Source of the DNA: Clostridiales bacterium DTU083
GTDB lineage: Bacteria > Bacillota > Clostridia > Caldicoprobacterales > DTU083
NCBI GenBank assembly: GCA_001512915.1
Contig: LFTC01000066.1
Coordinates: 8,656 to 72,655, forward strand
Reading direction: 5' to 3'
Length of the DNA stretch: 64,000 bases
Positions within the stretch are counted from its first letter, which is position 1, and every line of letters begins with the position of its first letter. A model generated the notes under the pieces. The model searched no databases. It was not told the DNA's origin and saw only the letters and a list, made by a program, of their open reading frames with translations. The position numbers and the translations under genes are program-made. Shown here in pieces: positions 1 through 64,000 of the stretch.

Positions 1-126
1 AATGAATGAATGAATACTGCTCCTTCGTTAATTTATTTAGCATGAAAAAGATTTTGTTGGGAAAAAATATTAACAAGTATTGAGTTTTGAATATGCTTTA
101 AATTAACGAAAGGAGAGGCTGATAAC

Positions 127-516
127 ATGGCAGACAATATGGACCAGGTTAAAAGGGAGGATGAAGAAAAAAGGAATGTAAGCTGGATCGGCATTATTAC
201 GCGTTTTATAGTAGCAGCTATTGTTTTAATGATAACAGCCTGGCTGACCCCTGGTTTTTCCCGGATGGGTTTTGGAACCGCATTAATTGCTGCTTTGGTT
301 ATTGCGGCTATGGATTGGATAATACAGCGTGTGTTTAAAATAGATGCATCTCCCTTTGGCAGAGGCATCGTTGGTTTTATAGTTTCTGCTGTTATTATCT
401 ATCTTACACAGTTTTTGGTGCCCGGCATGAGTATATCCATATGGGGGGCAATTATAGCGTCCATTATTATAGGCATAATAGATGCAATTCTCCCGATAAA
501 TGTTAACGTAGTCTGA
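127..516 (+). CDS. Phage holin family (YvlD-type) small membrane protein
   Basis: A 129-residue protein with a charged N-terminus (about residues 1-20) followed by four hydrophobic segments (roughly 23-42, 48-66, 77-96 and 102-122). This matches the four-helix 'phage holin superfamily IV' / YvlD family of small inner-membrane proteins, which are usually not true phage holins. Function is unknown; in Bacillus yvlD sits in an envelope-stress operon. An AGGAGAG ribosome site lies 9 bases before the ATG. A terminator follows directly, so it appears monocistronic. No phage genes are nearby, which argues against a lysis role. Confidence 0.8.
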   Translation: MADNMDQVKREDEEKRNVSWIGIITRFIVAAIVLMITAWLTPGFSRMGFGTALIAALVIAAMDWIIQRVFKIDASPFGRGIVGFIVSAVIIYLTQFLVPGMSISIWGAIIASIIIGIIDAILPINVNVV

Positions 517-555
517 CGTTCATTTATTAGAAAAAGGCTGTAATATGGTATATAA

Positions 556-590
556 GAAGAGCGGCTTTTCAATGCCGCTTTTTCTTTTTG
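556..590 (+). terminator. Rho-independent terminator after the holin-family gene
   Basis: A six-base-pair stem (AGCGGC/GCCGCT) with an 8-nt loop runs straight into TTTTTCTTTTT. It lies 40 bases after the stop codon. Confidence 0.85.
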
Positions 591-648
591 AATCTACAGA
601 GCCGGATTATGACATATGAGACTACGACAGCCGGCAAATCTGATTGGC

Positions 649-676
649 TTGTTTTTTTTATTGTGTAGAGTATAAT
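649..676 (+). promoter_or_regulatory. Probable sigma-A promoter of pncB
   Basis: TTGTTT (-35) and TATAAT (-10) are separated by 16 bases, ending 33 bases before the pncB start codon. The spacing is one short of optimal but the -10 is consensus. Confidence 0.6.
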
Positions 677-709
677 TAATTAAGAAATAAAAATTGAGAG
701 GCGAAAGTT

Positions 710-2140
710 ATGAGAAATCTAACTATGATGACAGACCTATATCAGCTTACTATGATGTATGGGTATTACAAAATAAATACCCATAAGAGACAGGCTGTTT
801 TTGACTTGTTTTTTAGAAAACGCAACGTAAATTCAGCTTATGCCATTGCCGCCGGCCTGGAACAGGTGATGGAATATATAGATAATCTTCACTTTAGTGA
901 AGAGGATTTAGAATATCTTAACAGCTTGAATCTATTCGATAATGATTTTTTGGATTTATTGCGGGAACTTCGCTTTACTGGTGAAATGTATGCAGTTCCT
1001 GAGGGAACAGTAGTTTTTCCTGACGAGCCGTTGGTCCGGGTTAAAGCACCGCTTATAGAAGCTCAATTAATCGAAACGGCCCTATTGAATATTATTAATC
1101 ATCAAACATTGATCGCTACAAAGGCCAGCAGAATGGTATATGCTGCTCAGGGCGGCAGTGTATTAGAATTTGGACTTAGAAGAGCCCAAGGGCCAGATGC
1201 CGGCATTTATGGAGCCAGGGCGGCTATCATAGGTGGCTGTTCAGCTACTTCCAACGTATTGACCGGACAGATGTTTGGCATACCCGTTAAAGGCACCCAT
1301 AGCCACAGCTGGGTCATGAGCTTTCCTGATGAGCTGAGTGCATTCAGGGCCTATGCCGAAGCTTTCCCTGACAGCTGCCTTCTCCTGGTAGATACCTATA
1401 ATACCTTAAAAAGCGGCATTCCCAACGCAATAACAGTTTTTAAGGAGTTAAGAGAAAAAGGGTATGAACCTGTGGGTATACGATTGGATTCAGGAGATTT
1501 GGCTTATTTAAGCAAAAAAGCCAGAGAAATGCTTGATAAAGCAGGTTTCCCCAATGCGAAAATTGTTGCCTCCAGTGATTTAGATGAAGAACTAATCTGG
1601 GACCTAAAAGCACAAGGTGCAAAAATAGATATTTATGGTGTGGGAACTTCCCTGATTACCAGCAAAGGAAATCCGGCATTGGGCGGAGTATATAAAATGG
1701 CAGCAGAAGAAGTTGACGGCAGAATGGTGCCTAAAATCAAAATTTCCGATAACCCTGATAAGGTTACCAATCCAGGTTATAAAAAGGTATTTCGCCTATA
1801 TAATGGTAAAGGAAAAGCAGTAGCTGACCTGATAACCCTGGAAGAAGAAGAGATAGACATCAGTAAGCCACTTACCATATTTGACCCGGTTAATACATGG
1901 AAGCGCATGACTTTGTATGACTTTACAGCAAGAGAGTTGCTGGTTCCAATCTATTTAAACGGGAAACGTGTATATGAAAGTCCTGATTTGATGAAAATTC
2001 AGGAGTATGCAAAATCAGAGCTGGATACTTTATGGGAAGAATACAAGCGCTTAAAGAATCCTCATGTATATAAAGTTGATTTATCCCAAAAACTATATGA
2101 TTTAAAACAACAGTTGCTGAAGGAATACTCAATGAAATAA
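710..2140 (+). CDS. pncB: Nicotinate phosphoribosyltransferase
   Basis: A 476-residue enzyme of NAD salvage that joins nicotinate and PRPP to give nicotinate mononucleotide, with ATP hydrolysis. Family signatures are clear: the N-terminal TDLYQLTMMYGY stretch, the VFDLFFRK strand, EFGLRRAQGPD, the GTHSHSW segment with the histidine region that is phosphorylated in the family, and GVGTSLITSKGNPALGGVYK near the phosphate-binding end. Length is usual for the firmicute form. It has its own promoter and terminator. ATG is preceded by GAGAGGCG. No other NAD gene is adjacent. Confidence 0.95.
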   Translation: MRNLTMMTDLYQLTMMYGYYKINTHKRQAVFDLFFRKRNVNSAYAIAAGLEQVMEYIDNLHFSEEDLEYLNSLNLFDNDFLDLLRELRFTGEMYAVPEGTVVFPDEPLVRVKAPLIEAQLIETALLNIINHQTLIATKASRMVYAAQGGSVLEFGLRRAQGPDAGIYGARAAIIGGCSATSNVLTGQMFGIPVKGTHSHSWVMSFPDELSAFRAYAEAFPDSCLLLVDTYNTLKSGIPNAITVFKELREKGYEPVGIRLDSGDLAYLSKKAREMLDKAGFPNAKIVASSDLDEELIWDLKAQGAKIDIYGVGTSLITSKGNPALGGVYKMAAEEVDGRMVPKIKISDNPDKVTNPGYKKVFRLYNGKGKAVADLITLEEEEIDISKPLTIFDPVNTWKRMTLYDFTARELLVPIYLNGKRVYESPDLMKIQEYAKSELDTLWEEYKRLKNPHVYKVDLSQKLYDLKQQLLKEYSMK

Positions 2141-2170
2141 TATGAGTTAAGTTCCTTGTATTGTTTAAGC

Positions 2171-2218
2171 GGACGCCTGTTTTTTCAGTTTTTCTGTTAG
2201 ATCAGGCGTCCTTTTTTT
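2171..2218 (+). terminator. Rho-independent terminator after pncB
   Basis: A nine-base-pair perfect stem, GGACGCCTG/CAGGCGTCC, with a 23-nt T-rich loop is followed by seven T. Confidence 0.9.
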
Positions 2219-2294
2219 GTTCAGCGGCATAGGATGTTAATAGGTTAAAGCATCTATAGGGTAGTGATAACAATAACAGGGAGCTGGTTGTGTA

Positions 2295-3152
2295 ATGAAA
2301 TTTGGTTTGGCGCTGTCAGGAGGAGCTACCAGAGGAGCCGCTCATATAGGTGCCTTAAAAGCAATGGCAGAAGAAGGCATGTACCCTTCATGGATTTCAG
2401 GGACAAGTGCCGGGAGTATGGTAGCAGCGCTGTATGCTTGTGGATACAATGCACAAGAAATGGAGGAAATTGCTGTTTCTCTGAATAAAAGCATATACGA
2501 TACAGATTATCCTGGGATTTTTTTCGGAATATTGCAATGGATACTTACAGGAGATACCAACTGGGATGGTGTGATGAGAGGCAGAAAATTAGAATCTTTG
2601 ATGAGAAAGCTGACCGCAGAAAAATATATATGGGAAAGCAGATTACCTCTTGCAATCACATCGGTTGACATAAATACAGGAAGAACTGTTTTTTTCGTTA
2701 GCAGCAAGGAAAAGCTGAGAGACGATAATGATGTTCTTTATATAGATGATGTTCATATCTATAAGGCTGTTCGTGCCAGCATAGCTATTCCTGTAATTTT
2801 TAAACCTATTGTTATTCAGGGTATGAAATTGGTGGATGGAGGAGTAACTGACAATTTACCATCCGATATATTGAGAAAAATGGGCGCGGACAAAGTTATC
2901 GGCATCAACTTAGGATACAGCGGACAGAGAAGAGATGAAATTAGCAATATCCTTGAAATCGGGAGCCAGACAATTGACATTATGAGTTATCGCATGACAA
3001 AACTAAAAACGACTAAAGCTGATTTAGTCATTAATCCTCATATTTATGACGTAGGAATGCTTGAAACTCACAGAATACCTGAGTTGATTGAAAGGGGATA
3101 TCAGGCTGTCAAAGATAATCTATATACGATAAAAAGGGTCATTAATATCTGA
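2295..3152 (+). CDS. Patatin-like phospholipase, paralogue 1
   Basis: A 285-residue cytoplasmic patatin-family lipid acyl hydrolase. The oxyanion motif SGGATRG is at residues 8-14, the nucleophile elbow GTSAG places Ser38, and the catalytic aspartate is Asp181 in the DGG motif. These are the Ser-Asp dyad residues of the family, so it should be active; the substrate is unknown. It resembles the second patatin at 53.7 kb (YlbK type) but diverges in the C-terminal half. The ORF starting at 2264 is an out-of-frame shadow; ATG 2295 has an AGGGAG-type site upstream. Confidence 0.88.
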   Translation: MKFGLALSGGATRGAAHIGALKAMAEEGMYPSWISGTSAGSMVAALYACGYNAQEMEEIAVSLNKSIYDTDYPGIFFGILQWILTGDTNWDGVMRGRKLESLMRKLTAEKYIWESRLPLAITSVDINTGRTVFFVSSKEKLRDDNDVLYIDDVHIYKAVRASIAIPVIFKPIVIQGMKLVDGGVTDNLPSDILRKMGADKVIGINLGYSGQRRDEISNILEIGSQTIDIMSYRMTKLKTTKADLVINPHIYDVGMLETHRIPELIERGYQAVKDNLYTIKRVINI

Positions 3153-3221
3153 TTTCGACACCGCCCTTCTACAAAAAATAAGCCGCGATTATGGTAACAT
3201 AAGGCGGGGAGGAATGCGCAA

Positions 3222-3782
3222 ATGAAAAAAGAATTTTCAACCAGTCTATTTGGGTATAAGAAGCCGGAAGTTGATTTATATTTAAAAAATATGGTCAAAG
3301 ATTATGAAGAAGAATTACGCAAGAAAAAGGACAGGATTTTTGAGCTGGCAGAAGAAGTCAGAAAATTAAAACAGCAGAACCAGGACTTGAAGGAAAGGCT
3401 TGATAAATTTTCTGATCAGGAAAAATATATTTCCCGTGCTCTTATAGCAGCAGAGCAAAGAGCTCAGGCAATTGTTGAAGAAGGAAAACGTAAAACACAG
3501 GAAGAATACGAGAATCTGGAGACAGAGAAAGAGAAATGGAGGAACAAATTTCGTGCGGTAAGGCAGGAACTGTTGGAGTTCGAGAAAATCCTTGTAAGCT
3601 TAATAGAGAAGTTCAGAGATGACATCAACTATTATGCCGCCAAGGAAATAAGCGAAACAATCCTTGCAGGAGATAGCCCCAGCCGGGAGGTTACTCAAAA
3701 CCAGACAGATGAAGAAGCAGAATGCGCTCCAATTAAAGATATGCTTAAAAAAGAAGATAAAAAGAAAAAAGTGATTGCATGA
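3222..3782 (+). CDS. DivIVA-domain coiled-coil protein
   Basis: A 186-residue protein. The first about 30 residues (FSTSLFGYKKPEVDLYL) resemble the membrane-targeting N-terminus of DivIVA/GpsB proteins, and residues about 28-130 are heptad-rich, Lys/Glu/Gln-rich coiled coil. The C-terminus is a charged, low-complexity tail. DivIVA proteins mark curved membranes at poles and septa; whether this is the main DivIVA or a paralogue cannot be told, since the usual sepF/yggT neighbours are absent. GGGGAGGA precedes the ATG. Its stop codon lies inside the terminator stem shared with groEL. Confidence 0.75.
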   Translation: MKKEFSTSLFGYKKPEVDLYLKNMVKDYEEELRKKKDRIFELAEEVRKLKQQNQDLKERLDKFSDQEKYISRALIAAEQRAQAIVEEGKRKTQEEYENLETEKEKWRNKFRAVRQELLEFEKILVSLIEKFRDDINYYAAKEISETILAGDSPSREVTQNQTDEEAECAPIKDMLKKEDKKKKVIA

Positions 3783-3801
3783 AGCAATCACTTTAATTCT
3801 T

Positions 3802-3802
<1 letters not shown>
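3765..3802. terminator. Bidirectional terminator between the DivIVA-like gene and groEL
   Basis: An 11-base-pair stem, AAAGTGATTGC/GCAATCACTTT, has a 5-nt loop. Reading the minus strand it is followed by TTTTTTCTTTTT, so it is chiefly the groEL terminator; the plus-strand T-tract is weaker. The + gene's TGA stop is within the loop. Confidence 0.85.
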
Positions 3803-5424
<1,622 letters not shown>

Positions 5425-5465
5425 TCATAACCTCCTGTATTTGTAGTATTTGTATTGTTCGTTCC

Positions 5466-5750
<285 letters not shown>

Positions 5751-5785
5751 TTAATACCCTCCTTATGTAGTAGATCTGAAGGTTA

Positions 5786-5812
5786 TTAGCACTCATTCGA
5801 GTCGAGTGCTAA
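5786..5812 (-). promoter_or_regulatory. CIRCE operator (HrcA binding site)
   Basis: An exact TTAGCACTC-N9-GAGTGCTAA inverted repeat sits between the groES promoter and the groES start. This is the full consensus for HrcA repression, so groESL should be heat-inducible through HrcA. hrcA itself is not in the window. Confidence 0.97.
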
Positions 5813-5823
5813 CACCAATATCT

Positions 5824-5852
5824 AGTTTATTAAAAAGCAATTCTTATGGCAA
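5824..5852 (-). promoter_or_regulatory. Sigma-A promoter of groESL
   Basis: On the minus strand TTGCCA and TAAACT are spaced by 17 bases. The predicted start point falls just before or within the CIRCE element, the usual arrangement for HrcA control. Confidence 0.7.
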
Positions 5853-6077
5853 ATACTGCATTTTAAATAAATTAGGAAAAATCCGTGATTAAATAGCAAA
5901 AAAATAATATAGCTTGTTATTGCTCTATATAATTACGTATTGCTTATAATATCTTCAGTTTTTAAGTTCATGTAGTTAATCTCACTAAGAATTATCTGGC
6001 TGCTTTTATCATATTTTACTAATTTGTACCATAAGGATAATTAATCAATAGGACAATGATAAACAGAGGGAAGGTGG
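5853..6077. other. Intergenic region between groESL and the sensor cassette
   Basis: Together with the groES leader this makes a 327-base gap between divergent units. Beyond CIRCE and the groES promoter it is AT-rich sequence. I see no convincing open reading frame, hairpin terminator or clear -35/-10 pair for the downstream gene, which must nevertheless be transcribed from here. Confidence 0.5.
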
Positions 6078-6971
6078 ATGGACATGCGTTACTCGAGAAT
6101 AAGTAAAAAAAAGAACAGGAATAAATATGCGATTTTTTTGCTGATTACTCTGATTGTTTTTTTGTTAATCTATATTCTTTCTGCAGGAACTTTAGGAAAG
6201 ATGGTAAGCAAGTTAATTTTACCAATTTTAAGCGATGATATGAATGATGCTTTAGATGAGGAGGTTGATGATACTCCTCTAACACTGTCTGATGAAACTG
6301 GTGAGTCTGAATCATCAAAAGCCGAATACGAAAAAATCACGGATAATTTGAAAATTAATCCTCTATCAATTTACACAATCCAAATGGGTGCTTTTACCGA
6401 TGAAAATAATGCAAAAGGTTTTTCTGAAGATTTAAAATCCAAGGGAGGAGCCGGATATGTTCATTTTGATGGATATTATCGGGTACTGGCGGTTGGATTT
6501 CAGTCAGAAGAGGATGCTGTAAAAGTCAGAGATGAATTGAAAGCCGACGGTATTGAGTCCAATATATATAAAATAGTTACAAAGGGAGCAGAAATGCAAA
6601 TAACAGCGGCGAAGGAGAATGTGGAATTAATCCGCTCCGCATTTGAATCTTGGGAGAAGGGATACAGCGGGATGGAGCAAATATTGTTCAGTCTGGATAC
6701 GGGAGCCGCCTCCGTGTCAGACACCATTACAAAAATTAGGGAGTTAAAAGATGAGATGGAACAGAAACAAAAAAAACTGGAGGAGATAAATGCCGGTCAG
6801 AAAAACATTATTCTAAATGGATTGACTGATTTATATAAGAACACTTGCATGTCGCTTGAAAATATAATTGATGTCGAATTTGACAATAAAGTAGCAATTT
6901 CTTCTGAAATAAAGTATACTTATATTGATCTTCTAATTCAGTATAGAAACTACTTGGAACATATTTCCTGA
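6078..6971 (+). CDS. Membrane-anchored SPOR-domain protein
   Basis: A 297-residue protein with a basic N-terminus, one membrane helix (about residues 18-38), an acidic linker, and a SPOR-type repeat at about 92-168 (IYTIQMGAF...YYRVLAVGF). SPOR domains bind denuded peptidoglycan glycans outside the membrane. The remainder (about 170-297) is helical with a coiled-coil stretch near 222-245. GAGGGAAGG precedes the ATG. It is the first gene of a tight run of six genes ending at 10257, only 10 bases before the DRTGG gene, so it may supply envelope input or may merely be co-located. Confidence 0.75.
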   Translation: MDMRYSRISKKKNRNKYAIFLLITLIVFLLIYILSAGTLGKMVSKLILPILSDDMNDALDEEVDDTPLTLSDETGESESSKAEYEKITDNLKINPLSIYTIQMGAFTDENNAKGFSEDLKSKGGAGYVHFDGYYRVLAVGFQSEEDAVKVRDELKADGIESNIYKIVTKGAEMQITAAKENVELIRSAFESWEKGYSGMEQILFSLDTGAASVSDTITKIRELKDEMEQKQKKLEEINAGQKNIILNGLTDLYKNTCMSLENIIDVEFDNKVAISSEIKYTYIDLLIQYRNYLEHIS

Positions 6972-6981
6972 GAGGTGTGTC

Positions 6982-7347
6982 ATGTCATTAACCCTCCACG
7001 AGATTAAAAAAATTCTTAATGCTCATGTTTTGCATGGAGAAAAGTTTTTGGATAAAACAGTTTATTCGGCATGCGGCTCAGACCTTATGAGTGATGTTCT
7101 GTCTTTTGTAAAAGAACAATCTTTACTTTTGACAGGTTTAACCAATCATCATGTAATTCGGACGGCAGAATTGCTGGATGTATCTGCCATTGTCTTTGTG
7201 CGAGGCAAAATTCCCGATTGTGAAATTATAGACATGGCTGCCGAACACTCAATTGTTTTGATGACTACTAAAGACACCTTGTTTACTGCTTGCGGCAAAT
7301 TATACAACGCAGGACTGTCCGGAGGAGAGGAAGCAAAGGATGCTTGA
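6982..7347 (+). CDS. DRTGG-domain protein, copy 1
   Basis: A 121-residue single-domain protein resembling the DRTGG domain (PF07085), a small alpha/beta domain otherwise found in HprK-, Pta- and CBS-linked proteins and thought to bind small ligands. The pattern LTGL..HHVIRTAELLDVSAIVFVRGK followed by A..H.I.LMTT is typical, although the DRTGG motif itself is degenerate. It overlaps the next gene by 8 bases, which suggests translational coupling. A paralogue lies on the other side of hydS. Confidence 0.7.
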   Translation: MSLTLHEIKKILNAHVLHGEKFLDKTVYSACGSDLMSDVLSFVKEQSLLLTGLTNHHVIRTAELLDVSAIVFVRGKIPDCEIIDMAAEHSIVLMTTKDTLFTACGKLYNAGLSGGEEAKDA

Positions 7348-7810
7348 AGAGATAAAGGCATTTAACAATGAACCGGATAATTCGCCTGAAGGTGTACTTA
7401 TAAGACATGTCTATTCCATAGAAGCTGAAGATTTTTCTTCTGCTGGCGAGGTCTCGCGAAAAATTAAGAATTTATTGAAACAATTGGGCGTTGATTCTGA
7501 ACTGGTTAGAAGAGCAGCCATAGCATGTTATGAGGCAGAGCTTAATCTGGTCATTCATTCATGGGGAGGCAAGCTGACATTTCAGGTTACGCCTAACTTA
7601 ATACAGATCATAACCGAAGATGAAGGCCCTGGCATTCCTGATATAGATCTTGCAATGAAGGAAGGCTATTCCACAGCATCCGAGCTGGCCAGAGAACTGG
7701 GTTTCGGTGCAGGTATGGGGCTGCCCAATATTAAGCGTTGCGCAGACACCGTAATTATTCAGTCTAAGGCTGGACAAGGTACCAAATTGATTATTAATTT
7801 TAATATATAG
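7340..7810 (+). CDS. GHKL ATPase, RsbW-like anti-sigma-factor type
   Basis: A 156-residue single HATPase domain. The N-box is YEAELNLVIHS (about residues 67-77), the G1 box DEGPGIPD and the G2 box GFGAGMGLPNIKR. This layout is that of serine kinase anti-sigma factors (RsbW/SpoIIAB) rather than of histidine kinases; no dimerisation/phospho-acceptor domain is present. No anti-sigma antagonist or sigma factor is encoded nearby, so its partner is unknown. It lies between a DRTGG gene and hydS, which suggests it could carry the output of the HydS sensor. Confidence 0.8.
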   Translation: MLEEIKAFNNEPDNSPEGVLIRHVYSIEAEDFSSAGEVSRKIKNLLKQLGVDSELVRRAAIACYEAELNLVIHSWGGKLTFQVTPNLIQIITEDEGPGIPDIDLAMKEGYSTASELARELGFGAGMGLPNIKRCADTVIIQSKAGQGTKLIINFNI

Positions 7811-7848
7811 AATAATGAATTGAATTAAATGATAGGCAGGGACCGGCT

Positions 7849-9177
7849 ATGGGAGAATATTATCATTCAGTAACGCTTGAAAAAAGCAAATGCATGGGAT
7901 GTACCAATTGCATTAAACGTTGTCCTACAGAAGCTATTCGCGTCAGGGATGGCAAAGCGAGGATTATAGATGAAAGGTGCATTGATTGCGGAGAATGCAT
8001 ACGTGTATGCCCTTATCATGCAAAGATTGCTGTTACTGACCCCTTGTCTATTCTGGACAATTACCGTTATAAAATTGCTTTGCCGGCACCTTCGCTTTTC
8101 GGCCAGTTTAAAAACCTGAGCAATTGTGAAAAGGTCATAGGTGCTTTAAAAAGTATAGGATTCGATTATGTATATGAAGTTGCTAAAGGAGCCGATATTG
8201 TTACGCAGCTTATCAGAGAGAAACTTGCTATACCGGATATTAATAAGCCGCTCATTTCATCAGCCTGTCCTGCCATTGTAAGACTGATTCAGGTTCGCTT
8301 TCCTAACTTACTGAATCACCTGGTAAGAATAGAATCTCCCATGGAAGTTGCCGCTCAAATGGCGAAGAAAGAGGCCAGTGAAAAGCTGGGCATACCTATT
8401 CAGGAAATTGGTGCATTTTTTATTACTCCTTGTGCTGCTAAGATGACCAGTATCCGCAATCCAATTGGTAATGAAACTTCACATGTGGACGGAGCAATCT
8501 CAATTTTGGATGTTTACGGTCCAATTACTTCTTATTTAAAAATACCTGATAATACAGAGAAGCTTCAAAAGGCAACAGGTGAAGGTCTCTACTGGGCTGT
8601 AACCGGGGGAGAAGGAAGAGCCATGGGAATCGAGAACTATCTGGCTGTCGATGGAATACACAATGTAATTCCTGTTCTAGAGGAAATTGAAAATAATAAG
8701 ATGTCTGATTTGGATTATTTCGAAGCTTTAGCCTGCGCAGGCGGATGCGTAGGCGGCCCTCTCACATTTGAAAATGGATATGTAGCCAAGAACAGGATTC
8801 GTCTTCTTGCAAAGAATATAAAAAATCCGGCTCCTTTAGATCCGGAAATTCAATATGTTAAGGAAAATATTCAATGGAAGCTCCAAAAAAATATTATAGA
8901 AAAACCAGTGATGAAACTTGATTCGGATATAGTAGCCGCTATTCAGAAAATGGAAACCATGGAAAGAATACATAGAAATCTGCCAGGATTGGATTGCGGA
9001 TCCTGCGGCTCTCCAAGCTGCAGGACCTTGGCTGAAGACATAGTACGCGGAAATGCATCAGAAATGGATTGCGTATTTAAATTAAGGGAGAAAGTTAAGG
9101 CTCTGGCAGAAGAAATGATAGAGTTATCGGAAAAAATACCGTCTGGCAGAAAGGGGCTGAAATCATATGAATCCTAA
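7849..9177 (+). CDS. hydS: Sensory-type [FeFe] hydrogenase-like protein (HydS)
   Basis: A 442-residue iron-sulfur protein. Two 4Fe-4S ferredoxin motifs (CMGCTNCIKRCP and CIDCGECIRVCP, residues 15-54) precede an H-cluster domain. L1 reads SSACPAI (Cys140), L2 TPCAAK (Cys195), and L3 ACAGGCVGGP (Cys296, Cys300). An extra CGSCGSPSC cluster motif of Rnf/FeS type lies near residues 383-391. Cys140 is preceded by Ala139, where catalytic enzymes carry the proton-transfer cysteine. The same change is known in group C sensory hydrogenases such as Thermotoga HydS. No PAS domain is attached. The neighbours are ATPase, DRTGG and PHP genes upstream of hydABC, so a redox or H2 sensor is inferred. Confidence 0.85.
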   Translation: MGEYYHSVTLEKSKCMGCTNCIKRCPTEAIRVRDGKARIIDERCIDCGECIRVCPYHAKIAVTDPLSILDNYRYKIALPAPSLFGQFKNLSNCEKVIGALKSIGFDYVYEVAKGADIVTQLIREKLAIPDINKPLISSACPAIVRLIQVRFPNLLNHLVRIESPMEVAAQMAKKEASEKLGIPIQEIGAFFITPCAAKMTSIRNPIGNETSHVDGAISILDVYGPITSYLKIPDNTEKLQKATGEGLYWAVTGGEGRAMGIENYLAVDGIHNVIPVLEEIENNKMSDLDYFEALACAGGCVGGPLTFENGYVAKNRIRLLAKNIKNPAPLDPEIQYVKENIQWKLQKNIIEKPVMKLDSDIVAAIQKMETMERIHRNLPGLDCGSCGSPSCRTLAEDIVRGNASEMDCVFKLREKVKALAEEMIELSEKIPSGRKGLKSYES

Positions 9178-9526
9178 AATAAATACTTTGAAGGAGATAA
9201 TTGAAAAATTGGATCTTAAGGTTATATCCGAAGGGTCTGACTTAAATCGGGCTGTGGAGTATGGTTGCTGTTGTGATTTACTCAGCTGGGTAATGGCTCA
9301 CGGAAAAAAAGATGCTGTATGGATAACTGTTCAGGCTCATATTAATGTTGTAGCTGTGGCATCTTTGCTGGAATTGGCAGGAGTCATTCTTGCTTCTGGA
9401 GTGACTATGGAAGAAAAAGCTATAGAAAAAGCCAGAGAAGAAGGCATAACTATCCTGTCATCGGAATTGGATGCATTTGAATTGGCAGGCAGGCTTTATG
9501 AAATGGGCATTGGCATGAAAAGTTAA
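9167..9526 (+). CDS. DRTGG-domain protein, copy 2
   Basis: A 119-residue single-domain protein sharing the layout of the copy at 6982 (AGVILASGV, then A.EEGITILSS, then AGRLYEMGI). The segment preceding it is cysteine-rich (YGCCCDLLSW), unlike copy 1. Its ATG lies inside the end of hydS with an 11-base overlap, so translation is probably coupled. Ligand and function are unknown. The pairing on both sides of hydS suggests a shared role. Confidence 0.7.
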   Translation: MNPKINTLKEIIEKLDLKVISEGSDLNRAVEYGCCCDLLSWVMAHGKKDAVWITVQAHINVVAVASLLELAGVILASGVTMEEKAIEKAREEGITILSSELDAFELAGRLYEMGIGMKS

Positions 9527-9555
9527 AACGTCTGGAGGCAGGTTGAAAAACAAAT

Positions 9556-10257
9556 ATGGAAGCCGCAATTGATCTTCATATTCATTCAGCTCTATCACCC
9601 TGCAGCGATGATGATATGACTCCTAATAATATTGTAAATATGGCACTGTTAAATGGATTGGACGCAATTGCTGTTACTGATCATAACAGCTGTGACAACG
9701 TGGAAGCGGTCATAAGAGCAGCAAAGGGCAAGCTGGTTGTAGTGCCGGGATTGGAGCTTCAAACCATAGAAGAAGTCCACCTATTAGCTTATTTTAGTGA
9801 TTTATCATATCTTTATTCGTTCAGCAGAGAAATGGAACAATATTATGATGGAATACCTAACGATCCAAATTTTTTCGGACATCAATGGATAATGAATGAG
9901 CGGGACGAAGTCATTGGACAAAAGCGCCAGTTCTTACTTAGTTCTTTAAAGCTTTCTTTTGAACAGGCTGTGGAATTGGTAAGAAAACACAAAGGTCTTC
10001 CTGTACCTGCGCATATTAATAAACCTTCTTACAGTGTATTATCACAATTGGGTTTTCTACCATCAAACTTAGGTCTGACATTGCTTGAAATTTCACAAAA
10101 TTCACCTATAAATTGTAACGGTTATCCGAATTGCAAGTTTATTATATCCTCGGATGCACACAGTCTGGGCCAAATACATGATAGAAAAATGATAATTGAA
10201 GTAAAAGAAATTACATTATATGGTATTTATGAGTGGTTATCTGAATGTTATATATAA
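9556..10257 (+). CDS. PHP-domain phosphoesterase
   Basis: A 233-residue metal-dependent PHP enzyme. Visible metal ligands: HIH at residues 8-10, DHN near 42-44, a glutamate in PGLELQT near 67, His in PAHINK near 154, and SDAH near 199-202. Such single-domain PHP proteins hydrolyse phosphoesters, including nucleotides or nucleoside 3',5'-bisphosphates; the substrate here is not predictable. A GGAGG site lies 18 bases upstream, an unusually long gap, but no in-frame alternative start is seen. It is the last gene of the sensor cassette; related cassettes next to clostridial and Thermotoga hydrogenases also carry a PHP gene. Confidence 0.85.
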   Translation: MEAAIDLHIHSALSPCSDDDMTPNNIVNMALLNGLDAIAVTDHNSCDNVEAVIRAAKGKLVVVPGLELQTIEEVHLLAYFSDLSYLYSFSREMEQYYDGIPNDPNFFGHQWIMNERDEVIGQKRQFLLSSLKLSFEQAVELVRKHKGLPVPAHINKPSYSVLSQLGFLPSNLGLTLLEISQNSPINCNGYPNCKFIISSDAHSLGQIHDRKMIIEVKEITLYGIYEWLSECYI

Positions 10258-10310
10258 CAGCTATTATATTATTTTTAAGTGATATATAATAGACGAACGA
10301 TATAAACTTT

Positions 10311-10334
10311 TTTTTAACAAATATTTGTGAAAAA
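10311..10334 (+). promoter_or_regulatory. 24-bp palindrome upstream of the hydrogenase promoter
   Basis: TTTTTAACAAATATTTGTGAAAAA is a perfect inverted repeat apart from one A/G position. It ends one base before the -35 element of the hydC promoter. The half-sites TTAACAA and TTGTGAA look like Rex half-sites in the reversed order. It is a plausible operator. Confidence 0.5.
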
Positions 10335-10342
10335 GTTGACGA
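10325..10342 (+). promoter_or_regulatory. Rex-like operator over the hyd -35 element
   Basis: TTGTGAA-AAAG-TTGACGA has the 7-4-7 layout of Rex sites (TTGTGAA/TTGTTAA-N4-TTAACAA/TTCACAA). The left half is exact and the right half has two mismatches that create the -35 hexamer TTGACG. A similar sequence lies over the pta -35 element. Assignment to Rex is inference. Confidence 0.45.
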
Positions 10343-10364
10343 TTTTTATTGAAAGTCTTACAAT
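10336..10364 (+). promoter_or_regulatory. Sigma-A promoter of the hydrogenase operon
   Basis: TTGACG and TACAAT are spaced by exactly 17 bases. Transcription would start near 10371, so the ORF-track ATG at 10378 would be almost leaderless. The GTG at 10429 behind GGGAGGGAG is the better start. Confidence 0.8.
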
Positions 10365-10428
10365 GTTATGAGATAATATGATAGGTTTTATACTGCAATT
10401 TATATTCAGCAAAAGGGAGGGAGTATAC

Positions 10429-10917
10429 GTGTCAGCTTCTATTCTTCAAGAGAATAAGGAAAAATTCGAAGAGCTGCAACGTACAATTGACGAATACAAG
10501 GATAAGGAAGGCCCCTTGATGCCAATCATGCATAAGGCACAAGATCTTTTCGGGTATTTGCCAATTGAAGTACAGGAATATATAGCGGAGGCTTTGGATA
10601 TTCCAGTGACTGATATATACGGTGTAGCAACTTTTTATTCTCAATTTACTTTGAAACCTCAAGGCAAATATACAATCGGTGTATGTATGGGTACAGCTTG
10701 TTATGTAAAGGGAGCTCAAGCTGTATTGGATGAGTTAAAGAAAGAATTGAACATAGAAGCAGGAGATACCACTGAAGATTATCAATTCACCCTTGAGGCT
10801 ACCCGTTGCTTGGGTGCATGTGGTCTTGCGCCGGTAATTATGATAAATGACGATGTATATGGTCGTCTTGTACCGTCTGATATTAAAGGAATCATTGATA
10901 AATATAGAGATAAATAA
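10429..10917 (+). CDS. hydC: NADH-linked [FeFe] hydrogenase subunit HydC (NuoE-like)
   Basis: A 162-residue thioredoxin-like [2Fe-2S] subunit of the NuoE family. The four expected cysteines are in CMGTAC and, further on, CLGACG. The helical N-terminal half contains the conserved GYLP and YGVATFYSQF segments. The start is taken at GTG 10429, residue 18 of the listed ORF, because of the ribosome site 4 bases before it and the promoter position. First gene of the hyd operon; it passes electrons between HydB and the rest of the complex. Confidence 0.92.
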   Translation: MSASILQENKEKFEELQRTIDEYKDKEGPLMPIMHKAQDLFGYLPIEVQEYIAEALDIPVTDIYGVATFYSQFTLKPQGKYTIGVCMGTACYVKGAQAVLDELKKELNIEAGDTTEDYQFTLEATRCLGACGLAPVIMINDDVYGRLVPSDIKGIIDKYRDK

Positions 10918-10919
10918 AG

Positions 10920-11468
10920 ATGGAAGATATTTCACTTCATCTGCTGGATCTGGCTCAGAATTCGATTGCAGCCGAAGCTACTCTTGTTGAGATTTACATA
11001 AAGGAGATTACTGAAAAAGGCTGCATGTATTTGCGGATCCATGATAATGGAAAGGGCATGGATCAACAACAGTTGGATAAAATATCCGATCCTTTTTATA
11101 CTACGCGTACTTCACGCAAAGTCGGCCTGGGAGTACCATTATTCAAAGCCTCAGCCGAAGCTACTGGAGGCTATATGCGAATAAATTCAGCCCAAAATAA
11201 GGGTACAATTTTGGAGGCTTTGTTTTATACCAATCATATAGATTGCCTGCCTTTAGGTAAACCGGAAGAATCTTTGGCTGCCTTAATTTTTCTTAATTCG
11301 GAAGTCGATTTTGTTTACTGCCATGAGGTTAACAGCAGGCAATTCCGATTTGACACCCGTGAAGTACGTAAGATCTTAGGCGAAGTGAGCATCACAGAAC
11401 CGGAAGTTATAGACTGGATAAAAAAACATATAAAGAGCGGTCTTGATGAGTTATATGGAGGTGCATAG
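10920..11468 (+). CDS. Free-standing GHKL (histidine-kinase-type) ATPase in the hyd operon
   Basis: A 182-residue protein whose first about 105 residues are a HATPase domain: N-box LLDLAQNS, G1 DNGKGM, F-box DPFYTTR and G2 VGLGVPLFK. There is no recognisable DHp phospho-acceptor domain. About 75 extra residues form an unassigned C-terminal region with a hydrophobic segment (AALIFLNSEVDFVY). The gene begins 2 bases after hydC and ends 3 bases before the ferredoxin gene, so it is part of the hyd transcript. Genes like this recur at this position in clostridial hyd operons, as I recall, but a role is not established. Confidence 0.8.
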   Translation: MEDISLHLLDLAQNSIAAEATLVEIYIKEITEKGCMYLRIHDNGKGMDQQQLDKISDPFYTTRTSRKVGLGVPLFKASAEATGGYMRINSAQNKGTILEALFYTNHIDCLPLGKPEESLAALIFLNSEVDFVYCHEVNSRQFRFDTREVRKILGEVSITEPEVIDWIKKHIKSGLDELYGGA

Positions 11469-11471
11469 AAT

Positions 11472-11840
11472 ATGAAGTCTCTGAAGGAATTGGAAGAAAT
11501 TAAACAGAGAACATTGGATTCTGTTAATTTAAGAAAAGATAGAACAGGCGGAACCCGCATTGTGGTAGGAATGGCCACATGCGGAATAGCAGCTGGTGCT
11601 CGTCCGGTTCTGTTAGCCTTTCTAGAAGAAGTAAAAAAAAGAAATCTTGGTGATGTGACTGTTTCTCAGACCGGCTGTATCGGTGTGTGCCGCTTGGAAC
11701 CAATGGTTGAAGTTTACCGGCCTGGAGAAGAGAAGGTCACCTATGTGAAAATGACTCCTGAAAAGGTAAAAAGGATTGTTGCAGAACATATTGTAAACGG
11801 CCAGATTGTAACTGAGTATACAATTGGAGCCGCAGAGTAG
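11472..11840 (+). CDS. Thioredoxin-like [2Fe-2S] ferredoxin of the hyd operon
   Basis: A 122-residue protein: a helical N-terminus, then a thioredoxin-fold ferredoxin domain (about residues 29-116). Only three cysteines are visible, one in MATCGIAAGA and two in TGCIGVC; the matching domain at the N-terminus of HydB has four (CGGTGC, TGCFGLC). It either binds its cluster with another ligand or has three cysteine ligands only. The context indicates an electron carrier or an extra subunit of the hydrogenase. Confidence 0.8.
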   Translation: MKSLKELEEIKQRTLDSVNLRKDRTGGTRIVVGMATCGIAAGARPVLLAFLEEVKKRNLGDVTVSQTGCIGVCRLEPMVEVYRPGEEKVTYVKMTPEKVKRIVAEHIVNGQIVTEYTIGAAE

Positions 11841-11868
11841 TAACAGATTTGAACAAGGAGGGTTTCAA

Positions 11869-13665
11869 ATGGAATTTTTTCGTTCCCATGTTTTAATTTG
11901 CGGAGGAACAGGCTGCCATTCTTCCGGCTCTGCGGATGTAATGGAGACTTTCAAAACTGAGCTTGAAAAACATAATTTGGAGAAAGAAATCAAGCTGGTT
12001 CAGACCGGCTGTTTTGGGTTGTGTGCCGTTGGGCCTGTTGTAATTGTTTATCCGGAAGGAGCCTTTTATAGCAGAATAACAGCTGATGATGTACCAAGAA
12101 TTGTAACTGAACACTTGCTTAAAGGAAGAATTGTAACTGATCTGCTCTATCATGACAGTATTCATGAAGACGAAGTTATTAAATCTCTTAATGAAGTAGA
12201 GTTTTATAAAAAACAAAAGCGTATTGCTTTGCGCAACTGCGGTGTAATTGATCCGGAAAACATTGATGAGTATATTGCTTTTGATGGTTATAAAGCTTTA
12301 GGTAAAGTTCTGCTTGAGATGACGCCCGAGGAAACCATTGAAATTATTAAAGCTTCCGGGCTGAGAGGCAGAGGCGGTGCCGGATTCCCAACCGGGCTTA
12401 AATGGGAGTTTACTGCCAAAGCTGAAAGCGATAAAAAATATGTGTGTTGCAATGCGGATGAAGGCGATCCCGGAGCTTTTATGGACAGAAGTATTCTTGA
12501 AGGGGATCCCCACAGCGTTCTGGAAGCTATGACAATTGCCGGATACGCAGTAGGGGCAGACCAAGGATATATCTATGTAAGAGCGGAATATCCCATTGCA
12601 GTTAAACGGCTGACTATAGCAATAGGCCAGGCCAGAGAAGCGGGTTTGCTTGGCAAAAATATATTTGGAACGGATTTCAGCTTTGATATAGAATTAAGGC
12701 TGGGTGCAGGTGCGTTTGTTTGTGGTGAGGAAACTGCACTAATGGCTTCAATAGAAGGTTATAGAGGTGAACCAAGACCCAGGCCGCCTTTCCCGGCAGT
12801 TAAAGGTGTATTTGGCAAACCTACTTTATTGAATAACGTAGAAACTTATGCCAATATTCCGCAGATCATCCTTAATGGACCTGAATGGTTCCAAACCATA
12901 GGGACAGAAAAAAGCAAAGGAACCAAAGTATTCGCATTGGGCGGCAAAATCAACAATACCGGACTTGTCGAAGTACCCATGGGTACAACATTGAGGGAAA
13001 TTATTTATGAAGTTGGCGGCGGTATTCCAAATGGCAAAAAATTCAAAGCTGCACAAACAGGAGGTCCCTCAGGCGGATGTATACCTGTAGAGCATCTGGA
13101 TACACCCATAGACTATGATTCACTTGCAAAAGTTGGATCAATGATGGGATCCGGCGGCCTGATCGTAATGGATGAAGACAATTGCATGGTGGATATAGCC
13201 AGATTCTTCCTTGACTTTACTGTAGATGAATCTTGCGGAAAATGTCCTCCTTGCCGTATTGGAACAAAACGCATGCTTGAAATTCTGGATCGGATAGTTG
13301 AAGGTAAAGGAGAAGAGGGAGACATTGAAAAGCTGGAGGAGCTGGGAAAAACAATCAAGTCTGCATCACTCTGCGGTCTTGGACAAACTGCGCCCAATCC
13401 AGTTTTGAGCACCCTTCAATACTTCAGAGATGAATATGAGGCTCATATCCGGGATAAGAGATGTCCTGCCGGTGTATGCCAGAAATTGCTGCAAATAATT
13501 ATCCAGGCTGATCTATGCAAGGGATGCGGGCTTTGTGTCAAAGTATGTCCTGTGGATGCAATCTCTGGAGAACGCAGGAGTCCTCATACTATAGATCAAA
13601 GCAAGTGCATAAAGTGTGGTGCTTGCTTGGAGAAATGTCCCTTCAAGGCCATAGTGAAGGGCTAA
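11869..13665 (+). CDS. hydB: NADH-linked [FeFe] hydrogenase subunit HydB (NuoF-like)
   Basis: The 598-residue flavin subunit that oxidises or reduces NAD(H). Domains: an N-terminal thioredoxin-like [2Fe-2S] domain (about 1-90), the NuoF FMN/NADH core with GLRGRGGAGFPTG and GAGAFVCGEETAL, an SLBB domain, the 51K 4Fe-4S motif SCGKCPPCRIG, and two C-terminal 4Fe-4S motifs (CKGCGLCVKVCP, CIKCGACLEKCP). Start moved from 11824 to ATG 11869, which has AAGGAGGG 6 bases upstream. With HydA and HydC it should form the trimeric, possibly electron-bifurcating complex; bifurcation itself cannot be read from sequence. Confidence 0.95.
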   Translation: MEFFRSHVLICGGTGCHSSGSADVMETFKTELEKHNLEKEIKLVQTGCFGLCAVGPVVIVYPEGAFYSRITADDVPRIVTEHLLKGRIVTDLLYHDSIHEDEVIKSLNEVEFYKKQKRIALRNCGVIDPENIDEYIAFDGYKALGKVLLEMTPEETIEIIKASGLRGRGGAGFPTGLKWEFTAKAESDKKYVCCNADEGDPGAFMDRSILEGDPHSVLEAMTIAGYAVGADQGYIYVRAEYPIAVKRLTIAIGQAREAGLLGKNIFGTDFSFDIELRLGAGAFVCGEETALMASIEGYRGEPRPRPPFPAVKGVFGKPTLLNNVETYANIPQIILNGPEWFQTIGTEKSKGTKVFALGGKINNTGLVEVPMGTTLREIIYEVGGGIPNGKKFKAAQTGGPSGGCIPVEHLDTPIDYDSLAKVGSMMGSGGLIVMDEDNCMVDIARFFLDFTVDESCGKCPPCRIGTKRMLEILDRIVEGKGEEGDIEKLEELGKTIKSASLCGLGQTAPNPVLSTLQYFRDEYEAHIRDKRCPAGVCQKLLQIIIQADLCKGCGLCVKVCPVDAISGERRSPHTIDQSKCIKCGACLEKCPFKAIVKG

Positions 13666-13692
13666 AGTTTAACGAAAAGGGGAGTGACAAAT

Positions 13693-15432
13693 ATGGAAAT
13701 GGTAAAGTTAACCATAGATGGCATCCAGGTAGAGGTTCCCAAGGGAACAACGGTATTGGAAGCAGCCCGGTCCGCTAATATTCAGATACCTACCTTATGT
13801 TACTTGAAGGGAATAAATGAAATAGGAGCTTGCCGTATGTGCCTAGTAGAGGTTAAAGGGGCACGTAATTTGCAGGCTTCATGCGTATATCCTGTAGCAG
13901 ACGGGATGGAAGTCAGGACAAATACAAAAAAAGTCAGGGAAGCAAGAAAAGTCAATCTGGAATTAATTCTATCCAATCATGACCGCAAATGTCTGACCTG
14001 TGTAAGAAATGAAAATTGTGAGCTGCAGGCTCTGTCCAAGCAATTGGGTGTGGATGATATACGTTATGATGGAGAAAGGATAGATTATGCAGTTGATGAG
14101 CTGTCTCCATCAATTGTGCGTGATCCCAATAAGTGTATTCTGTGCAGACGATGTGTAGCTGCATGCAGAAATGTACAGGGCATTGGTGCTATCGGTGCAA
14201 CAGAAAGAGGATTCCGGACTACTATAGAGCCGGTTTTTGGAAAGTCTCTTTCTGAAGTTAACTGTGTTAATTGCGGGCAGTGCATTGAAGCATGTCCTGT
14301 AGGTGCATTAAGAGAAAAGGATGATACAGAAAGGGTTTGGGATGCAATTAACAATCCTGACCTGCATGTAATTGCACAGACAGCACCGGCTGTACGTGTT
14401 GCCCTGGGTGAAGAGTTTGGAATGCCCATAGGAACCCGTGTTACCGGGAAAATGGTTGCTGCATTGCGCAGACTAGGTTTTGATCGTGTGTTTGATACGG
14501 ACTTTGCTGCCGATCTTACCATAATGGAGGAAGGTACCGAGCTGCTGAACCGGCTGAAGAATAATGGTAAATTGCCGCTTATAACTTCCTGCAGCCCTGG
14601 CTGGATAAAATATTGCGAACATAATTATCCTGAGTTTTTAGATAATTTATCTACCTGTAAATCCCCTCATCAAATGATGGGAGCAGTGGTAAAGTCTTAT
14701 TATGCTGAAAAGCATAGTATAGACCCTGCCAAGATATTTGTGGTCTCAATAATGCCATGTACTGCCAAAAAGTTTGAGGCTAGAAGGCCTGAGCTGAGTT
14801 CAACAGGTTATCCGGATGTGGATGCAGTATTAACTACCAGAGAGCTGGCAAAGATGATAAAGCAGGCTGGTATCGATTTTGTTAAACTGGAAGATGAAGA
14901 GTTCGATCCAACCTTGGGAGATTCCACTGGCGCTGGGGTAATATTTGGCGCAACAGGCGGCGTCATGGAAGCTGCGTTGCGTACTGTGTATGAACTTGTT
15001 ACCGGAAAATCCATTGAGAACTTGGAAATTAATGCTGTTCGTGGTTTAGATGGTGTCAAAGAAGTTGAAGTGCCGCTGGGCGATATTACAATCAAGGCAG
15101 CGGTAGCCCATGGAACTGCCAATGCCAGAGCTTTGCTTGAAAAGGTAAAATCGGGAGAAAAAGAGTATCATTTTATCGAGGTAATGGGATGTCCTGGCGG
15201 TTGTGTCACCGGCGGCGGACAACCAATTGTACCTGCACAGGTTCAGATGGAAATTGATGTTGGAAAAGTACGAGCTGCAGCAATTTATGATGAAGACAGA
15301 TCACTGCCTATTCGAAAATCCCATGAGAATCCCTCAGTTAAGAAGGTTTACGAGGAATATCTGGGCGAACCCAATAGCCAAAAAGCCCATGAATTGCTTC
15401 ATACCCACTATACACCCAGAAGAAAGTTCTAA
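13693..15432 (+). CDS. hydA: [FeFe] hydrogenase catalytic subunit HydA
   Basis: A 579-residue M3-type catalytic subunit. Order: plant-type [2Fe-2S] domain (about 1-75), His-Cys 4Fe-4S motif (HDRKCLTCVRNENC), two 4Fe-4S motifs (CILCRRCVAAC, CVNCGQCIEACP), then the H-cluster domain with L1 TSCSPGW, L2 MPCTAKKFE and L3 GCPGGCVTGGGQP, and a small-subunit-like C-terminus. L1 is TSCSPGW rather than TSCCPGW, a form I recall for NAD(P)-linked subunits. It makes or uses H2 with ferredoxin/NADH through HydB and HydC. ATG 13693 has GGGGAG 8 bases upstream; GTG 13684 would overlap that site. Maturases HydEFG are not in the window. Confidence 0.97.
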   Translation: MEMVKLTIDGIQVEVPKGTTVLEAARSANIQIPTLCYLKGINEIGACRMCLVEVKGARNLQASCVYPVADGMEVRTNTKKVREARKVNLELILSNHDRKCLTCVRNENCELQALSKQLGVDDIRYDGERIDYAVDELSPSIVRDPNKCILCRRCVAACRNVQGIGAIGATERGFRTTIEPVFGKSLSEVNCVNCGQCIEACPVGALREKDDTERVWDAINNPDLHVIAQTAPAVRVALGEEFGMPIGTRVTGKMVAALRRLGFDRVFDTDFAADLTIMEEGTELLNRLKNNGKLPLITSCSPGWIKYCEHNYPEFLDNLSTCKSPHQMMGAVVKSYYAEKHSIDPAKIFVVSIMPCTAKKFEARRPELSSTGYPDVDAVLTTRELAKMIKQAGIDFVKLEDEEFDPTLGDSTGAGVIFGATGGVMEAALRTVYELVTGKSIENLEINAVRGLDGVKEVEVPLGDITIKAAVAHGTANARALLEKVKSGEKEYHFIEVMGCPGGCVTGGGQPIVPAQVQMEIDVGKVRAAAIYDEDRSLPIRKSHENPSVKKVYEEYLGEPNSQKAHELLHTHYTPRRKF

Positions 15433-15445
15433 ATTGAGTTAATAT

Positions 15446-15474
15446 AAGGACCGGTTTTATACCGGTTCTTTTTT
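15446..15474 (+). terminator. Rho-independent terminator of the hyd operon
   Basis: AAGGACCGG pairs with CCGGTTCTT (one G-T pair) around a 7-nt loop, running into TTTTTT. It lies 14 bases after the hydA stop. Confidence 0.85.
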
Positions 15475-15487
15475 GCTATTCTAAACA

Positions 15488-15516
15488 TAGACGCAGACAT
15501 TAGTAACTGTTATAAT
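15488..15516 (+). promoter_or_regulatory. Probable extended -10 promoter of the queG-like gene
   Basis: TGTTATAAT is an extended -10 with a consensus hexamer; the -35 (TAGACG, 17 bases upstream) is poor. Confidence 0.55.
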
Positions 15517-15549
15517 AAAGTGTAATTTTCAGCTGAAAAAGGGATTAAA

Positions 15550-16656
15550 ATGAGAGATATATTAATAAAGAAAGCAGAACAGCTGGGATTTGTGCAGGTG
15601 TCTTTTATTCCTGTACAGCCCTTGCCTGTCTGGGATGAAAAAATTGAAGAACTCAAAGCATCGGATGCGAGCCTTACAGATTACTGGAAAGCCAGAGGCA
15701 TAGTCAGTGATTGCAAGGATGTTATGGAAGATGCTAAAACCATTATTGCAGCAGCATTTCCATATTATCCTGGCACTTGTAGTTTTTCTCAGGGGCAGGG
15801 TTATTATAGTGCTCATTACGCAGCTTATCCTAAGGGAAGAAAATTCATTGCTGAACTGGCAGATCTGCTTAAGGAGGAAGGATATAAAGCTATAATAGAT
15901 CCTCCCTTGCCGGCTAAACAGATAGCATTTATAGGCGGTCTGGGGAAGTTTGGAAAGAATAGTTTGATTTATAGTAGTAAGTTTGGATCTTACATTACAC
16001 TGCATATAATTTTGACTGATGCAGAAATAACTTATGATAACATAGAATCTGGCAGATTAACAGACTGCGGAAAATGCAGGCTGTGTATAGATGCCTGCCC
16101 TATGCAGGCTATTACAGAGGAAGGTGTTGTGATTGCCAACAAATGCATGCGCTTTTATATGTTAACATCCGGGATAATACCCATTGAAATCCGGGAAAGA
16201 ATAGGTAATCGAATAGTAGGATGTGATGAATGTCAGAAAGTCTGTCCCAGAAATCAGGCTGTCATAAAACGATATGGAACTATTCATGAAAAAATCTGTT
16301 TATTTGATATAAAAAAAATATTGGGCGATGCCGGGACAGGTTTAAAAAAACATATGGACCTAATAGGCCAGCATATAGGAAGAAATTATGCCCGTGCCAG
16401 AAAAGTATTGTCAATGATTATTATCGCAGCCGGTAATTCCGGAGACGATTCCTATGTTCCGCTATTGGCTGATACTCTCAATTATGATTATCCTCCTGTT
16501 CGTGCTCATAGTGCCTGGGCTATAGGAAAGCTTGGGGGAACAAAAGCGAAGGAAGTGCTCTTAAACGCCTTAAGAAAGGAAAACAATCCTGATGTTAAAC
16601 AGGAAATCCTTTTAGCTTTAGACAGAATAACAAAAAATGACCATATTCCCGATTAA
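15550..16656 (+). CDS. queG: Epoxyqueuosine reductase-like protein (QueG family)
   Basis: A 368-residue family member. QueG reduces epoxyqueuosine to queuosine in tRNA using cobalamin and two 4Fe-4S clusters. Visible are the DUF1730 region with GGLGKFGKNS (129-138), cluster motif CGKCRLCIDACP (173-184), further cysteines at 199, 225, 228 and 232, and HEAT-like repeats (about 285-365). The GLGWIGKN tryptophan of textbook QueG is replaced here (GLGKFGKN) and the segment upstream of it is divergent, so a related reductase is possible. It appears to be transcribed alone; no other queuosine gene is adjacent. Confidence 0.72.
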   Translation: MRDILIKKAEQLGFVQVSFIPVQPLPVWDEKIEELKASDASLTDYWKARGIVSDCKDVMEDAKTIIAAAFPYYPGTCSFSQGQGYYSAHYAAYPKGRKFIAELADLLKEEGYKAIIDPPLPAKQIAFIGGLGKFGKNSLIYSSKFGSYITLHIILTDAEITYDNIESGRLTDCGKCRLCIDACPMQAITEEGVVIANKCMRFYMLTSGIIPIEIRERIGNRIVGCDECQKVCPRNQAVIKRYGTIHEKICLFDIKKILGDAGTGLKKHMDLIGQHIGRNYARARKVLSMIIIAAGNSGDDSYVPLLADTLNYDYPPVRAHSAWAIGKLGGTKAKEVLLNALRKENNPDVKQEILLALDRITKNDHIPD

Positions 16657-16765
16657 TTCAGCATTTATTACACATATTTATATAAAATAGCAGGAATTGG
16701 ATAGTATATGTCGAATAAAATTTTTAGCACTTCTTGCCCCATGTTTAATTTTTGGAGGGAGAATA

Positions 16766-17194
16766 GTGGAACATTTTTTTAGTGCATTGAATAGAAATAA
16801 TGAAATTGATTTGGATGCTGCCAGCAAAGTAAATGATAAAGATAATTTGTACGTTAGCAAAAAGGTCATTGATAAGATTTCAAAGTACTTGGAAAGAACA
16901 CCACCAGTGCTTCGATGCAGTGAAATCAGTGAAGAGGGATGGTTTAATAAAAAGGAGAGCTACATTCGAAAGCGCCTTAGATATAATCGAAAGGAAGGAA
17001 GATATCAGCTGGGAATAAGCAATTTATATCGCAGTTTTGATGGAAAACGAATTTCCCGATATCTTCTTTATTGGCTGTATGACAGAGATATATGCCATAT
17101 AAATAATAATATGCCGCTGGAACCAGAAGGTGAGACCGTACCGACAGATACAATAACTCGGCTTTACCAAATAGTTGATGTAGACCAATTTTAG
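16766..17194 (+). CDS. Hypothetical protein
   Basis: A 142-residue protein that I do not recognise. The start is taken at GTG 16766 because GGAGGGA lies 5 bases upstream; the listed ORF start at 16697 has no such site and would add a spurious hydrophobic segment. The protein is basic and mostly helical in character, with many Arg/Lys/Tyr residues in the centre (KKESYIRKRLRY) and an acidic, Pro/Thr-rich C-terminus. It has no signal peptide or membrane helix from this start. A terminator follows. The ribosome site and clean stop support a real gene. Confidence 0.6.
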   Translation: MEHFFSALNRNNEIDLDAASKVNDKDNLYVSKKVIDKISKYLERTPPVLRCSEISEEGWFNKKESYIRKRLRYNRKEGRYQLGISNLYRSFDGKRISRYLLYWLYDRDICHINNNMPLEPEGETVPTDTITRLYQIVDVDQF

Positions 17195-17201
17195 ATTAAT
17201 C

Positions 17202-17229
17202 GGAAAGGATAATCGTCCTTTCCTTTTTT
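17202..17229 (+). terminator. Rho-independent terminator before parE
   Basis: GGAAAGGA/TCCTTTCC, an 8-base-pair perfect stem with a 6-nt loop, is followed by six T. Confidence 0.88.
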
Positions 17230-17240
17230 ATGTAAAATGT

Positions 17241-17268
17241 TTGCCTGCAGGATAAAGAATGATATAAT
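17241..17268 (+). promoter_or_regulatory. Sigma-A promoter of parEC
   Basis: TTGCCT and TATAAT are spaced by 16 bases, and TGATATAAT also provides an extended -10. The predicted start near 17275 is just upstream of the LexA-like box. Confidence 0.75.
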
Positions 17269-17270
17269 GA

Positions 17271-19271
<2,001 letters not shown>

Positions 19272-19274
19272 TAC

Positions 19275-21737
19275 ATGGCAAGAAAAAAGCAAACATTTTA
19301 CATACAAAATCCCGACAAAGTAATAAGCAAACCAATGGAAAGAATTATGCATGATTCAATGATGCCCTATGCTGAATATGTAATCATGGAAAGGGCTTTG
19401 CCCAGAGTAGAAGATGGGTTAAAACCTGTTCAACGGCGAATCTTGTATACCATGCATGAATTGGCATTAACACCCGAAAAACCATACAAGAAATCAGCCA
19501 GAATAGTCGGCGATACCCTGGGTAAATATCATCCCCATGGCGATACTTCCGTATATGATGCCATGGTCCGTATGGCACAGGAATTCAATATGCGCTACCC
19601 TTTGGTAGACGGACATGGAAATTTTGGCTCCATCGATGGCGATTCAGCTGCAGCCATGCGTTATACTGAGGCTCGTATGACCCCTCTGGCTCTCGAACTG
19701 TTGCGTGATTTGGAGAAGAATACTGTAACTTTCAGTTTAAATTTTGATGATTCGATGAAGGAACCGGATGTTTTACCAGGCCGCTACCCAAATCTTTTGG
19801 TCAATGGTTCTTCTGGAATTGCGGTGGGCTTGGCCACCAACATTCCGCCCCATAATTTAGGCGAAGTAATTGACGGCGTTATAGCAGTGATAGATAATCC
19901 TGATATTACAATTGAAGAATTGAATAGAATCATTCCTGGGCCTGACTTTCCTACAGGTGGTATAATCATAGGCAGTGAAGAAATAAAGAATGCTTATTTA
20001 ACAGGAAAAGGGAGAATACTCCTTAGGGCAAAAGTGGAGATAGAAAATTTGTCTGGCGGCAAGAAACAACTGGTAATTACCGAGCTGCCTTACCAGGTAA
20101 ATAAATCAGCACTCCTGGAAAAAATACTGCGTTTAAGTGAGGAGAAAAAGGGAATACTAACAGGCATATCGGATATCAGGGATGAATCAGACCGAAATGG
20201 AATACGTGCAGTTATTGAAATAAAAAAAGACGGCGATGCAGAAAAAATACTGAACTACCTATACAAGTATTCAGATCTCCAGCTAACTTTCGGGGTGAAC
20301 ATGGTAGCCATTGCCGATGGCAGACCCCGGCAGTTAGGCCTGAAAGCCATTTTGGAGTATTATATCAAACACCAGAAAAATGTTGTAACTAATAGAACTA
20401 AATATGACCTTGAACGGGCAATAACACGTGCACACATACTTGAAGGACTGCTTACAGCCATTAGAAATATAGATAAGGTTATTCTTATAATCCGCAAATC
20501 AAAGAATCCGAAAGAAGCCCGGCTGAAGCTGATGAGTGAATTTGCTTTTACGGAAACCCAAGCCCAGGCTATTTTGGATATGAGACTTCAAAAACTGACA
20601 AACTTGGAATCAATCTCCTTGGAAAAAGAATACGCTCAGGTTAAGAAAACCATAGAGCAATTAAAGGCCATTTTGGATTCGGAAGCTAAGCTGATGAAGG
20701 TGATCAAATCAGAATTGCTGGCTGTTAAAAAGCAGTTTGCAGATAAGAGGCGTACTTTAATCATAGAAGATAGCTCTAAAGCCGAAATAAAAACAGAGGA
20801 CATAATACTGGTTGAGGATGTTGTAATAGCTCTGACTCATAATCAGGATATAAAAAGGATACCTATGCGGTCCTTCCAGCGTTCAATATTAGATGTGGAA
20901 GCTGTGGAAACCAGGGAATTGGATTACATAGAGTTTCTGGAAGAATCTGCTACCGATCATAAAATTTTGCTGTTTACTGACACAGGCAATTGCTACAGTA
21001 TTACCGGCATGGATATTCCTGAGGCAAAATGGAGGGAAAAGGGTGTACAATTGGCACAGCTAATAAGCGGTTTCGATAAGACGGAACGCATTGTTGGTTT
21101 AATTTCTGTTGATGACTTTAATAATCATAATAATCGCTTTGTGCAGTTCTATACAGAAGGCGGCATGATTAAGCGTACTTCCTTAAAGGAATATGAATCC
21201 AGGTTTAGCAAGATTCAAGCATGCCGGCTTAGAAATGGCGACCGCGTCGTAGCAGTGGAACTCACTGAGGGAAATTCCGATATATTAATCGTAACTGAAA
21301 TGGGTATGAGCATATGCTTTAAAGGAAGTGAGGTAAATCCAACAGGAAGAACGACTATCGGTGTTAAAGCCGTCCAATTAAAGAATAATGATAAAGTAAT
21401 CTTTGCACAGGAAGTCGATGAAGAGGGAGAAGTAATCGTAGTAACCGACAGAGGATTTGTCAAACGCACTCTTATATCGGACTATGTAAGACAGGGCAGA
21501 GGTGGAGTAGGATTTAAAACAATCACCTTTTCACGCAGCGGTACTAACGGCCGGACCCTGGTTAATGCATTTTATGTAAAAGAATCTTATGAGATTATTT
21601 TAATGCAGCGGGATGGTACAACTAACCGGCTGGATGTGGATAGTCTTCCAATAGAAAAACGAGACGGTAAAGGCCATCCTGTGGCCATGGTATTGATGGA
21701 TAATGAAGTGATTTCTGCATATAGAAATTATAATTAG
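19275..21737 (+). CDS. parC: DNA topoisomerase IV subunit A (ParC/GyrA family)
   Basis: The 820-residue DNA-breaking subunit. The winged-helix region has [17 protein letters not shown] (quinolone-determining region, with the usual Ser and acidic residue in place) and the catalytic tyrosine in [10 protein letters not shown]. The C-terminal beta-pinwheel repeats occupy about residues 490-820. It contains RQGRGGVG, close to the GyrA box (Q-x-R-G-G-x-G), so some gyrase-like wrapping is conceivable. It pairs with parE and has a terminator 15 bases after its stop. Confidence 0.9.
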
Positions 21738-21752
21738 AGCTAGGCAAGGCGG

Positions 21753-21778
21753 CAGCCCCCGTTCACGGGGCTGTTTTT
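21753..21778 (+). terminator. Rho-independent terminator of parEC
   Basis: CAGCCCC/GGGGCTG, 7 base pairs with a 7-nt loop, followed by five T. Confidence 0.9.
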
Positions 21779-21871
21779 ATTTTAATAGTTTATCGGACAC
21801 CTTGCTTTAACAAGACATTTTTTGTCATACCTGTCATATTACTAAAATACATTAATAGCGAGGTGTTCTAT

Positions 21872-22645
21872 ATGAAAGTGATAGTAATATCTAGAAATCT
21901 GTTTTTGAGACTTTTGTCATCATTTTTAATTATTCTTCTGTCTTTCATAATGGTTAATGCCAAAAAAAATGATGTTTTTCCTGCTTTTTTTAACATGAAA
22001 AAGGAATTGCCTATATACTCAGTTGCTACAGATGAAAAAAAGATTGCAATTTCCTTTGATGCTGCTTGGGGGGCGGAGTACACGCAAAAAATACTGGATA
22101 TTTTGGAGGAAAGAAATATAAAAACCACCTTTTTTCTGGTGGGATTTTGGATAGACAAGTATCCGGAGCGCGTAAAGGAAATAGCGGAACGAGGTCATGA
22201 AGTTGCAAATCATTCAACCACACATCCTGAAATGTCCAAATTAAGCCGTGATCAAATAATAACCGAAATTAAAACAACTCAAGAGAAAATTGAAAAATTA
22301 GCAGGGGTTAGAGCAGTTCGATTATTTCGTCCTCCCTTTGGGGATTATAATGATCTCTTGATTCAAACATGCAGAGAAATTGATTTTCATGTAATCCAAT
22401 GGGATGTGGATTCTCTTGATTGGAAGGAATTAGGTGTGGATCATATGTTTAATAGAGTAATTAAAAATGTAGGAAACGGTTCGATAGTACTTTTTCATAA
22501 CAATGCCAAATACATAACTGAAGCCCTGCCATTGATTCTGGATCACTTATTGGCTGAAGGGTATGAAATAGTACCTGTTTCCGAGCTTATATACAAACAG
22601 AACTATCGAATTGATCATACCGGTCGTCAGCATCCGGACATGTAA
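21872..22645 (+). CDS. Polysaccharide deacetylase, sporulation PdaB-like
   Basis: A 257-residue exported or membrane-anchored NodB-family deacetylase. An N-terminal hydrophobic segment (about 10-30) is followed by IYSVATDEKKIAISFDAAWG, the opening typical of the spore-associated PdaB group. Metal-site residues are the Asp of FDAAW and the HSTTH motif; the RPPFGDYN and DVDSLDW motifs are present. The role is inferred as N-acetyl removal from cell-wall or cortex glycan during sporulation. Start at ATG 21872, 6 bases after GAGGTG; GTG 21863 lies within that site. Confidence 0.82.
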   Translation: MKVIVISRNLFLRLLSSFLIILLSFIMVNAKKNDVFPAFFNMKKELPIYSVATDEKKIAISFDAAWGAEYTQKILDILEERNIKTTFFLVGFWIDKYPERVKEIAERGHEVANHSTTHPEMSKLSRDQIITEIKTTQEKIEKLAGVRAVRLFRPPFGDYNDLLIQTCREIDFHVIQWDVDSLDWKELGVDHMFNRVIKNVGNGSIVLFHNNAKYITEALPLILDHLLAEGYEIVPVSELIYKQNYRIDHTGRQHPDM

Positions 22646-22735
22646 AAAGTAACAGGTCATAAAATTAGAAAGAATCGAATAAGTATAATTTTAGATCTAT
22701 CTACATTGGAAAAGGCAGAAGGGAGAGGGAGGGCA

Positions 22736-23359
22736 ATGACGGAATATACTCCGGATAACAACAATTGGGTATACGTAGCAGGTAAAGTAGATTCACCGGT
22801 TGAATTTAATCATGAAATGTATGGAGAGGGCTTTTACAATTTTTATCTTGCGGTACCTAGACTCAGCAATTATGTGGATCGATTGCCTGTAACCGTATCT
22901 GAGAGGTTATTAGGCAGGTTTAACTTGATTGAAGGAACAGATGTAGTCATCACAGGTCAGTTTCGATCCTATAATAAGCTTATAGACGGTAACAATAGGT
23001 TGGTTTTGACAGTTTTTGTACGTGAGATTGACAAAAAAACAGAAGAGATTATGAACCCTAATCAGATCTTTTTGAATGGTTATATTTGCAAACCGCCAGT
23101 TTATCGGACCACCCCATTCAAGCGAGAGATAGCGGATTTGTTAATTGCAGTAAACCGGGCCTATAACAAGTCGGACTATATACCAACTATTGCTTGGGGA
23201 AGAAACGCTAGATTCTGTCAACAGCTTGAAGTAGGTAACAATCTAAAAATATGGGGGAGGATACAGAGCCGTCCATACCAAAAAAGATTTCCAGATGGTG
23301 AAATTATAGAAAAAGTGGCATATGAGGTTTCGGTGTCCAAAATGGAATTGGTGCGGTAG
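22736..23359 (+). CDS. SSB-like protein with two OB-type halves
   Basis: A 207-residue protein. Two similar halves are visible: NNWVYVAGKVDSP..(about 9-110) and NQIFLNGYICKPPVY..(about 112-207), each with the strand pattern of single-stranded DNA-binding OB folds. The second half includes VNRAYNKSDYIPTIAWGRNA, typical of SSB. It lacks the acidic, proline-containing tail used by true SSB to recruit partners, and ends MELVR. Start at ATG 22736, behind GGGAGGG. It is not next to rpsF/rpsR, so it is unlikely to be the main SSB. Confidence 0.75.
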   Translation: MTEYTPDNNNWVYVAGKVDSPVEFNHEMYGEGFYNFYLAVPRLSNYVDRLPVTVSERLLGRFNLIEGTDVVITGQFRSYNKLIDGNNRLVLTVFVREIDKKTEEIMNPNQIFLNGYICKPPVYRTTPFKREIADLLIAVNRAYNKSDYIPTIAWGRNARFCQQLEVGNNLKIWGRIQSRPYQKRFPDGEIIEKVAYEVSVSKMELVR

Positions 23360-23483
23360 GAGGTATGGTTATATATTACATTTTTTGTTTAATTTATTGT
23401 ATTAATGTGTTAAAATAAAGGTACTAGATCTATGCTGGCTCGTTATACTGCTGTCTAAGTTTATGTATATCAGGAGGATGAAC

Positions 23484-23795
23484 ATGGAGTATCAATCCAA
23501 GTTGAAAGATGAGCAGGTAGATATGCTTTTTGAATCAATACTCTGTTTGGAAGACCAGGAAGAATGTTATCGTTTTTTTGAAGATCTGTGCACTATCAAT
23601 GAAATAAAATCTTTAGCCCAAAGACTTGAAGTAGCTATTATGCTCCGTAAAAAACATACTTATCAGGAGATTGCGGAAAAGACAGGTGCCAGCACTGCTA
23701 CCATAAGCAGGGTGAATCGCTCCCTATTATATGGTTCGGATGGCTATAATCGTATATTGGACAAGCTGGAAAAAAAGATGTCTGGAAACGTGTAA
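23484..23795 (+). CDS. yerC: YerC/TrpR-superfamily DNA-binding protein
   Basis: A 103-residue regulator of the TrpR-like YerC/YecD family. A helix-turn-helix is visible at about residues 58-82 (TYQEIAEKTGASTATISRVNRSL). In B. subtilis yerC lies close to the pcrA-ligA operon, as here. Targets are not known from sequence. Start at ATG 23484, 6 bases after AGGAGG; ATG 23478 would touch that site and 23463 lies upstream of it. A terminator separates it from pcrA. Confidence 0.85.
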   Translation: MEYQSKLKDEQVDMLFESILCLEDQEECYRFFEDLCTINEIKSLAQRLEVAIMLRKKHTYQEIAEKTGASTATISRVNRSLLYGSDGYNRILDKLEKKMSGNV

Positions 23796-23827
23796 AACTT
23801 TTAACAGGAAAATATTTTTTAATTATT

Positions 23828-23849
23828 AAGGCGCATTAGTCGCCTTTTT
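23828..23849 (+). terminator. Rho-independent terminator after yerC
   Basis: AAGGCG/CGCCTT, 6 base pairs with a 7-nt loop, ending in TTTTT. Confidence 0.8.
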
Positions 23850-23881
23850 ATTGTTTACATAAAGCAAATTGTTTTAACTGA

Positions 23882-23890
23882 TGATATAAT
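23882..23890 (+). promoter_or_regulatory. Extended -10 promoter of pcrA-ligA
   Basis: TGATATAAT is a full extended -10 located 40 bases before the pcrA ATG. No good -35 lies at the usual distance. No GAAC-N4-GTTC box is present here, unlike at parE. Confidence 0.6.
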
Positions 23891-23930
23891 GAGAATCATA
23901 AATCTTTTGCATAACTAAGTGAGGTAGACA

Positions 23931-28435
<4,505 letters not shown>

Positions 28436-28501
28436 ACCCAGACTTTTTTCAACTTTTCTACAAAAATCATTGAAAAGCATGGTAAAATGTGATTAAATTA
28501 T

Positions 28502-28551
28502 AAGTGTTACAGAGTTTATACATTTCTTTTAATTTCTGTAACACTTTTTTT
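28502..28551 (+). terminator. Strong hairpin terminator after ligA
   Basis: AAGTGTTACAGA/TCTGTAACACTT is a 12-base-pair perfect stem with a 21-nt loop, followed by a run of T. It lies 67 bases after ligA and 29 bases before the amidase gene. A TTGAAA-17-TTAAAT promoter-like pair (28470-28498) sits just in front of it. Confidence 0.8.
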
Positions 28552-28579
28552 ATAAACAAACGGGGGAGGAGGTGTACAT

Positions 28580-31057
28580 ATGCGACGGCGTGTATGCATC
28601 TTTTTAGCCATTATTCTTCTATTAACATTCATTCTGCCTCAACTTGCCTATGCTGCACCGGTTCTGAGGAGGGGCAGCAGAGGCAGTCAGGTAGCAGATC
28701 TGCAAAAACGTTTAATTAAGCTGGGTTATTTAGATGGCAAAGCAGACGGTATTTACGGCCCTTTAACAGAACAAGCAGTCAGAAAATTTCAAAAAGCAAA
28801 CGGTCTAAAGGTAGATGGTATTGCAGGCCCGCAGACTTTGAATGCTTTAAACGGAGGTAAAGCCAAATCAGCTGGCAGTAATTCCTCCCGGAGCAGCAAT
28901 TCAGGCAATAATAAAAGCTCTTCATCCAGCACAGTACCAATCAAGCGGACATTAAGGCTGGGCAGCAGAGGAAGCGATGTAAAAGAGCTGCAGAAAAGGT
29001 TAAACGCACTTAAGTTTAATGCAGGCAAAGCGGATGGCATCTTTGGTTCGAAAACATTAAGTGCCGTACGTGCATTCCAAAAATCCCGCGGTCTGGCAAT
29101 TGATGGCATAGTGGGGCCAAAGACCTTGGCAGCACTATATTCAGGAACCAGTTCATCGCGCTCAAACAAAACTGAAACTAATCAAAATAATGACGGCCAA
29201 AGCAAAACTAATGAAAAGATTACCGCTACCTTAAGGCTTGGAAGCAGGGGAAGCCAGGTGCGGATTCTTCAGAAAAAACTTAATGAGTTAGGGTTTAAGT
29301 GCGGCACAGTTGACGGTGTTTTTGGTTCCAAAACACGAAATGCAGTACGTTCATTTCAGAAGGCTCATGGTTTGGCAGTGGATGGAATAGTGGGGCCGAA
29401 AACAAGATCTGTATTAAACTCAATTAGTTCCAAGCCTAAACCTTCACCTACTCCAAAACCGAGCCCTTCGCCAAAACCGTCACCAACTCCTAAACCGACG
29501 CCTAAGCCTTCGATACCTTTAACTCAGACATTAAAGCGAGGCAGCACAGGCAGCCAGGTTAAAATACTTCAAACCAGGTTAAATGAGCTGGGATTTAACT
29601 GTGGTGCAGTAGACGGTATATTTGGCTCAGCAACGGAAAGTGCGGTAATTCTTTTCCAAGTCGCTTATGGCTTGACTCCTAACGGCATTGTAGATTCGAA
29701 GACCAGAACTAAGCTATATGAGGTATCTCCCTCATCTCCGGGAAAAAGAGAATACCCTGCAGCGAATGCCCTGAAAGGTAAAGTAGTAATAATCGATCCC
29801 GGCCATGGCGGCTCAGATCCTGGCGCGGTGCGCAACGGAGTAAGGGAAAAGGATCTTGCCCTGGACATAGGGCTGAAACTTCGAACAATGCTGAAAAAAG
29901 CCGGTGCTACAGTTTACATGACAAGAGATGATGATCGATTTGTATCATTATTCTATCGTTCAGCTTATGCCAACAAGGTAGTATTGGATCTGGAAATAAA
30001 GGAAAAAACCAATGCACTAAATAAAGCAGAAGCTGACAAGAAGGACTATAAAAAACAAATCGATGATCTTAATAAACAGATTACCGGGCTGGATAAGTAT
30101 GACATAGCTCTAAAAGAATTATTAAGCTTGATTGAAGACTTATTTAATAAGCTGGCGAAGGCAGAAGAAAAGCTTCCAGCAGAAGACCAGGAAACTGCGG
30201 GAGATGACGGAACCGAAAATGAACAACCGCAGTATCAAGAGTTGGAAAATTTACTGAAACAACTTGATGATCAATTAAAAATAGTTAAGGAGAAAGGCGA
30301 AGCTTTGCCTGAGAAAATCAAGAAAAATTTCTATCCTGCTGAGGTGAGCGATCTGACAGTAGAAGCCTTGGTCGAGGCAGGACCTGATTCAAGCCGTATT
30401 TTCGAATCCATAAGTGAAAATTTGACTGCTGAAAAGGATAAGGCAGAGAAAGAAAAGAATGCACTAGAAAAAAAGTTTAATGAAGCTGACAACATGGTTA
30501 ATACTTATGAAAATGAAATTAGTGAATTACAAGACCTGTTAAAAGGATTCGATTATTATTTTAAGTATCCTGCTAATAATAATCGGACAGGAATTTATCA
30601 ATATGGAAAGTCTAATACAGCATCAAGTTATTTGAAAAAAGTAATGGATCTAACCCGAAAAAAATATCAGGATAATATTATATTTGTATCCATACATCTA
30701 AATTCTACTAATGATGCTGTACAGACGAGTGCTTCCGGAATGTATACTTTCTACAGAGATAATAGTCCTTCTACCAATACAAATTATTACAAGAATTATA
30801 ATGTAGACAAGCGTAAAAGGCTTGCTTCTCTGTTACTGCTTGAAACCAATAAGTCCACCAATTTCAGCAAGAAACCGTCTGCACCACTCAATGCTGACTT
30901 TAGCGTACTGCGGGAAAACAATCTGGTATCAACTTTGGTGGAAGTTGGGTTTATGAATAATCCCAACGATTTAAAACAGGTTGTAAAGGATTCAGTCCGC
31001 GAAGATGTTGCCTATGGTTTGTTAAAGGGTATAGTAGCGTATTTTAAGAGCAAGTAA
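28580..31057 (+). CDS. Secreted N-acetylmuramoyl-L-alanine amidase with four PG-binding repeats
   Basis: An 825-residue cell-wall hydrolase. A signal peptide (1-25, ending AYA) is followed by four peptidoglycan-binding-1 repeats (about 28-90, 122-188, 215-281, 316-380), separated by Ser/Asn-rich and Pro/Lys-rich (KPSPTPKP) linkers. An Amidase_3 domain starts near 400. Zinc/catalytic residues: His409 (DPGHGG), Glu423, His706 (SIHLN) and Glu788 (VEVGF). Between Arg460-Asn465 and the SIH strand the domain is interrupted by about 230 residues, largely Lys/Glu-rich coiled coil. It cleaves the amide bond between MurNAc and L-Ala; a role in cell separation or spore development is inferred. Confidence 0.9.
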   Translation: MRRRVCIFLAIILLLTFILPQLAYAAPVLRRGSRGSQVADLQKRLIKLGYLDGKADGIYGPLTEQAVRKFQKANGLKVDGIAGPQTLNALNGGKAKSAGSNSSRSSNSGNNKSSSSSTVPIKRTLRLGSRGSDVKELQKRLNALKFNAGKADGIFGSKTLSAVRAFQKSRGLAIDGIVGPKTLAALYSGTSSSRSNKTETNQNNDGQSKTNEKITATLRLGSRGSQVRILQKKLNELGFKCGTVDGVFGSKTRNAVRSFQKAHGLAVDGIVGPKTRSVLNSISSKPKPSPTPKPSPSPKPSPTPKPTPKPSIPLTQTLKRGSTGSQVKILQTRLNELGFNCGAVDGIFGSATESAVILFQVAYGLTPNGIVDSKTRTKLYEVSPSSPGKREYPAANALKGKVVIIDPGHGGSDPGAVRNGVREKDLALDIGLKLRTMLKKAGATVYMTRDDDRFVSLFYRSAYANKVVLDLEIKEKTNALNKAEADKKDYKKQIDDLNKQITGLDKYDIALKELLSLIEDLFNKLAKAEEKLPAEDQETAGDDGTENEQPQYQELENLLKQLDDQLKIVKEKGEALPEKIKKNFYPAEVSDLTVEALVEAGPDSSRIFESISENLTAEKDKAEKEKNALEKKFNEADNMVNTYENEISELQDLLKGFDYYFKYPANNNRTGIYQYGKSNTASSYLKKVMDLTRKKYQDNIIFVSIHLNSTNDAVQTSASGMYTFYRDNSPSTNTNYYKNYNVDKRKRLASLLLLETNKSTNFSKKPSAPLNADFSVLRENNLVSTLVEVGFMNNPNDLKQVVKDSVREDVAYGLLKGIVAYFKSK

Positions 31058-31076
31058 CAGTAAAGTAAATAATATT

Positions 31077-31107
31077 GCCCCATTCTTATAATGGGGCGCT
31101 TTTTTTG
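31077..31107 (+). terminator. Rho-independent terminator after the amidase gene
   Basis: GCCCCAT/ATGGGGC with a 7-nt loop is followed by GC and then seven T. It overlaps the 3' end of the convergent gene. Confidence 0.85.
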
Positions 31108-32342
31108 AGTTTAAATCTATCACTTCTGTTGTTTATCAAGGATAAGAGTGCAGAGCAGAGAAAGAATACGCCTGTCTGATCAATTATTCCTTTGCGGTTC
31201 CAATTAAAATCTTGATTTGATGTTGTAATATATATACGTTTAGGGAAAACAGTATTAAATCCAGGTTGTTTTTTAATATTTGATTGTATAGTTCGGGACA
31301 ATTTTACCCACCTGATAAGTTTTTTGATTTCATTATCATGTGCTCGGTGATATGATCCTAAAAGCAATTCCAGGTAAACATCGAGAATCTTGTTTATGGT
31401 GTTTGTCTGTTCGGATTTATTAAAAGAATAATGAGATGCCCTGTTCAAAAAACTTAATAATGCACCAACATCAAAAGCGTTATAACTAATAATCCTGGGT
31501 TTAAATACATATATTCCATTATTTTCATTGTATAGCATTCTGTGCAATTTTAAATATACTGAAAATATTTCTTCCAAAATATAATCCAGCTGTATAAAAG
31601 GGAAAGCTTGAAGAAGAGCATCCATAACGAAAAACTGCCGGCCAGGCGGAAGGAGGGCATAATCGGCTGTATTGAAACAAAAAAGTCCGTTTCTGCTTTT
31701 TCTATTAAGCACTTCAAGTGCCAGAGATGTTAAAAAATCATTTCTATAATCAAAATGAATACGATTAAGCCAGGCCGAAACACCTCTTAAAATATCAGCC
31801 AGTTCCATTGTGTTTACAATGCCCGGATCCAAATCGTTTGTTAAGTTTAAATAAATTTCTTTTAAGACCGGGATAAAGTCAGGAAAATCTTCCTTTTCAA
31901 GTCCATCAGGAATAAAATATGAACCGCCTTCAAGAACAGCAGACTTTTCTCCAAAATCGCACTTGTTTTTTTCCATATATTCTATGCAAAACATTAACTG
32001 CAATGCTGCTGAACTTTTCAATTCAAGATATAGTGAAGGGTTTGAAAGAAGTGATGATGTATTATAATTGGATAAAATATTGGATAGGCGGGACATAGTT
32101 TGGATACTGTATCCGGTTGTTTTGATACATGGTCTGCCCGCTTCTCTGGTTTCTCTAATATATGAAAAGGATGCTTTATCATACCATGATATTACCGGCG
32201 GTATCGGCATCTCTCTTATATAACGGTATTCTGTATCTTTCCACTTTATCAGACGTAAAGCGGCATTCGACAAATAATGAAGAGAAAGTGCCTGTATTAT
32301 TACAAAATCAAGCACCGGGTCGCCCGTAATTGCAATAAACAT
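31086..32342 (-). CDS. Hypothetical protein, unrecognised family
   Basis: A 418-residue protein that I cannot assign. It has a good ribosome site (AGGAGG, 7 bases before ATG) and no internal disruption, and it is the only minus-strand gene between groESL and rpmB. The sequence is rich in aromatic and hydrophobic residues in helical patterns, has no signal peptide or clear membrane helix, and shows no repeated Cys/His or nucleotide-binding motif. The C-terminal part contains QTGVFFLCSALLSL. It lies between a cell-wall amidase and yicC, in convergent and divergent orientation respectively, so neither neighbour predicts its role. Confidence 0.7.
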   Translation of the reverse strand: MFIAITGDPVLDFVIIQALSLHYLSNAALRLIKWKDTEYRYIREMPIPPVISWYDKASFSYIRETREAGRPCIKTTGYSIQTMSRLSNILSNYNTSSLLSNPSLYLELKSSAALQLMFCIEYMEKNKCDFGEKSAVLEGGSYFIPDGLEKEDFPDFIPVLKEIYLNLTNDLDPGIVNTMELADILRGVSAWLNRIHFDYRNDFLTSLALEVLNRKSRNGLFCFNTADYALLPPGRQFFVMDALLQAFPFIQLDYILEEIFSVYLKLHRMLYNENNGIYVFKPRIISYNAFDVGALLSFLNRASHYSFNKSEQTNTINKILDVYLELLLGSYHRAHDNEIKKLIRWVKLSRTIQSNIKKQPGFNTVFPKRIYITTSNQDFNWNRKGIIDQTGVFFLCSALLSLINNRSDRFKLKKSAPL

Positions 32343-32446
32343 AATCCGGCCTCCTGTAAGTATATTGTTACATTATGAATATGCAGCCAGATTATGATAT
32401 AGTAGTTCTATTAATTTATGCTTAAGCAAACTTTATTTTCAAATAC

Positions 32447-32476
32447 TTGCAAACAATGATACTGCTGGGCTATAAT
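32447..32476 (+). promoter_or_regulatory. Sigma-A promoter of the yicC-remA-gmk-rpoZ operon
   Basis: TTGCAA and TATAAT are spaced by 18 bases, ending 70 bases before yicC. Confidence 0.7.
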
Positions 32477-32545
32477 ACTATGAAGGACCACTTTGCGATG
32501 AGAATGCTGCATAATTATTAGCAAAAAAAGGAAGGATGAAGGCTC

Positions 32546-33424
32546 TTGGTTATGAGCATGACCGGATTCGGCACAGGTAAGGCTGAAGGCAACAATCGCG
32601 AGATAACAATTGAGTTAAAAACTGTGAACAATCGTTATCTTGATATCAATCTGCGAATGCCAAGAGCTCTTTCTGTATTAGAAGAAAGTTTAAGAAAAAG
32701 AATTCAGCAAAAAATTGCCAGAGGCCGTGTAGAAGTCTATATTTCTTATCAAAACAACTCCCAGGAACAGGTTTCTGTATCAGTAAATGAACCTGTAGCT
32801 GAAGCATACTATAAAGCACTCACAGCCCTGGCTGGCAAGTTCCAATTGGATATGAAACCGGATTTGGGGGTTTTAGCAGATATTGACGATATTTTTATCG
32901 TCGAAAAGCCGGAAGAAGATGAAGAGCTGCTCAAAGAGCTTTTGTTTTCTGCACTGGATGAAGCTTTGAATGCAGTTATTAAAATGCGCAAGCAAGAGGG
33001 CAGCTTTTTAGCTGAAGATCTGAAGCAGCGCAGCCTTCGCATTGAGAACATGGTTAAGCAAATAGAACAACGTTCTTCTGTTGTTGTGGAAGAATATAGA
33101 CAAAAATTGGAGCAAAGGCTGAAAGAGATGTTAAACAATACAGAGTTGGATGAAGCGCGCTTTCAGGCGGAGGTAGTCTATTTTGCCGACAGGTCAAATA
33201 TCACGGAAGAAATTGTACGCATAAGAAGCCACTTGGATCAATTGCGTCAAACCTTAGAATCAGGCGGCAGTATTGGCCGCAAGCTGGATTTTATCGTACA
33301 GGAATTGAATCGGGAAACCAACACTATTGGATCTAAGTCATCTGATGTTATTATAGCAAACTATGTGGTTGAAATTAAAAGTGAACTTGAGAAGATTCGG
33401 GAACAGGTTCAAAATATTGAATGA
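32546..33424 (+). CDS. yicC: YicC/YloC family endoribonuclease
   Basis: A 292-residue member of the YicC/YloC family, found to be RNases acting on stress or small RNAs. Family signatures: [11 protein letters not shown] at the N-terminus, [12 protein letters not shown], and the C-terminal [20 protein letters not shown]. The start is TTG 32546, 10 bases after GGAAGG; ATG two codons later is an alternative. The order yicC-remA-gmk-rpoZ is conserved in Firmicutes. Confidence 0.93.
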
Positions 33425-33450
33425 TGAAAAAGGAAAGCAGGGATATAATC

Positions 33451-33711
33451 ATGGGGATCAGACTAATTAATGTAGGCTTTGGCAATATAGTATCAGCTAA
33501 CCGAATTATTGCCATAGTAAGCCCTGAATCGGCTCCTATTAAGAGAATTATACAGGATGCCAGGGACAGAGGCATGCTGATCGATGCAACTTACGGGCGG
33601 AGAACCAGAGCTGTCATTGTAACCGATAGTGATCATGTGATTCTTTCAGCCGTTCAACCTGAAACTGTAGCTCACCGCCTTCATTCCAGGGAACCGGGCC
33701 TTGAAGAATAG
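33451..33711 (+). CDS. remA: Regulator RemA (DUF370)
   Basis: An 86-residue DNA-binding protein nearly identical in layout to B. subtilis RemA ([34 protein letters not shown]), which activates matrix and osmoprotection genes by forming ring-like oligomers on DNA. The listed ORF start at 33421 adds ten residues; ATG 33451 gives the family's normal length and start (MGIRLINVG), with an AGGGA site at the right distance. It lies between yicC and gmk. Confidence 0.93.
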
Positions 33712-33752
33712 TATTTACAATTAATTATAGTAGTTCTTGAAAGGATAAAGAT

Positions 33753-34364
33753 ATGAAGAAAAAAGGATTGCTAATTGTAATTTCGGGTCCTTCGGGTGCT
33801 GGTAAAGGCACAGTTTGCAAAGAATGGCTTAAAAGAAACCCTGAAGCAGTTCTTTCTGTTTCGGCTACAACCAGAAAGCCCAGACCTATGGAGGTCGATG
33901 GAGTTAATTATTTTTTCATCAGCCGGGAAGAGTTTGAAAAGATGATTGAAGATAATGAGTTCTTAGAATATGCCGAAGTGTATGGCAATTATTACGGCAC
34001 TCCCAGAAGGTTTGTTCAGGAAAAGTTAATGGAAGGAAAGGATGTTATCCTGGAGATTGACATTCAGGGAGCCCTGCAGGTGAAAGAACGGTTTGATGAT
34101 GGTGTGTTTATCTTTATTATTCCACCTACGATGGAAGAATTGAAGAGGCGGATTGTAAAACGAGGAACAGAAGATCCTGACGTTATTTTGCAGCGTTTTA
34201 CCAGTGCCTTTGAGGAAATCAACTTTATAAAACGTTACAATTACGTTGTGGTTAATGACCAGGTAGAAGAAGCGGTTCGAAAAATCGATGCAATTGTTCT
34301 TGCTGAAAAATGCCGTGTTGATCGTAATAATTACTTAATAATGTATCTGAAAGGAGAGATATAG
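33753..34364 (+). CDS. gmk: Guanylate kinase
   Basis: A 203-residue enzyme converting GMP and ATP to GDP and ADP. P-loop SGPSGAGKGT (residues 11-20), the GMP-binding SATTRKPRPMEVDGVNYFF, and the EIDIQGALQVK segment are all in place. AAAGGAT precedes the ATG. rpoZ begins on the base after its stop codon. Confidence 0.97.
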   Translation: MKKKGLLIVISGPSGAGKGTVCKEWLKRNPEAVLSVSATTRKPRPMEVDGVNYFFISREEFEKMIEDNEFLEYAEVYGNYYGTPRRFVQEKLMEGKDVILEIDIQGALQVKERFDDGVFIFIIPPTMEELKRRIVKRGTEDPDVILQRFTSAFEEINFIKRYNYVVVNDQVEEAVRKIDAIVLAEKCRVDRNNYLIMYLKGEI

Positions 34365-34568
34365 GTGATATACCCGACCTTAAAAACCTTAATGGAAAAG
34401 GTTGATAGTAAATACTCTTTAGTTGTAGCAGTAGCAAAGCGCGCAAGACAGCTTGTTTCAGGCGCATCTCCATTAATTGATGAGGAAAACGCTAACGACA
34501 GGCCTGTAACTACTGCTGTTAGAGAAATTGAATCAGGCGCAGTTACGTATAAACATATGAAAAAGTAA
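34365..34568 (+). CDS. rpoZ: RNA polymerase omega subunit
   Basis: A 67-residue omega subunit that helps assembly of RNA polymerase. It has the conserved KYSLVVAVAKRARQL helix and the VTTAVREIESG segment. GTG start directly after the gmk stop, behind AAGGAGAG. A terminator follows, so the operon ends here. Confidence 0.93.
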   Translation: MIYPTLKTLMEKVDSKYSLVVAVAKRARQLVSGASPLIDEENANDRPVTTAVREIESGAVTYKHMKK

Positions 34569-34576
34569 GCGGCTAG

Positions 34577-34599
34577 AAAGGTACTTAGTACCTTTTTTT
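34577..34599 (+). terminator. Rho-independent terminator after rpoZ
   Basis: AAAGGTAC/GTACCTTT, 8 base pairs with a 3-nt loop, ending in seven T. Confidence 0.9.
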
Positions 34600-34636
34600 A
34601 TTGCCGTTATGTTAAAGTTCAGGAAGGAGTGAGCAA

Positions 34637-36886
34637 GTGGAAAAGAGTAAATATGCGGGCGTAGTTGTGGACCAGATACACCCTTCCTTGGATAAAATAT
34701 TTCATTACGAAATTCCGGATCATCTTTATAGCTGTATCCAGCCAGGTGTCCGTGTACAGGTTCCATTTGGGTCACGCAGTCTGCAAGGATATGTTCTTTC
34801 TTTGGAAGATAAAATTGATTTTCCTGAAGAAAAAATTAAACCTATTAAAAAAGTGCTTGATCCAAAGCCTGCACTTCCCAAATCATTGATTCCTTTGATT
34901 TTCTGGATGAAGGAAGAATATCATTGCTTGTTTATTGAAGCGATTCGTTGTTTCATTCCTCCCGGATTGCGTATGAATATCAAGGAGAAGACGCATAAAA
35001 TAATAGTTTTGGAAGATACTGATGCCTTGGACGATTGGATAAAAACTGTGGAAAAACGTTCATCTGGCATGGCATCTATACTCAGGATGCTTGAGCAGAA
35101 TAAATCCATGCCTTTAGAGGAACTGTTAGACCTTTCAGGTGCATCACGGTCCAGTGTTCAGTCGTTGCTGAAACGAGGGTATATACGAATTGAGGAAGAG
35201 GAAACATACAGGGATCCATGGCCTGTTGACCTTAGACCGATCCAGCCTCCTGAATTGACATCTGAACAGTTATATGCAGTCCGGATGATTGAGAATTGTT
35301 TAGAAAAACAAAGAGGCACTGTTCTTCTGTTTGGTGTTACTGGCAGCGGCAAAACAGAAGTGTATATGAAGGCGGCAGAGGAAGCTGTATCATTAGGCAA
35401 ACAAGTTATTGTACTAGTGCCTGAAATTTCTCTGACGCCGCAGACGGTAGGCAGGTTTAAAAGCAGGTTCGGAGATAAAGTGGCAATTCTGCACAGCCGT
35501 TTATCAATAGGTGAGCGATATGACGAATGGCGCAGGATAAGGACCAATGAAGTTACTATTGTGGTGGGCGCCAGATCAGCCATATTTGCTCCCCTTGAAA
35601 GGCTGGGATTAATTATAATAGATGAGGCACAGGAAGAAAGCTATAAATCAGAAGTCCGCCCCAGATATCATGCAAAGGAGGTTGCGGCCAAGCGATGTGA
35701 ACTGGAAGGAGCGGTACTGGTTCTTGGCAGTGCAACTCCCAGTTTGGAGGATTATTACAAGGCTGTAAAAGGTGATTATAAGCTGGCAGAAATAAAACAT
35801 AGAATCGATCATCAATCAATGCCCCGGGTTGAAATGGTAGACATGCGGCGGGAATTGGAAATGGGCAATCACAACATGATAAGCAATAAGTTGTATAATG
35901 CTATTGAGCAGGTATTGAATAGGCATGAACAAGCTATTTTGCTTATTAACCGCAGAGGATATGCATATTTTGTTTCCTGCAGAAGTTGCGGGCATGTGAT
36001 TAGATGTCGCAATTGTGATATATCACTTACATATCACATTAGCGATGATGCTTTAAAATGCCATTATTGTGGTTACAGAGAAGCTTATCCCATTATTTGC
36101 CCTGAATGCAGGAGTAAGAAAATCAAGCATTTTGGCGCTGGGACACAAAGGATAGAAGAAGAACTGTATAGGCTGTTTCCTTCAGTTAGGCTGCTTAGAA
36201 TGGATGCCGACACCACCGGCCGTAAAGGAGCTCACCAGCGTATCCTGGAAGCCTTTAAAAGTCAGACATACGATATACTATTGGGCACACAAATGGTAGC
36301 CAAGGGGTTGGATTTTCCGAATGTAACGCTGGTAGGAGTCCTGGCGGCAGATACCGCCTTAAATCTTCCTGATTACCGGAGCAGCGAAAGAACCTTCCAA
36401 TTAATCACACAAGTGGCCGGACGTGCGGGACGCGGATATAAACCCGGCCGGGTTATAGTCCAAACCTATCAGCCGGAACACTATGCTTTCCACTACGCTG
36501 CCAATCATGACTATATCGGCTTTTATAACCGGGAAATCCAAATACGTCGGCAATTCTCTTATCCCCCGTTTGCTCATATTATAAAAATTTTATTAATGGG
36601 TGAGGATGAAAATAATATAATACATATATCAAAAAATATGGTAGAATGGCTGAAGAAAAGGATTGGAGATGATAAGCAGCTTAAAGAAGGATTGCTGGAC
36701 TTAGGTGCATATTCTGCTCCAATTGAAAGAATAAAAAGGAAGTACAGATGGCAGGTTTTGATGCGTATTCATACGAATGAAATATACCGAAACGCTTACC
36801 ATCGTCTTTGTAATGAATTAATAAATAAGTTTTATGATGATGATTATTCTTTGTCTTTGGACTTTAATCCAATTACATTATTATAG
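34637..36886 (+). CDS. priA: Primosomal helicase PriA
   Basis: A 749-residue replication-restart helicase. Domains: N-terminal 3'-DNA-binding region (1-105), winged helix, helicase lobe 1 with Walker A GVTGSGKTEV, a cysteine-rich zinc insert (CRSCGHVIRCRNC, CHYCGYREAYPIICPEC), and lobe 2 with QVAGRAGRG. Walker B reads DEAQEESYK where I expect DEEH(E/D); the first aspartate and glutamate are kept. GTG 34637 follows AAGGAGT. In B. subtilis coaBC sits between rpoZ and priA; here there is only a terminator and 37 bases. Confidence 0.95.
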   Translation: MEKSKYAGVVVDQIHPSLDKIFHYEIPDHLYSCIQPGVRVQVPFGSRSLQGYVLSLEDKIDFPEEKIKPIKKVLDPKPALPKSLIPLIFWMKEEYHCLFIEAIRCFIPPGLRMNIKEKTHKIIVLEDTDALDDWIKTVEKRSSGMASILRMLEQNKSMPLEELLDLSGASRSSVQSLLKRGYIRIEEEETYRDPWPVDLRPIQPPELTSEQLYAVRMIENCLEKQRGTVLLFGVTGSGKTEVYMKAAEEAVSLGKQVIVLVPEISLTPQTVGRFKSRFGDKVAILHSRLSIGERYDEWRRIRTNEVTIVVGARSAIFAPLERLGLIIIDEAQEESYKSEVRPRYHAKEVAAKRCELEGAVLVLGSATPSLEDYYKAVKGDYKLAEIKHRIDHQSMPRVEMVDMRRELEMGNHNMISNKLYNAIEQVLNRHEQAILLINRRGYAYFVSCRSCGHVIRCRNCDISLTYHISDDALKCHYCGYREAYPIICPECRSKKIKHFGAGTQRIEEELYRLFPSVRLLRMDADTTGRKGAHQRILEAFKSQTYDILLGTQMVAKGLDFPNVTLVGVLAADTALNLPDYRSSERTFQLITQVAGRAGRGYKPGRVIVQTYQPEHYAFHYAANHDYIGFYNREIQIRRQFSYPPFAHIIKILLMGEDENNIIHISKNMVEWLKKRIGDDKQLKEGLLDLGAYSAPIERIKRKYRWQVLMRIHTNEIYRNAYHRLCNELINKFYDDDYSLSLDFNPITLL

Positions 36887-36901
36887 AAAGAGTTGATAAA
36901 T

Positions 36902-37378
36902 ATGGCCTTAAGGCAGATTAAAGATTATATGAAAGATGATGTTCTCAGAAAAAAAGCCAAATATGTGGAGAAAATTGATGCGAGAGTACAGACTCTGGTC
37001 GACGATATGATAGAGACAATGTATCATGCCGATGGCGTAGGATTGGCTGCTCCCCAGGTAGGTGTTTTGAAGCGGATAATAGTCATAGATGTTGGAGAAG
37101 GGGTGCATGTTTTGATCAATCCTGAGATAATTGAAGAAAAGGGAGAACAAACTGATTATGAGGGTTGTTTAAGCGTCCCCGGAGTAAGGGCACAGGTAAA
37201 ACGGCCGGAAGAGGTGCTTGTTAGAGCTTTGGATCGTGACGGCAATGAGGTTGAAATCAGGGGAAACGGCCTTATGGCAAGAGCATTATGTCATGAGATT
37301 GATCATCTAAATGGCGTATTATTCTTAGACAGGGCTGTTCCCGGAACTGTGATAAGAGAATCAAATGAAATGGAATAA
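36902..37378 (+). CDS. def: Peptide deformylase
   Basis: A 158-residue metalloenzyme that removes the N-formyl group from new proteins. Three signature motifs: GVGLAAPQVG, EGCLSVPG (metal-binding Cys) and HEIDH (two metal-binding His and catalytic Glu). ATG 36902 (MALRQIKDY) gives the usual start; the listed TTG 36893 overlaps its weak ribosome site. Operon with priA and fmt. Confidence 0.96.
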   Translation: MALRQIKDYMKDDVLRKKAKYVEKIDARVQTLVDDMIETMYHADGVGLAAPQVGVLKRIIVIDVGEGVHVLINPEIIEEKGEQTDYEGCLSVPGVRAQVKRPEEVLVRALDRDGNEVEIRGNGLMARALCHEIDHLNGVLFLDRAVPGTVIRESNEME

Positions 37379-37410
37379 ATAATGCTGATTGTGATTGGAG
37401 GTCTGTTGGC

Positions 37411-38367
37411 GTGCTAAAATTTATATTTATGGGTACCCCCGAGTTCGCACTTCCTGCCCTGGAATCTGTTAAGAGCAGCGGACACAAACTTTTGGCAGTA
37501 GTAACACAGCCAGACAGGCCAAAAGGCCGCGGGCATCAGCTTGCCCCGCCTCCTGTTAAAGTTTGGGCAGATAACAATCAGGTTCCGGTATTACAACCAG
37601 ATAAAATAAAAGGAAACAAAGAATTTATTAAACATGTAAGCAACCTGGATCCTGATTTGATAATTACTTGTGCTTATGGACAGATATTGCCCAGCGAACT
37701 TCTGAACATCCCCTCTTTAGGATGCATTAATATACACGCTTCACTGCTTCCTGAATATAGGGGAGCTTCGCCAATCCAGCAGGCTTTGATTGATGGAAAG
37801 GAAAAGACAGGTATTACTATTTTTTATATGGATGAAGGAATGGATACAGGCGATATAATAATACAGAAAGAATTAGAAATACATCCTGATGAAAATGCGG
37901 GAGAGTTGCATGATCGTTTGTCTGAACTTGGCGGGAAGCTGCTTACTGATGTAATAAAAATGTTTGAAAAAGGAAAGCCAGAAGGCATACCACAGGATGA
38001 CGATAAGGCAACCTATTGCGGCAAAATCGATAAATCCATGGGTGAGATTTCATGGGATCAACCGGCATATGTTATTCGTAATTTGATCAGAGGTTTGACA
38101 CCTTGGCCGGGTGCATATACCTTTATAAACCAGGGTAAACGCTTAAAAATATGGAAAGCAATTGTGGAGACAGAGGATTCATCTAATCAAAGGCATACAC
38201 CGGGAACTGTCATTAAGGCAGATCAAAGCTATGGATTACAGGTAGCTTGCGGCCAAGGTATTATTCGGATAGTTGAGTTGCAGGAACAAGGCGGAAGGCG
38301 TATGTCGGATGTTGATTATTTAAGGGGCAATCTCATAAAAACAGGTACAAAATTTGGCAGAGCATAA
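37411..38367 (+). CDS. fmt: Methionyl-tRNA formyltransferase
   Basis: A 318-residue enzyme that formylates initiator Met-tRNA using 10-formyl-THF. The N-terminal transformylase domain has FMGTPEFALPAL, the catalytic Asn/His stretch NIHASLLPEYRGASPIQ, and the following Asp in MDEGMDTGD; the C-terminal OB domain covers about 205-315. GTG start 9 bases after GGAGG. It is paired with def as in most bacteria. Confidence 0.97.
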   Translation: MLKFIFMGTPEFALPALESVKSSGHKLLAVVTQPDRPKGRGHQLAPPPVKVWADNNQVPVLQPDKIKGNKEFIKHVSNLDPDLIITCAYGQILPSELLNIPSLGCINIHASLLPEYRGASPIQQALIDGKEKTGITIFYMDEGMDTGDIIIQKELEIHPDENAGELHDRLSELGGKLLTDVIKMFEKGKPEGIPQDDDKATYCGKIDKSMGEISWDQPAYVIRNLIRGLTPWPGAYTFINQGKRLKIWKAIVETEDSSNQRHTPGTVIKADQSYGLQVACGQGIIRIVELQEQGGRRMSDVDYLRGNLIKTGTKFGRA

Positions 38368-38386
38368 TATAAGCAGGTTTTAAGAG

Positions 38387-39754
38387 ATGAGGAAAAATAA
38401 GGATAACAGAAATGGCGGTCTGCAAGTGAGACTTGCAGCTTTGCAAGTGCTGAAAGAAGTAAATAGAGACGGTAAATATATCCATATCAGCCTAAAGGAA
38501 AATCTGCGAAAATGGAGGTTTGAGCGTCTGGATGCCGCCTTTGTTACTCAATTGGTTTATGGAACTTTAGAAAAACAGATTTCTATAGATTATTATTTAA
38601 GCAAACTGTCAAACCCGAAACGTGTCAATCCATGGATTGAAAACATTATGCGAATGGGGGCTTATCAGATACTTTACATGGATAAAGTCCCTGATTTTGC
38701 TGCCTGCAATGAGGCTGTGGAGCTTTGTAAAGCAAAGGGATTAGCTGGACTTAAAGGATTTGTTAATGGAACTTTGCGTAATCTTTCTAGGAATAAGGAG
38801 AAGCTGTTGAAACCTGATCCGAACTTATCAGATGCTGAAAACCTTTCTATTTTATACAGCTTTCCGCTATGGTTAGTTGAACAATGGATTGAAGATTACG
38901 GTCTTGCTGCTGCAGAGGAAATCCTAAAACCATTGGATACGGACAACTATACTACTATTAGAGTAAATACATTAAAAACCTCCAAAAAAGATTTGAAAGC
39001 AAAACTGGAGAGCTGCGGTATTGAGGTGTTTGATGGACTATACTTGGATGAAGCCTTGCGCTTCGCAAGCGGAGGAGATATAGAGGAAAACCCGTTTTAT
39101 CAGGAAGGTAACTTTATCGTACAGGCTGAGAGTTCCATGCTGGTTTCTCGCATAGTGGATCCTAAACCTGGAGAGATTATTTTAGACGCTTGCAGCTCAC
39201 CTGGCGGAAAAACAACACACATGGCAGAATTGATGAATGGAAAAGGCAAAATAATTGCATGGGACATTCATCCTCACCGGGTAGAGCTGGTAAGAAGAAA
39301 TAGCGGACGAATGAATGTGGATATTGTAGAACCTTTATTATTTGATGCAACTGTTCCAGCTGCTGAATGGAGGAACATATTTGACAGAGTGCTGATTGAT
39401 GCTCCTTGTTCAGGATTGGGCATAGTTCATAAAAAACCTGACATAAAATTAAATATTTCAAAAAAAGCATTGAAGCAATTGCCCGATCTGCAGTATAGAA
39501 TTCTGGATGCATGCAGCAAGTATGTTAAGCCCGGTGGAGTGCTGGTTTATAGTACCTGTACTATAAATTTATCAGAGAATGAAGCAATAATTGACAAATT
39601 TCTGAAAAACAATAATGAATATTATTTGGATAATATTCTGCCTTTAACGCCTGAAAAGCTGCATTCCGCAGTAGAAAACGGGTTTATTAAACTGATTCCA
39701 TCGCGTTATGGTATCGATGGCTTTTTTATTGCTAGGTTGAGGAGGAAAAACTGA
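38387..39754 (+). CDS. rsmB: 16S rRNA m5C967 methyltransferase RsmB
   Basis: A 455-residue rRNA methyltransferase. The N-terminal NusB-like RNA-binding domain (about 12-145) is followed by a Rossmann SAM domain with DACSSPGGKTTHMAELM, and the two catalytic cysteines in DAPCSG and STCT. No strong ribosome site precedes ATG 38387; expression may be coupled to fmt 20 bases upstream. rlmN starts 2 bases after its stop. Confidence 0.93.
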   Translation: MRKNKDNRNGGLQVRLAALQVLKEVNRDGKYIHISLKENLRKWRFERLDAAFVTQLVYGTLEKQISIDYYLSKLSNPKRVNPWIENIMRMGAYQILYMDKVPDFAACNEAVELCKAKGLAGLKGFVNGTLRNLSRNKEKLLKPDPNLSDAENLSILYSFPLWLVEQWIEDYGLAAAEEILKPLDTDNYTTIRVNTLKTSKKDLKAKLESCGIEVFDGLYLDEALRFASGGDIEENPFYQEGNFIVQAESSMLVSRIVDPKPGEIILDACSSPGGKTTHMAELMNGKGKIIAWDIHPHRVELVRRNSGRMNVDIVEPLLFDATVPAAEWRNIFDRVLIDAPCSGLGIVHKKPDIKLNISKKALKQLPDLQYRILDACSKYVKPGGVLVYSTCTINLSENEAIIDKFLKNNNEYYLDNILPLTPEKLHSAVENGFIKLIPSRYGIDGFFIARLRRKN

Positions 39755-39755
39755 T

Positions 39756-40850
39756 TTGTCAAATCCATCAGATAAAACTGAGACCAGAATGAATAAACAG
39801 CCAGAGAAAAGAAGAGCAGATTTACTTAATATGAGCCTGGAAGAAATAAAGTCGGATTTGGTTTCTTTGGGAGAGGAACATTACAGGGGAGATCAGATCT
39901 ATCAGTGGGTATACAGAGATGTTGCTTTTGACGAAATGACAAACCTATCTAAGTCATTAAGGCAAAAGTTGGCACAAAATTATATTATTGGAACCTTAAA
40001 ACAGTTGAAGCGTTTGATATCAGCAGATGAGCATACTATAAAGTATTTGTATTTGCTGTCTGATAATAATATAATAGAATGTGTTGTTATGAAATATCGT
40101 CATGGCAACACTATATGTCTGTCTACCCAAGTGGGCTGTGCAATGGGTTGTAGTTTTTGCGCATCTGCCACTGGGGGACTTATTCGACAGTTGAATGCCG
40201 GGGAAATGATGGCACAAGTTTTGGAGTCAAACAGGGATTTGGCTAAACTTGGTTGGAATCCTGTGAGCAATGTAGTTCTTATGGGCAGCGGTGAACCTTT
40301 GGATAACTATGAAAATACAATGAAGTTTATACATCAAATTCATCATCCTAAAGGATATAATATGAGCTATAGAAACATTACCCTGTCCACTTGCGGTTTG
40401 GTGCCAAAAATGCGTGCGCTGGCCGATGAAGGACTTAACATTAATCTGGCGGTTTCCCTTCATGCTTCCAATGATAATGTCAGGAAAAAGATTATGAAAG
40501 TTGCCAATGTATACTCAATTGAAGAGATTATAGATGCCAGCAGATACTTTTATGCTAAAACAGGCAGAAGAATAACCTTTGAATATGTGATGATAGATGG
40601 TGTAAATGACAGGCCTGAGCTTGCGGCTGAGCTTTCCCAATTATTATATGGCTTTCCAAACCATGTTAATTTAATTCCTTTAAATGAGAATAAACAAAAT
40701 AAGAAAAAAAGAAGCAATAATACTGCTATTAGAGAATTTATGTCTGTATTAAGATCTTATGGCATCAATGTGACAATAAGACGTGAAATGGGATCAGATA
40801 TTCAAGGCGCCTGCGGGCAATTAAAGGCTGATTTTATGGAGAAACTATAA
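39756..40850 (+). CDS. rlmN: 23S rRNA/tRNA adenine C2-methyltransferase RlmN
   Basis: A 364-residue radical-SAM enzyme methylating A2503 of 23S rRNA (and A37 of some tRNAs). The cluster motif CAMGCSFC, GSGEPLDNYEN, and the C-terminal catalytic cysteine in GACGQL are visible. TTG start at 39756, 9 bases after GAGGAGGA; an in-frame ATG 11 codons later would also give a complete domain. Confidence 0.96.
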   Translation: MSNPSDKTETRMNKQPEKRRADLLNMSLEEIKSDLVSLGEEHYRGDQIYQWVYRDVAFDEMTNLSKSLRQKLAQNYIIGTLKQLKRLISADEHTIKYLYLLSDNNIIECVVMKYRHGNTICLSTQVGCAMGCSFCASATGGLIRQLNAGEMMAQVLESNRDLAKLGWNPVSNVVLMGSGEPLDNYENTMKFIHQIHHPKGYNMSYRNITLSTCGLVPKMRALADEGLNINLAVSLHASNDNVRKKIMKVANVYSIEEIIDASRYFYAKTGRRITFEYVMIDGVNDRPELAAELSQLLYGFPNHVNLIPLNENKQNKKKRSNNTAIREFMSVLRSYGINVTIRREMGSDIQGACGQLKADFMEKL

Positions 40851-40862
40851 AAGGGGGTACCC

Positions 40863-41630
40863 ATGGAATACGGAGCATTCAGCCATAAAGGATTGCAAAG
40901 AAAATCTAATGAAGATTATTATTATATACCCGAAAATGAAGATAAACCTGCCATTATGATGGTTGCTGACGGTATGGGCGGCCATAATGCCGGAGAACGT
41001 GCAAGCAGGCTTGCAGTAGAGTATGTTGTTGCTTACTTTGAGAAAAACAAAGATAATTTAAAATATACAGAAGAATTAATTCAGGCAATACAGGATTCCA
41101 TTGAACAAGCCAATGAACATGTTCTGGATTTGTCCCGTACAGAAGAGCGTTTTTCCGGCATGGGAACTACATTAACATTGGTGGTGTTCGATGAAGACCG
41201 CTTCCATGTCGCTCATATAGGAGACAGCAGATGTTATTTAATTCGTAATGGAATTGTCCGCCAAATAACCAGAGATCACTCCTTAGTACAAGAGCTTTTG
41301 GATCATGGCAGCATAACGAAACATGAGATGAACATCCATCCAAAAAGAAATGTTATAACCAGGGCTTTGGGTACGGAAGATAAGCTTCGTATTGATTGCT
41401 TTGAAGAAATCCTTCAATCAGGCGATATTATTCTTCTATGTACAGATGGATTAATAAATTATGTTGATCTGGAAAAAGTTGCGGCTGACCTGCCCCAGAA
41501 TATTTCCATGGTACAATTGGCAGAAATGTTAGGTAAAGAGGCTTTAGCAGCCGGGGGCTCTGATGACATTACAATTACTGCCGCCAGATATACCGGCATG
41601 GAAAAGAGGGGTGAAAACCATGCTAGGTAG
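40863..41630 (+). CDS. prpC: PP2C-type serine/threonine phosphatase
   Basis: A 255-residue Mn/Mg-dependent phosphatase that reverses PrkC phosphorylation. Motifs: GLQRKSNEDYYY, MVADGMGGHNAGE, GMGTTLT, HIGDSRCYLIR, TRDHSLVQELLDHG, LCTDGL and GGSDDIT. AGGGGGTA precedes the ATG. Its end overlaps the start of prkC by 11 bases, so the kinase and phosphatase are translationally coupled. Confidence 0.96.
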   Translation: MEYGAFSHKGLQRKSNEDYYYIPENEDKPAIMMVADGMGGHNAGERASRLAVEYVVAYFEKNKDNLKYTEELIQAIQDSIEQANEHVLDLSRTEERFSGMGTTLTLVVFDEDRFHVAHIGDSRCYLIRNGIVRQITRDHSLVQELLDHGSITKHEMNIHPKRNVITRALGTEDKLRIDCFEEILQSGDIILLCTDGLINYVDLEKVAADLPQNISMVQLAEMLGKEALAAGGSDDITITAARYTGMEKRGENHAR

Positions 41631-43563
41631 GATTCTGGGGGGACGCTATGAACTAATTGAGAAAACCGGTGGAGGCGGCATGGCTGTTGTATATAAAGCA
41701 AAATGCCATTTGCTTAACCGTTATGTTGCTGTAAAAATTTTACGGCCTGATTTGGTGGAAAATGAAGAGTTTGTAACTCGTTTTAAAAGAGAATCACAGG
41801 CAGCTGCAAGCCTTTCGCATCCCAATATTGTAAACATGTATGACGTTGGTCAGGAAGATGATATCCATTATATAGTAATGGAATATGTAGATGGAATGAC
41901 ATTAAAAGAATATATCAGAAAAGAAGGAAGGCTGTCCTGCGAAGAAGCTGTACGCATTGCGTGCCAAGTTTGCTCTGCCTTGCATCATGCCCATGAAAAC
42001 AACATAGTTCATCGTGATATAAAGCCGCAAAATATACTTATCAGCAGAGATGGTACTGCGAAGGTGGCAGATTTTGGCATTGCCAGAGCTGTAACATCTG
42101 CTACGGTTACCATGGCCGGTGCTAACGTAATTGGCTCTGTTCATTATTTTTCTCCGGAACAGGCTAAAGGGAGTTATGTAGACAAGAAATCTGATATTTA
42201 TTCTCTAGGCATTGTATTATATGAGATGGTAACCGGTGTAGTGCCATTTGAAGGTGACAGTGCAATATCAGTAGCCTTAAAACATATACAGGAGCAGGTT
42301 ACACCTCCTGGGGAATTAAATCCGGATATACCAAAAAGCATCCAGTATATTATTGAACGTGCGCTGGAGAAAAGACTAGAAGACCGATATAATGATGCAG
42401 CAGAAATGCTTAGTGATTTAAAAAGAGCATTAAAAGAGCCTGACGGTTCTTATGTTAAGCGTATAACCAGCGATAGTCAGGCTACCCGTGTAATTCCTCG
42501 AATTGAATATGAGAGACATATTAAAGATCATCAGGTTACAGAATTAAATGACATCGATGTAAAGAATACAACGGAAAACGAGGGAGAAACGCGTGTCAGA
42601 CGCCGGGGATGGATGCTGACAACACTTTCTGTTATTGCTGCAGCCGCAGTATTGTTTGTTCTTTTTATGGTTGTTAGGACAATTTATAATCAAAATTTTG
42701 CAATCCGAAATACAGAGGTTCCCAGCATTGTTGGATATGATGAGTCAACTGCAAGGGAGATTCTGAAGGAACGAGGTCTGCAGTTAACCATAGAGGAATG
42801 GCAGTATGATGAGAGTGTGCCCGAAGGCAGAATTATTTCTCAGAATCCCCAAGAGGGTACAAATGTAAAAACTAACAGCAAAGTATACGTAGTCATGAGC
42901 AGCGGTGTGAAAATGATTACAGTGCCGGATGTTATCAATCTATCCCAGCGAAATGCTGAGATTGAGTTGGAAAACATAGGCTTAAAGGTAGGCCCAATTG
43001 AATATATAAACAGCGACATAGCAAGTGGATATGTAGTTAAACAGGAACCAAGTGCGTTTCAGGATGTTCCTGAGGGAACTGAAATACGCTTGTATGTCAG
43101 TAAAGGGCCAGAGGATACTTCCGTAATGGTCGGCAAATACACAGGAATTACCGAAGACCTGGCTGTTGAAATGATTAAGAGCAGCAATTTGGAAGTTGGA
43201 AATGTATATCGCGAATATAACAGTGAATATAACGAAGGCATTGTTTTCAGGCAGTCACCGCATGAAGGGGCTAATGTAGAACATGGAAGAAAGATTGATA
43301 TATGGGTGAGTCTGGGTGAACAACAAAGTAATAAGAAAAAGATAACAATTACTTTGGATGGAACGGATAGAAATGTAAGGGTCCAGATAATACGAACTTC
43401 AGATGATAGAATCATATATGACAAAGAACACAATCCCAAGGAAGGGGAGATAGAGATCGTAATAGAGGATACAGGCGTGCAGAATTATGCAGTTTGGATT
43501 GATAATGAGTATTTTATGACAAAAACATTGGATTTTACAAAACATGAAAGGAGAGACGAATGA
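41620..43563 (+). CDS. prkC: PASTA-domain serine/threonine protein kinase
   Basis: A 647-residue membrane kinase that senses cell-wall fragments. The kinase domain (1-270) has GGGGMAVVYKA, Lys39, HRDIKPQN (Asp133) and DFG (151-153). One membrane helix lies at about 331-356 and three extracellular PASTA repeats at about 365-429, 430-496 and 497-566. A further about 75-residue beta-rich domain closes the C-terminus. Start at ATG 41620, residue 20 of the listed ORF, behind GAGGGGTG. The order prpC-prkC-rsgA is conserved in Firmicutes. Confidence 0.96.
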   Translation: MLGRILGGRYELIEKTGGGGMAVVYKAKCHLLNRYVAVKILRPDLVENEEFVTRFKRESQAAASLSHPNIVNMYDVGQEDDIHYIVMEYVDGMTLKEYIRKEGRLSCEEAVRIACQVCSALHHAHENNIVHRDIKPQNILISRDGTAKVADFGIARAVTSATVTMAGANVIGSVHYFSPEQAKGSYVDKKSDIYSLGIVLYEMVTGVVPFEGDSAISVALKHIQEQVTPPGELNPDIPKSIQYIIERALEKRLEDRYNDAAEMLSDLKRALKEPDGSYVKRITSDSQATRVIPRIEYERHIKDHQVTELNDIDVKNTTENEGETRVRRRGWMLTTLSVIAAAAVLFVLFMVVRTIYNQNFAIRNTEVPSIVGYDESTAREILKERGLQLTIEEWQYDESVPEGRIISQNPQEGTNVKTNSKVYVVMSSGVKMITVPDVINLSQRNAEIELENIGLKVGPIEYINSDIASGYVVKQEPSAFQDVPEGTEIRLYVSKGPEDTSVMVGKYTGITEDLAVEMIKSSNLEVGNVYREYNSEYNEGIVFRQSPHEGANVEHGRKIDIWVSLGEQQSNKKKITITLDGTDRNVRVQIIRTSDDRIIYDKEHNPKEGEIEIVIEDTGVQNYAVWIDNEYFMTKTLDFTKHERRDE

Positions 43564-44441
43564 AGGAAGGAGTTATAATAAAAGGAATTGGCGGCTTTTA
43601 CGATGTCCTGGCATCAGATAATCAGGTATATCGGTGCAGACCCAGGGGAATATTCCGTAAGCTGGGAATCACGCCAATGGTGGGAGACAGAGTTCGTATA
43701 ACTCCGCAAAGTTCAGAACATGAAGGTGCATTGGAAGAAATTTTGCCAAGAAAAAACACCTTAATTCGTCCTCCTGTGGCAAACATAGATAATTTAGCGG
43801 TTGTCGTGGCTGCAGAACAGCCATCCCCGGATTTTTATATGGTGGATAAGTTAATTATAACTGCAGAACGAATGGGAATATCTGTAATACTGCTAATAAA
43901 CAAAATAGACTTGGCCAAGACCGATGTTTTAAAGAAGATGAAATCCCAGTACTCCGGATCAGGCTATCCAATATTTTGCGTTTCCGGCAAATTTGGCCAA
44001 GGGATAGAAGAGTTGAGCAAGGCGATGAAGGGGATTACTACTTTAGCCGGCCAGTCAGGAGTAGGAAAATCTACCATTATCAATAGATTAAATCCTGGAA
44101 AAAAACTGGAAACAGGAAAAATAAGTGCGAAGATTAAACGCGGCAGACATACAACCCGCCATGTTGAACTGTTAATTTTACCTCATGGCGGAATGGTTGT
44201 TGATACACCCGGATTTAGCCAATTAGAATTAAAGGATGTTGATCCAATTGAATTGCAAAATAGTTATCCGGAATTTGACAGGTACAGACATGAGTGCTAT
44301 TTTAATGGTTGTCTCCATGTCAGCGAACCAAACTGCCGAGTAAAACAGGCCGTTGAAGAAGGAAATGTATCAAAGGAAAGATATGATCGTTATATTCACA
44401 TTATGGAAGAAATAAAAGAGAATAGGAGGAATTTATGGTGA
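43560..44441 (+). CDS. rsgA: Ribosome small-subunit GTPase RsgA
   Basis: A 293-residue circularly permuted GTPase for 30S maturation. An N-terminal OB fold is followed by G4 NKIDL, G1 GQSGVGKST and G3 DTPGF in permuted order, then a zinc site with Cys/His residues ([14 protein letters not shown]). Its ATG overlaps the prkC stop by 4 bases (ATGA). A known substrate of PrkC-type kinases in Bacillus, which fits the linkage. Confidence 0.96.
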
Positions 44442-45094
44442 TACAGATAGCACCGTCCATTTTATCAGCAGATTTTGCAAGATTGGGAGAAGAAATCGTT
44501 CTTATGGAAAAAGGAGGAGCGGACTGGATCCATATTGATGTGATGGATGCTCATTTTGTACCTAATCTTACCTTTGGCCCTCCTGTTATAAAAGCCATTC
44601 GCCCTGTAACAAAGGTACCATTTGATGTACACCTGATGATGGATAACCCTATGGATTACATAGATGATTTTATTGATGCTGGTGCAGACAGCATTACAGT
44701 TCATGCAGAAGTTTTATCTCATCTTCATCGTTCTGTAACTTACATTAAACAAAAAGGTATAAAAGCTGCCGTATCATTAAATCCTTCCACTCCATTAAAT
44801 ATACTGGAGTATATTCTCGAGGATTTGGATATGGTGCTCCTAATGACTGTTAATCCAGGTTTTGGGGGGCAAAGCTTCATTCCCTCAATGATTAAGAAAA
44901 TCAGGCTGCTTAAAAAGATGGTTGATGAAAGACAGTGCAAAACGATTATACAGGTAGATGGAGGAATTTCACTTAAGAATATTCGGGAAGTTGCTGAGGC
45001 AGGAGCTAATTGCTTTGTTGCAGGATCTTCCATATTCTCAGCTCCTGATCCGGCTGCTATGATTTCTCAAATGAGGGAAGCTGCGATGCTATGA
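44435..45094 (+). CDS. rpe: Ribulose-phosphate 3-epimerase
   Basis: A 219-residue TIM-barrel enzyme interconverting ribulose-5-P and xylulose-5-P in the pentose phosphate pathway. Metal-site and catalytic stretches [31 protein letters not shown] and QVDGGI are present. It overlaps rsgA by 7 bases with AGGAGGA 4 bases before the ATG, and overlaps thiN by 4 bases. Confidence 0.97.
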
Positions 45095-45726
45095 TAGCCG
45101 CTATTATATCCAATGGAGAGCTTGGAGATGTAAGAAAAATAAAAAAAGGGCTGCCGGAGTTTGATTTTGTTGTATGTTGTGATGGTGCTTTAAGGCATTT
45201 GGAGAAATTAGGTCTTTTGCCTGATATTATCGTGGGTGATTTTGATTCTGCTGATCCAGTCCTACTGGAAACCTATAGAAGAAAAGGAATTGGAATAAGA
45301 ACCTATCCTGTTGATAAGGATGAGACAGACACTGAACTGGCAGCACAGGCTGTCATCAAAGCCGGAGCAGACAGAGTATTTATTTTGGGCGGGCTGGGCA
45401 GTCGCTGGGATCATTCATATGCAAATGTAATGATACTTGTTAAACTGGTAAAATCAGGAATTGATGCTATGATTCTGCACAGCCATAATCGAATAATAGT
45501 CTCCAATAAAACTCTTTCTTTGTACGGCACGCCTGGCCAATATGTCTCTCTTCTGCCTTTGGGTGAGAATGTATTCATACATGAAACAAAAGGATTGAAA
45601 TATCAGATAAAGAATAAAGGATTGCCTTTGGATACCCCTTATGGAATAAGTAATATCATGCTTGGGAATAAAGCTGAAGTTAAAATTGCTTCCGGATGGC
45701 TGATGGCAGTTATCGCAGAAGATTAA
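45091..45726 (+). CDS. thiN: Thiamine pyrophosphokinase
   Basis: A 211-residue enzyme making thiamine pyrophosphate from thiamine and ATP. Signatures: [30 protein letters not shown] and GGLGSRWDH. The ATG overlaps the rpe stop codon. This is the conserved firmicute position (rpe-thiN-spoVM-rpmB in B. subtilis). Confidence 0.93.
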
Positions 45727-45808
45727 AATCTTTATCATCACTATTTCCTATCCGGCCGAATATAATAAATCAGATTAAGCATTTATAAACCGGCTGGAGG
45801 GGAGAAAT

Positions 45809-46009
45809 GTGTTTATATGGTACCGATTTAAGCCGGGCAAGCCTTCAAAACCTCGCAAACCAAAAAAAAAATATAATGTATTATCAATTATTTTAATAAT
45901 TATGGGTATTCTTTTGGTTATGATTTATACCCCTCCTTGGGTATGGTTTTTTCTTCTGGGTCTGATATTGATCATAATAGGCTTGCTTAGCTTTAATAAA
46001 TGGAAATAA
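45809..46009 (+). CDS. Small membrane protein between thiN and rpmB
   Basis: A 66-residue protein: a very basic N-terminus (KPGKPSKPRKPKKKY) and then two hydrophobic segments (about 24-40 and 44-60) separated by a short PPW loop. GTG start 45809, 4 bases after GGAGGGGAG; an ATG two bases earlier opens a different frame without features. It occupies the place of spoVM (26 aa) in B. subtilis but does not resemble SpoVM. A bidirectional terminator follows. Function unknown. Confidence 0.6.
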   Translation: MFIWYRFKPGKPSKPRKPKKKYNVLSIILIIMGILLVMIYTPPWVWFFLLGLILIIIGLLSFNKWK

Positions 46010-46021
46010 ACCCTATAAGTC

Positions 46022-46047
46022 AAAAAACGTGCAAAAGCACGTTTTTT
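46022..46047. terminator. Bidirectional terminator between the small membrane protein gene and rpmB
   Basis: AAAAAACGTGC/GCACGTTTTTT is an 11-base-pair perfect stem with a 4-nt loop; each strand ends in six T. It serves the + gene and the convergent rpmB. Confidence 0.92.
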
Positions 46048-46053
46048 ACCATA

Positions 46054-46242
46054 CTATATGGAGTTTACCTTTCCTGAACGGATACACTTGGTGCAGACAT
46101 TCAAAGTTACGTGGGATCCGTTTACGACCGCTCTTACTTTTTTTAAGTTAGGAGTCCATGTACGATTTCCTCTTCTATGAGAGTGGCTGACAGTATTACC
46201 AAACAATTTTCCTTTATTACATATATCACAAACTTTTGCCAT
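46054..46242 (-). CDS. rpmB: Ribosomal protein bL28
   Basis: A 62-residue large-subunit ribosomal protein. It is the zinc-binding (C+) form: CDICNKG near the start and CTKCIRSG near the end, with the basic VSHSHRRGNRTW segment. GGAGG lies 7 bases before the ATG. Convergent to thiN and divergent from asp23, as in other Firmicutes. Confidence 0.97.
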   Translation of the reverse strand: MAKVCDICNKGKLFGNTVSHSHRRGNRTWTPNLKKVRAVVNGSHVTLNVCTKCIRSGKVNSI

Positions 46243-46292
46243 AACTCACACCTCCTTTGAATGAACAACGCTTACAAATAACGGCAACCTTT

Positions 46293-46321
46293 ATTCTATC
46301 ATTTTCCCAGCCGTTTGGCAA
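46293..46321 (-). promoter_or_regulatory. Sigma-A promoter of rpmB
   Basis: On the minus strand TTGCCA and TAGAAT are spaced by 17 bases, about 50 bases before the rpmB start. Confidence 0.75.
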
Positions 46322-46480
46322 GAAAAAGAAAAATAAGGATCTTATATTGCATTATTAGCATTGATAGGATAAAATAAAAGCTGAATTCTTCAGATAATGT
46401 AAATAAACACTGTATTGCTGATATTTTTTTTATATATAGAGAATTTTCCAAAGTAATAAAGCCGGTTAGGAGGTTAAACG

Positions 46481-46831
46481 ATGAGCACTGTTACAGTGAA
46501 CGAATTGGGGGAAGTTCGCATATCTGACGAGGTGCTGGCAACTCTAGCAGGGATTTCAGCTATTGGTTGTTATGGAATAGTTGGCATGGCCTCAAAAAGA
46601 GCTACTGATGGACTAATTGAACTTCTGGGTATGGAAAACTTGTCCAGAGGGGTTAAGGTTACTACTCATGGAAATGAAGTTACCATTGATTTGTTTATTA
46701 TAGTTGAATATGGTATTTCCATAGCCGCAGTTGCACAGAACATCATTGATACAGTTAAATATAATGTAGAAAAGCTGACTGGCGTTACAGTTAATAAGGT
46801 AAATATTAAGGTCGAAGGCGTGAGAGTATAA
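46481..46831 (+). CDS. yloU: Asp23/Gls24 family envelope protein (YloU)
   Basis: A 116-residue Asp23-family protein, a membrane-associated scaffold linked to alkaline and envelope stress. The family pattern VRISDEVLATLAGISAIGCYGIVGM and EVTIDLFIIVEYGISIAAVA..I is clear. No membrane helix. TTAGGAGG precedes the ATG. It is followed by fakA, a conserved pair. Confidence 0.92.
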   Translation: MSTVTVNELGEVRISDEVLATLAGISAIGCYGIVGMASKRATDGLIELLGMENLSRGVKVTTHGNEVTIDLFIIVEYGISIAAVAQNIIDTVKYNVEKLTGVTVNKVNIKVEGVRV

Positions 46832-46862
46832 GCTTTGACCCGGCTGTAAGGAGGTACTCATA

Positions 46863-48530
46863 TTGGATCAGAAGATTTTGGATGGCGCAAAGCTGAGGCT
46901 CATGTTTCTTTCGGCTGCTCAGTTTTTGGAAACCAATAAAGAAACCGTGAATGCATTAAATGTTTTTCCAGTGCCTGATGGGGATACTGGCACTAATATG
47001 TCGTTGACAATGTTATCTGCTGCCAGGGAAATAAAAGCATTGAATACAAATGATTTGCCTTCGGTAGTGGAAGCTCTATCCAAGGGTGCGCTGAAAGGTG
47101 CCAGGGGCAATTCAGGCGTGATTTTATCTCAATTGTTTCGCGGGTTTGCTAAGGTTCTGAAATATGAGCACGAAGTAACGACAAAGAAATATGCCGATGC
47201 TTTGACAGCAGGTGTGGAAACTGCATACAAAGCTGTAATGAAACCTGTGGAAGGCACCATGTTGACAGTTGCCAGGGTAACAGCAGAAGAAGCTAGGAGG
47301 CTCGCTGCCCGCATAAGCGATTTTGAATTGTTTTATGAAGGTCTGATTGATGCAGCTAAAGATGCATTGGATAAGACTCCTGAAATGCTGCCGGTGCTGA
47401 AACAGGCCGGCGTTGTAGATTCAGGAGGGATGGGTCTTTTATATATTATGATGGGGCAAGCGCGGGCGTTGGATGAAGATTTTGATTTGGAAGCCCCGTT
47501 GGAGCAGCTGGATTTATATATTGGCAGCAGCGCAAGTGTCAGCAGTGCCGGTATACCTGCGCCAGAAAAAATACAGGAACAACCTATTGAATTTTTGTAT
47601 TGCACCGAGTTTTTTATAACCAATCTTTATCCTTATGTAAGGAAAGAAGATATTGAGAAACTGAAAGCGCGACTGGAGCGGATTGGAGATTCTATAGTTG
47701 TAGTTGGTGACGAGGATTTAATTAAGGTACATTTTCACACCAATATGCCTGGTAAAGGGCTGCAACTGGCACTGCGCTTTGGGGAATTGACAAACATAAA
47801 AATTGATAATATGAAGGAACAGCATAAACACGTTATCGAAATGGAAACTAGGGCAGCAGCCAGTGAACCTGAAAAGAATCTGGGTTTAGTATCAGTTTCT
47901 ATGGGAAATGGCATTGCAAGTGTCTTCAAGGATTTAAATGCAGACTATATAATTGAAGGCGGCCAGACTATGAATCCCAGCATAGAGGATATTCTAAATG
48001 CTGTAGAAAAGGTTAATGCAAGAGAGGTGTTTGTACTTCCTAACAACAGCAATATTGTTCTCTCTGCTAAACAAGCAGCGGAAATCAGCAGTAAGCCTGT
48101 TCACGTAATACCTACCAAAACCATTCCTCAAGGGCTGGCAGCATTGATTGCCTATAATCCGGAAAGTGATTTACAGGCTAATATAGACGCTATGACAAAT
48201 GCTATCAAGCAGATTAAGTCAGGGCAGGTAACGTATGCGGTCAGAGATTCACAAGTGGATAACCTCGAGATAAAAAAAGGCAATATTATGGGTATTACAG
48301 ATGGTAAGATTTCTTTTGTAGGGGAAGATATTGCTGATGTTACCAAAAAATTGCTGGATAAGATGCTGGAAGACGGCGGCGAGATAGTTACCATATTCTA
48401 TGGCAGCGAAGCCAGTGAGGATGATAATGAATCAATTCGGGCATACTTGGAAGAAAAGTATCCCGATGTTGATGTGGAACTGCTCTCCGGTGGCCAGCCT
48501 TTATATTATTACATTTTATCGGTGGAATAG
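46863..48530 (+). CDS. fakA: DAK2-domain fatty acid kinase subunit (FakA/YloV)
   Basis: A 555-residue protein. The N-terminal DhaL/DAK2 nucleotide domain (about 1-200) has NVFPVPDGDTGTNMSLTM and GARGNSGVILSQLFRG; a middle linker and a C-terminal DegV-like half follow. FakA phosphorylates fatty acids presented by FakB so that they enter phospholipid synthesis with PlsX/PlsY. TTG start 8 bases after AAGGAGG. A hairpin terminator follows, 16 bases beyond the stop. No fakB is in the window. Confidence 0.9.
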   Translation: MDQKILDGAKLRLMFLSAAQFLETNKETVNALNVFPVPDGDTGTNMSLTMLSAAREIKALNTNDLPSVVEALSKGALKGARGNSGVILSQLFRGFAKVLKYEHEVTTKKYADALTAGVETAYKAVMKPVEGTMLTVARVTAEEARRLAARISDFELFYEGLIDAAKDALDKTPEMLPVLKQAGVVDSGGMGLLYIMMGQARALDEDFDLEAPLEQLDLYIGSSASVSSAGIPAPEKIQEQPIEFLYCTEFFITNLYPYVRKEDIEKLKARLERIGDSIVVVGDEDLIKVHFHTNMPGKGLQLALRFGELTNIKIDNMKEQHKHVIEMETRAAASEPEKNLGLVSVSMGNGIASVFKDLNADYIIEGGQTMNPSIEDILNAVEKVNAREVFVLPNNSNIVLSAKQAAEISSKPVHVIPTKTIPQGLAALIAYNPESDLQANIDAMTNAIKQIKSGQVTYAVRDSQVDNLEIKKGNIMGITDGKISFVGEDIADVTKKLLDKMLEDGGEIVTIFYGSEASEDDNESIRAYLEEKYPDVDVELLSGGQPLYYYILSVE

Positions 48531-48546
48531 AATACAGTGGGTAATG

Positions 48547-48574
48547 AACCGGAGTTTCTCCGGTTTAATTTTTT
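48547..48574 (+). terminator. Hairpin terminator between fakA and recG
   Basis: AACCGGAG/CTCCGGTT, 8 base pairs with a 3-nt loop, followed by TAATTTTTT. The interrupted T-run may make it leaky. Confidence 0.7.
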
Positions 48575-48608
48575 GGGTGCATTGTTTAAATGGAAGGGGG
48601 CTTGGATA

Positions 48609-50693
48609 TTGGCTTTATCATCCGAGAACAAACTTAGCAGCGATATACAAATAATAAAGGGAATCGGCCCCAAGAAGGCAGCTTTGTTCAACAAGCTGGA
48701 TGTAAACACCATCGAAGATGCTATATACTTTTTCCCCAGGGAATATGAATATCGAAGCCCAATTAATAAGGTCGCCTCTATAAAAGAAGGAATGGTGGCC
48801 TTATGCCTTAAATGGAAGGGAATTCCACAAATAACACGTAAATCAAAAGGATTAAGCATTGTTATCCGAAAGGGTTATGATGAAACAGGCATTATCGAAT
48901 GCATTTGGTTTAACCAGCCATATAAGGCAAAAAGTTATAAGTATGGAACAAAGTATTATGTGTACGGCAAAGCAGTAAAACGGCCGGATGGTTATCAGAT
49001 TCAAAATCCGTTTGTGGAAGAATATAATGAATTATATCATAGACAGCCCAAATATTTGCCCATATATCCATTAACCAATGGTTTGACGCAAAGAGACGTC
49101 AGGCTAGTTACAAGCGAAGCATTAAAATTACTAGAATTTGAAAATTTTTACTATGAAGTAGATAGGTACATAACCAAACGATATAATCTTATCAGCAAGG
49201 TAAACGCGCTTAGGTTTATACACTATCCTGAAGATGCAAACTCAATCAGGACTGCTAGAACGCGAATTATATTTGATGAGTTTTTGCAGATCCAGGTTGC
49301 TACACAATTTATAAAAAGCCGAATACAAAGAAATAATACAGGACATGTAATCTCCATTTCAAGAGAAACGCTGGGCTTGTTCCTTAAAGACTTGCCGTTT
49401 AAGCTGACAGGCGCCCAGGAAAGGGTCCTGAACGAAATATTAGTTGATATAAAAAGTGGAAATGTAATGAATCGGCTGGTTCAAGGCGATGTCGGTTCTG
49501 GAAAAACAGTGATTGCAGCTATTGCCATGTATTGTGTTGCTATTAATGGCTATCAGAGCGTGATGATGGCACCTACAGAGATTTTGGCTCAACAACATTT
49601 TGATTATTTGACTAAACTGTTTAATACATGTAATTCAACAAATAAAATAAACGTTGGTTTGTTAACAGGCAGTATGAAAGAATCTGAAAAGAGAAAAGTA
49701 AAATCGGCATTAAGGAGTGACAGAATTCAAATTTTAATCGGTACCCATGCTGTATTGGAAGAGAATGTGAGTTTCAGGAATTTGGGATTGGTAATTACAG
49801 ATGAACAACATAGGTTTGGAGTAAGGCAAAGAATCCAGCTTAGAAGTAAGGGTAAAGCTCCCCACATGCTTGTCATGTCTGCCACACCCATTCCCAGAAC
49901 GCTTACACATATAATCTATGGTGATCTGAATCTTTCTATAATCGACTCAATGCCTCCAGGAAGAATGCCTGTAAAAACTTATGTGGTACATAGCGGCTAT
50001 CGAAAACGAGTTTACAATTTTGTAAAAAAACACGCTTTGCAAGGCAATCAAGCTTATATAGTATGCCCTTTAGTTGAAAAATCGGATAACATTGATATGC
50101 GATCTGCAGAATTAGTTTTTCAGGAACTTACCAAGGGTATATTAAAGGAAGTTAGTATAGGTTTGATGCATGGGAAGATGAACGCAAATGAGAAGGAAGA
50201 AGTAATGCAAGCTTTTGCTGAAGGTAAAACTCAGGTTCTTATTTCTACCACGGTTATTGAGGTAGGCATAAATGTTCCCAATGCAGTTATTATGGTTATA
50301 GAAAATGCAGAACGTTTTGGTTTGGCCCAACTACATCAATTGCGGGGAAGAGTTGGAAGAGGAGATAAGCCTTCTTACTGCATATTGATTTCTGACAGCA
50401 AAGATGATAGGGCATTTAAGCGTTTGCAAATATTATCTAACACCAATGATGGATTTGAAATAGCGCAGAAGGATCTGGGGCTTAGAGGACCGGGTGAAAT
50501 ATATGGATTGCGTCAACATGGCAAGCCTGATTTTCGGCTGGCTGATCCATTGAGAGATTATAATTTATATGTTATTGCAGAACAAGCAGCAAAGGAAATT
50601 GTGAAACAAGCTGAGATTGAGCCATTTAAAGAATTTATTTGTTCAATATTAGAAAAGTATGAAGATGAATTGTTTACTATAACAGCAAATTAA
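48609..50693 (+). CDS. recG: ATP-dependent DNA helicase RecG
   Basis: A 694-residue branch-migrating helicase for stalled forks. The wedge domain (1-about 230) is followed by the helicase core: LVQGDVGSGKTVIA, DEQHRFGVRQR, MSATPIPRTL, TTVIEVGINVPNA and HQLRGRVGRG. The listed ORF start at 48537 lies before the terminator, so TTG 48609 is preferred; GGAAGGGGG is 8 bases upstream and the protein then opens like other RecG (IQIIKGIGPKKA). Confidence 0.94.
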   Translation: MALSSENKLSSDIQIIKGIGPKKAALFNKLDVNTIEDAIYFFPREYEYRSPINKVASIKEGMVALCLKWKGIPQITRKSKGLSIVIRKGYDETGIIECIWFNQPYKAKSYKYGTKYYVYGKAVKRPDGYQIQNPFVEEYNELYHRQPKYLPIYPLTNGLTQRDVRLVTSEALKLLEFENFYYEVDRYITKRYNLISKVNALRFIHYPEDANSIRTARTRIIFDEFLQIQVATQFIKSRIQRNNTGHVISISRETLGLFLKDLPFKLTGAQERVLNEILVDIKSGNVMNRLVQGDVGSGKTVIAAIAMYCVAINGYQSVMMAPTEILAQQHFDYLTKLFNTCNSTNKINVGLLTGSMKESEKRKVKSALRSDRIQILIGTHAVLEENVSFRNLGLVITDEQHRFGVRQRIQLRSKGKAPHMLVMSATPIPRTLTHIIYGDLNLSIIDSMPPGRMPVKTYVVHSGYRKRVYNFVKKHALQGNQAYIVCPLVEKSDNIDMRSAELVFQELTKGILKEVSIGLMHGKMNANEKEEVMQAFAEGKTQVLISTTVIEVGINVPNAVIMVIENAERFGLAQLHQLRGRVGRGDKPSYCILISDSKDDRAFKRLQILSNTNDGFEIAQKDLGLRGPGEIYGLRQHGKPDFRLADPLRDYNLYVIAEQAAKEIVKQAEIEPFKEFICSILEKYEDELFTITAN

Positions 50694-50698
50694 AAAAA

Positions 50699-50718
50699 CT
50701 GGTGACATAAGTCACCAG
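50699..50718 (-). terminator. Hairpin with a T-tract on the minus strand, after recG
   Basis: CTGGTGAC/GTCACCAG is an 8-base-pair perfect stem with a 4-nt loop. The T-run (TTTTTTT) exists only on the minus strand; on the plus strand the stem is followed by CGTTGGGAG. No minus-strand gene reads into it, so its role is unclear. Confidence 0.5.
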
Positions 50719-50820
50719 CGTTGGGAGAGGAGAAATTGAAGGAAGAGCTCTATGGGGAAAATAGAAACTCTCTTTAATTTTATTGTTGACATCATGCCAA
50801 AAATTATACATCATTGCTCC

Positions 50821-50849
50821 TTGTTCGCTATATGCAAATATGTTAGAAT
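50821..50849 (+). promoter_or_regulatory. Sigma-A promoter of rsmD-coaD
   Basis: TTGTTC and TAGAAT are spaced by 17 bases, 49 bases before rsmD. Confidence 0.65.
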
Positions 50850-50898
50850 GAAAAAAAGCATGAGAAATTCGTCAATATTTGGAGGAACTGACTAATAA

Positions 50899-51944
<1,046 letters not shown>

Positions 51945-51960
51945 GGGGAGAAAGTGAAAT

Positions 51961-52410
51961 ATGAATATAATAAGTCTTTTAGATATTCTGGAGGATGAAT
52001 TGGAAAAAGGAGCAAGTGTTCCTTTTGCATCAAAAGCTTTTATTGACCGTGAAAAATGCCTGGATATTATTAAAGATATTCGATTAAGTCTTCCTGAAGA
52101 GATTAAGCAGGCTGAATGGGTAAAAAAAGAGCAGCAGCGAATTCTCCTGGAAGCTCAGAAAGAAGCTGAGGCTATTACCAGAGAAGCCGAACAACGGATT
52201 AAAGCCCTAATTGATGAAAATGAAATCACAAAAACCGCTTATCAACAGTCACGAGAAATAGTTGAAACAGCGCAAAACAATGCTAAGGAAATTCGTTTAG
52301 GCGCCAAGGAATATGCTGACTCTATTTTAGAGGAAGTGGAAAAATACTTAATAAATCAACTAGAGATTATACGAAGCAACCGTCAGGAGTTAAATGTAAA
52401 AAAAAGATAG
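51961..52410 (+). CDS. Coiled-coil protein, ATP-synthase-B/DivIVA-like
   Basis: A 149-residue protein, helical throughout. Residues about 55-140 form a continuous Glu/Lys/Ala/Gln-rich coiled coil of the type seen in ATP synthase b subunits and DivIVA proteins. No membrane helix and no catalytic motif. GGGGGAGAAAG precedes the ATG. Similar proteins occur after coaD in clostridia, as I recall, without a known function. Confidence 0.65.
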   Translation: MNIISLLDILEDELEKGASVPFASKAFIDREKCLDIIKDIRLSLPEEIKQAEWVKKEQQRILLEAQKEAEAITREAEQRIKALIDENEITKTAYQQSREIVETAQNNAKEIRLGAKEYADSILEEVEKYLINQLEIIRSNRQELNVKKR

Positions 52411-52440
52411 ACAGTTAGCTGACAACTGTCTTTTTCTTTA
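52401..52440. terminator. Bidirectional terminator between the coiled-coil gene and ylbJ
   Basis: AGACAGTT/AACTGTCT with a 7-nt loop is followed by TTTTTC on the plus strand and by ATCTTTTTTTT on the minus strand. It overlaps the 3' end of ylbJ. Confidence 0.85.
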
Positions 52441-53656
52441 TCCCTTGCCAAACAAGGGCAAACAATGCAAAGACAGTTATAAACAATAAAGCTGCAAATA
52501 CCAGTCTTATCGAGGTCAATAGGTTATCCCTCCAAGCTGCGGCGGATGCGACAAGATCGCCAGCTGAAGCCGTTGTCAAAGCTTCCGGATAGATAAAATG
52601 AGTCAGTGGAATAGAGATAATAGCTGCCAATAGTCCATGCAGAAATTTTCCAATTATGTATAAACCAATTCTAATGCCGGTTCCAGACAGAAAACTGACT
52701 GATTGGGCATGAATACACAGTCCGCTCCATCCTATGATAAAAGATACACCGGCGATTTTTGCTTGCATAGTAGCAGCTGTTTCGCTAATCAGTTTGCTTC
52801 CCTTGGTTATCTCAATTAATCCTCCTGTCAATGCGCGTATTAAGGGTTCTTCGATTGAGAACATTTTTATAGGTATGGCAGTTATAGATGCCAGCCAGTC
52901 TATAATTTTTAAACGCATCGATAAGTCTATTATAACTGAAAAAAACATAATAAAACCGCCTACGATCCATAGTACATTTACTGAATTGCGTACTGCATCA
53001 CCAATTAATTGTCCAACTGGTCTGCCGTCCTTTCTGCGGGATGCATATAATGCTGAAAGCGCCTGCGAGCAGATAGTCTTACAACTCTGTCTGTCGGTTT
53101 TTTTATTTTTATGGTTACCCGAACGATAATTCTTGCTATGATAAAACCGGAATCCCAGTCCTAAAAACAGGGCAGCAGTGTAGTGGCTGATTACGATGAT
53201 TAATCCTCCTATTTTGGTTCCCATCATGCCAATTGCAACGGCACCCATCATAAATAGAGGACCGGAGGTAGAAGTAAATGAAAGAATTCGCTGTGCTTCA
53301 TAAACAGTAATTCTTCTTTGTTTTAAAAACGCGGCTGTCAGTCTGGCACCGGCTGGATAACCGGAAGCCATGCTCATTACCCATATAAATGAGCTGTCAC
53401 CCGGACAACAAAATAGAGGTTCCATGACAGGTTTCAGCAATACAGAAAAAAAATCCACAATCCCAAGGCCTATCATAATTTCCGATGCAATAAAAAAAGG
53501 TAAAAGAGCAGGGAACACCGAATTCAAAAATAAGTCAAGACCGGACAAGGCGGATTGATATGACTCCATAGGAAAAATAATTATAACAGATACAAATAAT
53601 AAAGCGGCAAAACTGGTGAGAACTACTTTCAGTTTTCTTAAGCCTGAACTTCTCAT
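52415..53656 (-). CDS. ylbJ: Sporulation integral membrane protein YlbJ
   Basis: A 413-residue protein with about eight hydrophobic segments and nucleoside-transporter 'gate'-type stretches (SMASGYPAGARLTAAFL, FTSTSGPLFMMGAVAIG). YlbJ is needed for spore cortex formation in B. subtilis. The listed ORF begins at a TTG without a ribosome site; ATG at 53656 has GGTGAT just upstream and gives MRSSGLRKLK. It diverges from the patatin gene, with about 80 bases between. Confidence 0.88.
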   Translation of the reverse strand: MRSSGLRKLKVVLTSFAALLFVSVIIIFPMESYQSALSGLDLFLNSVFPALLPFFIASEIMIGLGIVDFFSVLLKPVMEPLFCCPGDSSFIWVMSMASGYPAGARLTAAFLKQRRITVYEAQRILSFTSTSGPLFMMGAVAIGMMGTKIGGLIIVISHYTAALFLGLGFRFYHSKNYRSGNHKNKKTDRQSCKTICSQALSALYASRRKDGRPVGQLIGDAVRNSVNVLWIVGGFIMFFSVIIDLSMRLKIIDWLASITAIPIKMFSIEEPLIRALTGGLIEITKGSKLISETAATMQAKIAGVSFIIGWSGLCIHAQSVSFLSGTGIRIGLYIIGKFLHGLLAAIISIPLTHFIYPEALTTASAGDLVASAAAWRDNLLTSIRLVFAALLFITVFALFALVWQGIKKKTVVS

Positions 53657-53736
53657 AAGAATCACCATAATTTGAAAAACATGTTTCAATAATCTAATAA
53701 ATCCAATAATATATGTATTAGGAGGGGAGTAATTGT

Positions 53737-54510
53737 ATGAAACAAAAACCGAAAATAGGATTGGCGCTAGGTGCAGGGGCCTCCAGAGGTTTTGCTCATA
53801 TCGGGGTGCTGCAGGTATTAGAAGAAATTGGAATAAAGGTAGATTACATAGCAGGAAGCAGCATTGGCTCTATTGTTGGCGCATTGTATGCTGCTGGTGT
53901 ATCGCCTAAAATGATGGAAGGGCTTGCTTATAATATCGATGCAAAGCTTTGTTATGATTTAGGTTTTTCCAGGAGAGGTTTTATTCAGGGAAAAAAAGTA
54001 GAAGAATTAATAAAAATGTTGACGAGAAACAGGAGCTTTGATGAATTGGACATTCCACTGGCAGTTACTGCTGTAGATTTAATCACTAACAAAAGGGTTA
54101 TTATCAAGGAAGGGAAAGTCTATAAAGGCGTGCGTGCAAGCATATCCATTCCAGGAGTCTTTCAGCCTGTATATGAAGGGGACCAGGTTTTGGTAGACGG
54201 CGGAATCCTGGAGCGGGTACCGGTTAATGTAGTGAGGGAAATGGGTGCTGATATTGTTATAGGTGTAGATGTTGCCTTCAGAGGCAAACACCGCCCTCCT
54301 GAGAATTTTATAGAAACAATATTGCAAACCATTGAGGTTATGGAGTTGGAGATTATTAAATATACAATTCCTACTGAAGATATATTAATTTGTCCTGAAG
54401 TTTACCTTGACAATCCACTTTCCTTGGATGGGGTTGAGGAAATCATAGAAGAAGGCAGAAAAGCCACATGGAAAGTTAAGGATAGATTAATGGCTTTAAT
54501 TGATGAATAA
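53737..54510 (+). CDS. ylbK: Patatin-like phospholipase, YlbK type (paralogue 2)
   Basis: A 257-residue patatin hydrolase. The oxyanion motif GAGASRG is at residues 12-18, the nucleophile Ser42 in GSSIG, and the aspartate Asp154 in DGG. AGGAGGGGAG precedes the ATG. Its position between ylbJ and tmcAL (ylbM) equals B. subtilis ylbK. Its last 35 bases overlap the convergent tmcAL gene. Substrate unknown. Confidence 0.88.
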   Translation: MKQKPKIGLALGAGASRGFAHIGVLQVLEEIGIKVDYIAGSSIGSIVGALYAAGVSPKMMEGLAYNIDAKLCYDLGFSRRGFIQGKKVEELIKMLTRNRSFDELDIPLAVTAVDLITNKRVIIKEGKVYKGVRASISIPGVFQPVYEGDQVLVDGGILERVPVNVVREMGADIVIGVDVAFRGKHRPPENFIETILQTIEVMELEIIKYTIPTEDILICPEVYLDNPLSLDGVEEIIEEGRKATWKVKDRLMALIDE

Positions 54511-55756
54511 AATCTCTCCCCCCCTGCCTGGCAGACGGGTTATTTATTGCCAATGCATATAAATCAGTTGCTAAACAATCGTATGCAAACATTTTTTGAA
54601 CATCAGCTCCATACCTGTTTATGTGTGCTGCCTTAGTAATGACTGGCACATGTGCTGTTTTTTTTAATTTTTTCAACAGCGGAAGTGCCCTGTTAGAAAA
54701 AGCAAGTATGCGTAAATAAGACGGACCGGTCTTGCGATGCATATCCTGAAAATCCGGGTCAGTCAAATTTAGTAATCCGTGTATTACAATGCGTTGGAGC
54801 CTTGTTAGAGGATATCTTTTAGTCTTTACCATAGTTAAGAATTCTTTCAAGTTGGTTGCTTTTTGCGCGTTCTCCTTAATTCTGTTTTCTAAACCTTCTT
54901 TTACGTCCACCCAAGAAGCAATTTCATCCAGCCTGCTGCGTCTAACTATTCCCAGAAATAAATCTCCCAAATGATTATTATCTACAGGGCCCATACCTTG
55001 ATCAAAGAAATCGGATAAACTATTGTAGACTTTTTCAGGCAAAGCATTTCGTACCTTCATATTCATTCCGTTTTTTAGTATCTCCTTTCGGATTGAGGTT
55101 GCACTGGATATTCCCTTTTTGATTCTAGTATCTGAATATGAAGACTTAATTCTGGGTATAGTTATTGGAATTATATTGCTGTTAGTTATTTTTAATGCTT
55201 TTAGATACTCTATTGCCAGTATGGAATTGCTTCCCGATAATGCTTTCTTTATCATTTTCAGATCTAAACAGTCATAAATGCTTTTCTTACTATCTGAATA
55301 TTTTATGTAATCTAGTAATGCATTGTATCGTGCTGCTGGATAGGACAGACCATTAGACAGGTAATTCCTCAGCAGCTCTTTGTATTGAATATCTTCAGCG
55401 ACAAGAATATCTGCTATTTGCTTAAGAATACTCAGATTTCCAGTTTCGCTGCCAAAGCTGATATGAGTAACGAGACCTGTATTATTCAGCATTTGAATGC
55501 CGCCATAGGCAAATAATTCGGCGGTTTGGACTGCATAAACGACAGGCAGTTCCAGCACAAGATCTATACCACAGTTGACTGCAGCTTCAGCTCGGATCCA
55601 TTTATCAACCATGGCAGCTTCTCCACGCTGGGTAAAGTGACCTGACATAACCGCTATTGTGTAATCAGCCTTTGTTTCTTTTTTTGACTGTAATAAATGA
55701 TACAAATGACCATAATGAAAGGGGTTGTACTCGGCGATTATTCCTAAAACTCTCAT
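54476..55756 (-). CDS. tmcAL: tRNA(Met) cytidine acetate ligase TmcAL
   Basis: A 426-residue enzyme (formerly YlbM) that makes N4-acetylcytidine at the wobble position of elongator tRNA-Met using ATP and acetate. The nucleotidyltransferase opening GIIAEYNPFHYGHLYHL with HYGH, the MSGHFTQRGEAAMVDKW segment and SGSNSILAIEYLKAL are typical. AAAGGAG precedes the ATG. The 3' end overlaps the patatin gene by 35 bases. It diverges from pta-ackA, the genes of acetate metabolism. Confidence 0.93.
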   Translation of the reverse strand: MRVLGIIAEYNPFHYGHLYHLLQSKKETKADYTIAVMSGHFTQRGEAAMVDKWIRAEAAVNCGIDLVLELPVVYAVQTAELFAYGGIQMLNNTGLVTHISFGSETGNLSILKQIADILVAEDIQYKELLRNYLSNGLSYPAARYNALLDYIKYSDSKKSIYDCLDLKMIKKALSGSNSILAIEYLKALKITNSNIIPITIPRIKSSYSDTRIKKGISSATSIRKEILKNGMNMKVRNALPEKVYNSLSDFFDQGMGPVDNNHLGDLFLGIVRRSRLDEIASWVDVKEGLENRIKENAQKATNLKEFLTMVKTKRYPLTRLQRIVIHGLLNLTDPDFQDMHRKTGPSYLRILAFSNRALPLLKKLKKTAHVPVITKAAHINRYGADVQKMFAYDCLATDLYALAINNPSARQGGRDFIHQLKPLIYP

Positions 55757-55912
55757 TGAATGCTCCTTTAGGATACTTATTTTAAATGAAGGAATAATAT
55801 TTACTATATTTTACTCTTATTTTTTTTATGGAACAAGGGTAACACTTACTTTAATTTTATCCCTTCTTTGATAGAGGAATTCAAAGATTAGTGTAGAATA
55901 CATAATAATTGG

Positions 55913-55930
55913 TTGTTTGATTCTTAACAA
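55913..55930 (+). promoter_or_regulatory. Rex-like operator at the pta promoter
   Basis: TTGTTTG-ATTC-TTAACAA has the 7-4-7 Rex layout; the right half is exact and the left half differs from TTGTTAA at two inner positions. It covers the -35 hexamer, so a bound repressor would exclude RNA polymerase. Rex senses NADH/NAD+; assignment is inference. Confidence 0.55.
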
Positions 55931-55941
55931 TGTATTATGAT
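55913..55941 (+). promoter_or_regulatory. Sigma-A promoter of pta-ackA
   Basis: TTGTTT and TATGAT are spaced by 17 bases. The start point near 55948 lies after the ORF-track start, which confirms ATG 55976 as the pta start. Confidence 0.7.
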
Positions 55942-55975
55942 ACATATTATACAGATAGTTGAAAGGAGTTATATA

Positions 55976-56971
55976 ATGAGTGTACTAAAAGACATACGAG
56001 AAAGAGCAGCACAATATGACAAAACCATTGTCCTTCCGGAAGGAAATGACGACAGGATAATAGAAGCCGCTGCCATGATTACAAAGGAAGGTATTGCAAA
56101 AATTATATTGCTTGGAAATGCGGAAGAAATAGCAAAGAAAGCCGAAGCTAATAACTGGGACTTAAGCGGTGTACAAATTATTGACCATTTAAAATCCGAG
56201 AAAATGGAGTGTTATGTTGAAGAATTTGCAGAGTTAAGAAAAAATAAAGGTATGACAATAGATAAAGCCAGAGAAATTATGAAAAATCCTCTCTATTTTG
56301 GTACAATGATGGTAAAATTAGGTGATGCAGACGGTTTGACAGCAGGAGCGGCAAATGCCACTGGAGATGTACTGCGTCCCGCTTTTCAGATTATAAAAAC
56401 AGCACCCGGCATCCCTGTTGTATCCAGCTGCTTTATCATGGAAATGCCAAATGCAAAATACGGAGCAAACGGTGTTTTCCTATTTGGAGATTGTGGTGTA
56501 AATCCAGACCCTGATGCTGAACAGTTAGGCGCAATAGCTGTTTCAACAGCAATAACCATGAAAAAAGTTGTAGGTCAAGAGCCGGTAGTTGCATTATTGT
56601 CATTCTCAACAAAAGGAAGCGCAGAACATCCCCGAGTAGACAAAGTTCGTGAAGCAACCAAAATTGCACAGAAAATGGCTCCTCAATTTTTAATTGACGG
56701 AGAACTGCAAGCGGATGCTGCATTGGTGGAGCATGTCGCAAAAAGCAAAGCTCCTGGCAGCAAGGTTGCTGGAAAGGCTAATGTGTTAATCTTCCCTGAT
56801 TTGGATTCAGGAAACATTGGATATAAGCTTACTCAGCGTCTTGCTGGGGCTGAAGCAGTCGGGCCGATTTGCCAAGGATTGGCGAAGCCGGTTAATGACT
56901 TATCTAGAGGCTGCAATGCAACAGATGTAATGAATGTGGTCGCTGTTACCGTTCTGCAGTCAGTACTATAG
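55976..56971 (+). CDS. pta: Phosphate acetyltransferase
   Basis: A 331-residue enzyme converting acetyl-CoA and phosphate to acetyl phosphate. Family motifs: KTIVLPEGNDDRIIEAA, GTMMVKLGDADGLTAGAANATGD, and VALLSFSTKGSA. It is the short form without the N-terminal regulatory domain. ATG 55976 (MSVLKDIRERA) follows AAAGGAG; the longer ORF start lies inside the promoter. It forms an operon with ackA. Confidence 0.96.
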   Translation: MSVLKDIRERAAQYDKTIVLPEGNDDRIIEAAAMITKEGIAKIILLGNAEEIAKKAEANNWDLSGVQIIDHLKSEKMECYVEEFAELRKNKGMTIDKAREIMKNPLYFGTMMVKLGDADGLTAGAANATGDVLRPAFQIIKTAPGIPVVSSCFIMEMPNAKYGANGVFLFGDCGVNPDPDAEQLGAIAVSTAITMKKVVGQEPVVALLSFSTKGSAEHPRVDKVREATKIAQKMAPQFLIDGELQADAALVEHVAKSKAPGSKVAGKANVLIFPDLDSGNIGYKLTQRLAGAEAVGPICQGLAKPVNDLSRGCNATDVMNVVAVTVLQSVL

Positions 56972-56983
56972 GGGGTGGAATAA

Positions 56984-58192
56984 ATGAAAGTATTAGTTAT
57001 CAATGCAGGAAGCTCATCTTTAAAGTATCAGCTGATAAATACAGAAGATGAAAGTGTTCTGGCACGGGGAAATGCTGAACGTATTGGTATTCCAGGTTCT
57101 TGTCTTAAACATGAACCTGCCGGAAAAGACCGTATAGAATTAAAGGCAGAATTCAAAGATCATACCGATGCCATTAAAATGGTGATGGATGCGTTGCTTC
57201 ATCCAGAATATGGCGTAATTAAAGATATGAGTGAAATTGGTGCAGTTGGACATCGTGTTGTGCATGGTGGTGAGAAATTCTCAGAATCCGTATTGATAGA
57301 CGATGAGGTAATGGGAGCCATTAAGGAAAATATAGAACTGGCTCCCCTCCATAATCCAGCAAATATCATGGGCATAGAGGCTTGCCGTAAGATTATGCCG
57401 GATGTTCCGAATACCGCTGTTTTTGATACGGCATTTCATCAAACAATGCCCAAAAAAGCATTTTTGTATGCTGTACCATATGAAGCATATGAAAAATATG
57501 GTGTTAGGCGGTATGGATTTCATGGCACGTCACACAAGTATGTAGCTTTGCGTGCAGCCCAAATATTGAATAGACCTATTGAATCTTTGAAAATAATTAC
57601 CTGTCACTTAGGAAATGGCTCCAGCATAACGGCAGTAAAACACGGTAAATCTATAGACACCAGTATGGGATTCACTCCTTTGGAAGGCTTACCCATGGGA
57701 ACCAGATCCGGAAATATTGATCCGGCTATAATAAGCTATATGATGGAAAAGGAGAATTTAACCAGCGAAGAAGTAAATAGAATTCTTAACAAACAGTCAG
57801 GTGTCCTAGGCTTGTCAGGTGTCAGCAGTGACTTCCGTGATCTGTTTAAAGCAGCAGCAGAAGGTGTGGAACGAGCTAAAATTGCACTTGATGTATTTGT
57901 TTATCAAGTCGAGAAATTCATCGGCGCATATACTGTTGCAATGGGCGGTGTAGATTGCATAGTGTTTACTGCAGGCATTGGAGAGAATACTCCTGAAATT
58001 AGAAAAGGAGCCTGCTCTAATCTTGGATTCATGGGTATAAAAATAGACGATGAAAAAAACAACAATATCCCCGGCAAATATAAAGAAGGGATCATAAGCA
58101 CAGATGATTCAAAAGCAGATGTATTAGTAATTCCAACCAATGAAGAGTTAATGATTGTTCGGGAAACCATGGAACTGTTAGAAAAGAATTAA
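56984..58192 (+). CDS. ackA: Acetate kinase
   Basis: A 402-residue ASKHA-fold kinase that makes ATP and acetate from acetyl phosphate and ADP. Visible: [22 protein letters not shown], the catalytic Asp in [30 protein letters not shown] and [21 protein letters not shown] lies upstream. With pta it is the main substrate-level ATP source in acetate-producing fermentation. Confidence 0.98.
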
Positions 58193-58211
58193 TGATTTTA
58201 CGGTATGTTGC

Positions 58212-58240
58212 TTGACAAACCTTTTTGTGAAACCTATAAT
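58212..58240 (+). promoter_or_regulatory. Consensus sigma-A promoter of yceD-rpmF
   Basis: TTGACA and TATAAT with a 17-base spacer: an exact match to the consensus, ending 30 bases before the yceD start. Confidence 0.93.
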
Positions 58241-58270
58241 AAATTATCGTAAGTCTATGGGGTGAAATTG

Positions 58271-58813
58271 TTGAAAATTAATGTCGAAGATATCCTGAAG
58301 GAAACAGGAGCCAGTAAGGGCTTTTGTGTTGACATTACCCTTAAGGATATCAATTGGCAGGGCGAGCCTCTTCAGTTCAGGACACCTATAAAGGTTGAAG
58401 GTAATATCACTAATACGGGTAACATACTTTTACTAAATGTTGCTATTCGGGGTTCCGTCACCTTACAATGTGTCCTATGCCTGGAGCAGTATGAGCATAA
58501 CCTTGATTTTTCATTTGAAGCAAGGTTGGCCAGAGCTTCATCCGATATAAGCAATATGGATGTTGATGCTTTCTCATTAGAGGGAAATGAGTTTAACCTG
58601 CTTGACATAATTTGGGAATTTCTTTTACTAGAAATACCGATTAGAAAAACGTGTCAAGAAAATTGCAAGGGCATATGTCCCGAATGTGGAACGAATTTGA
58701 ATAAACAGACTTGTAAATGCAAAAATTCTGTGGAGGATGATCCTGATCTTACCTTGGATGAACGGTTACAGCTATTGAAGGATCATTTTTCCAAACAGGG
58801 CAAGGAGGTGTAG
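58271..58813 (+). CDS. yceD: YceD/YlbN family protein (DUF177)
   Basis: A 180-residue protein of the YceD family, which almost always precedes rpmF and, as I recall, has been linked to 23S rRNA production in plants and bacteria. Cysteine pairs occur in CVLCLEQY and [16 protein letters not shown], suggesting metal binding. Start at TTG 58271 (MKINVEDI), 6 bases after GGGGTG; GTG 58262 overlaps that site. Confidence 0.87.
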
Positions 58814-58817
58814 AGAA

Positions 58818-58997
58818 ATGGCTGTGCCCAAAAAGAAAACTTCCAGAGCAAGAAGAGACAAAAGAAGGGCAAATTGGAAACTGACGGCGCCCAGTATTGT
58901 AGAATGTCCACAATGTGGAGAAGCTAAGCTAAGTCATCGTGTATGCAAAAAGTGCGGATACTATAACAAAAAGCAAGTTATAGAGGTGGCTGAGTAA
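58818..58997 (+). CDS. rpmF: Ribosomal protein bL32
   Basis: A 59-residue large-subunit protein, too short for the ORF track. It reads [20 protein letters not shown] at the start and has the zinc-binding pattern CPQCGE..CKKCGYY. AAGGAGG is 9 bases before the ATG and overlaps the yceD stop. Followed by a terminator. Confidence 0.97.
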
Positions 58998-59010
58998 ATC
59001 TTGTTATTAT

Positions 59011-59038
59011 TGAGAGCATCCTTTCAGGGTGCTCTTTT
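59011..59038 (+). terminator. Rho-independent terminator after rpmF
   Basis: GAGCATCCT pairs with AGGGTGCTC (one G-T pair) around a 3-nt loop, followed by TTTT. Confidence 0.82.
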
Positions 59039-59079
59039 AGTTTTAGGTAAATAAAAAGAATAATATTTTAATTTTACTC

Positions 59080-59108
59080 TTGCATTTCATATTTAACTCT
59101 TATATACT
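59080..59108 (+). promoter_or_regulatory. Sigma-A promoter of the fap operon
   Basis: TTGCAT and TATACT are spaced by 17 bases; the start point near 59115 falls inside the FapR-type operator. Confidence 0.85.
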
Positions 59109-59111
59109 AGC

Positions 59112-59130
59112 TTTAGCATCAGGTACTAAT
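59112..59130 (+). promoter_or_regulatory. FapR operator
   Basis: TTTAGCATCAGGTACTAAT differs at two positions from the reverse complement of the B. subtilis consensus ATTAGTACCTGATACTAAT. It lies directly downstream of the -10 element, so FapR would repress its own operon until malonyl-CoA releases it. Confidence 0.9.
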
Positions 59131-59168
59131 AACAGATAATAGACTAAACCTATACTTGAGGTGAAAAA

Positions 59169-59741
59169 ATGGCACGAAATACCATGCCCAAAAAAGAACG
59201 GCAGCAGGCTTTAGTGGATATTATCAATAAAGATCCTTTTATTACTGATGAGGAACTCAGTGAAACATTTAATGTTAGCATTCAGACTATCCGCTTGGAC
59301 CGACTTGAGCTGGGCATTCCAGAGCTTCGGGAAAGGATAAGATCTGTCGCATCTGAAAATCAAAAAAAGCTAAGAAGCTTAGATGCTAAAGAGGTCATAG
59401 GAGAAATTGTTGATTTGGAACTCGGGGTCAGCGGTATTTCTATTTTGGAGACAACCGAGGATATGGTATTTGAACGTACCCAGATAGTACGAGGCCATTA
59501 TATTTTTGCCCAGGCTGAATCATTGGCCATAGCTGTAATAGATGCAAAGGTTGCCCTGACGGGTGTTGCCAACATTAAATATAAAACTCCGATTTTTGCT
59601 GGTGATAAGTTGGTAGCCAAAGCTAAGGTGATGCGAACCAGAGGGAATAAATATTTTGTATGGGTTTTTACTAAAGTTCGTCAACAGGAAGCATTTCGAG
59701 GTAAATTCATTTTAGTGACTATAGGCGAGGATAGGAGGTAA
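59169..59741 (+). CDS. fapR: Malonyl-CoA-responsive repressor FapR
   Basis: A 190-residue regulator of fatty acid and phospholipid synthesis. An N-terminal helix-turn-helix (about 13-50, [21 protein letters not shown]) is joined to a hotdog-fold effector domain (about 75-190) that binds malonyl-CoA. It heads the lipid operon and its own operator lies upstream, so it is autoregulated. plsX follows after 4 bases. Confidence 0.96.
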
Positions 59742-59745
59742 AGCA

Positions 59746-60753
59746 GTGAAAGTAATTGTAGATGGCATGGGTGGAGATTTCGCTCCCAGAGAAATCGTAA
59801 AAGGAAGCCTGACGGCAGCTCGGGAATACGGCATAAAAATTGTAATTACTGGAGACAGCGTCAGATTAAACGAAGAACTGGGTAAGTTAAACGCACCCAA
59901 AGATATTTTTGAAATAATACATACATCTGAAGTAATAACCATGGAAGACAGCCCAGTAAAAGCTATTAGAAGCAAAAAGGACAGCTCAATGGTAAAGGGA
60001 TTGGAAATGGTGCGCGGAAATGCTGACACTGTGTTGGTATCAGCTGGAAGCACAGGTGCCTTGTTGGCAGGCGGATTGCTAAAAGTAGGCCGTATTAAAG
60101 GAATTGATCGCCCTGCGCTTACTTCACTGCTTCCTTTTAGAAAAAAAAGCACCCTTTTATTGGATATGGGTGCCAATACGGAATGCAAACCTGTAAATTT
60201 GGCTCAATTTGCTTTGATGGGTACAATTTATATGGAAAATGTATTAGGAAGAAAGAATCCCACTGTGGGATTATTGAACATCGGCACAGAAGAAACCAAG
60301 GGAACCGAATTATATAAAAATGCATATCAAATGATTAGCAAACTTAAAAATATCAATTTTGTTGGAAACATAGAAGCCAGGGATGTGCCGGAAGGTGCAG
60401 TTGATATACTGGTATGCGATGGGTTTACAGGCAATATTGTATTGAAATATACTGAAGGTTTGGCTTCCAGTTTGTTTGCTATGCTCAAAGATGCTATGAC
60501 TCAAAATGCTGTAAGCAAGCTTGCAGCTTTAGCTTTAAAGCCCAGCCTGAAACAATTTAAAAAGAAAATGGATTATACAGAAATTGGCGGAGCGCCGCTT
60601 TTGGGCATCAACGGAGGAATAATTAAAGCACATGGCAGTTCTAATGCAACTGCAATAAAAAATGCTATACGCCAGGGCATAGCTTATATGGAAAATGGAG
60701 TATTGGAACGTATCCGATCAGCGGTTGAATCAGCTGGGGAGGACATAAGATGA
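59746..60753 (+). CDS. plsX: Phosphate acyltransferase PlsX
   Basis: A 335-residue enzyme making acyl phosphate from acyl-ACP for phosphatidic acid synthesis with PlsY. Motifs: VDGMGGDFAPREIVKG, SAGSTGALLAGG, DMGANTECKP and VCDGFTGNIVLK. GTG start behind AGGAGGTAAAGCA. Its stop overlaps the fabH start (ATGA). It would also accept acyl phosphate from the FakA route at 46.9 kb. Confidence 0.97.
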   Translation: MKVIVDGMGGDFAPREIVKGSLTAAREYGIKIVITGDSVRLNEELGKLNAPKDIFEIIHTSEVITMEDSPVKAIRSKKDSSMVKGLEMVRGNADTVLVSAGSTGALLAGGLLKVGRIKGIDRPALTSLLPFRKKSTLLLDMGANTECKPVNLAQFALMGTIYMENVLGRKNPTVGLLNIGTEETKGTELYKNAYQMISKLKNINFVGNIEARDVPEGAVDILVCDGFTGNIVLKYTEGLASSLFAMLKDAMTQNAVSKLAALALKPSLKQFKKKMDYTEIGGAPLLGINGGIIKAHGSSNATAIKNAIRQGIAYMENGVLERIRSAVESAGEDIR

Positions 60754-61751
60754 AATCAGATTTGTTTTCTGCCGGAATAATTGGCGTAGGTTCATATGTT
60801 CCGGGAAACATAATCACCAATAAAGATTTGGAAAGAATCGTCGATACAACTGATGAATGGATTTTGAATCGAACAGGAATACGAGAAAGACGAATTGCTG
60901 ACGACAATCAGGCTGCTTCTGACCTGGGTACCATAGCCGCAAACAAAGCTCTTAAGAATGCCGGTTTGACTCCAAACGACATTGATCTTATAATTGTTGC
61001 TACTATTACTCCTGATATGAATTTCCCATCCACCGCATGTATTATTCAGCATAACTTAGGCGCTGTGAAAGCAGCTGCGTTTGATTTGGAAGCAGCTTGT
61101 TCCGGATTTCTTTATGCACTAAACGTTGCCAGCCAGTTTATCATGAATGGCTCTTATGAAAACATTCTGGTAATCGGTACTGAATGTATGAGCCGTATAA
61201 CTAATTGGAAAGACAGAAAAACTTGTATACTGTTTGGAGACGGCGCTGGAGCAGTTGTACTAAGTAAAGTAGAAAAAGGGTATGGATTTCTGTCCCAATA
61301 TATGGGCGCTGACGGCAGCGGCAAAAATTTTCTCAAAATTTCGGCTGGAGGTTCCAGACTGCCTGCTTCCATATCCACTATTGAACAGAATCTTCATTAT
61401 ATTTACATGGACGGTAGTGAAGTGTTTAAATTTGCTGTAAGAATAATGGCTGATGCTGCAAAAGAAGCGATAATTCGAGCGAATATTGAAAAAGAAGATA
61501 TTGATTTTCTTATTCCACATCAGGCGAACAAAAGAATTATAGAAGGAGCTGCAAAGCGGCTTGAATTAAATATGAGTAAAATAATTACTAATTTAGACCG
61601 CTATGGCAATATGTCAGCAGCTTCAATTCCAGTAGCCTTGGACGAAGTACTGGCAAAAGGAATGATAAAAAAGGGTGATATAATCTGCATGGTTGGTTTT
61701 GGTGCAGGTTTAACTTGGGCTTCCAATATCATAAGATGGGCTGTAGATTAA
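60750..61751 (+). CDS. fabH: 3-Oxoacyl-ACP synthase III (FabH)
   Basis: A 333-residue condensing enzyme starting fatty acid chains from acyl-CoA and malonyl-ACP. The catalytic triad is Cys in EAACSGF, His in PHQANKRI and Asn in DRYGNMSAAS. RTGIRERRIA and GDGAGAVVL are typical. Substrate choice (acetyl- or branched acyl-CoA) cannot be read from sequence. Confidence 0.96.
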   Translation: MKSDLFSAGIIGVGSYVPGNIITNKDLERIVDTTDEWILNRTGIRERRIADDNQAASDLGTIAANKALKNAGLTPNDIDLIIVATITPDMNFPSTACIIQHNLGAVKAAAFDLEAACSGFLYALNVASQFIMNGSYENILVIGTECMSRITNWKDRKTCILFGDGAGAVVLSKVEKGYGFLSQYMGADGSGKNFLKISAGGSRLPASISTIEQNLHYIYMDGSEVFKFAVRIMADAAKEAIIRANIEKEDIDFLIPHQANKRIIEGAAKRLELNMSKIITNLDRYGNMSAASIPVALDEVLAKGMIKKGDIICMVGFGAGLTWASNIIRWAVD

Positions 61752-61782
61752 TACTAGATTAAACTGAAAGGCAGGATAGCCT

Positions 61783-62715
61783 ATGAAAGTTGCATTTATT
61801 TTCCCTGGCCAAGGGGCTCAATATGTTGGAATGGGCAAGGACTTATATTCTCATTTTGATATCATAAGAAAATTTTTCGATAAAACCAATCAGATTCTAA
61901 AAGAAGAATTTGTTGATTTAATTTTTTATGGCGATGAAGAGGATATAAAGAAAACAGAGAATACACAGCCTGGCATTCTGATGGTGAGTACAGCAATATC
62001 AGAACTATTAAAAAACGAGGGCATATATCCGGTTATAACTGCAGGGCTTAGTCTTGGGGAATACAGTGCTTTGGTGGCAGCCAAATCCATAAGCTATGAG
62101 GATGCCATTCCGTTGGTACGAAAAAGAGGCATTTTGATGAATGAAGCTTATCCACCAGGTAAAGGTACTATGGCTGCAGTTCTTGGTTTGGAAGCAGAAA
62201 AACTATTGACTTGCTGTAAAAAAGCAGCTGAATACGGTGTTGTAACCATAGCAAACTATAATTGTCCAGGCCAGCTGGTAATATCAGGGCAGGTTGAAGC
62301 TGTGGAAGCTGCTTCACAATTGGCGAAGGAAGCTGGAGCGAAACGAGTGATTCCCCTGCAGGTAAGCGGGCCCTTTCATACTTCACTGCTTCAGCCGGCG
62401 GGAGAAGCATTGTATGAAGAATTAAAGAAAGTCTCTATAAAAGAGCCTGAGATTCCGGTTATTTCTAATGTAACAGCCAAACCAGCCGGAAGCTGCGAGG
62501 AGATTCGCGAGTTATTGGCACTCCAGGTTAGTCATCCTGTCCTTTTAGAAAATTCTATTCGGTATATGCTCTCTCAGGGTGTAGATACATTTATAGAAGT
62601 TGGCCCAGGTAAAGCATTGACAGGATTTGTTCAAAGGATCGATAAAAAAGTATCGGTATATAACATAAATAATGTGGCTTCTTTGGAATTCGTATTAAAC
62701 TTGCTTTTACTTTAA
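61783..62715 (+). CDS. fabD: Malonyl-CoA:ACP transacylase (FabD)
   Basis: A 310-residue transferase loading malonate onto ACP. FPGQGAQ at residues 8-14, the nucleophilic Ser in GLSLGEYSAL, and the catalytic His in GPFHTSLL are present. GAAAGGCAGG is upstream. An enoyl-reductase gene (fabK) often sits before fabD in clostridia; none is present here. Confidence 0.97.
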   Translation: MKVAFIFPGQGAQYVGMGKDLYSHFDIIRKFFDKTNQILKEEFVDLIFYGDEEDIKKTENTQPGILMVSTAISELLKNEGIYPVITAGLSLGEYSALVAAKSISYEDAIPLVRKRGILMNEAYPPGKGTMAAVLGLEAEKLLTCCKKAAEYGVVTIANYNCPGQLVISGQVEAVEAASQLAKEAGAKRVIPLQVSGPFHTSLLQPAGEALYEELKKVSIKEPEIPVISNVTAKPAGSCEEIRELLALQVSHPVLLENSIRYMLSQGVDTFIEVGPGKALTGFVQRIDKKVSVYNINNVASLEFVLNLLLL

Positions 62716-62729
62716 CTGGAGGGTAGAAC

Positions 62730-63473
62730 ATGAATTTAATTGGCAAGGTTGCTTTGATTACTGGCGCTTCCAGGGGCATAGGCAGAGCCTGCGCGTTAAA
62801 ACTGGCAAAGTTGGGGGCCGATATAGCGATAAATTGCTCTAAAAACAAAGCACTGGCTGAAGAAGCAGCAAATGAAATCAAAAATATAGGTAGAAAAGCA
62901 ATTGTTATCCAAGCTGATGTTTCAAAACAAAAAGAGGTAGAATTAATGGTGGAGACCACCATAAAGCAATTGGGCAGTTTAGATATTTTAATTAATAATG
63001 CAGGAATAACAAGAGATTCTCTCCTGTTACGCATGAAAGAAGATGATTGGATCAAGGTGTTGGAGACAAATCTAAATAGTGTTTTTTTCACGACCAAGGC
63101 TGCAAGTAAATACATGATAAGGAAACGCCAGGGCAGAATTATAAATATATCTTCAATCATTGGCATTGCAGGGAATATTGGACAGGCAAATTATGCTGCT
63201 TCTAAGGCGGGGATAATTGGTTTTTCCAAGTCGGTTGCTAAGGAGCTGGCTTCCAGAAATGTTTTGGTTAATGTTATTGCTCCAGGCTTTATTGAAACAG
63301 ATATGACTGATGCTCTCAACAAGCAGCAAAAGGAAATTATCTTGTCGTCTATTCCTTTGAAAAGATATGGCAAACCGGAGGATGTCGCCAATCTGGCTGC
63401 TTTCCTTTCCTCCGAAGAAAGTTCTTATCTGACCGGCCAGGTTATATTTGTTGACGGCGGTATGAATATGTAA
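62730..63473 (+). CDS. fabG: 3-Oxoacyl-ACP reductase (FabG)
   Basis: A 247-residue short-chain dehydrogenase using NADPH. Cofactor motif TGASRGIGRA, NNAG, the catalytic Ser in ISSIIG and the YAASK motif, and the C-terminal LTGQVIFVDGGM are conserved. CTGGAGGG precedes the ATG. The position between fabD and acpP confirms a role in fatty acid elongation. Confidence 0.97.
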   Translation: MNLIGKVALITGASRGIGRACALKLAKLGADIAINCSKNKALAEEAANEIKNIGRKAIVIQADVSKQKEVELMVETTIKQLGSLDILINNAGITRDSLLLRMKEDDWIKVLETNLNSVFFTTKAASKYMIRKRQGRIINISSIIGIAGNIGQANYAASKAGIIGFSKSVAKELASRNVLVNVIAPGFIETDMTDALNKQQKEIILSSIPLKRYGKPEDVANLAAFLSSEESSYLTGQVIFVDGGMNM

Positions 63474-63533
63474 TAATATGTTAACGTGTTGCATATTATA
63501 AGCAAAATTATAGTACATAAGGGAGGTGAAAAT

Positions 63534-63758
63534 ATGTTTGAAAAAGTCAGAGATATTATTGCTGAACAGCTGGGTATTGAGGCAAGTGAAATAACCCCTG
63601 AATCAACGTTTGTTGATGATTTGGGTGCTGACTCATTGGATATTGTTGAACTTATAATGGCTTTTGAAGAGGAATTTAATATGGAAATTCCCGATGAAGA
63701 AGCAGAAAAAATATCCAAAGTCGGAGATGTAGTCGAGTATCTTAAATCGCATTCTTAA
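63534..63758 (+). CDS. acpP: Acyl carrier protein
   Basis: A 74-residue acidic four-helix protein with the phosphopantetheine serine in [10 protein letters not shown]. The listed ORF start at 63486 adds 16 residues; ATG 63534 with GGGAGGTG 5 bases upstream gives the normal length. A long hairpin follows before fabF. Confidence 0.97.
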
Positions 63759-63768
63759 TAATTCATTC

Positions 63769-63797
63769 GATCGGATTCCCTTGAAGGGAATCCGATC
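63769..63797 (+). other. Long hairpin between acpP and fabF
   Basis: GATCGGATTCCCT pairs perfectly with AGGGAATCCGATC (13 base pairs, 3-nt loop). No T-tract follows on either strand, so it is not a standard terminator; RNA processing or 3'-end protection is possible. Confidence 0.75.
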
Positions 63798-63892
63798 CAT
63801 CATCCTAATGCAATAATAATGTTCATATCTTTATTATTCATTCATCCTAATGAATTCCTTTCACTCCTTTCTACAGTCAGGAGGTTTTAAAC

Positions 63893-64000
63893 ATGAAACA
63901 CAGAGTGGTTGTAACTGGAATAGGTGCAATAACCCCTCTAGGCAACAATGTGGATACATTTTGGGAGAATATTAAAAAAGGAAAAAATGGAATTAAGAAA
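63893..64000 (+). CDS. fabF: 3-Oxoacyl-ACP synthase II (FabF), cut by window end
   Basis: Only the first 36 codons are in the window. They read [20 protein letters not shown], the characteristic FabF/FabB opening. CAGGAGG lies 7 bases before the ATG. The position after acpP supports the call. Confidence 0.93.

Follow-up and report, generated by a model that had tools for sequence, protein, structure and literature searches.

The window analysed here, a 64-kb stretch of the genome of Clostridiales bacterium DTU083, contains a compact run of genes upstream of those for a bifurcating [FeFe] hydrogenase (Table 1). The original prediction described six closely packed genes at this locus, and all six open reading frames were recovered on the forward strand, with neighbours that overlap or lie no more than 38 bp apart. 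The last five of them, in the order DRTGG-HATP1-HydS-DRTGG-PHP, stand as a cassette. The SPOR gene does not belong to it, and a second GHKL ATPase, HATP2, which had been left out, does. Pfam searches of the cassette and inspection of the conserved neighbourhood found no gene for a DNA-binding protein, receiver, STAS protein, sigma factor or PP2C within it.

Table 1. Features of the HydS locus and the adjoining hydrogenase operon (positions in the window).
Feature	Position	Strand	Evidence or remark
SPOR-domain protein, N-terminal TM	6078..6971	+	Pfam SPOR 6e-12; upstream neighbour, not core
DRTGG1, stand-alone DRTGG domain	6982..7347	+	Pfam DRTGG 1e-6; putative regulatory partner of HATP1
HATP1, stand-alone SpoIIAB-like GHKL ATPase/putative Ser kinase	7340..7810	+	HATPase_c 2e-7, HATPase_c_2 4e-7
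HydS, group D (M2e-type) [FeFe] hydrogenase, 442 aa	7849..9177	+	Fe_hyd_lg_C 1e-34
DRTGG2, second DRTGG protein	9167..9526	+	Pfam DRTGG 8e-8
PHP metallophosphoesterase	9556..10257	+	Pfam PHP 7e-8
Putative separate hydC promoter	10325..10377	+	Weak Rex-like operator at 10325-10342, 3 mismatches
hydC (NuoE-like)	10378..10917	+	True start probably GTG ~10429, from comparison with loci L006 and L007
HATP2, second stand-alone GHKL ATPase	10920..11468	+	A. woodii HydE position
Small 2Fe-2S thioredoxin-like protein	11472..11840	+	HydD position
hydB (NuoF-like, bifurcating hydrogenase)	11824..13665	+	Position and sequence
hydA, catalytic group A [FeFe] hydrogenase of bifurcating complex	13684..15432	+	PF02906, 354 bits
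Likely intrinsic operon terminator	15446..15470	+	

HydS consists, by Pfam, of two [4Fe-4S] clusters (two Fer4 domains), the H-domain and a C-terminal [4Fe-4S] FeS domain (PF04060, 3e-12). Its H-cluster cysteines are C140, C195, C296 and C300, A139 occupies the position of the proton-transfer Cys C299 of CpI, and the C-terminal motif CGSCGSPSC...C (Cx2Cx4Cx16C, residues 383-408) supplies C383, C386, C391 and C408. No PAS or other Pfam domain was found after this cluster, and the chain stops 34 residues past the last cluster cysteine. The H-cluster cysteines, Ala139 and an end without an output domain had all been foreseen, and they hold across 267 homologues: none of the 16 cluster cysteines is conserved in fewer than 99% of the sequences, and Ala occupies position 139 in 81%, with Cys absent among the residue types counted.

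Several further residues relate HydS to TamHydS of Thermoanaerobacter mathranii. T193 places a hydroxyl residue at the CpI M353 position (Thr or Ser in 265/267 homologues, Ser in TamHydS), L294 is the Leu at the CpI M497 position, and D382, D407, K36 and K59 align with the Asp beside C379 and C404 and with Lys35 and Lys58 of TamHydS, residues named in PMC13104023. In the homologue search a clean score gap separates the HydS clade (E<=1e-92) from other paralogues (E>=1e-46). By its domain plan and residues, HydS belongs to the group D (M2e) [FeFe] hydrogenases of the TamHydS type; because it has no PAS domain and carries group D residues, the group C class proposed for it earlier was ruled out. 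The description of HydS as non-catalytic is likewise unsupported, since TamHydS, in which the proton-transfer Cys is missing as well, retains bidirectional turnover of H2 (PMC8163306). In this group D enzyme H2 alters the secondary structure (PMC13104023), and Land et al. posed the relay of its signal as a question, mentioning a flanking histidine kinase-like ATPase (PMC8163306).

The nearest solved relative of HATP1 is SpoIIAB by sequence (2e-12), followed by RsbW (1e-4), so that the "RsbW-like" label originally given to this ATPase named true kin but not the closest. A Foldseek search with the HATP1 domain also returned SpoIIAB as the closest fold (1e-11). Residues E65, N69 and H73 and the GFGAGMG box are close to 100% conserved, and the Bergerat ATP site is intact (E65/N69/D94/G98/G123-G127, about 100% in 260 sequences). 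The match to the SpoIIAB equivalog TIGR01925 is 49.3 bits, under the cut-off of 135. In Pfam searches HATP1 and HATP2 matched HATPase_c alone, and the HisKA/DHp domain with its phospho-acceptor His was absent from both. SpoIIAB-type ATPases are switch kinases and anti-sigma factors, and HATP1 is a putative Ser/Thr kinase.

The remaining cassette proteins also retain their characteristic residues. D34 and S37 of DRTGG1 are 99-100% conserved, D37, S40 and T54 of DRTGG2 are invariant in 240 sequences, and the metal-ligand residues of PHP (D6, H8, H10, D42, H43, E67, H75, H153, D200, H202) are 99-100% conserved in 238. HATP2 lies in a gene order matching hydC-E-D-B-A of Acetobacterium woodii, for whose HydE a role in assembly or signalling has been suggested (PMC3315566); it is tied to the HydS cassette because it is fused to PHP in one locus (L296). 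The SPOR protein was found in just 26 of the first 142 loci, and because of this restricted distribution it was rejected as a core member. Within the window's own order the SPOR gene often heads the cassette.

The conservation of the cassette is far above chance and extends clearly beyond close relatives, contrary to the outcome that the original prediction had named as refuting it. Our neighbourhood survey covered 271 HydS loci, of which 250 were testable upstream and 247 downstream. HATP1 is the gene upstream of HydS in 246/250, a DRTGG gene lies upstream in 218/250 and another downstream in 222/247, and PHP is present in 220/247, usually in the order DRTGG-HATP1-HydS-DRTGG-PHP. HATP1 and HydS stay adjacent with or without hydABC alongside, the order of the cassette survives where hydABC has been moved, inverted or lost from the neighbourhood, and three loci retain a bare HATP1-HydS pair, with no STAS or sigma gene beside it. 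At the level of the phylum, group D HydS was matched in 119/300 genomes. Among 291 genomes of the class it occurs in 138 and HATP1 in 139, with both in 136 (p=4e-77); contig ends apart, there are only two exceptions. G226 and G196 keep a divergent HATP1 and have no group D HydS. In G211 and G269 both proteins are present even though their genes are unlinked.

Natural fusions join different members of the cassette. HATP1 and HydS form a single polypeptide in 17/17 genomes of one bacterial order, the C-terminus of HydS is fused to DRTGG2 in two loci, DRTGG1 is fused to HATP1 in six, and in one locus a CBS domain fused to HATP1 replaces DRTGG1. Long HATPase reading frames in L174, L198, L190, L099 and similar loci proved to be out-of-frame N-terminal extensions and were discarded as fusions. 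That this gene order and these pairings are a genomic coincidence, preserved by vertical inheritance and hitch-hiking with hydABC in a frequently inherited operon, is scarcely credible: the order persists where hydABC is displaced or absent, HydS and HATP1 co-occur even when unlinked, and the repeated fusions of different neighbours refute the idea in practice.

An AlphaFold model of the HATP1-HydS fusion reached a pLDDT of 88 and a pTM of 0.77, above the value roughly estimated for two domains independent of each other (0.68); its alignment drew on 61 loci where the two genes share a reading frame, with Gly written in place of the stop. In the model of the DRTGG1-HATP1 fusion each domain was confident, with no confident mutual placement (pTM 0.54). 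In direct coupling analysis (DCA) of HATP1 and HydS the top couplings exceeded five shuffles, and an excess in the C-terminal domain of HydS was gone past the top 25. The signal is weak, because the shuffles leave phylogeny in, and DCA located no robust HATP1-HydS interface.

Adjacency in 246/250 loci, co-occurrence in 136 of 138/139 genomes and fusion throughout an order together support signalling from HydS to the adjacent ATPase, the output route first proposed for this locus, and they suggest that the SpoIIAB-like ATPase is the first recipient of the HydS signal. We therefore regard it as probable, though by no means certain, that HydS and HATP1 constitute one signalling unit with DRTGG, PHP and HATP2 arms. 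Under this proposal, the H-cluster of HydS would sense H2 or the redox level, and a conformational change would be relayed to HATP1, which would act as an ATP-driven switch and putative Ser/Thr kinase. The state of HATP1 would further be set by DRTGG1, or by the CBS domain in one lineage, and DRTGG2 would bind HydS. PHP and HATP2/HydE may then together make up the downstream branch, located next to the bifurcating hydrogenase or, in two genomes, next to Rnf. What the genomes show is the conservation of the parts, an obligate pairing of HATP1 with HydS, the fusions, and intact ATPase, metal and cluster ligands; we infer H2 as the signal, the direction from HydS to HATP1, the kinase activity of HATP1, a phospho-target, the role of PHP, and a final effect on the amount or activity of HydABC. 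The candidate phospho-target is the DxxS motif, which is invariant in the DRTGG proteins. A bolder version, which we consider unlikely, has group D hydrogenases feed H2/redox information into an undescribed partner-switching system. In it a SpoIIAB-type kinase, either joined to a hydrogenase in one chain or paired with it, would use DRTGG domains (invariant DxxS) in the role of STAS anti-anti-sigma proteins, a PHP phosphatase would reverse the reaction, and the bifurcating hydrogenase and Rnf would be tuned in many anaerobic Bacillota.

How the unit reaches HydABC is the point on which the alternatives differ. In relatives, 32/107 PHP-hydC intergenic regions contain a Rex-like site with two or fewer mismatches, against 1.2 in shuffles, and sequence points to a putative promoter region of hydC's own. 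Control of hydABC transcription by HydS is thus unproven, because the cassette has no gene for a DNA-binding output, SPOR is not core, and the putative hydC promoter is separate and, in relatives, associated with Rex-like sites. The cassette may instead have no transcriptional role, with HATP1, DRTGG, PHP and HATP2 acting post-translationally on HydABC or Rnf (in assembly, activity gating or turnover), HydS as the redox or H2 input, and Rex setting hydCEDBA transcription from NADH/NAD+. We consider this unlikely, if a serious contender. It would account for the enriched operators and the missing DNA-binding protein, for cassettes next to rnf (G211, G269) or next to hydCEDB without an adjacent hydA (G226), and for the suggested roles of A. 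woodii HydE (PMC3315566). However, good Rex-like sites are found in part of the loci only, and that of the window, with three mismatches, is not significant alone. To our knowledge, no SpoIIAB-type ATPase is an assembly factor, which also counts against it.

Given that SpoIIAB and RsbW are its closest relatives, HATP1 could be an anti-sigma or partner-switch kinase whose target, a sigma factor or a STAS protein, is encoded at another locus; HydS would then address a sporulation or general stress regulon and not mainly hydABC. The window's genome does encode three STAS and three SpoIIE/PP2C-type proteins at other places. Nevertheless, we judge this improbable: HATP1 falls far below the SpoIIAB equivalog cut-off (49 vs 135 bits), neither the conserved neighbourhood nor the minimal pairs contain a STAS or sigma gene, and at least one of the STAS proteins adjoins an HATPase of its own.

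Slightly more improbable still is a reversed flow of information, in which ATP or nucleotide levels are signalled to HydS. HydS would then be mainly a redox enzyme of low activity, such as a ferredoxin/H2 valve, under the control of the ATPase and the DRTGG proteins. The conservation of all cluster ligands in 267 HydS sequences, bidirectional turnover by TamHydS (PMC8163306) and the nature of DRTGG and CBS as nucleotide-linked regulatory domains (3l2b; the CBS swap) are consistent with such a valve. In contrast, the proton-transfer Cys is missing across the survey, as in other putative sensors, H2 induces a structural change in TamHydS, and in group C relatives output modules are part of the same chain or lie beside the hydrogenase (L295; R. 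albus, as cited in PMC5707799).

The favoured reading, HydS and HATP1 as one signalling unit, would name a partner for the PAS-less group D sensor, whose signal relay the TamHydS group left open (PMC8163306), and the natural HATP1-HydS fusion offers a single-chain version for expression. Should it be confirmed, it would account for the way in which many fermenters, acetogens and bacteria of the rumen or gut match their H2 output to the H2 around them, which bears on biohydrogen, ethanol yield and enteric methane.

Among known systems, the regulatory [NiFe] hydrogenase RH-HoxJ (PMC5707799) likewise couples a sensor hydrogenase to a GHKL-type kinase, but its metal centre and fold are different. 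HoxJ, a histidine protein kinase, works with a response regulator; HATP1 lacks a His-acceptor domain, and no receiver partner is encoded in the cassette. The HydE of A. woodii (hydCEDBA, PMC3315566) resembles HATP2 in lying between hydC and hydD and in being histidine kinase ATPase-like; HATP2 differs in its link to PHP, and hence to the HydS cassette. HATP1 shares with SpoIIAB and RsbW the stand-alone GHKL fold, the N, G1 and G2 boxes and the catalytic Glu and Asn, yet it forms a distinct subfamily with an FGAGMGLPN box, scoring under the equivalog cut-off, and its partners are HydS and DRTGG or CBS domains instead of the products of STAS or sigma genes. Group C proteins (T. maritima HydS, R. 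albus HydS, T. saccharolyticum HfsB) are, like HydS, putative H2 sensors with altered H-cluster surroundings, a C-terminal [4Fe-4S] cluster and linkage to hydrogenase operons; they differ in having a PAS domain and Ser/Thr kinase or phosphatase genes nearby, while HydS has no PAS and is partnered by a SpoIIAB-like GHKL ATPase. Closest is TamHydS (PMC8163306, PMC13104023), which shares the plan of HydS (two [4Fe-4S] clusters, H-domain and Cx2Cx4Cx16C, no PAS), lacks C299, has Leu at M497, and lies upstream of a bifurcating hydrogenase with a histidine kinase-like ATPase at its flank. The TamHydS publications name just this ATPase and an 'AraC' gene, whereas DRTGG2 is found downstream in 222/247 of the surveyed loci. 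In the literature searched, neither the DRTGG-HATP1-HydS-DRTGG-PHP unit nor its co-occurrence or fusions appear to be described, and the cassette is a widespread variant within a known sensor family.

The central idea of the original prediction, that HydS, a 442-residue [FeFe] hydrogenase, would signal to the stand-alone SpoIIAB-like ATPase encoded beside it (HATP1), is well supported by comparative genomics. The six ORFs it described are all present where it placed them, tightly packed and on the forward strand throughout, and Pfam assigns them to SPOR, DRTGG (DRTGG1), HATPase (HATP1), Fe_hyd_lg_C with a C-terminal iron-sulfur domain (HydS), DRTGG (DRTGG2) and PHP. Next 3' come hydC, a second stand-alone HATPase (HATP2), a 2Fe-2S protein, hydB and hydA. 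The 1.9 Mb genome holds four [FeFe] hydrogenase genes, and the nearest named relatives of the window are Bacillota metagenome genomes. A CIRCE element (TTAGCACTC-N9-GAGTGCTAA) precedes the divergent groES-groEL, between these genes and the SPOR gene.

Positions of features in the window and at two surveyed loci
Feature	Position	Strand
CIRCE element	window 5786-5812	
HATP1	window 7340..7810	+
HydS	window 7849..9177	+
HydS H-cluster ligands	C140/C195/C296/C300	
HydS C-terminal cluster ligands	C383/C386/C391/C408	
HydS substitutions relative to CpI	Ala139 for C299, Thr193 for M353, Leu294 for M497	
hydC, from the ATG of the ORF to the suggested start	window 10378-10429	
hydC, suggested GTG start	window ~10429	
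HATP2	window 10920..11468	
CBS-HATP1 protein	L255:624-1472	
741-aa sensor-activator protein	L295:11545-13767	-

HydS has 16 conserved cysteines, eight for two N-terminal clusters, four for the H-cluster and four for the C-terminal cluster, and no PAS domain was found in the window protein. Each of the 16 shows conservation of 99% or more among 267 homologues; at position 139, Ala accounts for 81% and Ser or others for the rest, with no Cys among the residue types counted. The cysteine set, Ala139/Thr193/Leu294 and the lack of PAS are the traits reported for group D (M2e) hydrogenases, of which TamHydS is the sole characterised member (PMC8163306, PMC13104023); HydS carries these and not those of group C, to which it was first assigned. 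Since TamHydS retains H2 turnover in both directions (PMC8163306), the earlier term “non-catalytic” should be taken as “sensor type”. H2 shifts the secondary structure of TamHydS without reducing its C-terminal cluster (PMC13104023), which counts against a simple electron hand-off through that cluster.

Group D matches, which score cleanly apart from other paralogues, were found in 138 of 291 genomes of the class. We compared 271 neighbourhoods, drawn from genomes of the class and the phylum and from named genome records. With 1.3 kb or more of upstream sequence, HATPase lies upstream of HydS in 246/250 loci and DRTGG in 218/250; with at least 1.4 kb downstream, DRTGG follows in 222/247 and PHP in 220/247, and many loci missing a neighbour are contig or locus ends or contain unrecognised ORFs. 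This order holds at loci with hydABC upstream, in divergent orientation or missing. SPOR, originally counted as a member, is confined to certain lineages and was detected in 26 of the first 142 loci. Three loci hold bare HATP1-HydS pairs (L186, L202, L212). At L257 and L272 a HATP1-HydS pair is followed by a second, group C-like hydrogenase-like protein whose C-terminal cluster is of the CGSCGYNSC/CRACGYRSC type, possibly a tandem sensor with HydS.

Across the 291 genomes, the HATP1 subfamily occurs in 139, group D HydS in 138 and both in 136 (Fisher p = 4e-77). HydS is at a contig end in both HydS-only genomes, as is HATP1 in one of the three HATP1-only genomes. In G211 and G269, DRTGG1-HATP1-DRTGG2-PHP-HATP2 stands without HydS directly upstream of rnfCDGEAB (L241, L242; SPOR in L241), while HydS is encoded on another contig or far away, and thus the pair persists without linkage. 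HydS in these genomes (L139, L140) is upstream of nqrBCDEF-like genes, with no recognised nqrA adjoining. L243 of genome G226 keeps a divergent HATP1, DRTGG2 and PHP with hydC-HATP2-Fdx-hydB, after which rnf follows; no group D HydS was found in this genome, and hydA is not adjacent at L243.

Natural fusions among cassette parts are strong evidence for a physical or functional partnership. A single match covers HATP1 and HydS in 17/17 genomes of one order of the same phylum (six genera, two families), and all 12 that were read contain uninterrupted ORFs of 601-636 aa with ATPase boxes and cluster motifs intact and a DRTGG protein next downstream. Other fusions join HydS to DRTGG2 (L256, L259), DRTGG1 to HATP1 (six loci) and PHP to HATP2 (L296). 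The AlphaFold2 prediction of a HATP1-HydS fusion, with 61 paired rows, reached pLDDT 88 and pTM 0.77 against 0.68, the value we roughly estimate for a pair of unrelated domains of this size, so the predicted relative placement is moderately, not strongly, determined. For DRTGG1-HATP1 the domains are confident, the linker is disordered and pTM is 0.54. Mean-field DCA on 235 pairs lends weak support to HATP1-HydS coupling: top inter-protein couplings reached 1.40 against 1.01-1.14 in five shuffles, and nine of the top 25 involve the C-terminal region of HydS (p = 0.013), an excess not significant among the top 50 or 100.

HATP1 is closest to SpoIIAB and next to RsbW in profile and fold searches, scores far under the SpoIIAB equivalog cut-off and has its own box, FGAGMGLPN; its catalytic Glu65 and Asn69 do not vary across 260 sequences. 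DxxS, 99-100% conserved in both DRTGG proteins (232 and 240 sequences), may serve as phospho-acceptor, and the metal ligands of PHP are retained; we infer the biochemical roles of all these proteins. At L255, ahead of HydS, HATP1 carries an N-terminal CBS domain in place of DRTGG1, and this swap, together with the CBS-DRTGG pyrophosphatase 3l2b, points to a role of DRTGG1 in nucleotide-linked regulation.

The original prediction ended in transcriptional control of hydABC by HydS, an endpoint that needs correction; such a link is possible but not required. Up to the end of hydA, the + strand shows no strong terminator-like site; one weak site falls inside hydB. A promoter-like sequence in the window's PHP-hydC gap and the strong enrichment of Rex-type operators in such gaps (at most two mismatches in 32/107; shuffles 1.2) make Rex control of hydABC plausible for many of these bacteria; the window's own Rex-like site, with three mismatches, does not reach significance alone. 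The hydC ORF's ATG sits just past the putative -10 region, and comparison with loci L006 and L007 suggests that the true start is a GTG. At L295, ~1.4 kb upstream of a DRTGG1-HATP1/HydS cassette, a gene encodes ferredoxin, H-domain and FeS domains with a sigma-54 activator AAA domain and Fis-type HTH, a domain set that joins a hydrogenase-like sensor directly to a transcription activator.

A HydS-type sensor is already known; we found no description of the cassette's wiring, breadth or fusions in the literature searched, with subscription papers mostly outside its scope. The order of the adjoining genes, hydC-HATPase-2Fe-2S-hydB-hydA, is that of hydC-E-D-B-A in Acetobacterium woodii, whose HydE was described as similar to the ATP-binding part of histidine kinases but as no part of the active enzyme (PMC3315566).
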